A stretch of 64,000 nucleotides of DNA from Acidimicrobiaceae bacterium (lineage in GTDB: Bacteria; Actinomycetota; Acidimicrobiia; Acidimicrobiales; RAAP-2): contig PLHF01000080.1 of NCBI GenBank assembly GCA_003138855.1, forward strand, positions 40,653 through 104,652, read 5' to 3'. The translations under genes and the position numbers were made by a program. This document shows, one piece after another, positions 1 through 64,000 of this stretch. Each line of letters begins with the position of its first letter. Position 1 is the first letter of the stretch. Under the pieces are notes generated by a model. That model did no database searches and was not told the DNA's origin. It was given only the letters and a program-made list of their open reading frames with translations.

Positions 1-552
1 TTCATCTGCGGCGGGGCCTTCGCCGGGGTCGACACGATCATCGAGAGCCGTATCGGCCGCAAGGGGATGGGCTTCCGCGCCGAGGTGCGCAAGGCGTCCG
101 AGCGGGACGACTCCGAGCTGCTCCGCCACGTGCTCCCCGAAGACCTGATGAAGTTCGGGCTGATCCCCGAGTTCATCGGCCGACTGCCGGTGGTGGGGGC
201 GGTCTCCCACCTCTACAAGGAGGCGCTCATCCGCATCCTGGTCGAGCCGAAGAACGCACTGACCCGCCAGTACAAGAGGGTCTTCGAACTCGACCAGGTC
301 GAACTCGAGCTGACCGACGACGCCCTCGAGGCGGTGGCCGAACAGGCGCTGCTGCGGGGGACCGGGGCCAGGGGGTTGCGCGCCATCCTCGAGGAGGTCC
401 TCCTCGAGGTCATGTACGACCTGCCGAGCCGGACCGACATCTCCAAGTGCGTCGTGGACCGTGCCGTGGTGCTCGACAAGGTGCATCCGACCCTGGTGCC
501 GCTGAACAGTCCTCCGGCCAAGTCCACCCGAAGCCGCAGGGCCGCCTCCTAG
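1..552 (+). CDS. clpX: ATP-dependent Clp protease ATP-binding subunit ClpX (3' end only)
   Basis: The frame is open from base 1 and ends with TAG at 550-552, giving the last 183 residues. It starts inside the AAA+ module with FICGGAFAG and RIGRKG, continues through [14 protein letters not shown], and has the sensor-2 stretch [21 protein letters not shown]. These are very characteristic of ClpX, the unfoldase that feeds substrates to ClpP. ClpX is usually about 420 residues, so the zinc-binding domain, Walker A and Walker B lie outside the window. The C-terminal tail ends in a short basic RSRRAAS. folC follows after a 69-base gap. Confidence 0.96.
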
Positions 553-621
553 GGACCCTCGCCCGGAACGAGCCCGCGGGCCGACGGCTGGCCCGGCCTG
601 CTGGATCCTGCAGATGCAATC

Positions 622-1941
622 GTGAACTTCGACGATCTTCCCGTCGCCCTCGACTGGCTCGACTCGCACATCAACTTCGAGTCGGCCATGCCGTCACGCA
701 GGTCGCTCCCCACCCTCGACCGGATGCGCGAGCTGATGGGCCTGCTGGGAGATCCCCAGACCGCCTACCGGTCCGTGCACATCACCGGAACCAATGGCAA
801 GGGCTCCACCGCGGCAATGGTCACGGCGCTGCTCGGCGGCCAGGGGTTGTCGGTCGGCACCTATACCAGCCCCAACCTGGCCCGGGTGAACGAGCGGATC
901 TCGCGGAACGGGGTGCCCATTGACGACGGCGCCTTTGTCGAGGTGCTCGAGTCGCTGGCCCGGCTGGAGGAGCTGATGGGGGACCGGCCAACCCGGTTCG
1001 AGCTGCTGACGGCGGCAGCCCTCGCCTGGTTCGCCGACGAAGCCGTCGACGTGGCCGTCGTGGAGGTCGGCCTCGGCGGCCGGTGGGACTGCACCAACGT
1101 GGTCGACGGGGACGTGGCCGTCGTGACCAACATCAGCTTCGACCACACCGAGGTACTCGGCCCGACGCTCGAGGACATCGCCCGCGACAAGTCGGGGATC
1201 TTCAAGCCGGGGAGCAGGGTGGTCATCGGCGAGTCCGACCCCACCCTGGTAGCGCTGCTCCGGGAGGCAGCGCTCCGGGCCGGGGCGTCCGAGGTCTGGG
1301 TCCGGGGGCAGGAGTTCGGCTGCACCGCCAACCGACTGGCGGTAGGTGGGCGCCTGATCGACCTCCGCACCCCGCGTGCCGCCTACGGCGAGCTGCTGCT
1401 CCCGCTCCATGGCGCCCATCAAGGGGACAATGCGTCCTGCGCCCTGGCTGCCGTCGAGGCGTTCTTCGGTGCCCCGGTGCACGAGGACGTGGTCGCCGAG
1501 GCCCTGGCAGGGGTGCGGGTGCCCGGTCGCCTCGAGGTGATCGGCCGCCATCCGCTGGTGGTGGTGGACGGCGCCCACAATGCCGCCGGCATGGTGGTCC
1601 TGGCCCGCTCGCTGGTCGAGGAGTTCAACGTCGACGGCGACGCAGTGGCCGTCGTCGGCATGCTGTCAGGCCGCGATCCGGCGGCGATGCTCGAGGCCCT
1701 GCTGACCGCCGGGATCCGGTCGATCGTGGCCTGCGCCCCGGCCTCCCCGCGTGCCCTGCCGGCCGAGGTGGTGGCCGAGGCCGCTGCCGGTCTGGGGATG
1801 GGGGTCACCTTGTCCGAATCCCCCGCCGAGGCGGTGCGCCTGGCGGTCGACCGGGCCGGGCCGGACGACCGCATCGTCGTGTGCGGTTCCCTCTACGTGG
1901 TGGCGGATGCGCGGCGCCTGTTGGTCCACGACACGGTGTGA
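622..1941 (+). CDS. folC: Bifunctional folylpolyglutamate synthase / dihydrofolate synthase
   Basis: Mur-ligase-type ATP-dependent enzyme that adds L-glutamate to dihydropteroate or folates in the cytoplasm. The 439-residue product has the FolC P-loop ITGTNGKGST near residue 53-62, the motif VEVGLGGRWDCTNVV, SFDHTEVLG, and the late DGAHN motif of the glutamate-ligase domain. Length matches the family. GTG at 622 is chosen because it directly precedes the conserved N-terminal helix, which contains LDWLDSHINFE. No clear Shine-Dalgarno sequence or promoter box is visible upstream. It sits between clpX and ndk, an order common in actinobacteria. Confidence 0.94.
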   Translation: MNFDDLPVALDWLDSHINFESAMPSRRSLPTLDRMRELMGLLGDPQTAYRSVHITGTNGKGSTAAMVTALLGGQGLSVGTYTSPNLARVNERISRNGVPIDDGAFVEVLESLARLEELMGDRPTRFELLTAAALAWFADEAVDVAVVEVGLGGRWDCTNVVDGDVAVVTNISFDHTEVLGPTLEDIARDKSGIFKPGSRVVIGESDPTLVALLREAALRAGASEVWVRGQEFGCTANRLAVGGRLIDLRTPRAAYGELLLPLHGAHQGDNASCALAAVEAFFGAPVHEDVVAEALAGVRVPGRLEVIGRHPLVVVDGAHNAAGMVVLARSLVEEFNVDGDAVAVVGMLSGRDPAAMLEALLTAGIRSIVACAPASPRALPAEVVAEAAAGLGMGVTLSESPAEAVRLAVDRAGPDDRIVVCGSLYVVADARRLLVHDTV

Positions 1942-1998
1942 GTCGGCCCCACGTGGCTGTCGGGGCCATCGCGTCGACCTCCGCCCGGGTCACGGGGT

Positions 1999-2027
1999 CT
2001 GACAGGGTGCGAGCGGTCGGCTAGCCT
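1999..2027 (+). promoter_or_regulatory. Promoter of ndk, probably leaderless
   Basis: A -35 like box CTGACA (1999-2004) is followed by a 17-bp spacer and a -10 like box TAGCCT (2022-2027). The GTG of ndk is at 2037, nine bases after the -10, so transcription should start at or next to the start codon. No Shine-Dalgarno sequence precedes ndk. Both boxes and spacing are seen directly; use in vivo is inferred. Confidence 0.6.
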
Positions 2028-2036
2028 GCCTCGCTC

Positions 2037-2447
2037 GTGGGACGAACACTTGTCATCGCCAAGCCCGACGCGGTCGAACGCGGCCTTGCCGGGGAGATCA
2101 TCGGCCGGATCGAGCGCAAGGGCCTGCGCCTGGTCGCAGCCGAGCTGCGGACCATCACCGAGGAGGTGGCGGGCCGGCACTACGAAGAGCACCAGGGCAA
2201 GCCCTTCTTCGGCGAGCTGGTGCTGTTCATCACCCGGTCGCCGGCGCTGGTGATGGTGGTGGAAGGCCCTGACGACACCTACAAGATGGTGCGCAACCTG
2301 ATGGGCGCCACCAACCCGGTGGATGCCGCGCCCGGCACGATCCGGGGCGACCTCGCCCTCGAGATGGGTGAGAACCTGGTGCACGGATCGGACTCCACGG
2401 AGTCGGCGGCACGGGAGATCGAGATCTTCTTCCCGGGCCTGGACTGA
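2037..2447 (+). CDS. ndk: Nucleoside diphosphate kinase
   Basis: Transfers the gamma-phosphate of ATP to nucleoside diphosphates through a phospho-histidine. The 136-residue protein begins with the typical [15 protein letters not shown] and carries the active-site segment ENLVHGSDS, with the catalytic histidine at about residue 116, plus a late EIEIFFP. Length is exactly that of the family. GTG at 2037 is used; it lies nine bases after a -10 box, so the mRNA is probably leaderless. Confidence 0.97.
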
Positions 2448-2477
2448 TCGAGTCTGGCCCGAACGGGCCCATGCCCT

Positions 2478-2580
2478 CGGCAGCCGGCCGGGCCGGCTGC
2501 CGGCGGGACGGACCATTCTCGGGGTCTGCACCATCCCTGAGCTGCACTCGGACCCCCTCCGCGCCGAGCGGACGGAGGGG
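2478..2580 (+). repeat. Two GC-rich hairpins downstream of ndk
   Basis: A 12-bp inverted repeat (2478-2489 with 2491-2502) and an 8-bp inverted repeat (2554-2561 with 2573-2580, 11-base loop) lie between ndk and mreB. Neither is followed by a T tract, so they may stabilise the ndk mRNA 3' end or act as weak or factor-assisted termination sites. The remaining bases of this 275-bp gap hold the mreB promoter and a possible upstream ORF. Confidence 0.4.
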
Positions 2581-2585
2581 CGACC

Positions 2586-2614
2586 TTGTGCGCACCCGCC
2601 GATTCCCGTAGCCT
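2586..2614 (+). promoter_or_regulatory. Probable promoter of the mreB operon
   Basis: The -10 box TAGCCT (2609-2614) is identical to that of ndk. It is preceded, with a 17-bp spacer, by TTGTGC (2586-2591), a partial match to TTGACA. An ATG lies ten bases after the -10 box at 2625, opening a short ORF, while the mreB start is 108 bases downstream. Confidence 0.5.
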
Positions 2615-2624
2615 GAGGGGCCAT

Positions 2625-2672
2625 ATGCCGCTTGCAACGAAGCACGAGTGCAGCGGAGCCCAGGTGTGGTGA
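2625..2672 (+). CDS. Possible 15-codon upstream ORF (leader peptide) before mreB
   Basis: ATG at 2625 opens a 15-codon frame (MPLATKHECSGAQVW) ending in TGA at 2670-2672, fifty bases before mreB. It starts ten bases after a -10 like box, so it could be translated from a leaderless transcript. It has no run of one amino acid's codons that would suggest classical amino-acid attenuation. It could equally be a chance ORF in the 5' UTR. Confidence 0.25.
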   Translation: MPLATKHECSGAQVW

Positions 2673-2722
2673 CACGCACCCGCGACGTCCCTACCCACTA
2701 CTGACGGAGGAGTGCATCTCTG

Positions 2723-3754
2723 ATGCGCGACAATGGATTTTCTCTTCTCGGCCGCGACATGGCGGTCGACCTTGGCACCGCCAACACCCTGGTGTACGTC
2801 CGCGGCCGGGGTATCGTCCTGAACGAGCCCTCGGTGGTCGCCGTCAACGTCAAAGACGGCCGGCCGCTCGCCGTGGGGGCCGAGGCCAAGCGGATGATCG
2901 GTCGCACGCCGAGCCACATCCAGGCGATCCGGCCCCTGAAGGATGGCGTCATCGCCGACTTCGAGATCTGCGAGAAGATGCTGCGCTACTTCATCCACCG
3001 GGTGCACCAGCGCCGCTTCGCCAAGCCCCGCATGGTCATCTGCGTCCCCTCGGGGATCACCGGGGTCGAGCAGCGTGCGGTGATGGAGGCAGCCGAGTAC
3101 GCCGGTGCCCGCAAGGCCTACATCATCGAGGAGCCCATGGCCGCGGCCATCGGCGCCGGGCTGCCCGTGCACGAGCCGACCGGCAATATGGTGGTGGACA
3201 TCGGCGGTGGCACCACCGAGGTGGCTGTCATTTCGCTGGGCGGCATCGTCACCAGCCAGTCGATCCGTATCGGCGGCGACGAGCTCGATGAGGCGATCGT
3301 CTCCTTCGTCAAGAAGGAGTACAGCCTGGCCCTCGGGGAGAGGACCGCAGAGGAGATCAAGATCGCCCTTGGCTCCGCCTACGAGCTCGAAGAGGAGCTC
3401 CACGCGGAGATCCGCGGACGCGACCTGGTCACCGGGCTGCCCAAGACGGTGGTCATCTCAACCCAGGAGATCCGCAAGGCCATCGACGAGCCGGTCTCCG
3501 CCATCGTGGACGCCGTCAAGGTGACCCTCGACCGGACCCCGCCGGAGCTGGCGGCCGACATCATGGAGCAGGGCATCGTCCTGACCGGTGGCGGCGCACT
3601 GCTGCACGGTCTCGACAGCCGCCTGATGCAGGAGACCGGGATGCCGATCGTGGTGGCCCGTGATCCCCTGAACTGCGTCGCCATCGGCAGCGGGCAGTGC
3701 CTCGAGGAGTTCGACGCCCTCAAGCAGGTCCTCATCACCTCGTCGGCCCGCTGA
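2723..3754 (+). CDS. mreB: Rod shape-determining actin homologue MreB
   Basis: Bacterial actin that polymerises under the inner membrane and guides lateral peptidoglycan synthesis. The 343-residue product has the actin-fold phosphate-1 motif [14 protein letters not shown], the connect region with [13 protein letters not shown], the phosphate-2 motif [16 protein letters not shown], and the adenosine motif near [15 protein letters not shown] at 2723 follows a GGAGGAG at 2706-2712. It heads the cluster mreB-mreC-mreD-mrdA, all in one direction with short gaps. MreB is normally absent from coccoid actinobacteria, so its presence suggests a rod-shaped or filamentous cell. Confidence 0.97.
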
Positions 3755-3776
3755 CCGATCGGCAGGCAGCTCTCCT

Positions 3777-4616
3777 GTGGCGATGCCGCGGCGGTCCCGC
3801 CGCCCTCGCACCACCCTGCTGCTACTGGTCCTTGTCGCGGTCACCATCATCACCCTCGACGCCCGGGGGAGCTTCCACGTCATCACCTCGGGGCTGAAGT
3901 CGGTGGCCGCCGACGCCTTCGCCCCGGTGCGGTCCGGTGTCGACGACATCGTCGAGCCGATCGGGAGCTTCCTGGCCGGTTCGGTCCACTACGGAGCGGT
4001 CCGCCAGCAGAACCAGAAGCTCCAGGCCGAGATCGGCCAGCTCAAACAGCAGATCGCCTCGCAGGCCGACGCCGACCAGGCCATGCAGCAGCTCACCGCG
4101 CTGCTCAACCTGCCGTTCCTGGCCAACCTGCAGACGGTGCCGGCCGAGGTGACCGACTACGACATCAGTGACTTTGCCGCCACCGTCGACATCAGTGTGG
4201 GCCGGGCCGACGGGGTGCAGTTGAACATGCCGGTGGTCGGGGCCGGCGGACTGGTGGGCCTGGTGGTCCAGGCCAACCACGACACGGCGACGGTACGGCT
4301 GATCACCGACGGCCAGTCCTCGGTCGGGGTGCGCTACGGCCCCGCCCCGGGCTCGCTGGCGGTGCTCACCGGCGAGGGCTCGGGCAAGCCGCTCAGCGCC
4401 GACCTGGTACCGAACAACACCCCGCTCACCAAGGGCGAGCAGTTCGCGACCAGTGGGCTTCAGGGGGCCCTCTTCCCGCCGGGCATCCCCGTGGCCTCGG
4501 TGGTCACCGCCAGGACCGGAGCTACGGCGACACAGGAGTCCGTCGTCCTGCAACCTCTGGCCGACCTGGCCCACCTCCGGTACGTGTCGGTGGTGCTGTG
4601 GGGCCCGGCAGCATGA
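3777..4616 (+). CDS. mreC: Rod shape-determining protein MreC
   Basis: Bitopic membrane protein of the elongasome that links MreB to PBP2. The 279-residue protein has a basic N-terminus (PRRSRRPRT) followed by a single membrane helix at about residues 14-30, then a coiled coil rich in Q/E/K (around residues 78-105, QQNQKLQAEIGQLKQQI). The extracytoplasmic beta domain follows, containing VVGAGGLVGLVVQ and FATSGLQGALFPPGIPVASV, the typical MreC C-terminal signature. GTG at 3777 is preferred over the ATG two codons later; both give the same protein apart from two residues. Confidence 0.94.
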   Translation: MAMPRRSRRPRTTLLLLVLVAVTIITLDARGSFHVITSGLKSVAADAFAPVRSGVDDIVEPIGSFLAGSVHYGAVRQQNQKLQAEIGQLKQQIASQADADQAMQQLTALLNLPFLANLQTVPAEVTDYDISDFAATVDISVGRADGVQLNMPVVGAGGLVGLVVQANHDTATVRLITDGQSSVGVRYGPAPGSLAVLTGEGSGKPLSADLVPNNTPLTKGEQFATSGLQGALFPPGIPVASVVTARTGATATQESVVLQPLADLAHLRYVSVVLWGPAA

Positions 4617-4665
4617 CCCGCGGTGGCGTCGACCGCCGACGCCCCGCAGTGGAGCGGGCGGTCCG

Positions 4666-5202
4666 ATGACCCCACGCGACCTTGCCCGCGTCGCTCTGGT
4701 GGTGTTCGCCTTCGTCGTCGTCCAGCAGACCCTCGTGCTCGACCTCCGGGTCGGAGGCGTCCATCCGGACATCATGATCCTGCTGCCGATCGTGGCCGGC
4801 GTGGTCGGCGGTCCCAGTCGGGGCGCCACCATGGGTTTCGGGGCCGGCCTCGTGGCAGACCTCTTCCTTCCCACGCCCTTCGGCCTCTCCGCCCTGGTGG
4901 GGAGCTTGATCGGCTTCGCGGTGGGAGGGGCCGCGCTGGCCCTCGACCGTTCGGCATGGTGGCTCCCACCGGTGGCCGCGCTGGGTGGGAGCGCCCTCTA
5001 CGAGATGGCTTACGCCATGCTCGGATCCGTGCTGGGCCAACCGCAGATGCTCCACGTGGACCTGCTGCGCATCGTGGTGCTGGTGTCGGTGGTGAATGCC
5101 GTCCTCGCCCTACCCGCTCTGCGGTTGGTGTCCTGGGCGCTGCCCGAGGCCTCGACCGAGGGCATGCCGACGTCGGCCGTCGCCTCGGGCGTACTGCGAT
5201 GA
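4666..5202 (+). CDS. mreD: Rod shape-determining protein MreD
   Basis: Integral membrane component of the elongasome. The 178-residue product is almost entirely hydrophobic, with about five or six membrane segments, and the family-typical DLRVGGVHPDIMILLPI and GFGAGLVADLFLPTPFGLSAL. ATG at 4666 is chosen because the frame upstream of it is arginine/proline/tryptophan-rich shadow sequence overlapping mreC and not MreD-like. It lies 49 bases after mreC and in the same direction. Confidence 0.92.
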   Translation: MTPRDLARVALVVFAFVVVQQTLVLDLRVGGVHPDIMILLPIVAGVVGGPSRGATMGFGAGLVADLFLPTPFGLSALVGSLIGFAVGGAALALDRSAWWLPPVAALGGSALYEMAYAMLGSVLGQPQMLHVDLLRIVVLVSVVNAVLALPALRLVSWALPEASTEGMPTSAVASGVLR

Positions 5203-5257
5203 GGCAGTTCCAGGGGCGCGTCCGCTCCGGGCCAGATGCTTGGGATACTGGTCTCCC

Positions 5258-7495
5258 GTGAGCCGATCACTTCGCCATCCGTTCCGCGGCTCGCGGCGGT
5301 TCCTCCGCACGGAGTCCGACCGCCGTCCCAACCGCAAGAAGGTCAAGCAGCCGAAGATGCGCCAGAGCCGCTTCTCGGTGGAGGCGATGCTCGACGCGCC
5401 GGACACCACCGATTCCCGGCCCGGCCTGCGACTGCGCATCACCGGCCTGGTGGTGGTCGGCCTGTTCGCCCTGCTCGGGCTGCGATTGTGGACGCTGACG
5501 GTACTGCAGGCGCCGGCGGCCGCCCAGGCCGTCACGGCCAACCAGATCCGTGTGGTCTCGGTCGCCCCCACCCGGGGGCTCGTCCTCGACCGGTACGGGA
5601 ACCCGCTGGTGAACAACGTGGTCACCCAGCAGATCACCCTGTCCCGGGTGACCGCCCAACAGGATCCGGCGGTGGTCGGCCGGCTGGCGGCACTGATCGG
5701 CCAGACCACGACGCAGCTCGACGCCACCGTCGCCGACACCCGGTACAGCCTCTACAAGCCGGTGCCGGTCCTGTCCGACGCCCCGCTGTCCGACATCCTC
5801 TACATCAGGGAGCACCAGTCCGAGTTCCCCGGGGTGTCGTCGGTGCAGACCACCCAGCGCAACTATCCCCAGCTGGAGCTGCCCGGCCCAGCGCAGACCG
5901 GCTATCCGGCAGCCCAGACCCTGGGGTACGTGGGGACCATCAACGCCGCCGAGCTCAAGTCACGGGCGGCACAGGGGTACCAGGCCGGGGACGCCTTCGG
6001 CCAGTCGGGCCTCGAGTACCAGTACGAGTCGGAGCTGCGTGGCGTGCCGGGCCAGCAGCAGCTCGAGGTGAATCCGGTGGGTCAGGTGGTGGGCGCGCTG
6101 AAGACGACGCCGGCCGCGCCGGGCGACAACATCGTCACCAACATCGACACCAACCTCCAGCAGGTGGCCGACAACGCCCTGGCCACCCAGATCCTCACTC
6201 TCCGCAAGGGGCTCGATCCGCAGTGCAACAACAACACCGGGTGCTACCCGGCGGCCACCGGCGGCGCGGTGATCGTGATGAGCCCCCAGACCGGCGCCGT
6301 GTACGCCATGTCGTCCTACCCCACCTACAACCCGTCGATCTGGGTGGGGGGCATCACCACCGCCCAGTACGCGGCCCTGTCCGACCCGGCCAACAACGAG
6401 CCCCTGATCAACCGGGCCATCGGCGGCGTCTACACACCCGGGTCCACCTTCAAGCTCAACACCGCCACCGCCGCCCTCGGCTCGGGGCTGTGGACCCCGA
6501 ACGAGTTCTATGACGACTCGGGGACCTTCAAGATCCCCGGCTGCCAGTACAACAGCACGTCGTGCAACCTCCACAACAGCGAGGGCGACGGCGCGCTCGG
6601 CTCCCTCGACATCTCCACCGCGCTGACCGTGTCCAGCGACGACTTCTTCTACAACCTGGGCGCCCTCTTCTACGACCAGCGGGCCACGTACGGGCAGACC
6701 CCCATCCAGGACCAGGCGGCCCAGTACAGCCTGGGTGAGCTGACCGGGATCGACCTTCCCGGCGAGGTCCAGGGCCGGGTGGACAGCCAGGCCGAGCGGC
6801 TCAAGCTGCACGCGCTCAGCCCCACCGGGTTCCCCAACACCACCTGGTACACCGGTGACAACGTGCAGATGGCCTTCGGCCAGGGGGCCACGGCCATCAC
6901 CCCGATCGAGCAGGCCGTGGCCTACTCCACCTTCGCCAACGGCGGCACCCGCTACGCCCCCCAGGTGGCAGCGGCCATCGTCTCACCCTCGGGGCAGGTG
7001 GTGAAGCGCTTCACCCCACAGGTCACCGGGCACGTGAACCTCCCTCCGGCGACGTACCAGGCCCTGCTGGCCGGGTTCACCGGCGTGGTCCAGAACCCGA
7101 GGGGGACGGCTTACGGGACCTTCCAGGGCCTCAACTTCCCCGGCGGCCTGGCCGGCAAGACCGGCACCGCCGACACCGTCCCCGGCAAGGAGCCCACCGC
7201 CTGGTTCATCGGGTTCGGCCCCACGGCAAATCCTCAGTACGTGGTGGTCTGCGTCATCGACCAGGCCGGTTACGGCGCCACCGCGGCAGCACCGGTGGTG
7301 CGGGACATCTACAGCTACCTGGCCACCCATCCGGTCACCGCCCCGGGCATCCCCCCCGGGCAGCAGATCGTCCAGTCCACGGGCCCGATCCCGCTGCCGA
7401 CCACGGCTCCCGCGGCGCCCACGGCCCCCGCTGCGACGAAGACCACAACGACCACGGCGGCGGCCACCGCCTCCCCGGCGGGATCCGCCGGCTGA
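5258..7495 (+). CDS. mrdA: Penicillin-binding protein 2 (elongation transpeptidase)
   Basis: Class B PBP that cross-links lateral-wall peptidoglycan. The 745-residue protein has a basic cytoplasmic tail (residues 1-60), one membrane helix around residues 64-84, a dimerisation domain, and a transpeptidase domain with SxxK as STFK (Ser about 396), an SSDD segment where the second motif is expected, and KTG in GLAGKTGTAD (Lys about 634). The C-terminus is a Thr/Ala/Pro-rich tail. GTG at 5258 is used because the frame upstream overlaps mreD with shadow sequence. The usual downstream partner rodA is absent; a radical-SAM gene follows. Confidence 0.93.
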   Translation: MSRSLRHPFRGSRRFLRTESDRRPNRKKVKQPKMRQSRFSVEAMLDAPDTTDSRPGLRLRITGLVVVGLFALLGLRLWTLTVLQAPAAAQAVTANQIRVVSVAPTRGLVLDRYGNPLVNNVVTQQITLSRVTAQQDPAVVGRLAALIGQTTTQLDATVADTRYSLYKPVPVLSDAPLSDILYIREHQSEFPGVSSVQTTQRNYPQLELPGPAQTGYPAAQTLGYVGTINAAELKSRAAQGYQAGDAFGQSGLEYQYESELRGVPGQQQLEVNPVGQVVGALKTTPAAPGDNIVTNIDTNLQQVADNALATQILTLRKGLDPQCNNNTGCYPAATGGAVIVMSPQTGAVYAMSSYPTYNPSIWVGGITTAQYAALSDPANNEPLINRAIGGVYTPGSTFKLNTATAALGSGLWTPNEFYDDSGTFKIPGCQYNSTSCNLHNSEGDGALGSLDISTALTVSSDDFFYNLGALFYDQRATYGQTPIQDQAAQYSLGELTGIDLPGEVQGRVDSQAERLKLHALSPTGFPNTTWYTGDNVQMAFGQGATAITPIEQAVAYSTFANGGTRYAPQVAAAIVSPSGQVVKRFTPQVTGHVNLPPATYQALLAGFTGVVQNPRGTAYGTFQGLNFPGGLAGKTGTADTVPGKEPTAWFIGFGPTANPQYVVVCVIDQAGYGATAAAPVVRDIYSYLATHPVTAPGIPPGQQIVQSTGPIPLPTTAPAAPTAPAATKTTTTTAAATASPAGSAG

Positions 7496-7536
7496 GCCCG
7501 GGAGCGGGCCGGTCCCGATCCCCCCGACGGCCCGCC

Positions 7537-7542
7537 TAGGAT
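7537..7542 (+). promoter_or_regulatory. -10 box TAGGAT of the radical-SAM gene
   Basis: TAGGAT ends nine bases before the ATG at 7552. The same hexamer precedes obgE and proS at 6-8 bases, supporting a leaderless-type promoter. No good -35 box is seen. Confidence 0.4.
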
Positions 7543-7551
7543 GAAGGGGAG

Positions 7552-9639
7552 ATGGAGTCTCTCTGGCCACAGGTCGAGCCGCTGTTGGCCCAGGTCACGA
7601 AGCCGGCACGGTATATCGGCGGGGAGCTGGGCGCCCAGGCGGCCGAGCATGGGCGCTGGGCGGTGTCGTGGCTGCTCGTCTACCCCGACACCTACGAGAT
7701 CGGGCTGCCCAATCAGGGCCTGCAGATCCTCTACGAGATCCTCAACGAGCGTGACGACGCGGTCGCCGAGCGGTCGTACGCCCCGTGGGTGGACATGGAG
7801 GCGGCCATGCGTGCCGCCGAGGTGCCGCTCTTCTCGCTCGAGAACCACCTTCCGGCTCGCGCCTTCGACATCCTGGCCTTCAACCTGTCGGCCGAGCTGG
7901 TGTACACCAACGTCCTCAACCTGATCGACCTGGCCGCGGTGCCCCTCCACGGTTCGGACCGATCGGCGGACGACCCCATCGTGCTGGCCGGCGGTCACTG
8001 CGCGTTCAACCCCGAGCCCCTGTCCGACTTCGTGGACTGCTTCGTGCTGGGCGACGGGGAGGAAGTGGTCAGCGAGATCAACGAGGTCGTGGCCGAGCAC
8101 CGTTCGAAGGGGCGGCACTCCACCGACCACCCGGCCGGGCTCCGGTCGAGGGATGCGCTGCTGCGCGCCCTTTCACGGGTCCCCGGCGTCTACGTGCCGG
8201 CGTGCTACGAGGCCCGTTACGGACCAGCTCCGGCAGAGTCCGGATCGGGGGAATCGACGACCCCGCCGGCCCCTGCCGGGCCGGGCCGTCTTTCGGCCAC
8301 CTACCCCCGCTTCGCCGAGACCCCCGCACGGGTGGAGAAGCGCACCATCGCCGACCTGGGCCAGTGGCCGTACCCGAGGCGGCAGCTGGTGCCTCTCATC
8401 GAGGTGGTGCACGACCGTCTGAACGTCGAGCTGTTCCGCGGGTGCACCCGGGGGTGCAGGTTCTGCCAGGCCGGGATGATCACCCGCCCGGTGCGCGAGC
8501 GGCCGGCCGAGCAGGTCCGCACCATGGTGCAGGCCGGCCTGGCCCGGACCGGCTACGACGACGTGGCCCTGACCTCGCTGTCCAGTGCCGACTACTCGGG
8601 CATCGAGGAGACGGTGACCTCGATCATCGACGACCCGTCCTGCTCGGGACAGGTGTCGGTCAGCCTTCCCAGCCTGCGGGTGGACGCATTCACCGTGGGC
8701 ACCGCCGCCCAGATCCAACGGGTGAGGCGGACCGGACTGACCTTCGCTCCCGAGGGCGGTACCTGGCGGATGCGCCAGGTGATCAACAAGCTGATCCGCG
8801 AAGAGGATCTCTACGCCGCGGTCGACGCCGCCTTCAGCCAGGGGTGGAAGCGGGTCAAGCTCTACTTCCTGATCGGGCTGCCCACCGAGACCGACGAGGA
8901 CACCCTGGGCATCGTGGCGCTGGCCAAGCAGTGCGTGGCCATCGGCCGCCAATACCACAAGGGGGTCACGGTCACCGCCTCGGTCGGCGGCTTCGTCCCC
9001 AAGGTCCAGACCCCGTTCCAGTGGTTCGGGCAGAACACGATCGAGGAGCTGACCCGCAAGATCCACCTGCTGCGCGATGCCGCCCGCCCGGTACGGGGCC
9101 TCACCATCCGGTGGCACGACCCCAGGGCCACGGCGGCAGAGGGCATCGTCAGCCGCGGCGACCGCCGGATGGGAGCGGTCATCGAGCAGGTGTGGCGCAA
9201 CGGCGGGACCTTCCAGGAGTGGTCCGAGCACTTCGACATGCGGCTGTGGACCGATGCCCTGGCCGCGCACGGGATGTCCCTCGAGGGCACCGTTTACCGC
9301 CACCGGACCGAGGGCGAGGTGTTGCCCTGGGACCACCTCTCCGCCGGCCTGCACCGCGACTTCCTGTGGCAGGACTGGCTCGATGCACTGGCCAACCACG
9401 GCCTGGAGGACTGTCGGTGGACCCCCTGCTACGACTGCGGGGCGTGCACCGGTTTCGGGGTCGAGCACGTGGTGGCCTCGGCGGTGCCTCCGGCAGGCGG
9501 CAGCCAGGGCACCGGCCAGGATCTCTCGACCGGAGGTCAGGTGCCGGTACGATTCCTCAGCACGGCGCCGTCCGGCGCCGTTTCGGCCACCGGGCCGGAG
9601 GAGCATGCGGCCGTGCGGGTCGGGGAGGGGAGAGGCTGA
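7552..9639 (+). CDS. Radical SAM protein with B12-binding-like N-terminal domain (TIGR03960 type)
   Basis: The 695-residue protein has an N-terminal region like that of B12-binding radical-SAM enzymes (VYPDTYEIGLPNQGLQILYEI and LAGGHCAFNPEPLSDFVD). The central radical-SAM core has the 4Fe-4S motif CTRGCRFCQ around residues 300-308, followed by SLPSLRVDAFTVG. The C-terminal part has a CYDCGACTGFG cluster. This arrangement, immediately followed by the small DUF2344 protein, is the conserved TIGR03960/TIGR03936 pair, found upstream of rne/rng and rplU in many actinobacteria. The exact reaction is not established to my knowledge; RNA or ribosome modification has been suggested by context. Confidence 0.88.
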   Translation: MESLWPQVEPLLAQVTKPARYIGGELGAQAAEHGRWAVSWLLVYPDTYEIGLPNQGLQILYEILNERDDAVAERSYAPWVDMEAAMRAAEVPLFSLENHLPARAFDILAFNLSAELVYTNVLNLIDLAAVPLHGSDRSADDPIVLAGGHCAFNPEPLSDFVDCFVLGDGEEVVSEINEVVAEHRSKGRHSTDHPAGLRSRDALLRALSRVPGVYVPACYEARYGPAPAESGSGESTTPPAPAGPGRLSATYPRFAETPARVEKRTIADLGQWPYPRRQLVPLIEVVHDRLNVELFRGCTRGCRFCQAGMITRPVRERPAEQVRTMVQAGLARTGYDDVALTSLSSADYSGIEETVTSIIDDPSCSGQVSVSLPSLRVDAFTVGTAAQIQRVRRTGLTFAPEGGTWRMRQVINKLIREEDLYAAVDAAFSQGWKRVKLYFLIGLPTETDEDTLGIVALAKQCVAIGRQYHKGVTVTASVGGFVPKVQTPFQWFGQNTIEELTRKIHLLRDAARPVRGLTIRWHDPRATAAEGIVSRGDRRMGAVIEQVWRNGGTFQEWSEHFDMRLWTDALAAHGMSLEGTVYRHRTEGEVLPWDHLSAGLHRDFLWQDWLDALANHGLEDCRWTPCYDCGACTGFGVEHVVASAVPPAGGSQGTGQDLSTGGQVPVRFLSTAPSGAVSATGPEEHAAVRVGEGRG

Positions 9640-9640
9640 G

Positions 9641-10468
9641 ATGCGCATTCGTTTCCGCTTCGCCAAACTCGGCAAGATCCGCTTCACCAGCCAACGGGAC
9701 GTCGCCCGAATGTGGGAACGGGCCCTCCGTCGGGCCGAGCTTCCGCTGGCCTACACCGAGGGGTTCTCCCCCCGGCCCCAGCTCAGCTTCGGCCTGGCCC
9801 TGCCCACCGGGTGCGAGTCGCTGGCCGAGTACGTCGACGTGGCCCTCGACGCGACCAGGGCGGCGGGCATCGAGGCGGCGTCACTGCCGGCCCTGCTCAC
9901 CCCGCTGCTGCCCGAGGGCATCGACGTCGAAGAGGCGGTGCCGGTGGAGAAGGGCCCCGGCTCCCTGCAGCAGCTGGTGACGTCGTGCTCGTGGACCATG
10001 CGCTTCACCGGGGTCTCGAAGGAGGAGCTGCGCCACCAGGTGGAGTCCCTCCTCTCCGCACCCTCGGTTCCCATCGTGCGAGAGCGGAAGGGCCGCCAGG
10101 TGCACGACGACCTCCGGCCCTCGGTCCTGGTTCTGGCCGTCTCCGACGACCGGGCGGTGGTGGCCGGTCGTCGGGACGACACCGGCCGATCGGTGGGGGT
10201 GGTGGCCGAGCTGGCCACCCAACCCCGTGGGGTCCGCCCCATCGAGTTGGTGCGTGGGTTGATCGCAGTCTCGGGGGGCCCAGCGTTTCGGCCGTTGGAA
10301 GGGCAGGCCGCCGACGGTGACAGGCCAGTGGGAATCCCGGTGCTTGACCGGGCTTGTAGGACACAACAGTGGATCGAGCGCGACGGCATCCGTGAGGAGC
10401 CCCTCCAACCACGGGGGATCCCGGCGGAGACCCACCGCGCCGTGCACGCCCTGGAGCGTGCGTCTTGA
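9641..10468 (+). CDS. Radical SAM-linked protein, DUF2344 / TIGR03936 family
   Basis: The 275-residue product begins with the family-typical MRIRFRFAKLGKIRFTSQRD and has LPLAYTEGFSPRPQLSFGLALPTG. It starts one base after the stop of the radical-SAM gene and is surely co-transcribed and likely a functional partner. The C-terminal part from about residue 200 (GGPAFRPLEGQAADGD onward) is less conserved and polar. The family partner role is inferred from neighbourhood; no catalytic motif is visible. Confidence 0.88.
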   Translation: MRIRFRFAKLGKIRFTSQRDVARMWERALRRAELPLAYTEGFSPRPQLSFGLALPTGCESLAEYVDVALDATRAAGIEAASLPALLTPLLPEGIDVEEAVPVEKGPGSLQQLVTSCSWTMRFTGVSKEELRHQVESLLSAPSVPIVRERKGRQVHDDLRPSVLVLAVSDDRAVVAGRRDDTGRSVGVVAELATQPRGVRPIELVRGLIAVSGGPAFRPLEGQAADGDRPVGIPVLDRACRTQQWIERDGIREEPLQPRGIPAETHRAVHALERAS

Positions 10469-10489
10469 GCAGTCTTGGAAGGGAATTCG

Positions 10490-12439
10490 ATGTCAGATGC
10501 AACAGCCGGTCAGCCGGTGGGGGTCCCCGGAGAGCCAGGGTCGTCGACCGCGGCGTCCCGGCAGACCCCGTCACAGAAGAGCGCAGCGACTGTGGAGGGA
10601 TCGGCCGGTAGCGGCCCGACCCCGGGCGGCGGCGGACCCGGCGGCCAGAGTCGCAGGCGCCGCGGATCGCGGGGCGGACGGGGCCGCGGCAGGTCGGGTG
10701 CCCCCGGGGCCCAGGGCCAGACCCCCGGAGAGGAGGGCCCCGAGGGCGCGGCGGTCGCTTTCGCCCCGGAGTCCCCGGAGTCCCCGGAGTCCCCGGCAGC
10801 GGCACCGACCACGGCTGTGCCCCGGACGCCGGACGCCCCGCCGCTCGTAGCCGCAGAGCGGCCCAAGATCGGTGACAGCCGCCCGGCCCGGCCCACGGTG
10901 GCCGGCGTGGGGGCGGAATCGACCAGCGGCAACGGTGGCGGCACGCGGACCCGCCAACGCCCGGCACCGGCCAACGGGCGTGCCTCCGCGGCCGCCGCGG
11001 GTGGGGGAGCCGAAGGAAGAGGGAGTGGCAGCACCAGGGAGGCGGGCACCTCTGCGCCCAAGGGCGCGAATGCTCCGGGCCGGGCGGCTCCGGGTGGAAC
11101 GCCGCGACCCGAGGCAGGCGCCCGGGCCGAAGGCCGCCGCGGGGGCCGAGAGCGCCGGGGCAAGGCCGTGGGCCGCTACATGATCTGCGTGCATGTGCGG
11201 CCCGAGATGACCCAGATCGCGCTGCTCGAAGGCCGCACGCTGGTCGAGCACTACATCTCGCGGGCCTCCGACGACGCCACCCAGATCGACGGCAACATCT
11301 ACCGGGGGCGGGTCCAGAACGTCCTGCCGGGCATGGAGGCCGCCTTCATCGACATCGGCACACCCAAGAACGCCGTGCTCTACCACGGTGACGTCCGCTA
11401 CGACGTCGACGACATCGAGTCCGCCAACGCCTCGGGCCAACCGAGGATCGAGCAGCTGCTCCGACCCGGGCAGACCATCCTGTGCCAGGTCACCAAGAAC
11501 CCGATCGGCGCCAAGGGGGCACGACTCACCCAGGAGGTCTCCCTCCCCGGTCGCTTCGTGGTCCTGGTCCCCAACAGCACCGCCTACGGCATCTCCAAGC
11601 GGCTCGAGGACGCCGAGCGCAAGCGGCTGCGCCGGATCGTCGATGCCATCCGTCCCCAAGGACACGGGGTGATCGTCCGGACGGCTGCGGCAGGGGCCAG
11701 CGCGGAGGAGCTGGAGCACGACGTCGAGCGCCTGGTGGGCCAGTGGGAGGCGATCGCCGCCGACTCCCTCAGGGGGCACGGTCCCGCCCTCCTCTACCGT
11801 GAACCGGCCATTGCCGTCCGGGTCATCCGCGAGGAGTTGAACCGTGAGTACCGGGCGGTGGTCATCGACGACCGGGCACTCTACGAGCAGGTTCGCGAGT
11901 ACGTCGGCGCGGTCAACCCCGAGCTGGCCGACCGGGTGGAGTACTTCGACCCCGAGGTCGAGGCGCTTCCGGTCTTCGAGCGGTTCCACGTGCACGAGCA
12001 GCTCCACAAGGCGCTCGACCGCAAGGTCTACCTGCCCTCGGGCGGCTCCTTGGTGATCGATCGCACCGAGGCCCTCACCGTGATCGACGTGAACACCGGT
12101 AAGAACGTGGGAACCACCAACCTGGAGGAGACGGTCTACCGGAACAACCTGGAGGCGGCAGAGGAGGTGGCCCGCCAACTGCGGCTTCGGGACATCGGGG
12201 GGATCATCGTGATCGACTTCATCGACATGGAGATCCGGGAGAACCGCGACAAGGTGGGGAGCGCCCTCCGGGCCGCACTGGCCAGGGACAAGACCCGTAC
12301 CCAGGTCTTCGACATCTCGGAGCTCGGCTTGGTGGAGATGACCCGGAAGCGGGTGTCGGAGGGCCTCATCGAGTCGATGTCCACCACCTGCGAGGTCTGC
12401 CAGGGGCGTGGAATAGTCTTCGGCGACCCGGAGCTGTAG
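10490..12439 (+). CDS. rng: Ribonuclease E/G family endoribonuclease
   Basis: Single-strand-specific endoribonuclease acting in rRNA processing and mRNA decay. In the 649-residue product the first 225 or so residues are a disordered Gly/Arg/Ala/Pro-rich tract, including PESPESPESPAA. The catalytic part then has an S1 domain (NIYRGRVQNVLPGMEAAFIDIG), the Mg-binding aspartates in LTVIDVNTGKN and IIVIDFIDME, and the zinc-link CEVCQGRG near the end. ATG at 10490 is preferred because GGAAGGG ends about six bases upstream; a TTG at 10475 in the same frame would add five residues but overlaps that ribosome site. Confidence 0.92.
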   Translation: MSDATAGQPVGVPGEPGSSTAASRQTPSQKSAATVEGSAGSGPTPGGGGPGGQSRRRRGSRGGRGRGRSGAPGAQGQTPGEEGPEGAAVAFAPESPESPESPAAAPTTAVPRTPDAPPLVAAERPKIGDSRPARPTVAGVGAESTSGNGGGTRTRQRPAPANGRASAAAAGGGAEGRGSGSTREAGTSAPKGANAPGRAAPGGTPRPEAGARAEGRRGGRERRGKAVGRYMICVHVRPEMTQIALLEGRTLVEHYISRASDDATQIDGNIYRGRVQNVLPGMEAAFIDIGTPKNAVLYHGDVRYDVDDIESANASGQPRIEQLLRPGQTILCQVTKNPIGAKGARLTQEVSLPGRFVVLVPNSTAYGISKRLEDAERKRLRRIVDAIRPQGHGVIVRTAAAGASAEELEHDVERLVGQWEAIAADSLRGHGPALLYREPAIAVRVIREELNREYRAVVIDDRALYEQVREYVGAVNPELADRVEYFDPEVEALPVFERFHVHEQLHKALDRKVYLPSGGSLVIDRTEALTVIDVNTGKNVGTTNLEETVYRNNLEAAEEVARQLRLRDIGGIIVIDFIDMEIRENRDKVGSALRAALARDKTRTQVFDISELGLVEMTRKRVSEGLIESMSTTCEVCQGRGIVFGDPEL

Positions 12440-12442
12440 ACT
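12437..12442 (+). promoter_or_regulatory. -10 box TAGACT of rplU, overlapping the rng stop codon
   Basis: TAGACT ends nine bases before the rplU ATG at 12452. Its first three bases are the TAG stop codon of the RNase E/G gene. No convincing -35 box is seen, but the position fits the leaderless pattern elsewhere in this window. Confidence 0.35.
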
Positions 12443-12451
12443 CGTATCCCT

Positions 12452-12766
12452 ATGTACGCCGTGATCAAGACCGGAGGCAAGCAGGAGCGAGTGGCCGAGG
12501 GCCAGCAGCTCCGCGTAGAACTGCTCGGGGAGGGCCCCGGGACCGAGGTCACCTTCTCCCCGGTCCTGGTGGTGGACGGCGACACTGTGCTGGCCACACC
12601 GGAACAGCTGGCCGGCTCGACCGTCACCGCCACGGTGGTGGGGGAGGAGCTCGGACCGAAGATCAGGGGCTTCACCTACAAGAGCAAGTCGAACCAGAGC
12701 ACCCGGTGGGGCCACCGTCAGCGGTACTCGACCATCGCCATCACGGGCATCAGCGCCGCCGGTTGA
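12452..12766 (+). CDS. rplU: 50S ribosomal protein L21
   Basis: The 104-residue protein begins MYAVIKTGGKQERVAEG and ends with the L21 signature KSKSNQSTRWGHRQRYSTIAITGI. Length and motifs are those of bL21, which binds domain IV of 23S rRNA. The order rng-rplU-rpmA-obgE-proB is the classic actinobacterial arrangement. Confidence 0.98.
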   Translation: MYAVIKTGGKQERVAEGQQLRVELLGEGPGTEVTFSPVLVVDGDTVLATPEQLAGSTVTATVVGEELGPKIRGFTYKSKSNQSTRWGHRQRYSTIAITGISAAG

Positions 12767-12862
12767 GCTGGCACGACCACAGGTCCGGCCCCGGCCGGTC
12801 CCCGGTCCGAAAGGTGGGGGCCGCACCTGCGAACGGCCCGCAGGAGTCATAGGCACCGGATC

Positions 12863-12878
12863 GCCAGAGTCCTCTGGC
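12863..12878 (+). repeat. Short hairpin in the rplU-rpmA gap
   Basis: A 7-bp inverted repeat (12863-12869 with 12872-12878) with a 2-base loop sits about 30 bases before the rpmA start. The 138-bp gap is otherwise GC-rich without clear signals. It may fold in the mRNA, but the tight loop makes its role uncertain. Confidence 0.3.
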
Positions 12879-12904
12879 ACGGTAGAGCACAAGGAGTAGT
12901 CGGA

Positions 12905-13159
12905 ATGTCCAAGACCAAGGGTGGCGGCTCCACCCGCAACGGACGCGATTCGAACGCCCAGCGCCTGGGGGTGAAAACCTTCGGCGGCACCACGGTGCGC
13001 GCCGGGGCGATCATCGTCCGCCAGCGGGGCACCAAGTTCCATCCCGGTCACAACGTGGGCCTCGGCGGCGACGACACGCTCTTCGCCCTGGCCGATGGCA
13101 CGGTGCACTTCACCAGTCGCAAGGGGCGCAAGCTGGTCGACGTCGTCGCCGGCGACTGA
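12905..13159 (+). CDS. rpmA: 50S ribosomal protein L27
   Basis: The 84-residue protein has the L27 signatures [20 protein letters not shown], then [19 protein letters not shown] and DGTVHF. bL27 reaches the peptidyl-transferase centre. A clear AAGGAG lies at 12891-12896, eight bases before the ATG. There is no N-terminal extension of the kind cleaved in Firmicutes. Confidence 0.98.
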
Positions 13160-13169
13160 GTCTCACCCG

Positions 13170-13913
13170 TTGCCCAGCCGGACCCTCGACTTCGAGGGAT
13201 GCGTCAACTTCCGCGACCTCGGCGGGTACCGTACCGTCGACGGCCGCCAGATCGGCTGGCGGCGCCTGTTCCGCGCCGACGGGCTCAGCAAGCTGACCCC
13301 GACCGACCGCCACCAGCTGGTGAGCATGGGACTGGCCACGGTGATCGACCTGCGGACCGTCGACGAGGCGGACCAACGCGGCCGGTTCCCGGTCGACCTG
13401 GTGCCGGTTCGCTACTTCGACCTTCCCCTCACCGACGTCCTCCCCTCCACCGCGGAGCTCCCGGAGTGGCGGGAGGCCTCCTATGTGGCGTTGCGGTACG
13501 GACAGATGGTGGCGCAGGGTGGTGCGGCACTGACCCGGGCCATCGAGGTCCTGGCCTCGGCCGACTCGCTGCCGGCGGTCGTCCACTGCAGCGCCGGGAA
13601 GGACCGGACCGGGGTGTTCTCCGCCCTGGTGCTCGCCTTCCTGGGCGTCCCCGACGAGACGATCGTCGAGGACTACGCGCTCAGCGCCCTGGCCATGGAA
13701 CGCCTCCTCGGCCGCCTGAAGGCGGAGTACCCCGACTCGGTCGAGGCGGTGGAGCAGTTCGCTCCGGCGATCCTCCACGTGGTGCCCGAGACGATGGAGG
13801 AGTTCCTCGCCGCCCTCCGGGCGGAGTACGGCACCTATGCGGCGCTGGCCGAGGCCCTCGGGGTCACCGAGGCGGTCGGCCGGCTGGAGCACACCGTCCT
13901 CGTGGAGGTCTGA
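13170..13913 (+). CDS. Tyrosine-protein (dual-specificity-like) phosphatase family protein
   Basis: The 247-residue product resembles the Y_phosphatase3 family: an N-terminal CVNFRDLGGYRTVDGRQI, VIDLRTVDEADQRGR, and the catalytic P-loop VHCSAGKDRTGVFSAL with the CX5R nucleophile. Substrates in this family include phospho-tyrosine and sometimes phosphoinositides; the substrate here is unknown. TTG at 13170, eleven bases after rpmA, is the best start because the preceding frame is shadow of rpmA and the conserved domain begins a few residues later. Its position between rpmA and obgE is unusual and may indicate co-transcription with ribosomal genes. Confidence 0.82.
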   Translation: MPSRTLDFEGCVNFRDLGGYRTVDGRQIGWRRLFRADGLSKLTPTDRHQLVSMGLATVIDLRTVDEADQRGRFPVDLVPVRYFDLPLTDVLPSTAELPEWREASYVALRYGQMVAQGGAALTRAIEVLASADSLPAVVHCSAGKDRTGVFSALVLAFLGVPDETIVEDYALSALAMERLLGRLKAEYPDSVEAVEQFAPAILHVVPETMEEFLAALRAEYGTYAALAEALGVTEAVGRLEHTVLVEV

Positions 13914-13943
13914 GGCCATCGGGTCGATTCTCGGGACCATGAC

Positions 13944-16394
<2,451 letters not shown>

Positions 16395-16400
16395 ACCCCC

Positions 16401-16443
16401 GGTGCGGCGGCGACCGGAACCGGCCTGGTGCGGCGGCGACCGG
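16401..16443 (+). repeat. 17-bp direct repeat between proB and proA
   Basis: A 17-base sequence occurs at 16401-16417 and again at 16427-16443, a 26-base period, ending about 30 bases before the -10 box of proA. It may be a binding site for a regulator or a small tandem duplication. Confidence 0.4.
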
Positions 16444-16472
16444 CAACGGGCCACGCGGCGATTCCGGGCCAC

Positions 16473-16478
16473 TACGCT
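16473..16478 (+). promoter_or_regulatory. -10 box TACGCT of proA
   Basis: TACGCT ends six bases before the GTG at 16485, supporting both that start and a leaderless transcript for proA in addition to read-through from proB. No clear -35 box. Confidence 0.4.
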
Positions 16479-16484
16479 GGCACG

Positions 16485-17741
16485 GTGCCAACCAGCTCCC
16501 CTCCGTCACTCGTCGAGATCGGCCGGCGTGCCAAGGCGGCCAGCCGGCTCCTGGCCGTTGCCTCCTCGGCTGTCCGCAACGAGGCCCTGCTCCGCTCGGC
16601 CGACGTCCTGGAGCAGCGGTCCGGCGACATCCTCGAGGCCAATGCTGCAGACGTGGTGCGGGCCGAGGAGGCCGGCGCCGATGTCACCTCCCTCGACCGG
16701 CTGCGCCTGAACGGGCAACGGGTGACAGCCATGGCGACCGGCCTGCGCAGCGTGGCGGGCCTGCCCGACCCGGTGGGCGAGGTCGTCGACGGCTGGGTCC
16801 GCCCCAACGGCCTGCGGGTCGAGCGGGTCCGGGTGCCGCTCGGGGTGGTGGGGATCATCTACGAGAACCGGCCCAACGTCACCAGTGACGCCGCCGGGTT
16901 GTGCCTCAAGTCGGGCAACGCAGCGCTCCTGCGTGGGTCGTCGTCAGCCATCTCCTCCAATACCGCGATCGCCGGCGTCCTCCGCGAAGGGCTGGCCAAG
17001 GCCGGACTGCCGGTCGGGGGCGTGGGGCTGGTGGAGGACACCAGCCGCGCCTCGGCGGTGGCGTTCATGCAGATGGACGGATACATCGACTGCCTCATCC
17101 CGCGCGGGGGACCCTCCCTGCTGGCCTCGGTCCTCGAGCACGCCACCGTCCCCTATGTGCTGGACGGAGCCGGCAACTGCCACGTCTACGTGGATTCCGC
17201 CGCGGATCTCTCGATGGCCGAGGCCGTGGTCGTCAATGCCAAGACCCAACGACCGGGAGTCTGCAACGCGGCGGAGACCCTCCTCGTGCACCGCTCGGTG
17301 GCCGACGCGTTTCTGCCCCGCGTGTCGGCGGCACTGTCGGAGGTGACCCTGGTGGGCGACGCAGCCACCCGAGCGGTGCTCCCCCATATCGGCGAAGCCA
17401 CCGAGGAGGACTTCGCCACGGAGTTCCTGGGGATGAAGCTGTCGGTGGCGGTAGTCGACGACCTCGACGGGGCCATCGACCACATCGCCCGGTTCGGCTC
17501 AGGGCACTCCGAGGCCATCATCACCGGTGACCTGGCTGCCGCCACCCGCTTCACCACCGAGGTGGACGCGGCCGCCGTCGTGGTCAACGCCTCCACCCGG
17601 TTCATCGACGGCGAGGAGCTGGGTCTGGGCGCGGAGATCGGCATCTCCACGCAGAAGCTCCACGCCCGGGGCCCGATGGGCCTGCGGGAGCTGACCTCGG
17701 TCAAGTTCGTCGTCTCGGGGAACGGTCAGGTGCGGTCGTGA
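16485..17741 (+). CDS. proA: Gamma-glutamyl phosphate reductase
   Basis: Second enzyme of proline synthesis, NADPH-dependent reduction of glutamyl phosphate. The 418-residue protein has VERVRVPLGVVGIIYENRPN, the motif LIPRGGPSL, and the catalytic cysteine in QRPGVCNAAETLLVH, with the late LGLGAEIGISTQKLHARGPMG. GTG at 16485 is chosen from the -10 box spacing and the family length; an ATG further upstream would add 19 non-conserved residues. Confidence 0.96.
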   Translation: MPTSSPPSLVEIGRRAKAASRLLAVASSAVRNEALLRSADVLEQRSGDILEANAADVVRAEEAGADVTSLDRLRLNGQRVTAMATGLRSVAGLPDPVGEVVDGWVRPNGLRVERVRVPLGVVGIIYENRPNVTSDAAGLCLKSGNAALLRGSSSAISSNTAIAGVLREGLAKAGLPVGGVGLVEDTSRASAVAFMQMDGYIDCLIPRGGPSLLASVLEHATVPYVLDGAGNCHVYVDSAADLSMAEAVVVNAKTQRPGVCNAAETLLVHRSVADAFLPRVSAALSEVTLVGDAATRAVLPHIGEATEEDFATEFLGMKLSVAVVDDLDGAIDHIARFGSGHSEAIITGDLAAATRFTTEVDAAAVVVNASTRFIDGEELGLGAEIGISTQKLHARGPMGLRELTSVKFVVSGNGQVRS

Positions 17742-18682
17742 GCGGCGTGGTCGGACCCGACCGGGCCGCCCGGGCCGCCGAGGAGATCACCACGGGGTTC
17801 CCGGTGGCCGGTGCCCCCCGCTTCGACTCCATCGGCGAGGTGCGGACCGGCCTGGCCGGTGTGGACTACCTGGCCGACGAGGGGATCTCCGGCGTGGTGT
17901 TCCTGGCCGACCGCCTGGCCAAGCCGGTGCTGGTGGAGGGACCGGCGGGGACCGGCAAGACCGAACTGGCCAAGTCGGTCGCCCGGCTCACGGGGAGCCG
18001 GCTCATCCGGCTCCAGTGCTACGAGGGGCTCGACGAGTCCAAGGCCCTCTACGAGTGGAACTACAAGAAGCAGCTGCTCAGGATCCAGGCCGACTCGGGC
18101 CAGTCGTGGCAGCAGCTCGAAGAGGACATCTTCTCCGAGGAGTTCCTGCTCACCAGGCCACTGCTCGAGGCCATCAAGTCGACCGAGCCGGTGGTGTTGC
18201 TGATCGACGAGGTCGACCGGGTGGAGCTCGAGACCGAGGCGCTGCTCCTCGAGATCCTCTCCGAGTACCAGGTGTCCATCCCCGAGCTCGGCACGGTACG
18301 GGCCTCGCAGATCCCGCTGGTCTTCCTCACCTCGAACAACACCCGCGAACTGTCCGAGGCCCTGAAGAGGCGGTGCCTCTACCTGCACATCGACTACCCC
18401 AAGCTCGACCGCGAGCGCGCCATCATCGAGACCCGGGTGCCGGGCATCGGTCAGGCGCTGGCCGACCAGGTGGCGCGCATCGTGCGGTCGATCCGCACGC
18501 TCGACCTGAAGAAGTCCCCCTCCGTGTCGGAGACCCTCGACTGGGCGCGCACCCTGGTGGTGCTGGGTGTGCAGTCGATCGACGCCGAACAGGCCAAGGA
18601 CACCCTCCACATCCTGCTGAAGTACCAGTCGGACATCGACCGGGCGGCCAAGGAGCTGGCCGGGGTGGAATCCCCGGACTGA
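17738..18682 (+). CDS. MoxR-type AAA+ ATPase
   Basis: The 314-residue protein has Walker A GPAGTGKTELAKS (about residue 68-80), the MoxR segment GLDESKALYEWNYKKQLL, Walker B VVLLIDEVDR, and sensor region LVFLTSNNTRELSEALKRRC. MoxR ATPases work as chaperones with a VWA-domain partner encoded next door, often for metal insertion or complex activation (CoxD/CoxE, CbbQ/CbbO). GTG overlaps the proA stop by four bases. The target of this pair is not evident from the window. Confidence 0.9.
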   Translation: MSGVVGPDRAARAAEEITTGFPVAGAPRFDSIGEVRTGLAGVDYLADEGISGVVFLADRLAKPVLVEGPAGTGKTELAKSVARLTGSRLIRLQCYEGLDESKALYEWNYKKQLLRIQADSGQSWQQLEEDIFSEEFLLTRPLLEAIKSTEPVVLLIDEVDRVELETEALLLEILSEYQVSIPELGTVRASQIPLVFLTSNNTRELSEALKRRCLYLHIDYPKLDRERAIIETRVPGIGQALADQVARIVRSIRTLDLKKSPSVSETLDWARTLVVLGVQSIDAEQAKDTLHILLKYQSDIDRAAKELAGVESPD

Positions 18683-18700
18683 GTCCGAGGGACGCCCGCC

Positions 18701-20203
18701 ATGCTCGACCTGCTCACCGGCTTTGTGGCCGAGCTCCGGGCTGCGGGCATCCCGGTGTCCCTGACCGAGCACCTCGACGCCGCCGAGACCCTGCGCCACG
18801 TCCCGATGGAGGACCGCGAGGCCATCAAGTACACCCTCGGGGCCAGCCTGGTGAAGTCCTCCACCCACTGGCGGGCGTACGAGACGGCCTTCGAGATCTA
18901 CTTCTCCCTGCGGGGTCCCGACTACCGGATCGAGGAGGACGGGGCCGAAGGCGAGGGCCACCGGGGGGACGACGGCGAGGACGTGTCGATCCCCGGCCAG
19001 GGCAGCCGGCGCGGCCAGGGCCAGGGCCGGGGCAGCGGCGGGGGGCAGGAGGGCATGACCCCCGAGGAGCTGGCCGAACTGCTCTACAAGGCGCTGCTCG
19101 GCGCCAACAGTGCCATTGTGGCCGCAGTGGCCAGACAAGCGGTGTCGCGTTATGCGGGCATGGAGGCCGGGCGGCCGGTGGGCGGGACCTACTACCTCTA
19201 CCGGACCCTGCGGAACCTCGACCTCGACCGGGTGCTCGAACAGCTGGTCGACCAGGCCCGTGCCGCCACCTCGTCGCTCAATGCGGACACGCCGCCGGGT
19301 GATGGTGCCCCGCCGGCCACCCTCACCCCGCTGGAAGAACGACTGCTCCGTGATGAGTACCAGTCCCGCATCGATCAGCTCCGCCAGGAGATCGAGAACG
19401 AGATCCGCCGCCGGCTGGTCGCCGACCGGGGGAGCGAGGCCCTGGCCAAGTCCCTGCGCAAGCCGCTGCCCGAGGACATCGACATGATGCACGCCACCCG
19501 TGACGAGCTGGTCGCGCTGCGCAAGTCGCTGCAGCCGCTGTCACGGAAGCTGGCGGTCCGGCTCGCCCGCAAACGGCGCCATGGCCGCAAGGGAGCGCTC
19601 GACTTCCGTTCGACCGTCCGCCACTCGCTGTCCACGGGCGGTGTCCCGGTCGATCCCAAGTTCCGTTACCCGAGGCCCTCGAAACCGGAGATCGTGGTCA
19701 TCGCCGACATCTCGGGCTCGGTGGCCTCCTTCGCCCGCTTCACACTCCACCTCGTTCACGCCATCAGCTCGCAGTTCTCCAAAGTGCGGAGCTTCGTGTT
19801 CATCGACGGGATCGACGAGGTGAGCCGGTTCTTCGACGGCGCCGACGACCCCTCCGAGGCAGTGCACCGGATCAACACCGAGGCGGACGTCATCTGGGTG
19901 GACGGCCACTCCGACTACGGCCACGCCTTCACCGTGTTCTGGGAGCGGTGGGGCGAGGAGATCACCCCGCGGACCAGCGTGCTGCTGCTGGGGGACGCCC
20001 GCAACAACTACCACGCCTCCCAGGCATGGGTGGTCAAGGAGCTGCGCGCCCGGGCCCGCCACGTCTACTGGCTCAATCCCGAGCCTCGGGCTTACTGGAA
20101 CTCGGGGGACTCGATCGTGGGCGAGTACGCCGTCCACTGTGACGACGTCGTCGAGGTCCGCACCCTCCGTCAGCTGGAGCGCTTCGTGGGGGAGCTGGCA
20201 TGA
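18701..20203 (+). CDS. VWA domain-containing protein, CoxE-like
   Basis: The 500-residue protein starts 18 bases after the MoxR gene. Residues 1-70 resemble the CoxE N-terminus (LLTGFVAELRAAGIPVSLTE); a charged Gly/Gln/Arg-rich linker lies around residues 85-115. A VWA domain occupies about residues 325-500 with the MIDAS motif DISGSVASF (DxSxS) and later LGDARNNY. VWA proteins of this type bind their substrate while the MoxR ATPase remodels it. No membrane segment is visible, so a cytoplasmic role is likely. Confidence 0.87.
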   Translation: MLDLLTGFVAELRAAGIPVSLTEHLDAAETLRHVPMEDREAIKYTLGASLVKSSTHWRAYETAFEIYFSLRGPDYRIEEDGAEGEGHRGDDGEDVSIPGQGSRRGQGQGRGSGGGQEGMTPEELAELLYKALLGANSAIVAAVARQAVSRYAGMEAGRPVGGTYYLYRTLRNLDLDRVLEQLVDQARAATSSLNADTPPGDGAPPATLTPLEERLLRDEYQSRIDQLRQEIENEIRRRLVADRGSEALAKSLRKPLPEDIDMMHATRDELVALRKSLQPLSRKLAVRLARKRRHGRKGALDFRSTVRHSLSTGGVPVDPKFRYPRPSKPEIVVIADISGSVASFARFTLHLVHAISSQFSKVRSFVFIDGIDEVSRFFDGADDPSEAVHRINTEADVIWVDGHSDYGHAFTVFWERWGEEITPRTSVLLLGDARNNYHASQAWVVKELRARARHVYWLNPEPRAYWNSGDSIVGEYAVHCDDVVEVRTLRQLERFVGELA

Positions 20204-20973
20204 CCGGGGGGCCCGGCGGGTTCGACGGGCACCCGGGGGCCGGAGGCGGTGGCGGCGGGTCCCCGGCCCCACCGGCCGGGATCCGCACGGTGCCGCCCCG
20301 GTCGGACACCGCGACCCGCGTGGTGCTGGTCCGCCACGGCGAGGCGGTGTGCAACGTGTCCGGGGTGTGCGGCGGCCACATCGGCTGTGAGGGGCTGACC
20401 GATCGGGGCAGGGGACAGGTGGAGACGCTCCGCGACCGCCTGGCCGAGACCGGCGAGCTGGCCGGGGTCGATGCGCTGTACGCCAGTGTGCTGCCTCGGG
20501 CCATCGAGACCGCCGAGCTGCTGTCCCCGGCGTTGGCCCGTCCCGGGCCCCACGGGCACGGAAGGTCGGTGGTCGAGCTGGTCACCGAGTGTGGCCTGTG
20601 CGAGCTCCACCCCGGCAAGGCCGACGGGATGACCTGGGCCGAGTTCACCGTCGAGTTCGGGGACCTTGACTGGGGAAGCGACCCGGGCCGGGTGATCGCC
20701 CCCGGTGGCGAGAGTTGGACCGGTTTCGTCAACCGGGTGGCCGAGAGCCTCGACACCCTGGCGGCGCGCCATTCCGGCCAGCTGGTGGTGGTCGCCTGCC
20801 ACGCCGGGGTGATCGAGGCGTCGATGCTGGCCAAGGTGCCGGTGGCCGGCGGACTGGAAGGGGCCCGGCTCCAACTGCGAACCCACCATGCCTCGCTCAC
20901 CACCTGGGAGATCGACGAGGGCAGGTGGCGCCTGCTCGCGTACAACGACGCAGCCCACCTGGCCGGCCGGTGA
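20200..20973 (+). CDS. Histidine phosphatase (phosphoglycerate mutase-like) family protein
   Basis: The 257-residue protein has a Gly/Pro-rich N-terminus (residues 1-38), then VVLVRHGEAV with the catalytic RHG histidine at about residue 46, LYASVLPRAIETAELL, and the second histidine in VVVACHAGVIEAS. It overlaps the VWA gene by ATGA, so it is probably translated with it. The family covers phosphatases acting on sugar phosphates, nucleotides and phosphoproteins; the substrate cannot be told from sequence. Confidence 0.85.
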   Translation: MTGGPGGFDGHPGAGGGGGGSPAPPAGIRTVPPRSDTATRVVLVRHGEAVCNVSGVCGGHIGCEGLTDRGRGQVETLRDRLAETGELAGVDALYASVLPRAIETAELLSPALARPGPHGHGRSVVELVTECGLCELHPGKADGMTWAEFTVEFGDLDWGSDPGRVIAPGGESWTGFVNRVAESLDTLAARHSGQLVVVACHAGVIEASMLAKVPVAGGLEGARLQLRTHHASLTTWEIDEGRWRLLAYNDAAHLAGR

Positions 20974-21037
20974 GGTGGGGCGCGAGCAGGCCCGCGAGTA
21001 GCAGGCCTGCTGTCACGCCCCGGTGGTCAGTCGGCTC
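20974..21037. other. Convergent gap without clear terminator
   Basis: The 64 bases between the convergent phosphatase gene and the GH25-like gene contain a perfect 12-bp palindrome at 21000-21011 but no hairpin followed by T residues on either strand. Confidence 0.35.
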
Positions 21038-22630
21038 TCAACAGGCGTAGTCGTGGTCGAAGCCGTTGGTGGTCTGTCCATCGGTGTACTGGACCAGCCA
21101 TACCGGGCCCGAGGCGAAGTTGTAGCCCGAGCAGTACTGACTGGGGTTGAACGGTGGGCTGTCGGTGCCGTAGTTGGCCACCCACTCGGGTACCGACGGC
21201 GAGTAGCTCCCCACGATGGACGACCAGTGCGACACCTGGGAGTAGATCCCCACATTGTTGACGCCCTCGGCCTGCAGGCCCTGGATGGACCCCTGGACGA
21301 AGGCGGCGTTCTGGGACGTGTCGCCCGACCACGACGGGTCTCCCTCGACGTCGAGCCACCAGGTGACGGCGGTGTTCACTCCGGCGTTCTGCGCCGCCTG
21401 GAACGCGAACTGGGCGTCGTTGTATCCCGCGTTGCAGGCGTCGTCACCGTTGCAGACGGCCGGCCCCGACGCCTGCGAATCGAAGGTCAGGTAGATGTAG
21501 AGGTTGAGACCGCCCCCGGCCCAGGCCGCCTCGGAAGCCAGGCATGGGTTGACGTACGCGCCTGACGCTCCGGTGACCTGCACGACTCCGACCTGGTACG
21601 GGCCCGGTGGCAAGCCGCTGCACTGCCAAGTGGAGATGTCGTACCCGGTGGAGCCCGACGGGTAGGCGGGGTCCGCCGCCGGCGCACCGGACGCCACCGC
21701 GATGGCCATGCCCTGGACCGGTTGATTGAGGTGGGGTGGCGCCGACCCGTAGTAACCGGCACCGCCGAAGTTGAAGACCAGGCCGGCACTGTCGGTGAAC
21801 CAGTAGCCGTTGCCGGACCGGGTGGCCCCCATGGCCACGATGGGGCGGGACAGGTGCTCACCCCCGGTCGACCCGAAAAAGGGAGCGTCACCGAAGGCGA
21901 ACACGCCCCCGTCGGATGCGACCAGCCAGTAGCCCCCTCCGTCCGGTGTGGCGGCCATCGAGACCACCGGCTTCTGCAGCGTCAGGGCGCCGGTCGACCC
22001 GTGGAAGGCGGCGTCGCCGAAGGCGAAGATGCCGCCGTCGCTGGCCACCAGCCAGTAGCCCCCGCCATCGGCGGTCGGAGCCATGCCGACCACCGGCATG
22101 TTGAGGGTGAGGGCACCGGTCGACCCGTGGAAACCGGCGTCGCCGAAGGAGAAGATCCCCCCGTCGCTGGCGACCAGCCAGTAGCCGTTGCCATCCGGCG
22201 TGGCGGCCATTCCGACGATGGGCTTGTTGAGGTGCTGCCCGCCCATCGACCCGTGGAAGGCGGCGTTGCCGAAGGCGAAAATCCCCCCGTCGGAGGCGTC
22301 GAGCCAGTATCCCCCGGCGTCCGGCGTGGCAGCCATGCCCACCACCGGCTCGTTGAGGTGCTGCCCACCCATCGACCCGTAGCTGGGGAGGCCGCCGAAG
22401 GAAAAGACGCCACCGTCACTGGCCACCAACCAGTAGGCGGACACCTGGGCCGAGGGGGTGGCTGCCGGTGTGGCTGCCGGGGTGGCTGCCCCGCCGGTGC
22501 CGGGCAGCAGGAGAAGGGCCACCAGGATCGCTGCCAGCGCTGTCAGGGTCCCCCGCACGCCCGGTCCGCCGGTCATTCGGGTCGCCATCGATCGCCTGGC
22601 ACTCTGTTGTTGCTCGGGGGCATGGTTCAT
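21038..22630 (-). CDS. Secreted protein with six 42-residue SDGG repeats and a GH25-like C-terminal domain
   Basis: The 530-residue product has a basic N-terminus, one hydrophobic segment (about residues 28-44) and an Ala-rich likely signal-peptidase site. Six consecutive repeats of about 42 residues follow (about 65-316), with a consensus like GYWLVASDGGIFAFGDA then HGSTG...PVVGMAATPDG. The C-terminal part (about 330-530) starts GYDISTWQC and has WWLDVEGDPSW, resembling the Asp and DxE acidic residues of GH25 muramidases or DUF1906-type glycoside hydrolase-like domains. A cell-wall-binding or wall-degrading role is plausible. Such SDGG repeats recur in secreted actinobacterial proteins; their ligand is unknown to me. 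ATG at 22630 used; an ATG 14 codons later is also possible. Confidence 0.75.
   Translation of the reverse strand: MNHAPEQQQSARRSMATRMTGGPGVRGTLTALAAILVALLLLPGTGGAATPAATPAATPSAQVSAYWLVASDGGVFSFGGLPSYGSMGGQHLNEPVVGMAATPDAGGYWLDASDGGIFAFGNAAFHGSMGGQHLNKPIVGMAATPDGNGYWLVASDGGIFSFGDAGFHGSTGALTLNMPVVGMAPTADGGGYWLVASDGGIFAFGDAAFHGSTGALTLQKPVVSMAATPDGGGYWLVASDGGVFAFGDAPFFGSTGGEHLSRPIVAMGATRSGNGYWFTDSAGLVFNFGGAGYYGSAPPHLNQPVQGMAIAVASGAPAADPAYPSGSTGYDISTWQCSGLPPGPYQVGVVQVTGASGAYVNPCLASEAAWAGGGLNLYIYLTFDSQASGPAVCNGDDACNAGYNDAQFAFQAAQNAGVNTAVTWWLDVEGDPSWSGDTSQNAAFVQGSIQGLQAEGVNNVGIYSQVSHWSSIVGSYSPSVPEWVANYGTDSPPFNPSQYCSGYNFASGPVWLVQYTDGQTTNGFDHDYAC
21683..22438 (-). repeat. Six tandem 126-bp repeats encoding SDGG units
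   Basis: Six in-frame units of about 126 bp (42 codons, the last 41) lie head to tail. Units 2-5 are the most alike; the first and sixth are diverged (the sixth lacks SDGG). Likely grown by unequal crossing-over, and a candidate for copy-number variation among strains. Confidence 0.8.
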
Positions 22631-22808
22631 CAGCGACGGGGTCTCCAGGTGGTTTGGACGTAGTCACCGCATAGGGCAGACGCGACACGGTCGGGGTGAG
22701 CGCCGCGATCGGATGGGCCAGGAGGTGACCCTCCCATTGTGGTGGCCATCGGTGCCCGGGTCAACAACACCCCCGAGGTGCGGCGATCGAAGTGCCGATC
22801 GCTGCAGG

Positions 22809-24167
22809 TCAGCTGCGCAGGAGTTCGGCCACGCCGAAGGCCAGGTCGAGGGCCTGTCGGCCGTTGAGCCGGGGGTCACAGGCGGTGGTGTAGCGCTGGT
22901 CGAGCTGTCCTTCCACGATCTCCTCGACGCCACCCAGGCACTCGGTGACGTCGTCCCCGGTCAGCTCCACGTGCACGCCCCCGGGCCAGGTGCCGACCTC
23001 CCGGTGGGCGCGGAAGAAGCCCTTCAGCTCGGCGATGATGTCGTCGAACCTCCGGGTCTTGCGGCCCCCTTCGGCGGTGAAGGTGTTGCCGTGCATCGGG
23101 TCGCACATCCACACGACCGGGTGGCCCTCGGAACGGACGGCGCGCAGGAGCGGAGGCAAGGTGGCGTCGACGGCAGCCGCGCCGAACCGGGTGATCAGGG
23201 TGAGTCGGCCCGGGATCCGGCCGGGATTGAGGCGCTCGCACAGGGCGACGACGTCGTCGGCCGTGGCCGAGGGGCCGACCTTGGATCCCACCGGGTTGTG
23301 GATGCCGGAGAGGAACTCGCAGTGGGCTCCGTCGAGCTGGCGGGTCCGCTCGCCCACCCAGAGCATGTGGGCCGAGCAGTCGTACCAGTCGCCGGTGAGC
23401 GAGTCCCGACGGGTCAAGGCCTCCTCGTAGTCGAGGATCAGCGCCTCGTGGCTGGTCCAGAAGTTCACCTGGTGCAGGGTGTCCTCCGCCGTGAGATTGA
23501 TGCCGCAGGCCGCCATGAACCGCAGGGCGCGGTCGATCCCCTCGGCGATGTCATCAAAGCGCCGGCCTTCGGTCGAGGAGGCCACGAACTCCTGGTTCCA
23601 GGCGTGGATCTGGCTCAGATCGGCGAACCCACCCTTGGTGAAGGCCCGCAGCAGATTGAGGGTGGAGACCGACTGCTGATAGGCAGCCACCAACCGCGCC
23701 GGGTCCGGGACGCGGGCGCCCGGCTCGGGGAGGTCGTCGTTGACCATGTGGCCCCGGAAGGAGTCCAGCACGAGGTCGCCGACCTGCTCGGTGGGGGAGG
23801 TGCGCGGCTTGGCGAACTGGCCGGCGATGCGGCCCACCTTGACGACCGGCACCCCCGCTCCGTAGGTGAGGACGACCGCCATCTGGAGGATGACCTTCAG
23901 CTTGTCGCGGATCCCGTCGGCGCTGAACTCGGTGAACGACTCGGCGCAGTCGCCGGCCTGGAGCACGAAGGCCTTGCCCTGGGCGGCTTCGCCGAGCGCC
24001 CGGGTCAGGTGCCGGGCCTCACCGGCGAAGACCAGGGGCGGCAGCCCGTTCAGCTGCGCGTGGACGCGCTTCAGCTCGCGCTCGTCGGGCCAGCGGGGTT
24101 GCTGGGCCGCGCGCTTCGATCTCCACGAGTCGGGCGTCCAGGCTGCGGTGGGGGGCGGAGTGGCCAC
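22809..24167 (-). CDS. aroG: 3-deoxy-7-phosphoheptulonate synthase, class II
   Basis: First enzyme of the shikimate pathway (PEP + erythrose 4-phosphate to DAHP). The 452-residue protein matches the plant/mycobacterial class II type: RAAQQPRWPDERELKRV, FVLQAGDCAESF, KVGRIAGQFAKPR, WVGERTRQLDGAHCEFL, NPVGSKVGP and WMCDPMHGNT. GTG at 24167 is chosen because longer starts (to 24248) would run across the start of the divergent LLM gene at 24206; the resulting length matches the family. The shared intergenic space is then only 38 bases. A 178-bp gap separates it from the GH25-like gene, with no clear signal seen. Confidence 0.94.
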   Translation of the reverse strand: MATPPPTAAWTPDSWRSKRAAQQPRWPDERELKRVHAQLNGLPPLVFAGEARHLTRALGEAAQGKAFVLQAGDCAESFTEFSADGIRDKLKVILQMAVVLTYGAGVPVVKVGRIAGQFAKPRTSPTEQVGDLVLDSFRGHMVNDDLPEPGARVPDPARLVAAYQQSVSTLNLLRAFTKGGFADLSQIHAWNQEFVASSTEGRRFDDIAEGIDRALRFMAACGINLTAEDTLHQVNFWTSHEALILDYEEALTRRDSLTGDWYDCSAHMLWVGERTRQLDGAHCEFLSGIHNPVGSKVGPSATADDVVALCERLNPGRIPGRLTLITRFGAAAVDATLPPLLRAVRSEGHPVVWMCDPMHGNTFTAEGGRKTRRFDDIIAELKGFFRAHREVGTWPGGVHVELTGDDVTECLGGVEEIVEGQLDQRYTTACDPRLNGRQALDLAFGVAELLRS

Positions 24168-24193
24168 GGCCAACAGCGTAAGGCCTCCGGCCC

Positions 24194-24199
24194 TAGGCT
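24194..24199 (+). promoter_or_regulatory. -10 box TAGGCT of the LLM oxidoreductase gene
   Basis: TAGGCT ends six bases before ATG 24206, again the leaderless spacing. It lies inside the very short divergent space shared with the DAHP synthase gene, so promoters of the two genes must overlap. Confidence 0.4.
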
Positions 24200-24205
24200 C
24201 GGGAC

Positions 24206-25135
24206 ATGGCACCATTCCGATTCGGAGTCCAGCTGTCCCGAGCTGCATCTGGCCGTGCCTGGCGCGACCTCGCCCGCACGATCGAGGGCCTCGGGTACTC
24301 GACCCTGTTCATCCCCGACCACTTCGAGGACCAGTTCGGCCCCCTGGTGGCGCTCACGGTGGCCGCCGAGGCCACCTCCACCCTCCGGGTGGGCTCCCTG
24401 GTCTTCGGCAACGACTACCGGCATCCGGTGGTCCTGGCCAAGGAGATCGCCACGCTCGACCTCGTCTCCGAGGGCCGGGTCGAATTCGGCCTGGGGGCGG
24501 GGTGGATGCGCGCCGACTACGAGCAGGCGGGCATCACCGAGGACGCAGCCGGCGTGCGGATCAGCCGCATGGCGGAGAGCCTGGCGGTGATGAAGTCGCT
24601 GTGGTCGGACGGCACGGCCACCTTCGAGGGGGAGCACTACCGGATCACCCGGGCCGTAGGCTTACCCGAGCCCCACCAGCGTCCCCATCCGCGGATCATC
24701 ATCGGCGGCGGCGGGCGGCGGGTACTGGGCATCGCCGCCCGCGAGGCCGACATCGTCGGTGTGAACCCGAGCCTGGCCGCCGGGCACATCGGGTCCGAGG
24801 TCCTCGAGACCACTACAGCCGAGTACTACCACCAGCGGTTGGCGTGGATCAGAGAGGCCGCCGGCGACCGGTTCGAGCGGCTCGAACTGCAGGTCCTGAC
24901 CTTCCTGGTCCAGGTCGTCCCGGATCGGGACGAGGCCATCGAGCGACTGGCCGGCCTGCTGGCGGTGACCCCCGAGCAGGTGGCCGGCTCGCCGATCGCG
25001 CTGGTCGGCACCACCGACCAGATCATCGAGACCCTGCGCCAGCGTCGTGAGCTGTACGGCTTCTCCTACATCGTGGTGCACGAGGCGGAGATGGAGGCGT
25101 TCGCGCCGGTGGTGGCAGTGTTGTCCGGTACCTGA
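24206..25135 (+). CDS. LLM-class (F420-dependent type) oxidoreductase
   Basis: The 309-residue product is a luciferase-like TIM-barrel protein: FRFGVQLSRAASGRAWRDLA, TLFIPDHFEDQFGPLVAL, LRVGSLVFGNDYRHPVVLAKE, SEGRVEFGLGAGWMRADYEQ and RIIIGGGGRRVL. The pattern is that of the TIGR03621 F420-dependent group; F420 versus FMN use is inferred from family, not proven. Substrate unknown. It is followed one base later by nadD. Confidence 0.85.
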   Translation: MAPFRFGVQLSRAASGRAWRDLARTIEGLGYSTLFIPDHFEDQFGPLVALTVAAEATSTLRVGSLVFGNDYRHPVVLAKEIATLDLVSEGRVEFGLGAGWMRADYEQAGITEDAAGVRISRMAESLAVMKSLWSDGTATFEGEHYRITRAVGLPEPHQRPHPRIIIGGGGRRVLGIAAREADIVGVNPSLAAGHIGSEVLETTTAEYYHQRLAWIREAAGDRFERLELQVLTFLVQVVPDRDEAIERLAGLLAVTPEQVAGSPIALVGTTDQIIETLRQRRELYGFSYIVVHEAEMEAFAPVVAVLSGT

Positions 25136-25136
25136 G

Positions 25137-25757
25137 ATGGTGAGGGAGGCGGTTCCCGAGGCGGCGAGGGTGGCCACCCGGATCGGGATCTTCGGCGGCA
25201 CGTTCGATCCGATCCACTGCGCCCATGTGGAAGTGGCCGAGGCGGTGCGCCAGGCCCTGGGGCTCGACCGCATGCTGCTGGTGGTGGCCAACGAGCCCTG
25301 GCAGAAGCAGGGTCGCCCGGTGACGCCGGCGGAGGACCGCTACGCGATGGTGGCGGCAGCAGCGGAGGGACGGCCCGGACTGGAGCCGTGCCGGATGGAG
25401 ATCGACCGGGGTGGGCCGTCCTACACGATCGACACGGTCGAGCAGCTTCGGCGCCTCGAGCCACAGGCGGTGCTGATCCTGGTGGTCGGCTCCGACGTCG
25501 TGGCCGAGCTCCCCACATGGAAGGACGAGCCCGCACTGCGCGATCTGGTGACCCTGGCAGTGGTCGGCCGGCCGGGCGCCCCCAGGGTGGCCCCACCTCC
25601 CGGCTGGCATGGCGTCGACGTGTCGGTGGCACCCTTCGACGTCTCGAGCACCGAGCTCCGGAGGCGCATCGAGGCGGGGGAGCCGCTGGCGGGGCTGGTT
25701 CCCGACCCGGTCATCCATTGCATCGTGCAACGAGGTCTGTACGCTACGGGGAGATGA
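25137..25757 (+). CDS. nadD: Nicotinate-nucleotide adenylyltransferase
   Basis: Makes deamido-NAD from nicotinate mononucleotide and ATP. The 206-residue product has the nucleotidyltransferase motif GIFGGTFDPIHCAHV (HxxH-type), the PWQKQG loop, LILVVGSDVVAELPTWK, and the C-terminal DVSSTELRRRIEAG. ATG at 25137 is one base after the LLM stop. The normal nadD neighbour rsfS lies one gene downstream. Confidence 0.95.
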   Translation: MVREAVPEAARVATRIGIFGGTFDPIHCAHVEVAEAVRQALGLDRMLLVVANEPWQKQGRPVTPAEDRYAMVAAAAEGRPGLEPCRMEIDRGGPSYTIDTVEQLRRLEPQAVLILVVGSDVVAELPTWKDEPALRDLVTLAVVGRPGAPRVAPPPGWHGVDVSVAPFDVSSTELRRRIEAGEPLAGLVPDPVIHCIVQRGLYATGR

Positions 25758-26212
25758 CTGTGCGGACGACGCCCACCGAGTCAGGCACCACCCCACGTCC
25801 CCCCGACCTGCATCCGCCGGTACCGGGTGATGCACCACCCGAGGTGGCAGGTGTCGGCCAGTCACCGACATCCCCGCCGAACGGGACCGATCCGCCTTCA
25901 GGGCCGGCCGGGGCCGGAGGCACCGACCGGCCCTGGCCTTCCCCTGATCGTCCCCGGACCGACAGCCGCCGGGCCCTCCGTGACGCCCGCCGCCAGCGGC
26001 GGCGGGCCTCGGTGGTGTGCGCCGTGGTGGTCGCCGTGTGTCTCGCCCTCACTATCCTGGTCGTGGACTTGGCCCGCAACCGGGCCGCGGGGCCCCAAGG
26101 GGTCGGACCCGCGCTCGCGCTCCTCCCCGTCACTCATCCCCGCTTCGTCCCGCTCGACCCGCAGCCCCCCGAAACCCACGGCGCAGCAGCGCCAGAAGGA
26201 GCCGACCCTTGA
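25754..26212 (+). CDS. Unknown single-pass membrane protein
   Basis: The 152-residue product has a Pro/Gly/Thr-rich N-terminal part (residues 1-70), an Arg-rich cluster (71-85), one membrane helix (about 86-107) and a short extracellular tail ending in PEGADP. It overlaps nadD by ATGA and rsfS by TTGA. Its place between nadD and rsfS is where many actinobacteria have a LytR-CpsA-Psr gene, and the proline-rich tail plus single helix resembles the N-terminus of such proteins, but the catalytic domain is absent. It may be a degenerate LCP relic or an unrelated anchor; no function is assigned. Confidence 0.6.
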   Translation: MTVRTTPTESGTTPRPPDLHPPVPGDAPPEVAGVGQSPTSPPNGTDPPSGPAGAGGTDRPWPSPDRPRTDSRRALRDARRQRRRASVVCAVVVAVCLALTILVVDLARNRAAGPQGVGPALALLPVTHPRFVPLDPQPPETHGAAAPEGADP

Positions 26213-26610
26213 CATCGACCAGCGCCGTGCCCGTCGTCGAACACGATGACCCCGCCGTCCCCGAAGTGAGCATCGTTGCGGCACGCGCTGCCGAGGCGAA
26301 GTCGGGGGAGGACACGGTCATCCTGGCGATGGGTGAGCTGCTGGGGGTCACCGACGCCTTCGTGATCACCAGCGGTCGCACGTCCCGCCAGGTCAAAGCC
26401 ATCGTCGACGAAGTGGAGCTGCAGGTCAAGGGGTCGGGCGGCCAGTCGCCGCTTCGGGTGGAGGGCCTCACCGACGCCCGCTGGGTCCTGATGGACTATG
26501 GCGAGTTCCTGGTGCACGTCTTTCTGGACGAGGCCCGCGAGTTCTACGACCTCGAGCACCTCTGGCTCGACGCACCCCGGATCCCCTGGGCCTTGCCCGC
26601 CCCGTCCTGA
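26209..26610 (+). CDS. rsfS: Ribosomal silencing factor RsfS
   Basis: Binds L14 and blocks subunit joining when nutrients are low. The 133-residue protein has the DUF143 pattern: AEAKSGEDTVILAMGELLGVTDAFVITSG, then SPLRVEGLTDARWVLMDYGEFLVHVF and YDLEHLWLDAPRI. TTG at 26209 has AAGGAG at 26195-26200, eight bases upstream, and overlaps the preceding stop; an in-frame GTG at 26227 lacks such a site. Confidence 0.92.
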   Translation: MTSTSAVPVVEHDDPAVPEVSIVAARAAEAKSGEDTVILAMGELLGVTDAFVITSGRTSRQVKAIVDEVELQVKGSGGQSPLRVEGLTDARWVLMDYGEFLVHVFLDEAREFYDLEHLWLDAPRIPWALPAPS

Positions 26611-26623
26611 GGCCGCCGACCGG

Positions 26624-27250
26624 TCACGGGAGCGGTGCCTGGGGCACGTAGGAGGTGCGATCCACCGGACCCGGCACCTGCACCCCGTTGGCCGTGGGAA
26701 CCTCGATCGGCTGGCCGGCGATCTGGAAGGTGACCCCGGTGACCCCGGGCTGTTGGGTGGCCGTGAACACGACCTGGGCGATGGCCAGGGTCTGATCAGG
26801 GCCAACCACCTGAATCGGGTTGGTGGTGAAGTTGACGGTGGCGATCCCACCGGCCACGGTGGTGACGACCTGCGTGCGGCTGCCGGTCAGGAAGCTCTGG
26901 AGGCCTGCCGCCGACTCGGCGGCGGTGGGCCCTTCGAGCAGGGCCCCGAGGATCTCGCTGAGGGTGGCAGGGATCTGGACGTCGCGGGACACCTCCACCA
27001 GATGCAGGCTGGGGGCGACCATGAAGATGGGCTCGGAGACACCCACCTCGGGCGGAAGCGTCGAGTTGACCGTGGTCGGAGGGACCGGATTCAAGAGGTG
27101 GAACGGCACATCCGACTTGGCGATCGCCGTGGGGCCCCCGGTGGTCGGGATCCCGCACGCCGCGCACGCCACCAGCGCCAGCATGGCCGCACCGGCAAGG
27201 AGTCGGGCGCTCCCACCACCCTGACCGCTCCGGCTGCTCGGACGGGTCAC
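26624..27250 (-). CDS. GerMN-domain lipoprotein, short LpqB-like
   Basis: The 208-residue product has a basic N-terminus, a hydrophobic stretch and a lipobox LVAC (Cys about residue 29; a second Cys follows three residues later), so it is a probable lipoprotein. The rest (about 60-208) looks like one GerMN domain, with LSEILGALLEGP, IATVNFTTNP and LAIAQVVFTATQQPGVTGV. Its GTG overlaps the stop of the sensor kinase gene (GTGA). In mycobacteria and relatives the order mtrA-mtrB-lpqB is conserved and LpqB modulates MtrB, but LpqB is about 580 residues with a beta-propeller; this protein keeps only the GerMN part. Confidence 0.78.
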   Translation of the reverse strand: MTRPSSRSGQGGGSARLLAGAAMLALVACAACGIPTTGGPTAIAKSDVPFHLLNPVPPTTVNSTLPPEVGVSEPIFMVAPSLHLVEVSRDVQIPATLSEILGALLEGPTAAESAAGLQSFLTGSRTQVVTTVAGGIATVNFTTNPIQVVGPDQTLAIAQVVFTATQQPGVTGVTFQIAGQPIEVPTANGVQVPGPVDRTSYVPQAPLP

Positions 27251-28803
27251 GAGATCAGCGGCTCGGAGTCGACCGGTTGGAGGGGGAGCTCGACGACGAA
27301 CCTCGACCCGCGGCCCGGTGCGTCTTCGATCCACATCCGGCCGCCATGGAGCCGGACGTGCTCGGCCACCAGGGACAGCCCGAGACCGGTGCCCTGGCTG
27401 GAGGCCCGCTGGCCGGCCCGGCTTCCCCGGTAGAAGCGCTCGAACAGGTGCTGGCGCTCGTGCTCTGGGATCCCCGGTCCCCGATCCTCGACGATGACCC
27501 GGATGGTCCGAGGCGGCTCGGCGCCGGCGACGCCGGGGTGGCGCTCGACGATGACCCTGCTGACTCCTCCGGCGTAGAGCGAGGCGTTCTCGACCAGATT
27601 GGCCATGACCCGCTCGAACCTCCGCTTGTCGACCCGGAGCCGGAGGCCGGTGACGCCCTCACCGATCTCCACCGGAAAGGTGACCGCGGTCCGGTGGCCG
27701 TCGCCGCCGACGGGGGCGGACGCGGTGACCGACCGGCGGACCAGCTCCCCGGGGTCGACCTCGTCCAGCGAGAGCTCGGCGGAACCGGCGTCGAACCTCG
27801 AGATCTCCAGGAGGTCGTCCACCATGCGCGTGAACCGCCTCAGATCCCCGTCGAGCAGATCGAGGGCGCTCTGCGCTCGCGGGCCCAACTCGGCCCGGTG
27901 GCCCTCGAGCACGCCCACGGTTGCCGTGAGCGTGGTGAGCGGTGAGCGGAGCTCGTGGCTGACGTCCGAGGTGAACCTGGCCTCCCGTTCGATGCGGTCC
28001 TGCAGGTTCGCGGTCATCCGGTTGAACGCGGAGGCCAGTTCCTGGAGGTCGACGTCGTCGCCGACCTCCATCCGCGTGTCGAGCTCACCACCGGCGATGG
28101 CCACTGCGGCTTCGGTCACGTCGGAGAGCGGGCGTAGTGCACGAGAGCTGGCCCATCGTCCGACGGCGGCCCCGGCGAGGGTGGTGACCAGGGCGGCTGC
28201 GGCGAGTGCGAAGGCAAGGGCACGCAGCGTGCCGGCCAGCTCGTCCAACGAGAACACCTCGAAGTAGGTGGCGTGCACCGCTGGGAGCGGCACGCCGATC
28301 ACCAGTTGGGGAGTCCCGCCGAGGGAGAAGAGCTGGGAAGCCGGCGTGCCGGCCAGGACGAGGGCGCGCTCCTGGGCGGGGACGGCGCTCTGGCCCACAG
28401 AGATCGACGTTGCGTACCACTGGCCGCCGGCCTGCAGCACCGACCGTGATCCGGGCAGGGTGTCCACCGACGAGATCAACTGGTCGACCTGGGTACCGGG
28501 CGAGCGGAGCGCATTCTGGATCAACGAGGCGTTGGCGAAGGCCTGGCGTTGCGAAGCGGTCTGGCGCTCGTTGAGAAAGGTCTGGCGGGCGGCGAAGTAC
28601 GTGATGCCGGCCATCATGGTGGAGAGCGCAAAGGCGCCGATGGCAAATGCCGCAGTGACCCGGGCCCGGAGCCCTAATCCGCCCGACAGCCGGGTGCGGC
28701 GGGCTCTTCGGATCGGCCCTTGTGCCGAGTCGCCGGAGGGTCGGCCGGCGTCGTCACCGTTGGTGGGAGCTTCTGTCGCGGCCCGGTGCACCGCCTGGGC
28801 CAC
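27247..28803 (-). CDS. mtrB: Two-component sensor histidine kinase, MtrB-like
   Basis: The 518-residue protein has an N-terminal cytoplasmic basic tail, membrane helices at about 48-70 and 193-215 bracketing an extracellular sensor loop, and a HAMP region (about 216-268). The dimerisation box FTSDVSHELRSPLTTL has the phospho-acceptor His near 283. The ATP-binding domain has N-box LVENASLYA, G1 VEDRGPGIP and G2 GTGLGLSLV. GTG at 28803 lies three bases after the regulator stop. Assignment to MtrB rests on gene order with the regulator and a GerMN lipoprotein and on general architecture; the input signal is unknown. Confidence 0.85.
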   Translation of the reverse strand: MAQAVHRAATEAPTNGDDAGRPSGDSAQGPIRRARRTRLSGGLGLRARVTAAFAIGAFALSTMMAGITYFAARQTFLNERQTASQRQAFANASLIQNALRSPGTQVDQLISSVDTLPGSRSVLQAGGQWYATSISVGQSAVPAQERALVLAGTPASQLFSLGGTPQLVIGVPLPAVHATYFEVFSLDELAGTLRALAFALAAAALVTTLAGAAVGRWASSRALRPLSDVTEAAVAIAGGELDTRMEVGDDVDLQELASAFNRMTANLQDRIEREARFTSDVSHELRSPLTTLTATVGVLEGHRAELGPRAQSALDLLDGDLRRFTRMVDDLLEISRFDAGSAELSLDEVDPGELVRRSVTASAPVGGDGHRTAVTFPVEIGEGVTGLRLRVDKRRFERVMANLVENASLYAGGVSRVIVERHPGVAGAEPPRTIRVIVEDRGPGIPEHERQHLFERFYRGSRAGQRASSQGTGLGLSLVAEHVRLHGGRMWIEDAPGRGSRFVVELPLQPVDSEPLIS

Positions 28804-28806
28804 TGG

Positions 28807-29484
28807 TCAGACCGCCAGCTTGTAGCCCATGCCCCGGACGGTGAGGATGAAGCGGGGATTGGCCGGGTCGGGCTCGACTTTGGTGCGTAGCCGGCGTACG
28901 TGCACGTCGACGAGGCGCCCGTCGCCGAAGTAGTCGTAGCCCCAGACCCGCTCGAGGAGGTGCTCGCGGCTGAGCACCTTGCCCGGGTGGTCGGCCAACT
29001 CGCAGAGCAGCCGGAACTCGGTGCGGGTGCAGTGGACCTCCTGGCCGTCGCGGCGCACCACGCCGGCGTCCCGCTCGATCTCTACGTCGCCGAAGCTGAG
29101 TGCGGAGTCACCCGCGTCGGTGGGGCGCGACCGCCGGAGCAGGGCGCGGATCCGGGCCGCCAGCTCCTTGGCCACGAACGGCTTGGTGACGTAGTCGTCG
29201 GCGCCCGCCTCGAGGCCGGCGACGACGTCGTGGGTGTCGGAGCGGGCGGTCACCATGATGATGGGAACCGTGCTCTGGCGTCGCAGGGTCCGACAGGTCT
29301 CGAAACCGTCGATGCCCGGGAGCATCAGGTCGATGAGCACCAGCTCTGCCGGCTCCTCGGTGAAGCGGCTTGCTGCCTCCTCGCCGCTGGCCACATCCTC
29401 CACGGTGTAGCCCTCGTCCTCCAGGGCCAGCCGCATCGACGACCGGATCCGTTCGTCGTCCTCGACGATCAGGATGCGACTCAT
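28807..29484 (-). CDS. mtrA: Two-component response regulator, OmpR/MtrA-like
   Basis: The 225-residue protein has a receiver domain with acidic pocket VEDDE, phospho-acceptor Asp52 in LVLIDLMLPGIDGFE, the conserved VTKPF lysine, and a winged-helix DNA-binding domain (RTEFRLLCEL, LERVWGYDYFGDGRLVDVHV, RRLRTKVEPDPANPRF, LTVRGMGYKLAV). The C-terminal half is close in pattern to MtrA. It is the first gene of the trio regulator-kinase-lipoprotein, and a 17-bp palindrome covers its start codon. Confidence 0.88.
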   Translation of the reverse strand: MSRILIVEDDERIRSSMRLALEDEGYTVEDVASGEEAASRFTEEPAELVLIDLMLPGIDGFETCRTLRRQSTVPIIMVTARSDTHDVVAGLEAGADDYVTKPFVAKELAARIRALLRRSRPTDAGDSALSFGDVEIERDAGVVRRDGQEVHCTRTEFRLLCELADHPGKVLSREHLLERVWGYDYFGDGRLVDVHVRRLRTKVEPDPANPRFILTVRGMGYKLAV

Positions 29485-29497
29485 GATCCGATCATGA
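29481..29497 (-). promoter_or_regulatory. 17-bp perfect palindrome over the response-regulator start codon
   Basis: TCATGATC and GATCATGA flank a single central base. The start codon of the regulator gene (29484-29482) is inside the left arm, and a -10 like CATGAT falls within the palindrome six bases from the ATG. This is a good candidate operator, possibly for autoregulation. Confidence 0.45.
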
Positions 29498-29539
29498 CAC
29501 GGCCGGCCGTCCCCGGGAGGGCAGGTCGGCCGGGGCGGA

Positions 29540-31222
29540 TCAGGAGTTCAGCCAGATCTGGGTGGGCCAGATCGCCCCGCCGATCAACCCGAAGGCCTTA
29601 GCGCCGGTCGGCGTCGTCGGGTTGTCGAAGTTCTCGACTGTGGGCTGGGCTCCGATGGCCCAAACGGTGCGGTCGTACCAGACGTAGGGGATGTCGGAGC
29701 CCAGCAACTTGCTGACTTGCTGGTAGGCGGCGATCCGGTCCGACTTGTTCGGAGACTTGCGCCCCTGGAGCAGGGCCGTCTGCATGGCCGGGTCGGTGTT
29801 GCGGGCCATGTTGATCGAGAACCCCGGCGTGTTGGCGTTGGTCGGGCTCCAGAAGATGTAATTCATGTCCGGGTCGACCGCGCCGAACTGCCGCCACACC
29901 TGGGCCTGGAAGGTGCCCAGCAGGGCCGTGTTGATGATCTGGGCCTGCTGGATCGGGCTGAGGGTCACCGTGATGCCGGCCGTCTGCAGGGCCTGCTGCA
30001 GGTACTCGGCGATCCGGGTCGTGGTCGGGTCGGGCACATGGTTGACGGTGACCGACACCGGCTGGCCCGTCTCCTGCTGCGCCTCCTGGACGAGCTGCTT
30101 GGCCTTCGACACGTTGTAGACGGGGTAGCCGTTGTCGGCCACGTAGTAGGGCGAGTTGCTGGAGAAGGGCCCGTTCGAGGTGGGGAAGATCCCCTGGTCG
30201 ATCACCTTGACGTACTGGGCCGAGCTGATGGCGTAGGCCGTGGCCTGGCGCACCTTGAGGTTGTTGAACGGCGGCTTGTCCAGGTTGAGCAGGAGGCAGC
30301 CCATGTCCGATTCTCCGGCCACGTTGGTCGAGTCGTCGACATAGCCCAGTGACGTGTCGCTTCGGAGCGTACTGATCGCATTGGGGGTGTCCGAGTGCAT
30401 GATGTCGACCGATCCGGAGGTCAGACTGCTCAGCAGCTGGTCCGGGTCGGGAATCGGCTTGTAGGTGATGCTGTCCAGGTAGGGGTACCCCGACCGCCAG
30501 TAGTGAGGGTTCTTGGTGGCGGTGAAGTGGTCGTTCGGGACCCACTCCTGGAAGACGAACGGGCCGGTGCCGACCGGGTTGGTCTGGCTGTTCGAGTTGA
30601 GCCAGTTGGGCTCGGCGATGAAGGCGAACTGCCCGCCGATGCCACCGGTCAGGTAGTAGTCGAAGGGCACCCACGGCGACTTCATGATGATGGTCACCAC
30701 CAGAGGGCTGGTGACGGTGACGGTGTCGATGGTGGTGATGGCCGGGCCGGTGAGGGCCGACGCCTTGTGGGCCGCGAAGTTGGCGGCCACCGCGGCGGCG
30801 TCGCACGGGGAGCCGTTGTGGAAGACCAGGTTGGGCCGCATGGTGATGGTCCACACGGTGTAGTCGCCGTTCGGGGTGACCGACTGGGCCAGATAGGGCT
30901 GTGGGGTGCTGTCGGCGGCGAGGATCATCAGGGGGTCGAAGACCGTGCGGGCGTAGAGGATGCCGACCTCGTCGAACGTGCCCTGTGTCGGGGAGAAGCC
31001 CTTCTCCTCGGCGTCGACGCCGAAGACGAGCGCGCCACCGGGTTTCGGTGTGGCGGTCGAGACGCCGTTGGGGTGGGTCGCGATCGCTCCGGTCGTGGAG
31101 CTCGAGCCCGACCCCGAGCTGCAGGCGGCCAGCAGACCCCCCGAGGCGCCGATGGCGGCGATTCCCACTCCGGTGGCCGTCCCCCGCGCCAGAAACGAGC
31201 GTCGGTCGATTGGGTCAGACAT
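29540..31222 (-). CDS. ABC transporter substrate-binding lipoprotein, peptide/nickel (SBP_bac_5) family, copy 1
   Basis: The 560-residue product has a twin-arginine motif DRRSFLARG at residues 6-14, a hydrophobic core and a lipobox LAAC, so it is likely a Tat-exported lipoprotein. The body has family 5 features: VFDPLMILAADSTPQPYLAQS, TMRPNLVFHNGSPCDAAAV, NPVGTGPFVFQEW and YWRSGYPYLDSITYKPIPD. A GAGGGGG precedes ATG 31222. No permease or ATPase genes for this importer are nearby. It is a clear paralogue of the next gene, also 560 residues. Confidence 0.92.
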   Translation of the reverse strand: MSDPIDRRSFLARGTATGVGIAAIGASGGLLAACSSGSGSSSTTGAIATHPNGVSTATPKPGGALVFGVDAEEKGFSPTQGTFDEVGILYARTVFDPLMILAADSTPQPYLAQSVTPNGDYTVWTITMRPNLVFHNGSPCDAAAVAANFAAHKASALTGPAITTIDTVTVTSPLVVTIIMKSPWVPFDYYLTGGIGGQFAFIAEPNWLNSNSQTNPVGTGPFVFQEWVPNDHFTATKNPHYWRSGYPYLDSITYKPIPDPDQLLSSLTSGSVDIMHSDTPNAISTLRSDTSLGYVDDSTNVAGESDMGCLLLNLDKPPFNNLKVRQATAYAISSAQYVKVIDQGIFPTSNGPFSSNSPYYVADNGYPVYNVSKAKQLVQEAQQETGQPVSVTVNHVPDPTTTRIAEYLQQALQTAGITVTLSPIQQAQIINTALLGTFQAQVWRQFGAVDPDMNYIFWSPTNANTPGFSINMARNTDPAMQTALLQGRKSPNKSDRIAAYQQVSKLLGSDIPYVWYDRTVWAIGAQPTVENFDNPTTPTGAKAFGLIGGAIWPTQIWLNS

Positions 31223-31238
31223 ATTCCCCCTCAGGAAA

Positions 31239-31266
31239 GAGGCCGGCGGCGTCCGCCGTCGGCCTC
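31239..31266 (-). promoter_or_regulatory. Strong hairpin in the 5' region of binding-protein copy 1
   Basis: Outer arms of 7 bp (31239-31245 with 31260-31266) enclose a second 4-bp inverted repeat, giving a nearly complete 28-base fold 17 to 44 bases before the start codon. It may be an operator or an mRNA leader stem. The rest of the 308-bp gap 31223-31530 between the two binding-protein genes shows no ORF; a possible -10 (TAACGT on the minus strand) lies near 31330. Confidence 0.35.
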
Positions 31267-31530
31267 ACGCATGGAACGTTGCTGTCGGCGTGTTCCCCCT
31301 GAAGCCTGCATCGCCGGCGACGGGATGACGTTAGCCTTCCGACCGTCGTCGCGGGGGATTGGCCGTGGCGGGAGTTGCCCGCGGCCGAGGGGACGCGGGC
31401 CCCGGCTACCGGGCCGGCATCGCTCCCATGCGTCGGGGCGCGCGCCGATACCGGCTGGTCCATCGCCGGTCCGCCGGGGGGAACGGTGCGGTCCCGCCCC
31501 GGCCGTGCCGAGCGGATCGGCAGGGGACGG

Positions 31531-33213
31531 TCAGGAGCCGAGCCAGATCTGGGTGGGCCAGATCGCGCCGGTCACGAATCCGAAAGCCGGCTGTCCCGAC
31601 GGGGTGGTCGGATTGTTGAAGTTCTGCACGCTGGGCTGGGCGCCGCACGACCACACGGCCCGGGCCGTCCATGCGTAGGGGATGTCCGCACCCATGAGCC
31701 TGTTCACCTCCTGGTAGGCGGCGTCTCGGTCCGCCTGGACGGAGGACTGGCGGCCCTTCAGCAGGGCCGCCTCCAGGGCCGGGTCGTTGTTGCGGGCCAT
31801 GTTGATGGAGAACCCGGGGTTGATGGTGGTCGTGCTCCAGAAGATGTAGTTCAGGTCGGGGTCGATGGCGCCGAACTGTCGCCACACCGTGGCATCGAAC
31901 GTCCCGAGCAGGGCGTTGTTGATCTGCTGGTTCTGCAGGATGGGGTCGAGGGTCACCGTCATGCCCACCACCTGCAGTTGCTGTTGGAGGAACTCGGCGA
32001 TGAGCACCGTGCTGGCGTCGGGGGTGTGCTGGAGGGTCAAGGCCACCGGCTTGCCCGTCTCCTGGGCCACCTGTTGGACCAGCTGCCTCGCCCTGGCCGG
32101 GTTGGCCTTCGGATAGCCGTTGTCGGCGACGTAGTAGGGCGAGCTCTGGATGAAGGGTCCGTTGGACGTCGGATTGATCCCCTGGTTGATGACCTTGGTG
32201 TACTGCTCGGAGTTGATGGCCATGGCTGCCGCCTGGCGGGCCTTGGGGTTGTCGAAGGGCGGCTTGGCCAGGTTGAGCATCATGCAGTTCATGTCCGGCT
32301 CGCCGGCGACGTGGACGGTGTCGTCGATGTAGGCGAGGGAGGTGTCGCCGCGCAGGCCGGCGGTCACCACGGAGAGAGAGGAGTGGATGATGTCCACGCT
32401 GCCCGCCTTGAGGCTGTTGAGGAGCTGGTTGCCGTCGAGGATCGGCTTGTAGGTGATGCTGTCCAGGTAGGGGTAGCCCGACCGCCAGTAGTGGGGGTTC
32501 TTGGTGGCGGTGAAGTGGTCGTTGACGTTCCACTCCTGGAAGACGAAGGGGCCGGTGCCCACCGGGTGGGTCGTGCCCTGGGGGTTCTTGAGCATGCTGG
32601 GGGCGGCGATGAAGGCGATCTGCCCGCCGATGCCCCCGGCCAGGTAGTAGTCGAAGGGCACCCACGGCGATTTCATGGTCACCGTGACGACCAGCGGGCT
32701 GGTCACCGTGATGGTGTCGATGGTGGTCAGCGACTGGCCGGTGAGGAGCGAGTTCTTCTGGGCGTTGAAGTTGTAGGCCACCGCGGCGGCGTCACACGGT
32801 GTGTTGTCGTGGAAGAGCAGATTGGGGCGCATGGTGACGGTCCACACCGTGTAGTCGGCGTTGGCGGTGATGGACTGCGCCAGGTAGGGCTGGACCGACC
32901 CGTTGGCGGCCAAGATGGCCAGCGGGTCGAACACCGTGCGTGCGTACATGATGCCGGTGTTGTCGAAGGTGGCGGTGGTGGGGTCGAAGCCCTGTTCCTC
33001 GGCCTCGGTGCCGAACACCAGCGCCCCGCCGGCCTTGGGAGTGGCCGTGGAGATGCCGTCGGGATGACCGCTGACGCCCGAGGTCGTGGAGCTCGATCCC
33101 GAGCTCGAACTGCAGGCGGCCAACAGCCCGCCGGTGGTACCGACGGCGGCAAGGCCGACCCCGGCGACCGCTCCCCTGGCCAGAAACGAACGGCGGTCGA
33201 TTCGGTCGGACAT
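31531..33213 (-). CDS. ABC transporter substrate-binding lipoprotein, peptide/nickel (SBP_bac_5) family, copy 2
   Basis: Also 560 residues, with DRRSFLARG, lipobox LAAC, TMRPNLLFHDNTPCDAAAV, HPVGTGPFVFQEW and YWRSGYPYLDSITYKPILD. Large blocks align without gaps to copy 1 (for example SPLVVT, MKSPWVPFDYYL, GGIGGQ, HFTATKNPHYW), so the pair arose by tandem duplication. The two differ mostly in ligand-pocket regions and in the middle third, suggesting divergence in ligand. AAGGAG lies six bases before ATG 33213. The 216-bp space to the divergent xerC should hold promoters for both. Confidence 0.92.
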   Translation of the reverse strand: MSDRIDRRSFLARGAVAGVGLAAVGTTGGLLAACSSSSGSSSTTSGVSGHPDGISTATPKAGGALVFGTEAEEQGFDPTTATFDNTGIMYARTVFDPLAILAANGSVQPYLAQSITANADYTVWTVTMRPNLLFHDNTPCDAAAVAYNFNAQKNSLLTGQSLTTIDTITVTSPLVVTVTMKSPWVPFDYYLAGGIGGQIAFIAAPSMLKNPQGTTHPVGTGPFVFQEWNVNDHFTATKNPHYWRSGYPYLDSITYKPILDGNQLLNSLKAGSVDIIHSSLSVVTAGLRGDTSLAYIDDTVHVAGEPDMNCMMLNLAKPPFDNPKARQAAAMAINSEQYTKVINQGINPTSNGPFIQSSPYYVADNGYPKANPARARQLVQQVAQETGKPVALTLQHTPDASTVLIAEFLQQQLQVVGMTVTLDPILQNQQINNALLGTFDATVWRQFGAIDPDLNYIFWSTTTINPGFSINMARNNDPALEAALLKGRQSSVQADRDAAYQEVNRLMGADIPYAWTARAVWSCGAQPSVQNFNNPTTPSGQPAFGFVTGAIWPTQIWLGS

Positions 33214-33417
33214 GCACGCTCCTTAGAACTGCGGCCGACCACGTTCGTCATCGGCCACATGGGATCAACGCCGACGTAGCTGGCGACCCGCTCCTGGAAG
33301 CAACAACGGCAACCTTGTTCCGCGACGATAGCCCTCCCGCCGGCGGCGTGGGGAATCGCCTCCGCGGCCGACGGGAGCTGGGCGACGGGGGTCCGGGACG
33401 TCGCGCGGTCCGGCCGG

Positions 33418-33423
33418 TACTGT
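33418..33423 (+). promoter_or_regulatory. -10 box TACTGT of xerC
   Basis: TACTGT ends six bases before GTG 33430, matching the leaderless spacing. No convincing -35 box. Confidence 0.35.
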
Positions 33424-33429
33424 TTTCCC

Positions 33430-34311
33430 GTGACCTGGGAGATCGAAGCGTTCCGCCGGTCGGTCGGAGGCCTGTCCCCGGCATCGGTGCGCGCCTACTC
33501 CGGCGACGTCGAGCGGTTCGCCGGGTGGGCCGCCCGAGGCGGCGCAGAAGGACCGGCGGACGTCGACCGGATCGTGCTGCGACGGTACTTGGCCTTCCTG
33601 GCCACTCGGCGGTATTCGAAGGCCACCATCTCCCGCACCGCCGCCTCGCTACGCTCCTACTTCCAATGGTGCGCCCGGCGAGGCCTCGTCGGGACCGACC
33701 CCGCGGCCAGGCTGTCGGCCCCCTCGCCCGATTCCCGGCTGCCCCGGGTGCTCGGCCACGGTGAGCTGGACCGCCTCCTGGAGCCGGCGGCGGGGACGAC
33801 GACGGGCCCGTCGTCCGAGCTGGATCGGCGTGACGACGCCGTGCTGGAGCTGCTTTACGGAAGCGGCATGCGGGTTGCCGAGCTGTGCGGCCTCGACGTG
33901 GACGACGTGGACCTGGCCCGGCGGGTGGTCACCGTGACCGGCAAGGGCTCCAAGCAGCGGCAGGTGCTGATCCACGAACGGTGCGCCGATGTGCTCCGCA
34001 CCTGGTTGAATGGGCCCCGTTCCACGATGGTCACCCCTGCCGGCCCGGCAGCGGCGCTCTTCTATAACCGGAGGGGAAACCGCCTGGGACCCCGTGACGT
34101 CCGGCGGATCCTCGACCGCCGGTCGCCGGTCCCGACCCACCCCCACGCCCTCCGCCACAGCTTCGCCACCCATCTGCTGGACGGGGGCGCGGACCTCCGA
34201 GTGGTGCAGGAATTGCTGGGTCATGCCAGCTTGCAGACCACGCAGGTCTACACTCATGTGAGCAAGGAGCGCCTGCTTGCTGTCTACTCGGGGACGCATC
34301 CACGGGCCTAA
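33430..34311 (+). CDS. xerC: Tyrosine recombinase XerC
   Basis: Chromosome-dimer-resolving recombinase acting with XerD at dif. The 293-residue protein has an N-terminal SAM-like core-binding domain (about 1-95) and a catalytic domain with the full set of residues: Arg148 (GMRVAELCGL), Lys around 172 (GKGSKQR), His239 and Arg242 (HALRHSFATHLL), His265 (LLGHASL) and Tyr274 (TQVYTHVS). Length and the position before whiG-rpsB-tsf indicate a housekeeping XerC and not a phage or integron integrase. Confidence 0.92.
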   Translation: MTWEIEAFRRSVGGLSPASVRAYSGDVERFAGWAARGGAEGPADVDRIVLRRYLAFLATRRYSKATISRTAASLRSYFQWCARRGLVGTDPAARLSAPSPDSRLPRVLGHGELDRLLEPAAGTTTGPSSELDRRDDAVLELLYGSGMRVAELCGLDVDDVDLARRVVTVTGKGSKQRQVLIHERCADVLRTWLNGPRSTMVTPAGPAAALFYNRRGNRLGPRDVRRILDRRSPVPTHPHALRHSFATHLLDGGADLRVVQELLGHASLQTTQVYTHVSKERLLAVYSGTHPRA

Positions 34312-34319
34312 GGGGAATA

Positions 34320-35198
34320 TTGGCTACGCAACTGGACACGGCGGGACATGGCGTCGACGGGCTGTGGGCCGAGTACAAGAAGACCGGCGCCCGCGAGCTG
34401 CGCGACCAGCTGATCCTCCACTACGCGCCGGTCGTCAAGTATGTGGCCGGCCGTGTGTCGGTCGGGCTGCCCAGGCACGTGGACGAGGCGGACCTGAACA
34501 GCTACGGGATCATCGGCCTCATCGACGCCATCGAGCGGTTCGAGCCGCTCCGCAACATCAAGTTCGAGACGTATGCGATCCCACGCATCAAGGGAGCGAT
34601 CATCGACGAACTCCGCTCCATCGACTGGGTCCCGCGGTCGGTGCGGGCCAAGGCGCGTGCCGTCGAACAGTCATACTCCAAGCTGGAGGCGACTCTGCAC
34701 CGGACGCCCACCGACACCGAGGTCGCAGCGGACCTGGAGATGACCGACACCGAGTTCCAGACCGCACTCCGCAAGATCTCCTTCGTCGGCGTGGTCGCTC
34801 TCGACGAGGTCTTCCGCGGAGGAGACCGTTCGGATCGCTCGACCCTGGGGGAGACGCTCCCCGACAGCCATGCCGGGCCGGGGGACACCTTCGAGGTCAA
34901 AGAGACCAAGGAGGCCCTCATCCAGGCGGTCAGCCAGATGGCCGAGCGTGAGAAGACCGTCCTGACCCTGTACTACTACGAAGGTCTGACCCTGGCTGAG
35001 ATCGGGGACATCCTCGGTGTCACCGAGAGCCGTGTCTGCCAGATCCACACCAAGGCGGTGCTGCAGCTCCGGGCCAAGTTGGCCGACCGCCCCGAGGGCA
35101 CCGTTCGCCGCACCAAGGAGTCAGTGGCCAAGGTGGCTGCCGATGGCGCAGGCGGGGTCCCGGCGACCAAGCGGGTGTCCACCACCGCGTCCAGGTAG
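34320..35198 (+). CDS. whiG: RNA polymerase sigma factor, FliA/WhiG family
   Basis: Alternative sigma-28-type factor. The 292-residue protein has region 2 (LRDQLILHYAPVVKYVAGRV, GLIDAIERFEPLRNIKFETY, IDELRSIDWVPRSVRAKARA), region 3 (TLHRTPTDTEVAADLEM) and region 4 (EREKTVLTLYYYEGLTLAEI, LGVTESRVCQIHTKAVLQL). A Thr/Ala/Lys tail follows. TTG at 34320, eight bases after xerC, has AGGGGA just upstream, though spacing is tight. In streptomycetes WhiG controls early sporulation and likewise precedes rpsB; in flagellated actinobacteria the same family drives motility. No flagellar or spore genes are in the window. Confidence 0.9.
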   Translation: MATQLDTAGHGVDGLWAEYKKTGARELRDQLILHYAPVVKYVAGRVSVGLPRHVDEADLNSYGIIGLIDAIERFEPLRNIKFETYAIPRIKGAIIDELRSIDWVPRSVRAKARAVEQSYSKLEATLHRTPTDTEVAADLEMTDTEFQTALRKISFVGVVALDEVFRGGDRSDRSTLGETLPDSHAGPGDTFEVKETKEALIQAVSQMAEREKTVLTLYYYEGLTLAEIGDILGVTESRVCQIHTKAVLQLRAKLADRPEGTVRRTKESVAKVAADGAGGVPATKRVSTTASR

Positions 35199-35251
35199 GC
35201 CCGAGGCAACGCCAGAAACCTGCCGAGTGGAGCGTTCGGTCATCGAAGCAC

Positions 35252-35257
35252 TACTAT
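35252..35257 (+). promoter_or_regulatory. Possible -10 box of the rpsB operon
   Basis: TACTAT lies in the 185-bp gap between whiG and rpsB, 126 bases before the rpsB start. No good -35 box is seen at 16-18 bp. If used, the mRNA has a long 5' leader, in which S2-mediated feedback could act. A clear AAGGAG at 35371-35376 serves rpsB. Confidence 0.3.
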
Positions 35258-35383
35258 GGCGGGGCCTTTCCAACCGGCAAGGCAGACAAGCGGGATCTAT
35301 CACGCACCCGGCCGCGTCCACGGTCGCCCTGAAGTCGGGGGTGTTGTGGCCGGGGTGGAACAACCGTCACAAGGAGCAGTCAT

Positions 35384-36517
35384 ATGGCCGTCGTCACCAT
35401 GAAGCAATTGCTGGGCGCGGGCGTCCATTTCGGGCATCAGACCCGGCGTTGGAACCCCAAGATGCGCAGGTTCATCCTCGGTGAACGCAACGGCATCTAC
35501 CTGATCGACCTCCGCCAGACCATGAAGGGGATCGAGGAGTCCTACAGCTACATCCGTGACCTCGTGGCGGGTGGTGGCACCATCCTCTTCGTCGGCACGA
35601 AGAAGCAGACCCAGGGCCCGGTGGCCATCTATGCCGATGCGTGCGGGATGCCCTATGTCAACGAGCGTTGGCTGGGCGGGATGCTGACCAACTTCCAGAC
35701 CGTCTCCACCCGGGTCAAGAGGATGAAGGAGTTCGAGGCCATGCAGAAGGCCGGCGACTTCGAGGCCATGCCGAAGAAGGAGGCACTGCGCCACACCCGG
35801 GAGCTCGAGAAGCTGCAGCGCAACCTGGGGGGGATCCGCGGGCTCGACCACCTTCCCGATGCCATCTTCGTGATCGATACGAAGAAAGAGCACATCGCGG
35901 TCACCGAAGCCAACAAGCTCGGGCTTCCGGTCGTCGCCGTGGTCGACACCAACTGCGATCCCGACGTGATCACCCACGTGATCCCGGGGAACGACGACGC
36001 CATCCGATCGGGTGCCCTGCTCTGCCGGGTCGTGGCCGATGCCGTCGTCGAGGGCCGCTTCATCGCCCAGCAGCGCCCAGCCGCCGCTCCGCCTGCGCCA
36101 CCCGCCGCTCCGCCGCCGGCCGCTCCGGCACCAACTGCCCCGGCACCCGCTGCAGCCGCCGCTCCGCCTGCGCCACCCGCCGCTCCGCCGCCGGCCGCTC
36201 CGGCACCAGCTGCCCCGGCACCCGCTGCAGCTGCCGCTGCGCCGGCAACTGCCCCACCGGCAGCTGCGCCTGCGCCCGCCGAGGCCCCTGCGCCCGCCGA
36301 GGCCCCTGCGCCTACCGAGGCCCCTGCGCCTACCGAGGCCCCTGCGCCTACCGAGGCCCCTGAGCCTGCCGTACCCGCCGCCGAGGCCCCGGTTGCCGCC
36401 CCCGAGGCTGCGGCCGCCCCCGTCGCCGAGCCGGTGGCGACCGAAGCCACCGATGCCGGCGCTGACGTCGCCGTGCAGACGCAGACAGCCCCGGCCGCCC
36501 CGACCGAGGAGGTCTAG
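35384..36517 (+). CDS. rpsB: 30S ribosomal protein S2 with long Pro/Ala C-terminal extension
   Basis: The first 231 or so residues are standard S2: [20 protein letters not shown], the FVGTKKQ motif, [16 protein letters not shown], and [10 protein letters not shown]-type segment [13 protein letters not shown]. The remaining 146 residues are almost only Pro, Ala, Glu and Thr, encoded by tandem DNA repeats. Standard S2 is about 230-290 residues, so this 377-residue form is strongly extended. AAGGAG precedes ATG by seven bases. tsf follows two bases after the stop. Confidence 0.96.
36078..36227 (+). repeat. Two tandem 75-bp repeats in rpsB
   Basis: Bases 36078-36152 and 36153-36227 are near-identical 75-bp units (25 codons of Pro/Ala), with a truncated third unit starting at 36228. 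They lie within the disordered S2 tail. Confidence 0.85.
36281..36370 (+). repeat. Five tandem 18-bp repeats in rpsB
   Basis: Five units encoding [12 protein letters not shown] (three times) and EAPEPA follow head to tail, period 18 bp. Recent slippage or unequal exchange is likely because the third-position bases are nearly identical. Confidence 0.85.
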
Positions 36518-36519
36518 TC

Positions 36520-37314
36520 TTGCCCGGCTTTTCCGCCAAGGACGTCCAGAAGCTCCGCCAGCTCACCGGAGTGGGCATGCTCGACGCCAAGCGCGGCCTC
36601 GAGGAGAACGACGGCGACATGGACAGAGCGGTGACGTGGCTGCGGGAGCAGGGCCTGGCCAGCCAGGCCAAGCGCGCCGACCGCGAGGCCTCCGAAGGAG
36701 CGGTGGCGGTCGGGCGCTCGGGCGACATGGCGTCGATCGTTCAGTTGCGATCGGAGACCGACTTCGTGGCCAAGTCACCTGAGTTCGTCGATCTGGTCAC
36801 TTCGCTGGCCGACCTGGTCGCGGCCAGGGGCGAGGCCGCCATCGACGAGCGATCCGAGGATCTCGAACGCCTCAAGCTCACGCTCAAGGAGAACATCTCG
36901 ATCGGCCGGGTGGTCCGTGTCGAGGCGCCGGCCGACGGCGCGGTCGACTCCTACCTGCACCTGCAGGCCGGTCGCGGCGTCAACGCGGTGATCGTTGCCG
37001 TCTCCGGCGGGACGGCCGAGTTGGCCCACGACATCGCCGCCCACATCGCGTTCGCCAGGCCGGCCTACATCTCCCGTGACGAGGTACCCGAAGCCGAGGT
37101 GGCGGCCGAGCGCGAGACCGTCGAGAAGATCGCCCGCAACGAAGGGAAGCCCGAGGCAGCCCTGCCGAAGATCGTGGAGGGCCGACTGGGTGGTTGGTAC
37201 AAGGAGCGGGTGCTCCTCGACCAGCCCTTCGTCAAGGACGAGAAGCAGACCATCGCCAAGCTGCTGGGTCCTGCCAAGGTGACGGAGTTCGCCCAGGTCG
37301 TCGTCGGCGACTGA
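36520..37314 (+). CDS. tsf: Elongation factor Ts
   Basis: Nucleotide exchange factor for EF-Tu. The 264-residue protein has [20 protein letters not shown] and [20 protein letters not shown] in the N-terminal UBA-like domain, then the core motif [12 protein letters not shown], and dimerisation-domain segments up to [20 protein letters not shown] at 36520 has GAGGAGG at 36506-36512, within the end of rpsB, seven bases upstream. Confidence 0.96.
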
Positions 37315-37315
37315 G

Positions 37316-38041
37316 TTGACGGTGGGCCATCGACATCGCATCGTGCTGAAAATGTCCGGGGAGGCACTGGCCTCTTCGGCCTCGGACCAGACCATCGACG
37401 CCGCCGCAGTGGAACAGCTGGCCGTCGAGATCGCACGTTCGAGGGACGAGCTCGACCTCGAGTTGGCGGTCATGGTCGGTGGCGGCAACATCTGGCGGGG
37501 GACCACGGGCGCAGGTGCCGGCATGGACCGCGCCACGTCGGACACCATGGGGATGTTGGGCACGGTGATCAACGCACTGGCGCTCCAGGACGCGCTCGAG
37601 CACCACGGTCAACCGACCAGGGTGCTCTCCGCCGTGCAGATGGCCGAAGTGGCAGAGCCCTACATCCGACGGCGGGCCATTCGGCATCTCGAGAAGGGCA
37701 GGGTGGTGGTATTCGCCGCCGGAATGGGCAATCCGTACTTCACCACGGACACTTCGGCTGCGCTCCGCGCCGCTGAGATCGAGGCCGAGCTGTTGTGCAA
37801 GGGCACCCATGGAGGGGTAGACGGCGTCTACACCGCCGACCCCCGCGTCGATGCGACCGCCGTCCGCTACGAGGAGGTCTCCTTCATGGAGGTGGTGTCC
37901 AAGGATCTAAGGGTGATGGATCTGACGGCCATCACGTTCTGTATGGACAACGGCCTGCCCATCCGGGTCTTCGATCTGATGGAGCCCGGCAATATCCGCA
38001 AGGCACTCGGCGGCGAGGCGATTGGCACTCTCGTCCGATGA
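37316..38041 (+). CDS. pyrH: Uridylate kinase
   Basis: Hexameric UMP kinase of the amino-acid kinase fold. The 241-residue protein has [64 protein letters not shown] and [13 protein letters not shown] at 37316 is one base after the tsf stop; GTG two codons later is an equal alternative. It belongs to the rpsB-tsf-pyrH-frr string. Confidence 0.95.
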
Positions 38042-38087
38042 AACCCCAGGTCGTGCGGTTGTCTGGGTGGGGTCTGACCCTCCTGGC

Positions 38088-38093
38088 TACGCT
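38088..38093 (+). promoter_or_regulatory. -10 box TACGCT of frr
   Basis: TACGCT ends nine bases before ATG 38103. It would give frr its own leaderless transcript in addition to read-through from pyrH. No fitting -35 box. Confidence 0.3.
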
Positions 38094-38102
38094 TGTGCGC
38101 TA

Positions 38103-38672
38103 ATGGATGACGATCTCACAGCTCTGGTCGTGGCGGACGCGCGTGAGCACATGGCCAAGGCGGTGGACCACACCCAGGCAGAGTTCGGTGCGGTCCGCAC
38201 CGGACGGGCGACGCCGGCCCTCGTCGAGCACCTGAAGATCGAGTACTACGGAACCGAGACCGAACTGCGCCAGATGGCCGGGTTCAGCGTGCCCGAGGCC
38301 AGGCTCTTGGTGGTGTCGCCCTACGACAAGGGGGCTCTGCCGGCCATCGAGAAGGCGCTGCAGAGCTCCGACCTAGGGATCACCCCGTCCAACGACGGCT
38401 CGGTCATCAGGCTGTCCTTCCCGGTACCCACCGAGCAGCGCCGAAAAGAGCTGGTGAAGGTGGTCAAGCAGAAGGCAGAGGACGGCCGGGTCACGGTGCG
38501 CAACATCCGTCGCTCGGCTCGCCACGATCTCGATGCCATGCAGAAGGAGGGGGACCTGTCGAGCGACGAGCTCGAACGTATTGAAAAGGATCTCGACAAG
38601 TTCACCCAGGATCACGTTGCTGCCATCGACAAGCTGCTCGCCCACAAGGAGCAGGAGCTCCTCGAGATCTGA
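38103..38672 (+). CDS. frr: Ribosome recycling factor
   Basis: Splits post-termination ribosomes with EF-G. The 189-residue protein has MAKAVDHTQAEFGAVRTGRA, IEYYGTETELRQMAGFSVPE, PSNDGSVIRLSFPVPTEQRR, KELVKVVKQKAEDGRVTVRN and IRRSARHDLDAMQK. ATG at 38103 is used because the longer frame upstream has no conserved residues. Confidence 0.96.
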   Translation: MDDDLTALVVADAREHMAKAVDHTQAEFGAVRTGRATPALVEHLKIEYYGTETELRQMAGFSVPEARLLVVSPYDKGALPAIEKALQSSDLGITPSNDGSVIRLSFPVPTEQRRKELVKVVKQKAEDGRVTVRNIRRSARHDLDAMQKEGDLSSDELERIEKDLDKFTQDHVAAIDKLLAHKEQELLEI

Positions 38673-38716
38673 CGCTGGCCGGGCCCGTGGCCCGGCCGTG
38701 AGAGGAAACGACTGAC

Positions 38717-40900
38717 GTGGAACACGGCCCGGATCAACGAGAGGACGACCTGACTCGAACCGACGTGCCTGTCACACGTCCGGAGCCGTCCGGGCCGGCC
38801 ACTGACCGGGTACGGATCGTAGGGGCCGAGCCCGCAGGGGAGAGCACCTCCGAGCTGCCCGTGGTGCCAGGGCTGTCCCGTGACCCGAGCGACGACGAGA
38901 GCGGGCCGGCAGTGGACCCGGAAGGTGAAGCGGATCTCGACGGGGATGAGTTCGACGGCGGGAAACCGAGCGTCCGATTGACCGCCCCGCCTGGCGACCA
39001 GGCGCAGCCGTCCCACGCAATCGACCCGGTGGCTCCCGGCGGGACGGCAGTCCCCAGCGGACCGCCGACCACCGAGCTACCCCACTGGACCGAGCCTGCC
39101 ACCGGCCAGGTGCCGGCGGTCCTGGCGCGTGACTCCGGAGATGAAGGCGCCGAAGCGGGCTCGGGGATCATTCCTCCGACCTGGCGCGAGGAGGATGCCG
39201 ACTGGGTCGCCCACGAAGAGGAGTTCGAACCGTCGATGTTCGGCGGCGACCATGTCCCGCTTGGATCGCTCGACGAGACCGACGCGACGGATACCGAGCG
39301 GCGGCCCTGGGAGTTCGACCTCGAATCGGACGAAGGGGTGTCGACCATCGCCCCCATCACGGAGCCGGTCGAAGCTGTGGGCCCGGAACCGGCCGGCGGC
39401 GGTGGGGAACGCGGAGACGGGGTATCGGTGGAGCCGGGCACGCACGCCCCCACCTTCGATCCGGGCGACACGGGCATCGGCGCTGTGGCCGGAGCCGGTG
39501 TGGAAGCCGTCGTGTCGGGGACCGCCGACCACTCCTCCCTCGGAGCGGCCGAGCCGGTGGGCGCAGGGAACGAACCAGCCGACGACCAGTTGACCGACAC
39601 CGAGCGGGCCAGACCGACGGGTTCGGCCCGCCAGGGCCGCGCCAGGCGCGCCGGGTTGTTGCCCGGCCGTCTCCGGGCCAAGCGGCCCGAGGATTCCGAC
39701 GCGCTGGTCGAAACCCCGCTGGCCGCCGAGCCTCCCGGGGCGTCGGTCACCGACGTGCCGGGTGCAGGCCGCAAGCGACGTGGCGTGGCCGGATTGGCCG
39801 CTGCCGATCGCACGGCCGAGCGGGAGAGCGACCAGCGGGCTGCGGACAGCGAGTCGACCGCGGATGCCGGAGCGGGCAACGGGGTGCCCGACGACACGCT
39901 CGCCGGGGCGTCGGCCGCGGCTGCGGCTGGCGGGACTGTCTACCGCCGGTCTCACCGGCGCGCGCCATCGGAACGACGCACCGGGTCCGAGGCTTCGGAC
40001 GCCCTGGCGCCCACCGGGGGCGGGCCGCCGGAGCCACGTCGGTCCCGGATCTCGAGGCCACAGGAGCGGGGGAGCGGTAGGCAGGGGCCGGGGATCGGAC
40101 TCCGTGTCGGCACCGGTGTCGCTGTTGCCGTCATCGCCCTGGTGGCATTCAAGTTGGGCACCGTCACCTCGCTGGTGTTGGTCCTCGTGGTGGCCACCTT
40201 CGCGGCAGGTGAGTGTTTCGCAGTGCTCCGGCGGGCCGGCTATCACCCGGCCACGCTGCTCGGCCTGGTCGGCACCATTTCGCTGATGATCGGGGCCTAC
40301 AGCAAGGGGATCGCCGCCCTGCCACTGGTCCTGGTCCTGATCGTGGTGTTCACGCTGATCTGGTATCTGTTCGGTATCGAGCGGGGCTCCCCGGTGGCCG
40401 GCACGGCGGCGACCCTGCTGACCGTCGGCTGGGTGTCGCTGCTCGGCTCCTACGCCGGGTTGCTCCTGTCCCCGTCGATGTTCCCCGATCGGCACGGCAT
40501 CGCATTTCTGCTCGGGGCCATCATCGCAACGGTGGCCAATGACGTCGGAGCGCTGACCATCGGTGGTTGGCTCGGAAGCCGACCGCTGGCTCCGACGATC
40601 AGCCCCAACAAGACCTGGGAAGGCCTGTTCGGCGGGGCGGTCTTCTCCATCCTCTTCTCGACCGTGGTGGTCGGTGCCATCCACCCGTGGACGCCGGCCA
40701 ATGCTGCCCTCCTCGGGGTGGTGGTGGCGGTGGTGGCACCCATCGGGGATCTGTGCGAGTCACTACTGAAGCGCGACCTCCGTCTGAAGGACATGGGCAC
40801 GCTGCTGCCGGGCCACGGCGGCATCCTCGACCGGATCGACGGACTCCTGTTCGTGCTGCCCGCCACGTTCTACCTGGTGCGCGCCCTGAATATTGCCTGA
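38717..40900 (+). CDS. cdsA: Phosphatidate cytidylyltransferase with 460-residue disordered N-terminal region
   Basis: Makes CDP-diacylglycerol from phosphatidate and CTP in the membrane. Residues about 461-727 form the enzyme, with multiple membrane helices and the CDS signature ESLLKRDLRLKDMGTLLPGH then GGILDRIDG. Residues 1-460 are acidic and rich in Glu, Asp, Pro, Gly, Ser and Thr, with Arg-rich patches nearer the membrane domain, and show no recognisable domain. CdsA proteins are normally about 260-300 residues. GTG 38717 has a GAGGA at 38702-38706; no internal start with a better site was found at the domain border. Confidence 0.92.
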   Translation: MEHGPDQREDDLTRTDVPVTRPEPSGPATDRVRIVGAEPAGESTSELPVVPGLSRDPSDDESGPAVDPEGEADLDGDEFDGGKPSVRLTAPPGDQAQPSHAIDPVAPGGTAVPSGPPTTELPHWTEPATGQVPAVLARDSGDEGAEAGSGIIPPTWREEDADWVAHEEEFEPSMFGGDHVPLGSLDETDATDTERRPWEFDLESDEGVSTIAPITEPVEAVGPEPAGGGGERGDGVSVEPGTHAPTFDPGDTGIGAVAGAGVEAVVSGTADHSSLGAAEPVGAGNEPADDQLTDTERARPTGSARQGRARRAGLLPGRLRAKRPEDSDALVETPLAAEPPGASVTDVPGAGRKRRGVAGLAAADRTAERESDQRAADSESTADAGAGNGVPDDTLAGASAAAAAGGTVYRRSHRRAPSERRTGSEASDALAPTGGGPPEPRRSRISRPQERGSGRQGPGIGLRVGTGVAVAVIALVAFKLGTVTSLVLVLVVATFAAGECFAVLRRAGYHPATLLGLVGTISLMIGAYSKGIAALPLVLVLIVVFTLIWYLFGIERGSPVAGTAATLLTVGWVSLLGSYAGLLLSPSMFPDRHGIAFLLGAIIATVANDVGALTIGGWLGSRPLAPTISPNKTWEGLFGGAVFSILFSTVVVGAIHPWTPANAALLGVVVAVVAPIGDLCESLLKRDLRLKDMGTLLPGHGGILDRIDGLLFVLPATFYLVRALNIA

Positions 40901-40920
40901 GGATCGGGCAGGCTAGAGGC

Positions 40921-42189
40921 ATGGCCATTCCGATCGGCAGCGCTGCTCCGCACCCCTCCGGGGATCGCAGAGCAGTGCCCGGGGGGGTGTTCTCCCCGGT
41001 CGAGGCGGTGTCGGTCAGCCTGGTGGGGTCCACCGGGTCCATCGGGACCCAGGCCATCGACGTGATCGAGGGATGTCCCGACCGGTTCACCGTGGTGGCG
41101 CTCGGAGCCCACCGATCGGTGGACGCGCTCGCCGACCAGGCCCGTCGGCTGCGACCCGAGGTGGTGGCCATCGGGGAGACGGCTCTCGCCCCCGCGTTGG
41201 CGCGGTTGCTGCCTCCGGGCATCGAGGTGGTGGCCGGCGGCGAGGGCCTGGCCTCCATCGCCACCGTCGCCGACGTGGCTGTCAACGGGGTGGTGGGGTT
41301 CGCCGGGCTGTCGGTGACCCTCGCCGCGCTCGGAGCCGGTCGTCGGCTGGCCCTCGCCAACAAGGAGTCGATCATCGCCGGCGCCCCCCTGGTGCAGGAG
41401 GCCCGCCGCACCCGGGGCGCCGAGATCATCCCGGTCGATTCCGAGCACTGCGCCATCCACCAGTGCCTCCGGGCCGGCGCCGCCGGCGAGGTGCGGCGGC
41501 TGCTGTTGACCGCATCGGGAGGCCCGTTCCGGGGCCGCACCCGCGAGGAGCTCGCAGTGGTGGAGGTGGCCCAGGCCCTTGACCATCCGACCTGGGCCAT
41601 GGGTCCGAAGATCACGGTGGACTCGTCCACCCTGATGAACAAGGGGCTCGAGGTGATCGAGGCCCACGAGCTGTTCGGGATCCCCTACGACGCCATCGAC
41701 GTGGTGGTCCACCCCCAGTCGATCATTCACTCGATGGTCGAGTATGCCGATGGAGCGGTGATGGCCCAGTTGTCCATGCCCGACATGCGCCTTCCCATCG
41801 GGTACGCGCTCACCTATCCGGACCGCCTGCCGGTGCCCTTCGGTGCCATCGACTGGTCGCAGCTGGCGACCCTTGAGTTCGAAGAGCCGGATCGAGCCCT
41901 CTTCCCGTGCCTGGACCTCGCCTATCGGGCGGGCCGGGTGGGCGAACTTGCGCCGGCTTGGCTCAACGCGGCCAACGAAGTGGCCGTGGAGGCATTCCTG
42001 ACCGGCCGCATCTCGTGGACCGCCATTGCCGAGGTCGTCGAGGTGACCCTCGACCGGTACGAGGCACCGGGCACCGCCGGGCCGTCGACGGGTGGTCAGC
42101 CGCACACGGTGGCCGACGTGCTGGAGGCCGACGCCACCGCGCGCCGTCTGGCCGAAGGCGTGGTCGCCGCCAGGGGGGCGGCAGCGTGA
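40921..42189 (+). CDS. dxr: 1-deoxy-D-xylulose 5-phosphate reductoisomerase
   Basis: Second step of the MEP isoprenoid pathway. The 422-residue protein has SLVGSTGSIGTQAIDVI (NADPH site), LALANKESIIAG, the metal-binding PVDSEHCAIHQCL, LLTASGGPFRG, PTWAMGPKITVDSSTLMNKG and a final NAANEVAVEAFL. ATG at 40921 gives about 30 extra residues before the nucleotide fold; the exact start is slightly uncertain. ispG, of the same pathway, is two genes downstream. Confidence 0.95.
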   Translation: MAIPIGSAAPHPSGDRRAVPGGVFSPVEAVSVSLVGSTGSIGTQAIDVIEGCPDRFTVVALGAHRSVDALADQARRLRPEVVAIGETALAPALARLLPPGIEVVAGGEGLASIATVADVAVNGVVGFAGLSVTLAALGAGRRLALANKESIIAGAPLVQEARRTRGAEIIPVDSEHCAIHQCLRAGAAGEVRRLLLTASGGPFRGRTREELAVVEVAQALDHPTWAMGPKITVDSSTLMNKGLEVIEAHELFGIPYDAIDVVVHPQSIIHSMVEYADGAVMAQLSMPDMRLPIGYALTYPDRLPVPFGAIDWSQLATLEFEEPDRALFPCLDLAYRAGRVGELAPAWLNAANEVAVEAFLTGRISWTAIAEVVEVTLDRYEAPGTAGPSTGGQPHTVADVLEADATARRLAEGVVAARGAAA

Positions 42190-43511
42190 GCGCCACCGAT
42201 ACCCGGCCGGCGTTGCCGCAGCCGGTGGTTCCGCCTCCGGCCGCCGTGCCCGAGCGAGTGAAATCGCCGACGCGGTCGGTGGTCGAGCTGGTGGCGGCGG
42301 TGGGCTTGATCGTCCTGGTGGCGGTGGTTGCCGGGCTCACCGATCTGCTCATCGTGATCGCCTGCATCGTCGTCATGATCATGGTGCACGAGCTCGGCCA
42401 CCTGCTGGCCGCCAAGCGCGGTGGCATGAAGGTGACCGAGTACTTCCTCGGCTTCGGCCCCCGCCTCTGGTCCTTCCGGCGGGGGGAGACCGAGTACGGG
42501 ATCAAGGCCTTCCCGCTCGGCGGGTACGTGAAGATCCCCGGAATGACCAACCTCGAGGAGGTAGACCCCGCCGACGAGGCCCGCACCTATCGCCAGCAAC
42601 CGTTCCATGCCCGGCTCCTCGTGGCCGTGGCCGGATCAGCCATGCACTTCCTGATGGCCCTCGTCCTGTTGTGGGCACTGCTGGCCCTGGTCGGGGTGCC
42701 CAACGCCGACAAGGTGCAGATCCAGGGTGTCGCCCCCGTCGGCGGGAAGCCGGGTCCGGCAGCGGTGGCGGGGATCCAGCCGGGCGATGTGGTGGTCTCG
42801 ATCGACGGCAAGCCCGTCGCCGGCAGCCTGGGGGCGCTCACCGGCACCGTCCGGGACCACCCCGGCACACCGGTCACCTTGGTCGTCGATCGCGGTGGGC
42901 GGACCAGGACGCTCACCGTGACCCCGGCCGACGGTCGCAGCGTGCACGAGGCGGGTGTGGTCGCACCCGCAGGTGACGCTCCGTACGGCGTCATCGGCGT
43001 CAGCCTCGGCTCTCCGGTCGAGCGGGCGACGCCCCTCCATGCCCTGGCCTCCACCGGGTCCGACCTGGTCCACTTCAGCTGGGCATCGATCGTGGGTGTC
43101 GGGCATCTCTTCTCGCCCAGCGGCGTGGTCCAGCGATTCGACCAGGTGACCAACGCCAAGGCGGCTCAGCAGGCGGCGGCCAACGGCACCCGGGTCGAGT
43201 CCATCGTGGGGGCGGTGCGCACCGCCGGCCAGGCAGCGCAGGCCGGCCTCGGGGACCTCCTGCTCATCCTCATCTCCATCAACCTCTTCGTGGGGATCTT
43301 CAACCTCTTCCCGATGCTGCCCCTCGACGGCGGCCATGTGGCCATCGCCGTCTACGAGAAGATCCGCACCGGCCGGCGCAAGGTGTTGTACCACGCCGAC
43401 GTGGCCAAGCTGATGCCGTTCACCTGGCTGATGCTCACGTTCCTCGGCGTGCTGTTCGCCACCTCACTGTTGACCGACATCCTCCACCCCATGGCCAATC
43501 CCTTCGGCTGA
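42186..43511 (+). CDS. Site-2 zinc metalloprotease, RseP/Rip1 family
   Basis: Intramembrane protease that cuts anti-sigma factors or other membrane substrates. The 441-residue protein has a Pro-rich N-terminus, a membrane helix with the zinc motif HELGH (His68, Glu69, His72), TEYFLGFGPRLWSF, GIKAFPLGGYVKIPGM, a PDZ domain (about 170-260, IQPGDVVVSIDGKPV) and the second metal motif FPMLPLDGGH. GTG overlaps the dxr stop (GTGA). The order dxr-rip-ispG is conserved in actinobacteria. Confidence 0.93.
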   Translation: MSATDTRPALPQPVVPPPAAVPERVKSPTRSVVELVAAVGLIVLVAVVAGLTDLLIVIACIVVMIMVHELGHLLAAKRGGMKVTEYFLGFGPRLWSFRRGETEYGIKAFPLGGYVKIPGMTNLEEVDPADEARTYRQQPFHARLLVAVAGSAMHFLMALVLLWALLALVGVPNADKVQIQGVAPVGGKPGPAAVAGIQPGDVVVSIDGKPVAGSLGALTGTVRDHPGTPVTLVVDRGGRTRTLTVTPADGRSVHEAGVVAPAGDAPYGVIGVSLGSPVERATPLHALASTGSDLVHFSWASIVGVGHLFSPSGVVQRFDQVTNAKAAQQAAANGTRVESIVGAVRTAGQAAQAGLGDLLLILISINLFVGIFNLFPMLPLDGGHVAIAVYEKIRTGRRKVLYHADVAKLMPFTWLMLTFLGVLFATSLLTDILHPMANPFG

Positions 43512-43568
43512 GGCCCCGTCGTCGCCCCCGGCCGCGGCCCCTGGCGATGGGCTCGGGGTGGGCCGCCC

Positions 43569-43574
43569 TAGCAT
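43569..43574 (+). promoter_or_regulatory. -10 box TAGCAT of ispG
   Basis: TAGCAT ends six bases before ATG 43581. No fitting -35 box is visible; leaderless spacing as for obgE and proA. Confidence 0.3.
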
Positions 43575-43580
43575 GGGGGC

Positions 43581-44828
43581 ATGGGACGAGCGGCCTGGAC
43601 ACTCACCGAGCGGCGGCCCACCCGCCAGATCCACGTCGGTGGAGTGGCCGTCGGGGGTGGGGCGCCGGTCACCGTGCAGTCGATGACCACGACCAAGACG
43701 GCCGATGCCGAGGCCACTCTCGCCCAGATCTACGCACTGGCCGCGGCCGGGGCCGACCTGGTGCGGTGCACCTGCAACGAAGAGGCGGCCGCCGAGGGCC
43801 TGGCCCGCATCGTTCCCCGTTCGCCGGTGCCGATCATCGCCGACATCCACTTCCACCACGAGATGGCACTGGCCGCCCTCGAAGCGGGTGTGCAGGGCCT
43901 CCGGCTCAACCCGGGCAACCTGCGCAAGGAGGCCGAGATCAAGCAGGTGGCGGCCGAGGCCAAGGACCGGGGGGTGCCGATCCGCATCGGGGTGAACGCC
44001 GGGTCGCTCCACCCCGACCTGTACAAGCGGTTCGGCGGGGCCACGCCCGAGGCGCTGGTCGAGTCGGCGCGTATGGAGTTGGCCTACTTCTCCGAGGTCG
44101 GATTCGACGACGTGAAGATCTCGGTGAAGGCGTCGTCGGTCCCCCTGATGATCGACTCCTACCGGCTTGCGTCGGAGACCTTCGACCACCCGTTGCACCT
44201 CGGGGTCACCGAGGCCGGGCCGCCGCCCGCCGGGCTCCTCAAGGGAACCGCGGGGATCGCCACCCTGCTGGCCGAGGGGATCGGGGACACCATCCGGTAC
44301 TCGCTGACCGCTGACCCGGTCGAGGAGGCGCGGGCCGGGCGCCAGCTCCTCGAGGCCCTCGGACTGCGCGAGCGCAAGGGGCTGGACCTCATCGCCTGCC
44401 CGAGCTGCGGTCGGGCGGAGATCGACGTCATCGCCGTGGCCAAGGCCGCCCAGGAGGCGCTGGAGAACCGCAACCTGCCCATCCAGGTGGCGGTGATGGG
44501 CTGCGTGGTCAACGGGCCCGGTGAGGCCCGTGAGGCGGACATCGGGATCGCCGCCGGCCGGAAGCGCGGCCATCTCTTCATCAAGGGGAAGATCGTCCGG
44601 GTCGTGCCGGAGGACGAAATGGTCGATGCCCTGGTATCGGAGGCCGAGCGGCTGGTGGCCGAGGGGGTGGAGGCCAGGTTGGCCGCGGCCGACTCCGGTG
44701 CCGAGGCCGAGGCCGAGGCCGACCGGCGCGAGCTGCTCGACGCCCAGGGCACCGATGCGAACGCATCCGAGACCAAGGTGGCCCTGATCCGGAAGCGGTT
44801 CGGCGAGCAGCCACCGGCGGGCAGCTGA
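43581..44828 (+). CDS. ispG: 4-hydroxy-3-methylbut-2-enyl diphosphate synthase
   Basis: 4Fe-4S enzyme of the MEP pathway. The 415-residue protein has VTVQSMTTTKTAD, PIIADIHFHHEMALAAL, GLRLNPGNLRK, PIRIGVNAGSL and the cluster ligands in LIACPSCGRAEID and VMGCVVNGPGEAREADIG. A C-terminal extension with an Ala/Glu run (AEAEAEADRR) follows the usual end. It lies 69 bases after the protease gene. Confidence 0.95.
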   Translation: MGRAAWTLTERRPTRQIHVGGVAVGGGAPVTVQSMTTTKTADAEATLAQIYALAAAGADLVRCTCNEEAAAEGLARIVPRSPVPIIADIHFHHEMALAALEAGVQGLRLNPGNLRKEAEIKQVAAEAKDRGVPIRIGVNAGSLHPDLYKRFGGATPEALVESARMELAYFSEVGFDDVKISVKASSVPLMIDSYRLASETFDHPLHLGVTEAGPPPAGLLKGTAGIATLLAEGIGDTIRYSLTADPVEEARAGRQLLEALGLRERKGLDLIACPSCGRAEIDVIAVAKAAQEALENRNLPIQVAVMGCVVNGPGEAREADIGIAAGRKRGHLFIKGKIVRVVPEDEMVDALVSEAERLVAEGVEARLAAADSGAEAEAEADRRELLDAQGTDANASETKVALIRKRFGEQPPAGS

Positions 44829-44897
44829 CCGGTCGGTCCGGTGGGCCCGGCGGCGGCGGGCCGCCCGCCGGCGTTCGGGCGCCTCGGGGTCGGACAG

Positions 44898-44903
44898 TAG
44901 GAT
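44898..44903 (+). promoter_or_regulatory. -10 box TAGGAT of proS
   Basis: TAGGAT ends eight bases before ATG 44912. It is the same hexamer as for obgE and the radical-SAM gene. A GC-rich imperfect hairpin lies just upstream around 44848-44871. Confidence 0.35.
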
Positions 44904-44911
44904 CTGCGCCC

Positions 44912-46630
44912 ATGCGCATGTCTCGGCTCCTGGTCCGCACCCTGCGAGAGGCGCCGGCCGATGCCGAGGTGGCTAGCCACCAGCTGCTGGTGCGGGGCGG
45001 GTACATCCGGCGGCTCGCCTCGGGTGTCTACACCTTCCTGCCGTTGGGAATGCGGGTGCTGCACAACGTGGAGCGGATCATCCGCGAGGAGCTCGACCGG
45101 TCCGGCTGCCAGGAGCTGCTGCTTCCCGCGTTGCAACCTATCGAGCTGTGGCAGGTGAGCGGTCGGGCCGCGCTCTTCGGGAGCGATGCGCTTCCGGCCA
45201 TGACCGTCGACGCCCGGGGGGGGACCTTCGTGCTCGGCCCGACCCACGAAGAGGTGGTGACAGTCACCGTGGGCCCGGAGGTCGACTCCTACCGTCAGCT
45301 CCCCCTGACCGTCTACCAGATCCAGGTCAAGTTCCGCGACGAGGCCCGGCCCCGGTTCGGGCTGCTGCGGACGAGGGAGCTGATCATGGCTGACGCCTAC
45401 TCCTTCGACGTGGACAAAGAGGCCATGCAGGAGTCGTACCGCACCGTCTTCGACGCCTACCTGAGGATCTTCGACCGGCTCGGGCTCGAGGCCACCCCGG
45501 TGGAGGCGGCCTCCGGGGCCATCGGCGGCGACGTCAACCACGAGTTCATGGTCCCCTCCGCCGTCGGCGAGGACCACTTCGTCTCGTGCCCGGCCTGCGG
45601 GTACGCCGCCAACGTGGAGGCGGCGATCAGGGGTGGAGCCGGCGGCGCTGCCACGGAAGGCGGGGCCGACGGGGAGGTGCCGGTGGTCGAACATCACACG
45701 CCGGAGCGCCCTGGGATCGACGACGTGGTCGCCTTCTTCGCAGGCGACGGCGTGACCGCCGCCGACCTGCTGAAGAGCATGGCCGTGTTCGACGCCGAAG
45801 GGCGTCCGTCGCTGGTGCTGCTGGCCGGCGACCGCGAGGCGCGCCTGCCGGACGGATGGCGGCTCTTCGAGGACGACGAGTTCGCAGACCACTCGTCACT
45901 GGTCAAGGGCTACATCGGACCGACCGGCCAGCAGGAGCACGGGATCCGGGTGATTGCCGACTTCGGCGTCGCCCGGCCCGGCCCGTGGATCACGGGGGCG
46001 AACCGACAGGACCGCCATGTGAGCGGCGCACTCCTCGGCCGCGACTTCGCCGTGGACGAGTGGGGGTCGTTCGTCGAGGTCACCACCGGTGATCCGTGCC
46101 CACGGTGCGGCGAGCCCGTCGGACTGGTCCGATCGGTCGAGGCCGCACACACCTTCCAGCTCGGGTACAAGTACTCCGAGGTGATGCCCGGGTCGAACTT
46201 CGTGGCCGAGGACGGGAGCGAGGCGATCTTCTCGATGGCCTGCTACGGCATGGGCGTCAGCCGCCTGCTGGCGGTGGTGTCCGAGGAGAACCACGACGAC
46301 CGGGGACTGGTGTGGCCGGCCGAGGTTGCCCCCTTCCAGGTCCACCTGGCCGCGCTCGGGGCAGGCCGGGTGCCGGAGGTGGCCATGGCGGCCGACCAGG
46401 TGTACGAACGGCTGACGGTCGCGGGTGTGGAAGTGCTCTACGACGACCGGGACGTGTCGCCCGGTGTCAAGTTCGCCGATGCCGATCTGCTCGGGGTACC
46501 GGTGCGCATGTTGGTGGGGGCCAAGGGGCTCTCGCGAGGAGTGGTGGAATGGCGCTCGCGTGCCACCGGGGAGGAACGCGACCTGCCCCTGGATGCCGTG
46601 GTGGAGGAACTGGCCGGCCTCCGGTCGTAG
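44912..46630 (+). CDS. proS: Prolyl-tRNA synthetase
   Basis: Class II synthetase, bacterial type. The 572-residue protein has SHQLLVRGGYIRRLASGVYT, motif 2 VKFRDEARPRFGLLRTRELI, the editing (INS) domain with YAANVEAA and the YIGP segment, motif 3 YGMGVSRLLAVV, and a C-terminal anticodon domain with VLYDDRDVSPGVKFADADLL. The start ATG 44912 fits the -10 spacing; a second ATG two codons later is possible. Confidence 0.96.
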   Translation: MRMSRLLVRTLREAPADAEVASHQLLVRGGYIRRLASGVYTFLPLGMRVLHNVERIIREELDRSGCQELLLPALQPIELWQVSGRAALFGSDALPAMTVDARGGTFVLGPTHEEVVTVTVGPEVDSYRQLPLTVYQIQVKFRDEARPRFGLLRTRELIMADAYSFDVDKEAMQESYRTVFDAYLRIFDRLGLEATPVEAASGAIGGDVNHEFMVPSAVGEDHFVSCPACGYAANVEAAIRGGAGGAATEGGADGEVPVVEHHTPERPGIDDVVAFFAGDGVTAADLLKSMAVFDAEGRPSLVLLAGDREARLPDGWRLFEDDEFADHSSLVKGYIGPTGQQEHGIRVIADFGVARPGPWITGANRQDRHVSGALLGRDFAVDEWGSFVEVTTGDPCPRCGEPVGLVRSVEAAHTFQLGYKYSEVMPGSNFVAEDGSEAIFSMACYGMGVSRLLAVVSEENHDDRGLVWPAEVAPFQVHLAALGAGRVPEVAMAADQVYERLTVAGVEVLYDDRDVSPGVKFADADLLGVPVRMLVGAKGLSRGVVEWRSRATGEERDLPLDAVVEELAGLRS

Positions 46631-46643
46631 GTTCCGGCGACGA

Positions 46644-46681
46644 TGCCCGGCTCGGTCGGCCGGGGTGCGGAGCGCCGGGCA
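46644..46681 (+). repeat. Long-loop inverted repeat after proS
   Basis: Arms 46644-46650 and 46675-46681 are complementary over 7 bp, with a GC-rich loop that can itself pair. No T tract follows. It may be the 3' end structure of the proS mRNA in the 310-base gap before rimP. Confidence 0.3.
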
Positions 46682-46730
46682 ATCACGGTTGTCCACAGGC
46701 GGAACCGGGGGGAATCCGCACGTCAGGCCG

Positions 46731-46759
46731 TTTACGCCGGGAACGGGCGCTGCTATACT
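46731..46759 (+). promoter_or_regulatory. Promoter of the rimP-nusA-infB operon
   Basis: TTTACG (46731-46736), a 17-bp spacer and TATACT (46754-46759) make the best sigma-70-like promoter in the window. Transcription should start near 46766, about 175 bases before the rimP ATG, leaving a long leader with an intrinsic terminator. Confidence 0.7.
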
Positions 46760-46801
46760 TTTGGATCTGCCGTTCGGTTGGAGTGGAGTGACGCTGATGG
46801 A

Positions 46802-46831
46802 GCGTGGGCGGACAGCCCACGCTTTTGTTTT
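46802..46831 (+). terminator. Intrinsic terminator (attenuator) in the rimP-nusA leader
   Basis: A perfect 8-bp GC-rich stem (46802-46809 with 46815-46822) with a 5-base loop is followed at once by TTTTGTTTT (46823-46831). It is the only textbook intrinsic terminator I see in the window, and it lies about 36-66 bases after the predicted transcription start and 110 bases before rimP. It therefore probably controls read-through into the operon. NusA itself is known to stimulate intrinsic termination, which makes feedback attractive. Confidence 0.72.
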
Positions 46832-46940
46832 GGTCCGGAACGCTCGCGCCGAAGGTGCAGAGCAGGTCGTATCAGCCAAGCCGATCACGCACGACAGGCA
46901 GCAGAATCGCCGACGAGGACACAGGAAGGAGGCAGCACGG

Positions 46941-47501
46941 ATGGTCGAGGATCTCTTTGCCACCCTCCAACCGGTGATGGCCGCTGCCCAACTCGAACTG
47001 GTCGACGTCGAGCTGAAATCGGGGGTGCTCCTGGTCACCGTGGATCGCGCCGGTGGCGTCGACCTCGAGGCGTTGACGGACGCCAACCGGGCAGCCTCCA
47101 CCCTCCTCGACGAACTGGATCCGATTCCGGGGAAGTACTCGCTGGAGGTGTCGAGTCCGGGCATCGAGCGGACCCTGCGCACACCGGCCCACTTCGTGAA
47201 GGCGGTGGGTGAGATGGTGACGGTCAAGACGCGTCCCCAGGTCCCCGGGGACCGGAGGCTCCGAGGTCGGCTGGTGGCCGCGGACGACGGCGGGTTCGAA
47301 CTGGCCGTTGACGGCGCGGCCGAGGGGCGGGTCCGACTGTCCTACCCGGACATCGATCGGGTCCGGACGGTGTTCGTCTGGGGCCCCGATCCGCGTCCCG
47401 GCGGGGGTAGGTCGGCTGGCTCCACCAAGAAGAGCGCCACGCAGCGGAAGTCAGAGCAGACGAAGACGACGGAGAAGAGGAAGCAGGTCGTTACCCCATG
47501 A
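46941..47501 (+). CDS. rimP: Ribosome maturation factor RimP
   Basis: 30S assembly factor. The 186-residue protein has LEALTDANRAASTLLDELDP, YSLEVSSPGIERTLRTPAHF and a C-terminal SH3-like domain, then a basic Lys/Thr/Ser tail. ATG 46941 has a strong GGAAGGAGG at 46924-46932. The frame stays open upstream through ATG 46797 and GTG 46788, which would translate across the terminator and add about 48 residues of non-conserved sequence. It overlaps nusA by ATGA. Confidence 0.92.
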   Translation: MVEDLFATLQPVMAAAQLELVDVELKSGVLLVTVDRAGGVDLEALTDANRAASTLLDELDPIPGKYSLEVSSPGIERTLRTPAHFVKAVGEMVTVKTRPQVPGDRRLRGRLVAADDGGFELAVDGAAEGRVRLSYPDIDRVRTVFVWGPDPRPGGGRSAGSTKKSATQRKSEQTKTTEKRKQVVTP

Positions 47502-48844
47502 GCAAGACGAACTTCGAATTCCTTGATGCGCTCGGTCAGATCGCACGGGACAAGGGAATTTCCGTGGAGACCCTCCTCGACGCACTGGCCAACGCGCTGG
47601 TGGCGGCCTACAAGCGGCGGCCCGACGCGGCCGAGGAGGCCGTGGTCACCATCGATCCGGAGTCGGGTGAGATCCGGGTCTACGGGCAAGAGCTCGACGA
47701 GGACAGCAACGTGATCCGCGAGTGGGACGACACCCCCGACGACTTCGGTCGGATCGCGGCGCAGACGGCAAAGCAGGTCATCCTGCAGCGGATCCGGGAG
47801 GTGGAACGCGACCTCAAGTACGAGGAGTACGCCGGCCGGGAGGGTGACATCGTCACAGGGATCGTGCAGCAGACCGACAACCGCTACACCCTCCTTGACC
47901 TGGGAAAGGTCGAGGCACTGCTGCCCCAGGCGGAGCAGGTCTCCTATGAACGGTACGAGCACGGGGCCCGGCTCAAGGCCTACATCGTCGAGGTGCGCAA
48001 GACCACCAAGGGCCCCCAGATCGTGGTCAGCCGTAGCCATCCGGGTTTGATCAAGCGCCTGTTCGAGCTCGAGGTCCCCGAGATCTCGTCGGGAGCGGTG
48101 GAGATCAAGGCCGCAGCCCGTGAGCCCGGCCACCGCACGAAGATAGCGGTGTGGTCGAACGACCCGAACGTGGATCCGGTGGGGGCCTGTGTGGGCGCCC
48201 GGGGTTCGCGGGTCCGGATGGTCACCAACGAGTTGCGCGGCGAGCGGGTCGATGTGGTGCCGTACTCCGATGACCCGGTGGAGCTGATCCAGTCGGCGCT
48301 GGCCCCGGCGCGTGTGCGCGAGGTGCGGCTCGACGACGAGACCGGTACGGCCACCGTCATCGTCAGCGACTACCAGCTCTCGTTGGCCATCGGCAAGGAA
48401 GGTCAGAACGCCCGGTTGGCGGCCAGGTTGACCGGTTGGCGGATCGACATCAAGAGCGAGACGCAGCTGGCCGACGAGGAGTCGGGCTACGCCGGCGAGG
48501 AGTGGGCGGAGGGCGAGTGGATCCAGAACGAATCCGGCGAGATGGTCTGGCAGCCGGCCGAGGGCGGCACCGCGGTGTCCGCCACCGAGTGGTCGCAAGG
48601 GGCTGAGGGGGCCGAAGAGGCCCCTGGCGGCGTCGACGGGACCGCCACGGGGTCGGGTGAGGCCACTGCCGCCGCGGCTGTCACCGCCTCCGCGGCCGTC
48701 ACCGCCGACGAGACGGCCATCGAGGGCATCCCCGACGAGACCACTGCCACCTCGACCGAGACCGCCTCCGAGCCGGTCGCTTCCGAAGCGGTCGGTGCCG
48801 ACGAGGGTTCCGAGGGGAGCTCAGCCGAGGGGGGTTCCGCATAG
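47498..48844 (+). CDS. nusA: Transcription termination/antitermination factor NusA
   Basis: The 448-residue protein has an N-terminal RNAP-binding domain (residues 1-125), an S1 domain (about 130-200, REGDIVTGIVQQTDNRYTLL), and two KH domains with VGACVGARGSRVRMVTNELR, GERVDVVPYSDDP and LAIGKEGQNARLAARLTGWR. The last 110 or so residues are an acidic Glu/Ala/Thr/Ser-rich tail. It is the natural candidate to act on the leader terminator of its own operon. Confidence 0.95.
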   Translation: MSKTNFEFLDALGQIARDKGISVETLLDALANALVAAYKRRPDAAEEAVVTIDPESGEIRVYGQELDEDSNVIREWDDTPDDFGRIAAQTAKQVILQRIREVERDLKYEEYAGREGDIVTGIVQQTDNRYTLLDLGKVEALLPQAEQVSYERYEHGARLKAYIVEVRKTTKGPQIVVSRSHPGLIKRLFELEVPEISSGAVEIKAAAREPGHRTKIAVWSNDPNVDPVGACVGARGSRVRMVTNELRGERVDVVPYSDDPVELIQSALAPARVREVRLDDETGTATVIVSDYQLSLAIGKEGQNARLAARLTGWRIDIKSETQLADEESGYAGEEWAEGEWIQNESGEMVWQPAEGGTAVSATEWSQGAEGAEEAPGGVDGTATGSGEATAAAAVTASAAVTADETAIEGIPDETTATSTETASEPVASEAVGADEGSEGSSAEGGSA

Positions 48845-48849
48845 CTCCG

Positions 48850-49134
48850 CTGAGGACCTGCATCGGGTGCCGACGGACGTGCTCCGCCGACAAGCTGATT
48901 CGGGTGGTGCGACGGGGTGACGCCTCGCTCCAGGTCGGCCGGCATCAGCCCGGCCGGGGTGCGTGGCTCTGTACGGACTCGCCTGGGTGTTTCGATCGGG
49001 CAGTGGAGCGGCGGGCGTTCGAGCGGGCCTTCCATGAGCGGGTCGGGAGTGCCGAGGTAGACCAGTTGAGGAATGCGCTCCGATTGCGACCCGGAGGGTT
49101 GCCAGAGCCGGGCTCGGAGGGTCCGGTGCCGTGA
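48850..49134 (+). CDS. ylxR: YlxR family (DUF448) RNA-binding-like protein, non-canonical start
   Basis: The reading frame encodes RTCIGCRRTCSADKLIRVVR then QPGRGAWLC, the YlxR signature, and runs to TGA 49132-49134. The conserved cysteine motif lies before the first GTG (48904), and no ATG, GTG or TTG precedes it in frame for a long way. The start must be CTG 48850 (used here, 94 residues) or ATA 48841, which overlaps the nusA stop and has GAGGGGGG upstream. YlxR sits between nusA and infB in most Gram-positives and affects RNase P or nucleoid functions. Confidence 0.75.
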   Translation: MRTCIGCRRTCSADKLIRVVRRGDASLQVGRHQPGRGAWLCTDSPGCFDRAVERRAFERAFHERVGSAEVDQLRNALRLRPGGLPEPGSEGPVP

Positions 49135-49203
49135 TGTGCGAGGATAGAGGGTCGTATGTGCGTGTCTGCATGTGCGACATCGAATGAAGGGCAGTAACAG
49201 CCG

Positions 49204-52200
49204 TTGCCGAAGAAGATCCGCGTCTACGAGCTCGCTCATGAGCTCGGCCTGACCAACAAAGAGGCGCTTGACCTCTGCCTGTCCCTCGGGATGGGTGTGA
49301 AGAGCCATTCGTCGTCCATCGAGGACGCCCAGGCCGACCGCGCCCGCCGAAAGGCGGACCGGGAGGGCCTCCGCCGACCGGTGCAGCCCGAAGAGCCTGC
49401 ACCTCCGGCCAAGAAGGCTGCCGCCACGAAGACGGCCGGGGCAAAGAGGGCGGCTCCTGCGCGAGCAGTCGGCGGGACTGCCGAGTCCGCTCCGAGCACG
49501 TTCGCCGAGCCCGCCGCCGATGCCGGCAGTCCGGCCGGGGCCGGCCCGGAGGCGCCGTCGACGCCTCCGATCAAGCGCTCGGGTACGAGGCTGATCACCA
49601 GCCGTCCTGCCTCCGAGCATCCAGCCGCACCGCCGCCTTCCCGTGCCCCGTCGGCGCCGATGCCCGCGGCTCCTGCCGCTGCTCCGACATCCGCACCGGC
49701 ACCGACGGCGCCTCTCGGCCCTCCGGTGGCACCTGCGACCCAGGCTCCGCCCACGCCGAGACCGGCTCCCGCCCCGGTCGCCGCCGAGGCCCAGGCTCCG
49801 TCCACGCCGAGACCGGCTCCCGCACCGACGGCCGCCGAGGCCCCCGCCGCGCCTGCGGCTGCGCCGGCCGCCCTCGTCGTGGCCGCTCCAACTGCTGCGC
49901 CGGCCGCGCCCCTCGTGGCCGCTGCGCCGGCCGCACCCGCCGCACAGCGTCCCCCTGCCCCTGTCGGCGGTGGGCCCACGCCGCCCTCGTCGGCTCCGGC
50001 CCGTCCTCCGACGAGCGCCTCGGGACGGCCGATCCCCCCTCCTCCCGGAGGACCTCCCCGATCGGTCACGGGCAAGCCCATACCTCCACCGCCTGGAGCG
50101 GGTGGTCGCCGTGCCGCCCCTGGTGCCACGCGCCCCGGGGGATCGAGCGGATACACCGGCCGCCCTGGCGGGCCCGGCTCCAGCGGTAGCCGACCCGGCG
50201 CAGGGCCCCGCACCGGTGGCCCCTCTGGGGGAGCACCTAGCACCGGCTACGGAGGCCGCCCCGGCGGCGGAACCGGTGGCGGATACGCGGGTCGTCCCGG
50301 TGGCGGTCCCGGTGGCGGTCCCGGTGGTGGCGGTCCCGGCGGTGGTCCCGGAGGCCGCGGAGGGCCCGGTGTCGGCCGTGGGCGCCCCAACCAGCGCCGA
50401 CCGCGTCGTCGCCGTCGCAACCTCGAAGAGCTCGAGCCGACGCAACTGACCGCGTACGCGCCGTCGACGGCACCTGTACCCGACATGGAGGTCATCATCG
50501 AACGCGGTTCTACCGCGCGCGACCTGGGCCCGAAGCTGAACCGGTCCGCCGGCGACGTCATCCGCTTCCTGCTGTTGCAGGGGGAGATGGTGACGGCCAC
50601 CCAGTCACTCACCGACGACATGATCCTCCTGTTCGCGGCCGAGCTCGGGGCGGAGGTCCGCCTGGTCGACCCCGGCGAGGAGCGCGAGGCCGAATTGCTG
50701 GCCAAGTTCTTCGACGAGGACGACGAGGAAGAGGACGAGGCCGATCTGCGGTCCCGGCCGCCGGTGGTCACCGTCATGGGCCACGTCGACCACGGCAAGA
50801 CACTGCTGCTCGACCGCATCCGATCGGCCAACGTCGTTGCCGGCGAGGCCGGTGGGATCACCCAGCACATCGGCGCGTACCAGGTCGAATGGAACGGGCA
50901 TCCGATCACCTTCATCGACACGCCGGGTCACGAGGCCTTCACCGCCATGCGAGCGCGTGGGGCCGAGGTCACTGACATCGTGGTACTGGTGGTGGCCGCC
51001 GATGACGGCGTCATGCCGCAGACCATCGAGGCGATCAACCACGCCAGGGCGGCCGATGTGCCGATCGTGGTGGCTGTCAACAAGGTGGACCGCGAGGAGG
51101 CCGATCCCAACAGGGTGCTCCAGCAACTGTCCGAGCACGGTCTGGTCCCCGAGGCCTGGGGCGGCGACACGATCACGGTGGAGATCTCGGCGCTCCAGAA
51201 CCTCGGCATCGACGACCTCCTCGAGCAGATCGTCCTGGTCGCCGAGGTGGAGGAGCTGGTGGCCAGTCCCGAGGGACGGGCGCGCGGCGTCGTGCTCGAG
51301 GCGGAGCTCGAGATCGGACGGGGCCCTGTGGCTTCGGTCATCGTAGAACGCGGCACCCTTCGGGTCGGCGACCCCATCGTCGCCGGCGCGGCATGGGGCA
51401 AGGTCAAGGCCCTGGTCGACGACCGCGGCGACCAGATCAAGGAGGCTCCGCCCTCCACTCCGGTGCAGGTGCTGGGGTTCTCCGTGCCGCCCGAGGCAGG
51501 TGACGAGTTCCGGGTCGCCCCGGAGCTGGCGCAGGCCCGCACCATCGGCGAGGCCCGGGCCCATCGGTACCGGGTGGCCGGCCATGTCCCGGCGGCCACG
51601 TCGGCACTGGGCGGGGCCAAGCTCGAGGATCTGTTCGAGCAGATCCAACGCGGTGAGACCGCCACCCTCAACCTGATCCTCAAGGCTGACGTCCGCGGCT
51701 CGCTCGAAGCAGTGACCGAGAGCCTGCGCAAGCTCGAGCGGGAGGACGTCAAGCTCAGCTTCGTGCACCGAGGAGTGGGAGGGATCACCGAGTCCGACGT
51801 GGAACTGGCCCAGGCGTCGAACGCCACCATCATCGGCTTCAACGTCCGGCCCGATCGGCGCTCACGCGAGATGGCGGCCAAGGCCGACGTGGAGATCCGC
51901 ACCTACGAGATCATCTACAAGCTGCTCGAGGATCTCGAGGCGGCCATGCTGGGACTGCTCTCGCCCGTCTACGAAGAGGTGGTCACCGGCGAGGCCGAGG
52001 TGCGCCAGGTGTTCCGGGTGCCCCGCATCGGGGCCATCGCCGGGTGTTACGTCCGGGAGGGCGTCATCACCCGCGGTTCGAAGGTCCGGTTCCTCCGCGA
52101 CGGTGTGGTCATCTGGAAGGGTGCCATCACCTCGCTCCGGCGGTTCAAGGACGACGCCCGAGAGGTGCAGGCCGGGTTCGAGTGCGGCATCGGGCTCTCG

Positions 52201-52269
52201 GACTACCAGGACCTCAAGGAAGGCGACCTCATCGAGACGTTCGACGAGCGGGAAATCCCCCGCACCTAG
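49204..52269 (+). CDS. infB: Translation initiation factor IF-2
   Basis: Initiator-tRNA-recruiting GTPase. The 1021-residue protein has an N-terminal IF2N domain ([20 protein letters not shown]), a disordered Ala/Pro then Gly/Arg-rich linker (about 60-400), and a second IF2N-like region (about 425-470, [20 protein letters not shown]). The G domain near residue 520 has [18 protein letters not shown] and VNKVD, followed by domains II-IV ending in [18 protein letters not shown] 49204 is chosen from the conserved N-terminus; its ribosome site is weak. Confidence 0.95.
49741..49842 (+). repeat. Two tandem 51-bp repeats in infB
   Basis: Bases 49741-49791 and 49792-49842 are near-identical 17-codon units of the Ala/Pro linker ([17 protein letters not shown] type). 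Confidence 0.8.
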
Positions 52270-52332
52270 CCGAAGTCGCCGTCCGGTCTCCGGGTGGCGT
52301 CACCGAGGGTCCGGGGATGGAGCGGAGGAGCC

Positions 52333-52743
52333 GTGTCAGGTCGTCGCCAGGACAATCGGGGGGCAGCTCCCTACCCGAGGTCGTTGCGGGTCAACCAGGT
52401 GCTGCGCCAGGTGTTGGCCGAGGAGATCGAGCGACTCGCCGATGCCGACGAGCGCTTGCGCCTGGTCACCGTGACCGCGGTCGACACGGCTCCCGACCTC
52501 CGCCACGCCTCCGTGTACCTGAGCTCCCTCTCCGAGGACGCCGCGGACGCCCTGGCCGAGCGGAGGGCCCAACTGCAACGGACCCTGGGACGCCAGATCC
52601 GGATGAAGCGCACCCCCCAGCTGGACTTCGCCGTGGACCCTGCAGTGGTGGCCGGGAGCAAGGTCGAAGACGTGCTGCGTCGGATCCGAGACAAGGAGGA
52701 CGGGTCGCCGGAGGGCGATCCGTCGCCCTACTCCGAGCGGTGA
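52333..52743 (+). CDS. rbfA: Ribosome-binding factor A
   Basis: Late 30S assembly and cold-shock factor. The 136-residue protein has RVNQVLRQVLAEEIERLADA, LVTVTAVDTAPDLRHASVYL and RMKRTPQLDFAVDPAVVAG. GTG 52333 has GGAGGAG directly upstream (52324-52330). It overlaps truB by GTGA. Confidence 0.93.
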   Translation: MSGRRQDNRGAAPYPRSLRVNQVLRQVLAEEIERLADADERLRLVTVTAVDTAPDLRHASVYLSSLSEDAADALAERRAQLQRTLGRQIRMKRTPQLDFAVDPAVVAGSKVEDVLRRIRDKEDGSPEGDPSPYSER

Positions 52744-53633
52744 GTCCGCCCGGCGCCGACCAGGTGAACGGACTGGTCGTGGTGGACAAGGAGGCCGGGT
52801 GGACCTCCCATGACGTGGTCGCCCGCTGTCGGCGCATCTTCGGCCAGCGCCGTGTCGGCCACGCTGGAACGCTCGACCCCGACGCCACCGGCGTGCTCCT
52901 CGTCGGCCTGGGGCGGACCACTCGGTTGATGCGGTTCCTCACCGCCCTGCCGAAGACCTATGAGGCCGAGGTGGTCCTCGGCACGGCGACCTCCACCCTC
53001 GATGCCTCCGGCGAGGTGACCGGAACCTGGGACATGGACGGGGTCACGTTGGCGGATGTCCGGCGGGCAGCTGAGGCGCTCACCGGCCCGATCGAGCAGG
53101 TCCCACCGATGGTCTCCGCCGTGAAGGTCGGCGGCCAGCGCCTCCATGCCCTGGCCCGTCAGGGCATCGAGGTCGAGCGCGCACCCCGACCGGTCACGGT
53201 GCACCGCTTCGACGCCTCTCCCACAAAGACCCCGGGGGTGTTCCGGATCGACGTGGAGTGCTCGTCGGGAACCTACGTGAGGGTGCTGGCCGCCGACCTG
53301 GGGGCTGCCCTGGGCGGCGGCGCCCATCTCCAGAACCTCCGCCGTACACGGATCGGGTCGTTTGCCGCCGAGGACGCCCGGTTGGTCGACGAGCTGACCC
53401 CGGCCGTGGTGCTCACTCCGGCCCAGGCCCTGCGTGACCTCGACCAGGTGGTGGTGCCCATCGACGTCCAGAAGCTCGTCGCGCGTGGCCTGCCTCTCGA
53501 CCGGGTGCCACTCGGGATCACCGGGGCCGGTCCATGGGGCCTGGTCGACCAGGGGCACCGTCTGCTGGCGGTCTACGAGGCGACCGAGACCGACCGCATC
53601 CGTCCGGCCGTGGTGGTCGAGTCGGCAGGATGA
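52740..53633 (+). CDS. truB: tRNA pseudouridine-55 synthase
   Basis: Makes pseudouridine 55 in the T loop of tRNAs. The 297-residue protein has NGLVVVDKEAGWTSHDVVAR, RRVGHAGTLDPDATGVLLVG with the catalytic aspartate in TLDP, KTYEAEVVLGTATSTLDASG, VPPMVSAVKVGGQRLH and VECSSGTYVRVLAADLG. GTG 52740 overlaps the rbfA stop. Confidence 0.95.
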   Translation: MSPPGADQVNGLVVVDKEAGWTSHDVVARCRRIFGQRRVGHAGTLDPDATGVLLVGLGRTTRLMRFLTALPKTYEAEVVLGTATSTLDASGEVTGTWDMDGVTLADVRRAAEALTGPIEQVPPMVSAVKVGGQRLHALARQGIEVERAPRPVTVHRFDASPTKTPGVFRIDVECSSGTYVRVLAADLGAALGGGAHLQNLRRTRIGSFAAEDARLVDELTPAVVLTPAQALRDLDQVVVPIDVQKLVARGLPLDRVPLGITGAGPWGLVDQGHRLLAVYEATETDRIRPAVVVESAG

Positions 53634-53691
53634 GCGCCGCTGGGCCCGCCGCAGCCGGGCGGCCACGGACGGATCGTCGTTGACTCGGCGG

Positions 53692-53697
53692 TAACCT
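53692..53697 (+). promoter_or_regulatory. -10 box TAACCT of ribF
   Basis: TAACCT ends six bases before GTG 53704 (nine before the ATG at 53707). A TTGACT is present at 53680-53685 but only six bases from the -10, so it cannot be the paired -35 box. Confidence 0.3.
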
Positions 53698-53703
53698 TCC
53701 CCG

Positions 53704-54669
53704 GTGATGGACATCGTGACCGAACCATCGACCTCCCAGCCCCCTGTAGGGGGTTCCGCGGTGACCATCGGTGCATATGACGGGGTGCACCTGGGCCATC
53801 GCGCACTCCTGGCCGAGCTGAAGACGCGGGCGGAAGCCGACGGCCTGACCACCGTGGTGGTCACCTTCGACCGACACCCGGCGACGGTGGTCCGACCGGA
53901 GTCGGCGCCGTCGCTGCTGTGCGATCTCGAGCAGAAGCTCGAGTTGCTCGAGGCAGCAGGCGTCGATCGCACGGTGGTCCTCTCCTTCGACGAGGAGCGG
54001 GCCAACGAGTCGGCCGAGGCGTTCGTCGACGAGGTCCTCGTCGAGAGCCTCGATACGCGCCTGGTCGTGGTGGGCGAGGACTTCCACTTCGGGCACGGTC
54101 GCAAGGGCAATGTGGCCCTGCTGAAGGAGATGGGATCGGTGGCAGGCTTCGCCGTGGACGGCGTGTCCCTCGAGGCCGACCGGGGCCCGGGTGGCCTGCC
54201 CGGTGAGACGATCTCCTCCACCCGGGTACGCACCCTGGTGTCGGAAGGCCGAGTCGAGCACGCCGCAACCCTCCTCGGGCGGCCCCACCAGGTCAGGGGA
54301 CCGGTGGTCACCGGTGACCGGCGCGGAGGGGCCGAGCTCGGCTTCCCGACGGCCAACGTCGACGTCCCTACCGGGGTCTGCCTGCCCGCCACCGGCATCT
54401 ATGCCGGGTGGTTCGACCGGGCGGACGGAACCAGGTGGGAGGCGGCCATCTCGGTGGGCTGGCGACCCACGTTCTACGGAGGTGACGGCGAGCTCCTAGT
54501 GGAGGCCTACCTGCTCGACTTCGCCGGCGACCTCTACGGGGAGCAAGCGCGGGTGGGCTTCGTGTCCCGACTCCGCGATGAGCTGGCCTTCGAGTCGGTG
54601 GAGGCACTGGTCGAACAGATGGGACGCGACGTGGCCGAGACCCGGGCGCGCCTGGCCGCGTCGGGCTGA
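53704..54669 (+). CDS. ribF: Bifunctional riboflavin kinase / FMN adenylyltransferase
   Basis: Makes FMN and FAD. The 321-residue protein has the N-terminal nucleotidyltransferase domain (VTIGAYDGVHLGHRALL; VVVGEDFHFGHGRKGNVALL; SSTRVRTLVSEGRV) and the C-terminal kinase domain (GDRRGGAELGFPTANV; WEAAISVGWRPTF; VEAYLLDF). rpsO, the common next gene in other actinobacteria, does not follow; a minus-strand acyl-CoA synthetase does. Confidence 0.94.
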   Translation: MMDIVTEPSTSQPPVGGSAVTIGAYDGVHLGHRALLAELKTRAEADGLTTVVVTFDRHPATVVRPESAPSLLCDLEQKLELLEAAGVDRTVVLSFDEERANESAEAFVDEVLVESLDTRLVVVGEDFHFGHGRKGNVALLKEMGSVAGFAVDGVSLEADRGPGGLPGETISSTRVRTLVSEGRVEHAATLLGRPHQVRGPVVTGDRRGGAELGFPTANVDVPTGVCLPATGIYAGWFDRADGTRWEAAISVGWRPTFYGGDGELLVEAYLLDFAGDLYGEQARVGFVSRLRDELAFESVEALVEQMGRDVAETRARLAASG

Positions 54670-54701
54670 CCTCGCCTGACCTGGCACCGGTACCGCGGGG
54701 T

Positions 54702-56537
54702 TCAGAAGATGGGTGAGTCGCCGAGGAGTTCGGTGCGCAGTTCGCGCTTGAGGACCTTGCCGGCGGGATTGCGTGGCAGCGCCTCGCCCCTGAACCAGAA
54801 GCGGGACGGCACGTTGAACGCGGCCAACCGCTCGCGGACGAAGCGCGCCAGCTCGTCGGCGCCTACGTCCTGGCCAGGTCGGAGGACGACCACCGCGCCG
54901 ACCTCCTCGCTGAGGACGGGATGGGGCACACCGATGACCGCGCAATCGGCCACGGCCGGATGCTCGAACAGGGCTGCCTCCACCTCGACGCAGTACACGT
55001 TCTCGCCGCCGCGGATGATCATGTCCTTGGCCCTGTCGACGATGTGGACGAAACCTTCCTCGTCGACGCGGGCCACGTCGCCGGTGTGGAGCCATCCCCT
55101 GGTGAACGACGCAGCGCTCTCCTTGGGACGGTTCCAGTAGCCCCGCACCACGTTGGGACCCTTGATCCACAGCTCACCGGTGCGCTCCGGATCGACCGGC
55201 TGGTCGGTCGGCGGCTCCTCGCCCGCGTACTCCTCTGGCACCACGGCAACGTCGCAGACCGGGGCCGGCGGGCCGACGCTGTCGGGCTTGCGGACGTAGT
55301 CGTCCCCCGCGTTCATGGTCGTCATGGCCGAGGTCTCGGTCAGGCCGTAGCCGTTGCCGGGGGCGCCGGCGGGGAAGTGCTGCTTGATCCGGCGGACCAG
55401 GTCCGGTGGGGCCGGTGCACCGCCGTACGAAATTGAACGCACCGAGGAGGTGTCGGTCTTGGCGAACGCGGGTGAGTCGATGACCTGCATGACCATGGCC
55501 GGCACGCCGCCGAAGATGGAGATCCGCTCACGCTCGATCAACTCGAGGGCCCGCTCGGGGTCGAAGTGGTGCATCATGACTAGCTTGCCCCCTGCGGCCG
55601 TATTGGTCACCAGCACGGCGTGGCACCCGGTGGCGTGGAAGAGGGGCACCGACAGGAGGTTGGCGTTCTGGCCGCCTCCGCTCACGTCGGCGACGGTCCC
55701 GCTGCGCCGCATGGTGCCGGTGGTCGAGACGAAGAACAGGTTCATGAGGTTGGACACGCTGTTCCGGTGGGTGCCGACGGCGCCCTTGGGCCGACCGGTG
55801 GTGCCCGAGGTGTAGAAGATGGTGGCGTCGTCGTCCGGGTCGATGGGGACCTCGGGAAGGGTGGCGCCCGGCGCCGGGGTGCCGACCACGTCGGCGAAGG
55901 GGATCACCGGGAAGGGGTCGGATCCGGGCCGGTCCACCATCGCCCCGACGGCCGCCCGGCGCCCCCCGTGGTCGGGGTCGTGCTCCTCGCAGGTGACGAT
56001 CATGGCCCTGAGGTCGGGTAGCTCGGCGAGATGGTGGAGGATGCGACCCTGTCGCTCCTCGTCCACGAACACCACCGAGGTGCCCGAGTCGCTGAGACCG
56101 AAGGACAGCTCGTCGCCGACCCACCAGGCGTTGAGCGGGACGACGACCGCCCCGACCGAGATGGCGGCCCAGAAGGCGATGATCCACTCGGGCAGGTTGC
56201 GCATGGCAATGGCCACGCGGTCGCCCTTGGTGATCCCGAACCGGTCGATGAGCTGCCGGCCGAGGGTGGCGGCGGTCCGGAAGTGCTCGTCGAAAGTGAC
56301 CCGTTCGTCCTCGTAGACGAGGAAGTCCTTGTCCCCGTGGTGGGACGACAGCTCGAGGACCGTCCGCAGGTTGGACGGAGCAGTCTTCCAGGTGCGGGTG
56401 GGGATGCCCCGGATGTCCAGCTCCTCCATCTCGAACGGTTGGCCCGCCGCCGTCAGGGTGGCGGTCACCTCGGCCAGAGTGGGGACGGCTGGTGCTTCGT
56501 CCGATGTCCCCGATTGCTGTTCGACCGAGTCGGCCAT
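54702..56537 (-). CDS. Acyl-CoA synthetase (ANL superfamily, FadD-like)
   Basis: The 611-residue protein has the AMP-binding motif ATIFYTSGTTGRPKGAVGTH, GYGLTETSAMTTM, GWLHTGDVARVDEEGFVHIV, DRAKDMIIRGGENVYCVEVE and the catalytic lysine near NPAGKVLKREL. GGAGAGGAG lies five bases before ATG 56537. Medium- or long-chain fatty acids are the likely substrates, but chain length cannot be read from sequence. It faces ribF convergently. Confidence 0.9.
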   Translation of the reverse strand: MADSVEQQSGTSDEAPAVPTLAEVTATLTAAGQPFEMEELDIRGIPTRTWKTAPSNLRTVLELSSHHGDKDFLVYEDERVTFDEHFRTAATLGRQLIDRFGITKGDRVAIAMRNLPEWIIAFWAAISVGAVVVPLNAWWVGDELSFGLSDSGTSVVFVDEERQGRILHHLAELPDLRAMIVTCEEHDPDHGGRRAAVGAMVDRPGSDPFPVIPFADVVGTPAPGATLPEVPIDPDDDATIFYTSGTTGRPKGAVGTHRNSVSNLMNLFFVSTTGTMRRSGTVADVSGGGQNANLLSVPLFHATGCHAVLVTNTAAGGKLVMMHHFDPERALELIERERISIFGGVPAMVMQVIDSPAFAKTDTSSVRSISYGGAPAPPDLVRRIKQHFPAGAPGNGYGLTETSAMTTMNAGDDYVRKPDSVGPPAPVCDVAVVPEEYAGEEPPTDQPVDPERTGELWIKGPNVVRGYWNRPKESAASFTRGWLHTGDVARVDEEGFVHIVDRAKDMIIRGGENVYCVEVEAALFEHPAVADCAVIGVPHPVLSEEVGAVVVLRPGQDVGADELARFVRERLAAFNVPSRFWFRGEALPRNPAGKVLKRELRTELLGDSPIF

Positions 56538-56608
56538 GACTGCTCCTCTCCATGATGGCCGTCCGCCCGGCGGCGCCCATCGGGACGTCCGGGTGTTCCG
56601 GCCGTGTC

Positions 56609-57184
56609 CTACGTGTTGACCGGCGGGACGGGGCGGGGCGGTACCGTGCCGGACTCCCGGAACACGGCGGTGCGGTAGTAGGCCAGCTCGGCCACGCTCT
56701 CGCGGATATCGTCCATGGCCCGGTGGCCACCCGTCTTGACCGGGGCATCCTTCATCACGTCGGGGTACCAGCGGTTGGCCAACTCCTTGATCGTCGAGAC
56801 GTCGATCGACCGGTAGTGGAGGTACTCCTCGATCTCGGGGAGGTAGGCGGCCAGAAACCGGCGGTCGGTGCCGATGGAGTTGCCGGCCAGCGGCACAGTG
56901 CGGGCTTTGGTCACATGGGTGCGGATGAACTCGAGGGTGGTGGCCCCGGCCTCCTCCAGTGACACGGTCGATGCGGCGATTTCGGCGAGGAGGCCGCTCC
57001 TGGTGTGCATATCCCGGACGAAGTTGTCCATGGCGTCGAGCTGCTCGGCCGTGGCCGACACCACCAGGTCGGGTCCTTCGGCCACCACGGCCAGGTCGTC
57101 ATCGGTGATCAGGGTGGCGACCTCCACGATGACATGACGGGCGGAGTCGAGCCCGGTCATCTCGAGGTCCATCCACACCAGCAC
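56609..57184 (-). CDS. orn: Oligoribonuclease
   Basis: 3'-5' exonuclease of the DEDDh type that degrades 2-5-nt RNAs and pGpG. The 191-residue protein has VWMDLEMTGLD (Asp6, Glu8), VPLAGNSIGTDRRFLAAYLP, YRSIDVSTIKELANRWYP and HRAMDDIRESVAEL. GTG at 57184 is used. It precedes the acyl-CoA synthetase on the same strand. Confidence 0.95.
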   Translation of the reverse strand: MLVWMDLEMTGLDSARHVIVEVATLITDDDLAVVAEGPDLVVSATAEQLDAMDNFVRDMHTRSGLLAEIAASTVSLEEAGATTLEFIRTHVTKARTVPLAGNSIGTDRRFLAAYLPEIEEYLHYRSIDVSTIKELANRWYPDVMKDAPVKTGGHRAMDDIRESVAELAYYRTAVFRESGTVPPRPVPPVNT

Positions 57185-57313
57185 GCGGTCACGCTACCGG
57201 GTGACGGCCCGCCGGCCAATGTGACGACGCGTCAGATCCCTGACCGAACCTGGGGTTCCCGCGGCACCCCGTGGGGGCGATAGCGTCCGCAGGAGGACGA
57301 GCGGAGGAGTCCG

Positions 57314-57826
57314 ATGGCCCCGGGAGCACACAGCGGCGTTGATCTGGTACCCGCCGGGGAGTGCGGACGCGCCCCGGTGGTTCCGGCACCCCTGACGGTG
57401 ACGGTGGTCCGGCTCGACCCGGACCTGCCCCTCCCCGGGTACGCCCGGAGTGGCGACGCCGGTGCCGATCTGGTGGCCCGGATCGACGTCATCCTTGCCC
57501 CGAGGGGCGGGAGGGCCCTGGTACCCACCGGTATCGCCCTGGCCATTCCGGATGGCCATGCGGGCTTCGTGCAGCCACGCAGCGGGCTGGCGCTCCGTCA
57601 TGGGGTGACCTGCCTGAACACCCCGGGGCTCATCGACTCGGGGTACCGGGACGAGATCGCTGTCCTGCTGATCAACACCGACCCCGACGTTGCCTACGAG
57701 GTGCACCGCGGAGACCGGATCGCCCAGTTGGTGATCCAGCGGGTGGAGACGGCCGACTTCGTCGAAGTCGATCGGCTGCCCGACAGCGATCGGGGCCTGG
57801 GCGGCTTCGGATCGACCGGCCGGTGA
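57314..57826 (+). CDS. dut: Deoxyuridine 5'-triphosphate nucleotidohydrolase
   Basis: Hydrolyses dUTP to dUMP and PPi. The 170-residue product has all five dUTPase motifs: ARSGDAGADL, QPRSGLALRHG, NTPGLIDSGYRDEI, RGDRIAQLVIQ and RGLGGFGSTGR. An N-terminal extension of about 25 residues precedes the core. A GGAGGAG lies upstream of ATG 57314 and a TAGCGT box at 57281-57286, so this gene has a short leader. It overlaps the acyltransferase gene by GTGA. Confidence 0.95.
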   Translation: MAPGAHSGVDLVPAGECGRAPVVPAPLTVTVVRLDPDLPLPGYARSGDAGADLVARIDVILAPRGGRALVPTGIALAIPDGHAGFVQPRSGLALRHGVTCLNTPGLIDSGYRDEIAVLLINTDPDVAYEVHRGDRIAQLVIQRVETADFVEVDRLPDSDRGLGGFGSTGR

Positions 57827-59364
57827 CGGTGATGCGCCGGCTGACCGGTCTGGACGGGGCGTTTCTCTCCCTGGAGTCGCCGACCACCCATCTCCACATC
57901 CTCGGCGCGCTGATCTTCGATCCGAGCGGCGTGGCCGGCGGGGTGGAGTTCGGCGACATCCGGGAGATGGTGGCCGAACGGGTGCACCTGGTGCCCCCCT
58001 TCCGGATGCGGATGCTCGAGGTCCCCTTCGGGCTTCAGCACCCCTCGATGGTCGACGACCCGGAGTTCGACATCGACTACCACGTCCGACGGACCAGCCT
58101 CCCGCGCCCGGGACGCCGACGGGAGCTGGCCGCGCTGGTGGCCGATCTGGCCTCCCGGCCACTCGACCGACGGAAGCCACTCTGGGAGTTCCACGTGGTG
58201 GAAGGGTTGGAGCACGGCCATCTCGCCATGGTGTCCAAGGTGCACCATGCCATCATCGACGGCGTTTCCGGGGCGGAAGTGATGGCGGCGTTCTTCGACC
58301 TGTCCCCGGAACCGGTGCCCCGCGCGCTCTTCGGGAGGGACACCGCCGGTCGGCAGCCCGGTCAGTCCGGCGGAGCGACAGCCCCTTCCGGGGCTGCGTT
58401 CGGCAGCCCGGTCCGTTCGGCCGATCCCACCTGGTCTCCGCCCCCGCTGCCCGGTGAGCTGGACCGGTGGCGCCAGGTGATCGGCGCGCTCCCCAGCCAG
58501 GTCGACGCGGTGGCCCGGACCGTGACCCGCACCGTGACGACGGCGCGGACCCTGAGCGGTCGCAACCGGGAGCTGAACGGCACCCTGCCGCCCTCACCCT
58601 TCGAGGCCCCCCGGACCTCGATCAACCGGGCGATCTCGCCCCACCGCCGGGTGGCGTTCGCCGAACTGCCGCTCGCCGACATCCGCCGGGTGGGGGAGGT
58701 CCTCGGGGGCACGACCAACGACATCGTGCTCGCCTGCACCGCCGGTGCCATGCGGAGGTTCTTTACCGAGCGGGACGAGGAGCTCGAGACCTCGCTGGTG
58801 GCAATGGTGCCGGTGTCGGTACGGAGCGAGGACGAACAGGGGGCGTTGGGCAACCGGGTGTCGGGCATGCTGACGTCCCTGGCGACCGGGGTCGAGGATC
58901 CCGTTGCCCGCCTGCGCCACATCAGCGACGGGATGCGGGCGGCCAAGGAGCAGAGCCGGTCGATCGGAGGGGAGGTGTTCGCGGCCTGGGCCCAGGCCAC
59001 CTTCCCCGCCGTGGCCACCCGGCTGTCGCGGCTGGTGACCAACTTCCGGGTGTTCGATCACGTGTCCCCGATGTTCAACCTGATCGTGTCCAATGTGCCC
59101 GGACCGGACTTTCCCCTCTACATGGCCGGTGCCCGCATGGTGGCCATGTACCCGCTGGGCCCGGTCATGGAGGGCGTAGGGCTCAACGTCACGGTGTTCT
59201 CCTACCTCGACACCATCTACGTCGGGATCCAGGCGTGCTGGGACCTGGTGCCGGACATCGCCACCGTCGCCGACGGCATGCAGGAGTCGCTGGGTGAGCT
59301 GGTGCGGGAGGCGGTCCGCCGGGACCGGCCGGTGCCGTGGTGGCACGCCGAACTGCCGGCCTGA
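57823..59364 (+). CDS. Wax ester synthase / diacylglycerol acyltransferase family protein
   Basis: Uses acyl-CoA to esterify alcohols or diacylglycerol for storage lipid. The 513-residue protein has RRLTGLDGAFLSLESPTTHLHI, the catalytic HHxxxDG as KVHHAIIDGVSG (His141, His142, Asp146), TSINRAISPHRRVAF, NDIVLACTAGAMRRF and SNVPGPDFPLYMAGARM. GTG 57823 overlaps the dut stop; ATG 57832 is an alternative. Typical of storage-lipid-forming actinobacteria. Confidence 0.9.
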   Translation: MTVMRRLTGLDGAFLSLESPTTHLHILGALIFDPSGVAGGVEFGDIREMVAERVHLVPPFRMRMLEVPFGLQHPSMVDDPEFDIDYHVRRTSLPRPGRRRELAALVADLASRPLDRRKPLWEFHVVEGLEHGHLAMVSKVHHAIIDGVSGAEVMAAFFDLSPEPVPRALFGRDTAGRQPGQSGGATAPSGAAFGSPVRSADPTWSPPPLPGELDRWRQVIGALPSQVDAVARTVTRTVTTARTLSGRNRELNGTLPPSPFEAPRTSINRAISPHRRVAFAELPLADIRRVGEVLGGTTNDIVLACTAGAMRRFFTERDEELETSLVAMVPVSVRSEDEQGALGNRVSGMLTSLATGVEDPVARLRHISDGMRAAKEQSRSIGGEVFAAWAQATFPAVATRLSRLVTNFRVFDHVSPMFNLIVSNVPGPDFPLYMAGARMVAMYPLGPVMEGVGLNVTVFSYLDTIYVGIQACWDLVPDIATVADGMQESLGELVREAVRRDRPVPWWHAELPA

Positions 59365-59479
59365 CCGAAGCCGGCACCGTCCACGACCTGGTCCGATCGG
59401 TCGGCGTAGGCCTCGGGCGGCACAGCACCTGACGTGGTTCGCAAGCCGGATGTCGTTCGGGAAATGGCCCGTCTGCTGC

Positions 59480-59485
59480 TAGGGT
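59480..59485 (+). promoter_or_regulatory. -10 box TAGGGT of the tRNA-Gly gene
   Basis: TAGGGT ends 11 bases before the mature 5' end of the tRNA, so a short 5' leader is removed by RNase P. The TTCGGG at 59457-59462 is only a weak -35 candidate. Confidence 0.35.
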
Positions 59486-59496
59486 GAGTGCCTTAC

Positions 59497-59572
59497 GCGG
59501 ACGTGGCTCAGCTGGTAGAGCACAACCTTGCCAAGGTTGGGGTCGCGGGTTCGAATCCCGTCGTCCGCTCCA
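59497..59572 (+). tRNA. tRNA-Gly (anticodon GCC)
   Basis: The 76 bases fold into a full cloverleaf: a 7-bp acceptor GCGGACG with CGTCCGC, D arm GCTC with GAGC, a 5-bp anticodon stem CAACC with GGTTG around TTGCCAA (anticodon GCC), and T arm with TTCGAAT. CCA is encoded (59570-59572). It reads GGC/GGU glycine codons. Confidence 0.97.
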
Positions 59573-59733
59573 GGGAACGGCCGGAGCCCGGGCAACCTCC
59601 CCGCCCGGGGAACGGCCCCGCACGAGCAGGTGGCCCGGGGGTCCGGCGCCTTGCTCATCCGTTGAGCGGACCCGGATCGTGGTCCGGGCGGGACTCGGCC
59701 GGGAGGTCGGAAGCGGGGCGGCCGAGGAGGGCG

Positions 59734-61311
59734 ATGGACACGGCGACCATGACATTCGCGGCCCTCGCCGAGGCGATTCGGGCTCGACTGCCGGACGTGC
59801 GGGGTCGATGCCTGGTGGTCGGCGTGGACGGGATGTCGGGGGCAGGCAAGAGCAGCTTCGCCCGGCAGCTCGCCACCGAGCTGTCCGCTGCCTTTCTCAA
59901 CACCGACGAGCTGGTCCCTGGTTGGGACGGCTTGGCGGCATCGCTCGACGTCGTGGTCGAGCGGGTCCTGGTCCCGTTGGCCCTGGGAGAGCCCGGCCGG
60001 TGGCAGCGCTACGACTGGGTCGAGGGCCGGCCGGCCGAGTGGGTCGAGGTCCCGTTGTGCGACATCCTGGTCCTCGAGGGATGCTGCGTGGGAACGCCAC
60101 ATGTGGCGGACCATCTCTCCTACCTGGTGTGGATCGAAACGCCCGAGGACGAGCGCCGCCGCCGGCTCCGTGGCCGCAACGACTGGGAGGAGTACGCCGC
60201 CTTCTTCGACCGCTGGGCTGCACAGGAGACAGCTCTGCAGGCCGGATCGGGCACCATGGCCCGCGCCGACCTGGTCGTGGACAACAGCGAGGCGCAGAGG
60301 CGGAGGCAGGCAGCGTGGGGGGACCGGCTCGCCTATGTGTCCCGCCCTTCGAAAGAGCGAGCCCGAGGGCCCCGGCAGAGTCGGCCGGGGGGGGTGAGCC
60401 CACCGACGAGTCCGGAGCACGAGCCCGGAGGAAGGAAGAGACCCGTGTCCCTGCTCCCGCCACTAGTCGGTGCCGGCCAGCTGTACGACGCCCTCGGCGA
60501 TCAACACCTGCGGCTCTTCGACGCCACCGTCTTCCTGCGCCGGGCTGTCCAGGGAGGTCCGTACACCGTCGAGAGCGGTGCCTCGGGCTACGAGGAGTCG
60601 CACATCCCCACCGCGGCGTTCGCCGACATCCCCGGAGAGCTCTCGGACCCGGCGTCGCCCTTCCCGTTCACCGTGCCCGACGCCGAACGGTTTGCCGCCG
60701 CCATCGGAAGGCTCGGAGTGGGCGACGACAGCCACGTGGTGGCCTACGCGCAGGAGTCGCCGATGTGGGCCACCCGGCTGTGGTGGCTCCTCAGGTACTT
60801 CGGTCATGACGACGTGAGCGTCCTCGACGGGGGACTGGTCGCCTGGAAGGCGTTCGGTGGCGCGCTGGAGCGTGGAGCGCGCCACTACGAGGAAGCGAGT
60901 TTCACCCCCCGCACGCAGCCCGGACGCCTGGCGACCCTCGACGAGGTGAAGGCAGTGGCCGAGGGCGCCCCCTTCCATCTGGTGAACGCACTGCCGGCAG
61001 GGGCGTTCCGCGGAGAGGGGCCCTGTGCCTATTCGCGCCCCGGTCGGATCCCCTCCAGCGTCAACGTGCCGTGGTCGGACCTGGTGGACCCGGACACCAA
61101 CCGGTTCAGGGCACCGGATCGGCTGTCGGCGGCGTTCGCCGATTCCGGCGTCGAGGAGGCCGAACCGGTGATCGCCTATTGCGGCGGTGGGATCTCGGCG
61201 ACGGTGGACCTCTTCGCCCTCGAGCTGACCGGGCGCAGCGACGGCCGCCTCTATGACGGGTCGCTCACCGAGTGGAGCGCGGACCCGGGGTTGCCGCTGG
61301 TCACCGGCTGA
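59734..61311 (+). CDS. P-loop nucleoside-kinase-like domain joined in frame to a two-domain sulfurtransferase (rhodanese)
   Basis: One open frame of 525 residues. Residues 1-205 resemble a uridine-kinase-type P-loop protein (GVDGMSGAGKSSFARQLA at 30-47, LNTDELVPGWDGL, VLEGCCVGTPHV). Residues about 206-240 are a polar Arg/Pro linker. The rest is a two-domain rhodanese with LFDATVFLR, ESHIPTAAFADIP, SVLDGGLVAWK, IPSSVNVPW and the active loop YCGGGISATV (Cys483). The loop resembles the CGxGxT type of 3-mercaptopyruvate sulfurtransferases more than CRxGxT. ATG 59734 follows GAGGAGG. No stop codon separates the halves, but a strong ribosome site and GTG at 60445 could start a 288-residue sulfurtransferase of normal length, so two products are possible. 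Confidence 0.8.
   Translation: MDTATMTFAALAEAIRARLPDVRGRCLVVGVDGMSGAGKSSFARQLATELSAAFLNTDELVPGWDGLAASLDVVVERVLVPLALGEPGRWQRYDWVEGRPAEWVEVPLCDILVLEGCCVGTPHVADHLSYLVWIETPEDERRRRLRGRNDWEEYAAFFDRWAAQETALQAGSGTMARADLVVDNSEAQRRRQAAWGDRLAYVSRPSKERARGPRQSRPGGVSPPTSPEHEPGGRKRPVSLLPPLVGAGQLYDALGDQHLRLFDATVFLRRAVQGGPYTVESGASGYEESHIPTAAFADIPGELSDPASPFPFTVPDAERFAAAIGRLGVGDDSHVVAYAQESPMWATRLWWLLRYFGHDDVSVLDGGLVAWKAFGGALERGARHYEEASFTPRTQPGRLATLDEVKAVAEGAPFHLVNALPAGAFRGEGPCAYSRPGRIPSSVNVPWSDLVDPDTNRFRAPDRLSAAFADSGVEEAEPVIAYCGGGISATVDLFALELTGRSDGRLYDGSLTEWSADPGLPLVTG
60427..60447 (+). promoter_or_regulatory. Internal ribosome site and GTG start for a separate sulfurtransferase
   Basis: A purine-rich stretch (60427-60440) containing AAGGAAG ends near a GTG at 60445, with about six bases of spacing, in the frame of the joined ORF. 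Starting here gives a 288-residue protein, the usual length of two-domain sulfurtransferases. Confidence 0.5.
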
Positions 61312-61365
61312 CCGGGGTGCGTTGCGGAGGCGATCACCCGGGTCGGTGGACTCCTCCCGGGCCGG

Positions 61366-62169
61366 TCACGGCTGACTGCCGGCGAACTCGCCCCACGCGC
61401 TCATCGCCGCGTTCAGCTCGTGGCGTAGTCGCTGCTCGACGGCCAGGAACCGGGTGTCCTCCTTCTGGGCAGCGGTGCGGGGCCTCGGCAGGTCGACATC
61501 GATGACCGAGGTGACCCGACCCGGACGGGGGCTCATGACGTAGATGCGATCGGAGAGGAACACCGCTTCGGAGATGTCGTGGGTGACGAGGAGGACGGTG
61601 GCGCCCACCTCGGACCACACCTGGTTGAGCCACTGCTGCAGGTCGGCCCGGGTGATCCCGTCGAGTGCGCCGAACGGCTCGTCGAGCAGCAGGAGGGGGC
61701 GGTCGGCTATCACGGTGCGCAGGAAGGCCACCCTCTGGCGCATGCCTCCTGACAGCTGCCACGGCCAGGCCCGGGTGAACTCGCCCAAGCCGAACCGTTG
61801 GAGCAGCGGGAGCGCTCGGCGCCGGGCCTCGTCTCGTCGGACACCTTGGAGCTCGAGCGACAGGCCGACGTTGTCGATGACACGCCGCCAGTCGAGCAGG
61901 GCATCGTGCTGGGGCATGTAGGCGCTCGCGCCGAGGCGGTCACAGAGTTCCTCCCCGTTGATCAGCACGTGGCCGCCGCTGGCCCTTTCGAGACCGGCGA
62001 CGATGTTGAACAGGGTGCTCTTCCCGCAGCCGCTCGGTCCGATCAGCGAGACGAACTCGCCGTCCCGGGCCACGAGGTCGACCCCGTCCACGGCCACGAC
62101 GTCTCCGTCGTTGCCCGAAAAGCGCTTCGCCACGCCCCGCAGCTCGAGGTTCGCTCCGCGAACGGTCAT
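61366..62169 (-). CDS. ABC transporter ATP-binding protein, NitT/TauT (ThiZ-like) family
   Basis: The 267-residue protein has Walker A LIGPSGCGKST (residues 42-52), the Q loop in YMPQHDALLDWR, signature LSGGMRQRVAF, Walker B LLLLDEPFGALD and the H loop VLLVTHDISEAVF. ATG 62169 overlaps the permease stop (ATGA). With the permease and the divergent THI5/NMT1-like binding protein it forms one importer; thiamine-pyrimidine precursors, sulfonates or nitrate are the family substrates. Confidence 0.9.
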   Translation of the reverse strand: MTVRGANLELRGVAKRFSGNDGDVVAVDGVDLVARDGEFVSLIGPSGCGKSTLFNIVAGLERASGGHVLINGEELCDRLGASAYMPQHDALLDWRRVIDNVGLSLELQGVRRDEARRRALPLLQRFGLGEFTRAWPWQLSGGMRQRVAFLRTVIADRPLLLLDEPFGALDGITRADLQQWLNQVWSEVGATVLLVTHDISEAVFLSDRIYVMSPRPGRVTSVIDVDLPRPRTAAQKEDTRFLAVEQRLRHELNAAMSAWGEFAGSQP

Positions 62170-63044
62170 GGCTTCGGCCTCCAGGGCATCGCCAGGCGTT
62201 CGATGAGCCCGACGATGGCGAACAGGGCGAGGGTGAGGATGGCAATGACGAAGACCGCGCCGAGGACCAGGTCGGTCCGGATCGGAGCGGCGCGGATCGC
62301 CGTCGTCATGTAGACACCGAGACCCTGTTGGGCTCCGACGAACTCCGCCACGATGGCGGCGCTGTAGGCGTAGGTGACTGAGATCTTGAGGCCCGTGAAG
62401 AAGTGGGGAAGGGCGCTCGGGAAGCGGACTCTCCGGAGGAGCTGGAACCGGTTGGCCCGCATGGTGCGCAGCAGGTTCATGGCATCCGGATCCGCCGAGG
62501 CCAGTCCCTGCACCAGCCCGACGGAGATCGGAAAGAAGCTGAACAGGGCGACCAGCACGATCTTGGGAACCAGCCCGAAGCCCCACCACACGAGGACGAG
62601 CGGGGCGAGTGCGATGATCGGGACCGTCTGAGAGGCCACGATGATCGGGTACAGGCTCCCTCGTACGGGTCGGAAGGAGTCGATGGAGACCGCAAACACC
62701 ACCCCGACGATGACCGCGAGCGCCATCCCGAGCACCGCTTCCTCGGTGGTGACTCCGATGGCCGGCCAGATGTTGACCCGGTCGTCCCACGTGGAGTGGG
62801 CGATGAGGTTCGGCCCGGGGAGCAGTTGGGGGTCGACGTGCCGCACGGTGACGAAGAGCTGCCAGAGCGCCAACACGGCGGCGATCACCAGCAGCGGCGG
62901 GACGACGGTCCGGACGCGCCGACCGAACCCCCTCTGCCGCCCAGCGGGGGACGGTCCGGGCGTCGGCGCAAGCGGGGACGCAGGTGGAACGGTGCCCACT
63001 GCTTCCGCCAGGGCGGCGTCGTCGGTGCGGACAAGGGCGCTCAT
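62166..63044 (-). CDS. ABC transporter permease, NitT/TauT (ThiX-like) family
   Basis: The 292-residue protein has a Pro-rich N-terminus (residues 1-45), then about six membrane helices, with the EAA loop region near LLRTMRANRFQLLRRVRFPS and ALPHFFTGLKISVTYAYSAA. It ends four bases into the ATPase gene. ATG 63044 has a CATAAT box six bases upstream on the minus strand. Confidence 0.9.
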   Translation of the reverse strand: MSALVRTDDAALAEAVGTVPPASPLAPTPGPSPAGRQRGFGRRVRTVVPPLLVIAAVLALWQLFVTVRHVDPQLLPGPNLIAHSTWDDRVNIWPAIGVTTEEAVLGMALAVIVGVVFAVSIDSFRPVRGSLYPIIVASQTVPIIALAPLVLVWWGFGLVPKIVLVALFSFFPISVGLVQGLASADPDAMNLLRTMRANRFQLLRRVRFPSALPHFFTGLKISVTYAYSAAIVAEFVGAQQGLGVYMTTAIRAAPIRTDLVLGAVFVIAILTLALFAIVGLIERLAMPWRPKP

Positions 63045-63060
63045 GGGTCCATTATGCCCG

Positions 63061-63110
63061 ACAAAACTTGATATAATCGATCGAAATTATAGTATATATC
63101 TCTATAGCGC
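63061..63110. promoter_or_regulatory. AT-rich divergent promoter region with dyad
   Basis: This stretch is strikingly AT-rich for the window. TATAAT (63072-63077) and ATTATA (63086-63091) form a dyad around an inner CGATCG. On the plus strand TTGATA (63068-63073) and TAGTAT (63090-63095), 16 bp apart, could be a promoter for the binding protein. On the minus strand several TATA-like boxes face the permease. The dyad overlaps these boxes, as a repressor site would. Confidence 0.5.
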
Positions 63111-63154
63111 CGGTGTCGGCACCGTGAAGTGGCCCGCGTACCCTGAGGGGTGGA
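63111..63154 (+). promoter_or_regulatory. Possible structured leader of the binding-protein gene
   Basis: A 5-bp hairpin at 63111-63124 (4-base loop) and a second GGGGT/ACCCC stem near 63137-63152 lie before the ATG at 63190. The elements do not fit the thiamine-pyrophosphate riboswitch pattern that I would expect for a thiamine-precursor transporter. They may be a different leader or chance stems. Confidence 0.25.
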
Positions 63155-63189
63155 CATACCCCCCAGCTGACTAGCGAATGGAACAACCG

Positions 63190-64000
63190 ATGTCACGACG
63201 CCTCCGTGTCCTTGCCTCGCCCCTGCTCCTCGTCGTCCTGCTGGGCGCCCTGGTCGCAGCCTGCGGGTCCAGCGCCTCCTCGGCTTCGTCCACCTCCGCT
63301 CCGTCGACCACCTCGACCTCGTCCGCCAGGGGGCTCCAGCCCCTGCGCATCGCACTGGACTGGACCCCGAACGTCGACTTCCTGGGCATCTATGTTGCCA
63401 TCAAGAACGGCTACTTCACCCAGGAGGGGATCAATCCGGTGATCATCCCCTACTCGGGCACCGCAGGGGAGACGCTGATCCAGTCCGGCAAGACGGATCT
63501 CGCCTTCACCTACCCCCCCAACATCCCGGCCTATCGGGCCTCGGGGCTGCAGTACCGGGCCGTCGCCGGCCTCAGCCAGGAGAACACGATCGCGCTCGCC
63601 GTCCTCCAGTCGTCTCCCTACACCTCGCCCGCCCAGCTGAGCGGGAAGCTCTACGGCGGCTTCGGGGTCCCCAGTGACCCGCCGATCATCAAGTCGATCT
63701 TCGAGGCTGCCGGTGTGAAGGACCCCGTCTACCACGAGGTCGTGCTCAACGGCTCGGCCTACCAGGCCCTGGCCGCCAAGCGGGTGGCCTACACCACGAT
63801 GTTCGGCGGCATCGACGACGTGACCGCCGAGCTCCAGGGCGCCAAGTTGCGTCTGTTCCCGATCCGGAACTACCTCGGAGCCGCCGCCGGCTTCCCCGAT
63901 GACTCGCTGGCTGCGAGCGACAAGGAGATCAGCACCGACCCGACCTTGCTCCGGCACGGCCTGGCTGCGCTCTCGGAGGGGTACATCTATGCGGCACAGC
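63190..64000 (+). CDS. ABC transporter substrate-binding lipoprotein, NMT1/THI5 (ThiY-like) family, 3' end outside window
   Basis: The frame is open from ATG 63190 to the last base, giving 270 codons. Residues 1-24 are a lipoprotein signal with lipobox LVAAC; a Ser/Thr-rich spacer follows. The mature part has LRIALDWTPNVDFLGIYVAI, KNGYFTQEGINPVIIPYSG, GKTDLAFTYPPNIPAYRASG and GGFGVPSDPPIIKSIFEAAG. The DWTPN and YVA...GYF pattern is typical of ThiY/THI5 proteins that bind thiamine pyrimidine precursors, but other NMT1-type ligands cannot be excluded. It is divergent from its ATPase and permease genes. Confidence 0.88.
   Translation, partial: MSRRLRVLASPLLLVVLLGALVAACGSSASSASSTSAPSTTSTSSARGLQPLRIALDWTPNVDFLGIYVAIKNGYFTQEGINPVIIPYSGTAGETLIQSGKTDLAFTYPPNIPAYRASGLQYRAVAGLSQENTIALAVLQSSPYTSPAQLSGKLYGGFGVPSDPPIIKSIFEAAGVKDPVYHEVVLNGSAYQALAAKRVAYTTMFGGIDDVTAELQGAKLRLFPIRNYLGAAAGFPDDSLAASDKEISTDPTLLRHGLAALSEGYIYAAQ

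What the first reader, a model, noticed from the sequence alone, without database searches (positions are those of the whole stretch)
59734..61311. In-frame fusion of a P-loop kinase-like domain with a two-domain sulfurtransferase, with a possible internal start
There is no stop codon between a uridine-kinase-like domain and a complete rhodanese of the CGGG-loop type. The internal ribosome site and GTG at 60445 would yield a sulfurtransferase of exactly normal length. The locus could thus make a 525-residue fusion plus a 288-residue free enzyme. I do not know this domain pair from described proteins. A link between nucleotide phosphorylation and sulfur transfer (for example tRNA thiolation or cofactor synthesis) is speculative.
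Basis: partly seen in the sequence, partly recalled or inferred. Interest (0 to 1): 0.52.

Follow-up and report, generated by a model that had tools for sequence, protein, structure and literature searches.

The report
Joined kinase and sulfurtransferase genes
Two genes that sit near each other in distantly related bacteria, a small-molecule kinase and a sulfur-transferring enzyme, run together here without a stop signal, probably through a recent one-step change in the DNA between them or a one-base assembly error.

Summary
The open frame is real in the assembly: 525 codons, 59734-61311, with a P-loop kinase (residues 1-204), a linker, and a complete two-domain rhodanese that can start at GTG 60445. 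The stop-free linker is not remarkable. At this G+C content 33 codons escape a stop with P about 0.59, and its synonymous codon use looks non-coding. A run of eight G (60387-60394) lies directly before a TGA in the +1 frame; one base fewer would end the kinase there. No relative is fused: kinase and rhodanese occur together in 4 other genomes, always as separate genes. Those genomes reveal the context: a cluster of NMT1-type ABC transporter, NtaA/DmoA-type monooxygenase, kinase and sulfurtransferase, in some lineages with hydroxyethylthiazole kinase ThiM. The window keeps transporter, kinase and sulfurtransferase, beside a tRNA-Gly. I read it as two co-functional neighbours joined recently, or by a one-base error, not as an established bifunctional enzyme. 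The link between the two enzymes is supported by gene neighbourhood. tRNA thiolation is not supported; handling of an imported sulfur or thiazole-like compound is the better guess.

The parts
59497..59572 (+). tRNA-Gly (GCC), boundary of the variable region
   Evidence: ARAGORN, Rfam; wax ester synthase gene followed by tRNA-Gly(GCC) in 10 of 12 genus relatives examined
59734..60345 (+). P-loop small-molecule kinase domain (residues 1-204)
   Evidence: NF005115 E 3e-36 below cut-off; AF2 pLDDT 81, last strand 198-203; Foldseek to pantothenate, uridine and phosphoribulokinases
59830..59853 (+). Walker A motif GMSGAGKS
60346..60444 (+). Linker, 33 codons, non-coding-like codon use, predicted disordered
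   Evidence: codon test, pLDDT <50 for residues 191-222 and 224-232
60387..60394 (+). G8 homopolymer
   Evidence: G/C runs of 8 or more are 2 per 64 kb against 14.6 expected
60395..60397 (+). TGA in the +1 frame; would end the kinase if one upstream base were absent
60427..60436 (+). Shine-Dalgarno-like GGAGGAAGGA before GTG 60445
   Evidence: sequence
60445..61311 (+). Complete two-domain rhodanese/3-mercaptopyruvate-type sulfurtransferase with its own possible GTG start
   Evidence: PF00581, NF008557 E 7e-53, closest solved 1urh
61180..61182 (+). Catalytic-loop cysteine codon (C483; C246 of the free enzyme), loop CGGGISA
61366..62169 (-). ABC transporter ATPase (TauB/SsuB-like)
62166..63044 (-). 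ABC transporter permease (TauC/SsuC-like)
63178..64000 (+). NMT1-type substrate-binding lipoprotein, continuing beyond the window; a second NMT1 protein follows outside it

Best explanation
Two neighbouring genes of one conserved cluster, a P-loop small-molecule kinase and a rhodanese/MST-type sulfurtransferase, were brought side by side next to an NMT1-type ABC transporter. Their frames are joined through former intergenic DNA by a recent loss of the kinase stop (one indel or one substitution). The product is a 525-residue chain of two independently folded domains on a disordered tether. The sulfurtransferase very likely is still also made alone from GTG 60445. The two enzymes probably act on the same imported sulfur-containing or thiazole/pyrimidine-like compound: the kinase phosphorylates a hydroxyl group and the sulfurtransferase moves sulfur as an enzyme persulfide. 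Shown: the open frame, the domains, the conserved neighbourhood, the unfused relatives, the non-coding character of the linker. Inferred: that the organism really has this frame, that the internal start is used, the substrate.
For: Open frame. The predicted kinase fold ends at residue 203 and coding-type codon use ends about there: linker syn-score -0.13 against a mean of 0.463 over 393 coding windows, 0.8% as low; 70% of shuffles of the linker score as high. Kinase and rhodanese lie within 3-8 kb as separate genes in Actinocorallia, Actinomadura, a Solirubrobacterales MAG and an Acidimicrobiaceae MAG. The first three also carry the transporter genes, an NtaA/DmoA monooxygenase and a PPOX protein; the fourth carries ThiM and an NCS1 transporter. 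The cluster is absent downstream of the tRNA-Gly in the genus relatives examined.
Against: No reads and no second assembly were available, so a one-base error cannot be excluded. The window genome lacks the monooxygenase and ThiM, so its substrate may differ. No expression data.
Confidence: 0.5

Rival explanations
1. The two genes are separate in the organism. The joined frame is an assembly or population indel, most likely in the G8 tract; with one base fewer the kinase ends at TGA 60395 and an ordinary operon remains.
For: G8 directly before TGA; 106 of 156 one-base deletions in 60289-60444 restore a stop; the linker looks intergenic; the kinase tail would then be 36 residues after VVDN, 33 in the nearest homologue; no fused relative.
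Against: Short-read assemblies seldom err in an 8-base run (general knowledge). 19 of 468 substitutions would also restore a stop, so the G tract need not be involved.
Confidence: 0.33
2. An established bifunctional enzyme, selected for channelling between phosphorylation and sulfur transfer.
For: Conserved neighbourhood of the two genes; a flexible linker of usual length; both domains keep their catalytic motifs.
Against: No fused relative among 152 loci with a rhodanese hit or 281 plasmid records; the linker shows no codon adaptation; an intact start for the free enzyme remains.
Confidence: 0.12
3. A phase-variable or slippage switch: the G8 tract toggles the locus between a fused and a split form.
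For: G8 length and position; long G/C runs are depleted in this window, 2 against 14.6 expected.
Against: A second G8 run (45216) lies in an ordinary gene frame of the window; no length variants were seen.
Confidence: 0.03
4. A tRNA-thiolation or cofactor-sulfuration enzyme.
For: Rhodaneses can serve such pathways (general knowledge).
Against: No thiolation genes among the neighbours that were named; those are uptake and monooxygenase genes. The nearby tRNA-Gly is a conserved boundary in the genus irrespective of this locus.
Confidence: 0.02

Closest known systems
3-mercaptopyruvate sulfurtransferase SseA (1urh)
   Same: Two rhodanese domains, length, active-site cysteine; best solved match E 1.8e-43
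   Different: Loop CGGGISA instead of CGSGVTA (alignment), so the loop serine is glycine; 179.6 bits, below the equivalog cut-off of 250
PRK06547 / NF005115 hypothetical kinase family
   Same: Best family match of the kinase domain, E 3e-36
   Different: 124.4 bits, below the cut-off of 173; its function is not described by the model
Uridine, pantothenate and phosphoribulokinase folds
   Same: Foldseek E 1e-10 to 1e-8 in the rows listed, TM about 0.6; Walker A
   Different: 16-22% identity; curated models TIGR00235 and PF00485 not met
NtaA/DmoA monooxygenase - sulfurtransferase clusters (Agrobacterium pAtLMG292b with ABC genes; Paracoccaceae pLA6_001 with thiM)
   Same: Sulfurtransferase beside an NtaA/DmoA monooxygenase, with ABC genes in one and thiM in the other
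   Different: No NtaA/DmoA monooxygenase or thiM found in the window's genome; no homologue of this kinase found in those two loci

Membership tests
Rhodanese superfamily (PF00581) | Score above gathering cut-off, two domains, C-terminal active-site Cys | tested here: met
   70.4 bits against 22.2, two stretches; Cys483 in CGGGISA
3-mercaptopyruvate sulfurtransferase SseA (NF008557) | Equivalog cut-off 250 bits | tested here: not met
   179.6 bits
3-mercaptopyruvate sulfurtransferase SseA (NF008557) | CGSG loop serine (its role is recalled, no call) | tested here: not met
   Gly in its place in the alignment to 1urh and Gly or Ala in the close clade, CGGGISA or CGAGISA
3-mercaptopyruvate sulfurtransferase SseA (NF008557) | Substrate 3-mercaptopyruvate | not testable with these tools
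   needs an assay
PRK06547 kinase (NF005115) | Equivalog cut-off 173 bits | tested here: not met
   124.4 bits
Uridine kinase (TIGR00235 / PF00485) | Curated cut-offs | tested here: not met
   18.7 against 220.3 bits; 16.1 against 22
P-loop small-molecule kinase fold | Walker A and uridine/pantothenate-kinase-like fold | tested here: met
   GMSGAGKS; Foldseek, on a model built from 4 sequences, pLDDT 81
Established kinase-sulfurtransferase fusion family | Same fusion in relatives | tested here: not met
   none seen besides the window locus: (listings of 22 and 33 were cut)
NtaA/DmoA - thiM - sulfurtransferase cluster | Monooxygenase and thiM present | tested here: not met
   Own genome: no thiM hit, no NtaA/DmoA hit over cut-off

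The most novel reading that the evidence does not exclude
A real bifunctional kinase-sulfurtransferase that makes visible an undescribed uptake-and-salvage pathway for a thiazole- or thiamine-derived sulfur compound, shared in pieces by Actinomycetota and plasmids of Alphaproteobacteria (NMT1 transporter or NCS1 permease, NtaA/DmoA-type monooxygenase, kinase or ThiM, sulfurtransferase).
Probability: 0.15. Interest if true: 0.6.

Novelty: new variant of a known kind. Interest (0 to 1): 0.32.

Why it matters
If the frame is real, it ties together two enzymes whose genes keep company across several lineages and gives a handle on what this sulfurtransferase clade does. The gene cluster itself, more than the fusion, is a testable lead: it predicts that kinase, monooxygenase and sulfurtransferase act in sequence on one imported sulfur compound. 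The G8-before-TGA junction is also a useful caution for calling fusions from open frames in G+C-rich draft genomes.

Tried and rejected
Considered and rejected. tRNA thiolation: no supporting neighbours. Integration by tRNA-Gly site-specific recombination: no exact 13-base copy of the tRNA elsewhere in the 69.7 kb of contig examined. Riboswitch control: Rfam at gathering threshold found only the tRNA in 8 loci. Separate promoter or terminator between the domains: none found by a simple scan that is weak for this G+C content. A THI5-type enzyme for the second NMT1 protein: YWAWD appears where I recall THI5 having CCCFC; the THI5 motif is recalled and the alignments do not settle it. Full-length AlphaFold model: good for the rhodanese, poor for the kinase because the short kinase rows were misaligned in A1, so the kinase was modelled alone. 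Papers: six searches were answered; I saw listings and abstract starts only, and none of the listed titles describes this domain pair or this cluster. Two of the six returned nothing.

Full report
OBSERVATION. The frame 59734-61311 (+) is open for 525 codons. It occurs once in the genome, on a 110-kb contig of a 4.0-Mb, 155-contig assembly. Pfam finds rhodanese twice and a P-loop domain. NCBIfam's best matches are 3-mercaptopyruvate sulfurtransferase NF008557 for residues 245-523 and the hypothetical kinase family NF005115 for residues 22-182, both below their cut-offs. GTG 60445, preceded by GGAGG and AAGGA, gives a 288-residue sulfurtransferase; free relatives are of the same length and start at about the same place.

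IS THE JUNCTION MORE THAN CHANCE? The kinase fold, modelled from four sequences, ends with a strand at 198-203 and loses confidence from 205. Codon-position G+C is 0.73/0.50/0.87 in the kinase, 0.72/0.53/0.87 in the rhodanese, and 0.71/0.77/0.71 over 60340-60444. Synonymous codon use of 60346-60444 is lower than in all but 0.8% of 393 coding windows from 33 genes of the window, and 70% of shuffles of the linker score at least as high. So the linker looks like former intergenic DNA. With its composition, 33 codons lack a stop with probability 0.59; the missing stop is not by itself evidence of a fusion. Eight G (60387-60394) stand directly before a TGA in the +1 frame. G/C runs of eight or more number 2 in the window against 14.6 expected from a first-order model; the other one lies in a frame that reads as an ordinary protein. 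Of 156 one-base deletions in 60289-60444, 106 restore a stop before 60445, as do 19 of 468 substitutions and 20 of 624 insertions. If the TGA ended the kinase, its tail would be 36 residues after VVDN, against 33 in the nearest homologue and about 0-24 in the others read there; this is compatible, not diagnostic.

RELATIVES. No match that joins both domains was listed in the 13 other genus genomes, the 40 relatives, 394 other genomes of the class or 395 of the phylum. These sets overlap, the two largest listings were cut and only three candidates per genome were scored in them. Some rhodanese matches ran on upstream, the furthest to residue 133, none into the P-loop; twelve such stretches or long open frames were fetched and held no kinase hit. 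Of 248 loci held, 152 have a rhodanese hit and 73 a kinase hit; both occur in 10, of which 5 are the window locus itself, 2 are one Acidimicrobiaceae genome, and 3 are Actinocorallia, Actinomadura and a Solirubrobacterales MAG; none of these is fused. In 396 other genomes of the order, 12 have this kinase at E 1e-12 or better, with open frames of 186-362 codons, too short for the fusion. In 281 plasmid records with a match, none covers 80% of the query.

NEIGHBOURHOOD. Downstream of the window gene lie an ABC ATPase and permease on the other strand, then two NMT1-type proteins. The same genes, with an NtaA/DmoA-family monooxygenase (closest solved: dimethyl-sulfide monooxygenase 6ak1) and a PPOX protein, form runs in Actinocorallia and Actinomadura (NMT1 protein, PPOX, kinase, permease, ATPase, monooxygenase, rhodanese) and in the Solirubrobacterales MAG (rhodanese, ATPase, permease, NMT1, two monooxygenases, NMT1, PPOX, kinase). 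Locus L107 has ATPase, permease, NMT1 and kinase without rhodanese, and locus L152 has the run without kinase on a 5-kb contig. In the Acidimicrobiaceae MAG L026 the order is monooxygenase of another family, rhodanese, HAD hydrolase, NCS1 permease, methyltransferase, ThiM (270.8 bits, cut-off 256.4), kinase. A Solirubrobacteraceae MAG (L194) has rhodanese, that monooxygenase, NCS1, methyltransferase and ThiM, with a kinase homologue on another contig. On plasmids, Paracoccaceae carry ntaA-sseA-amidase-unknown-ridA-thiM and Agrobacterium carries sulfurtransferase, binding protein, NtaA/DmoA monooxygenase, ATPase, permease, sulfurtransferase; I looked at three plasmid hits, and the third (Dietzia) shows no such cluster. 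Against a simple transfer of these roles: of the nine genomes with the closest rhodaneses (55-61% identity), four had no convincing kinase match (G885, G886, G887, G888; G887 only E 6e-4), and the window genome has no ThiM hit and no NtaA/DmoA protein over cut-off, only distant relatives.

GENOMIC SETTING. In the genus a wax ester synthase gene is followed within about 0.8 kb by tRNA-Gly(GCC) in 10 of 12 relatives whose stretch I fetched (12 of 13); one contig ends first and one has another tRNA-Gly 2.5 kb away. None of the 12 stretches holds kinase or rhodanese, though several are short. The window cluster is thus an accessory segment beside that tRNA. No exact 13-base copy of the tRNA was found in the contig examined.

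STRUCTURE AND ACTIVE SITES. The kinase model matches pantothenate, uridine-cytidine and phosphoribulokinases (best E 1.4e-10, TM about 0.6, 16-22% identity). The four kinases aligned share Walker A and an RYDW motif. The sulfurtransferase belongs to a clade of ten sequences in hand with PMWA in the first domain and CGGGISA or CGAGISA in the loop; SseA has CGSGVTA there.

MECHANISM. Most likely the locus takes up a compound through the NMT1-type transporter; the kinase phosphorylates it or a product, and the sulfurtransferase handles the sulfur as a cysteine persulfide. Organosulfide handling is suggested by the monooxygenase and the taurine/sulfonate-like transporter; a thiazole or pyrimidine precursor of thiamine is suggested by ThiM, by the NCS1 permease with weak similarity to CytX and by ThiY as a close solved relative of the second NMT1 protein. 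I cannot choose between them. These are inferences from neighbourhood.

VERDICT. A correct observation of an open frame; as a fusion it is lineage-specific, recent or artefactual. The association of the two enzymes is real and the cluster around them deserves study. Papers: six answered searches, listings and abstract starts only, gave no description of the pair or the cluster; this is not a proof of absence from print.

Noticed in passing
L115 (G000:C128) about 540-958, - strand: A second, decayed kinase copy in the same genome: altered P-loop GHSGARKS, frame breaks, and a tandem repeat of a 9-base unit giving WSGWSGWSGWSG at the PGWxGL motif; it lies beside a tRNA-Arg.
   Followed up: partly
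L073 3081-4007; L027 360-1262; L028 267-1169; L192 8446-9348: An NMT1-family protein without an apparent signal peptide, 53-55% identical across the clusters; in the window genome it follows another NMT1 protein that has a lipoprotein-like leader.
   Followed up: partly
L234 (CP031586) 5742-11269; L236 (NZ_CP116691) 5986-11997: Plasmid-borne runs of NtaA/DmoA monooxygenase with sulfurtransferase, one with ridA and thiM, one with two sulfurtransferases and an ABC transporter.
   Followed up: partly
window 57835-59572: Wax ester synthase gene followed by tRNA-Gly(GCC) is conserved in the genus while what follows differs; a candidate site for accessory genes.
   Followed up: partly
G000:C49:4356-5186: A second two-domain sulfurtransferase in the same genome, 39% identical to the window domain.
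   Followed up: no
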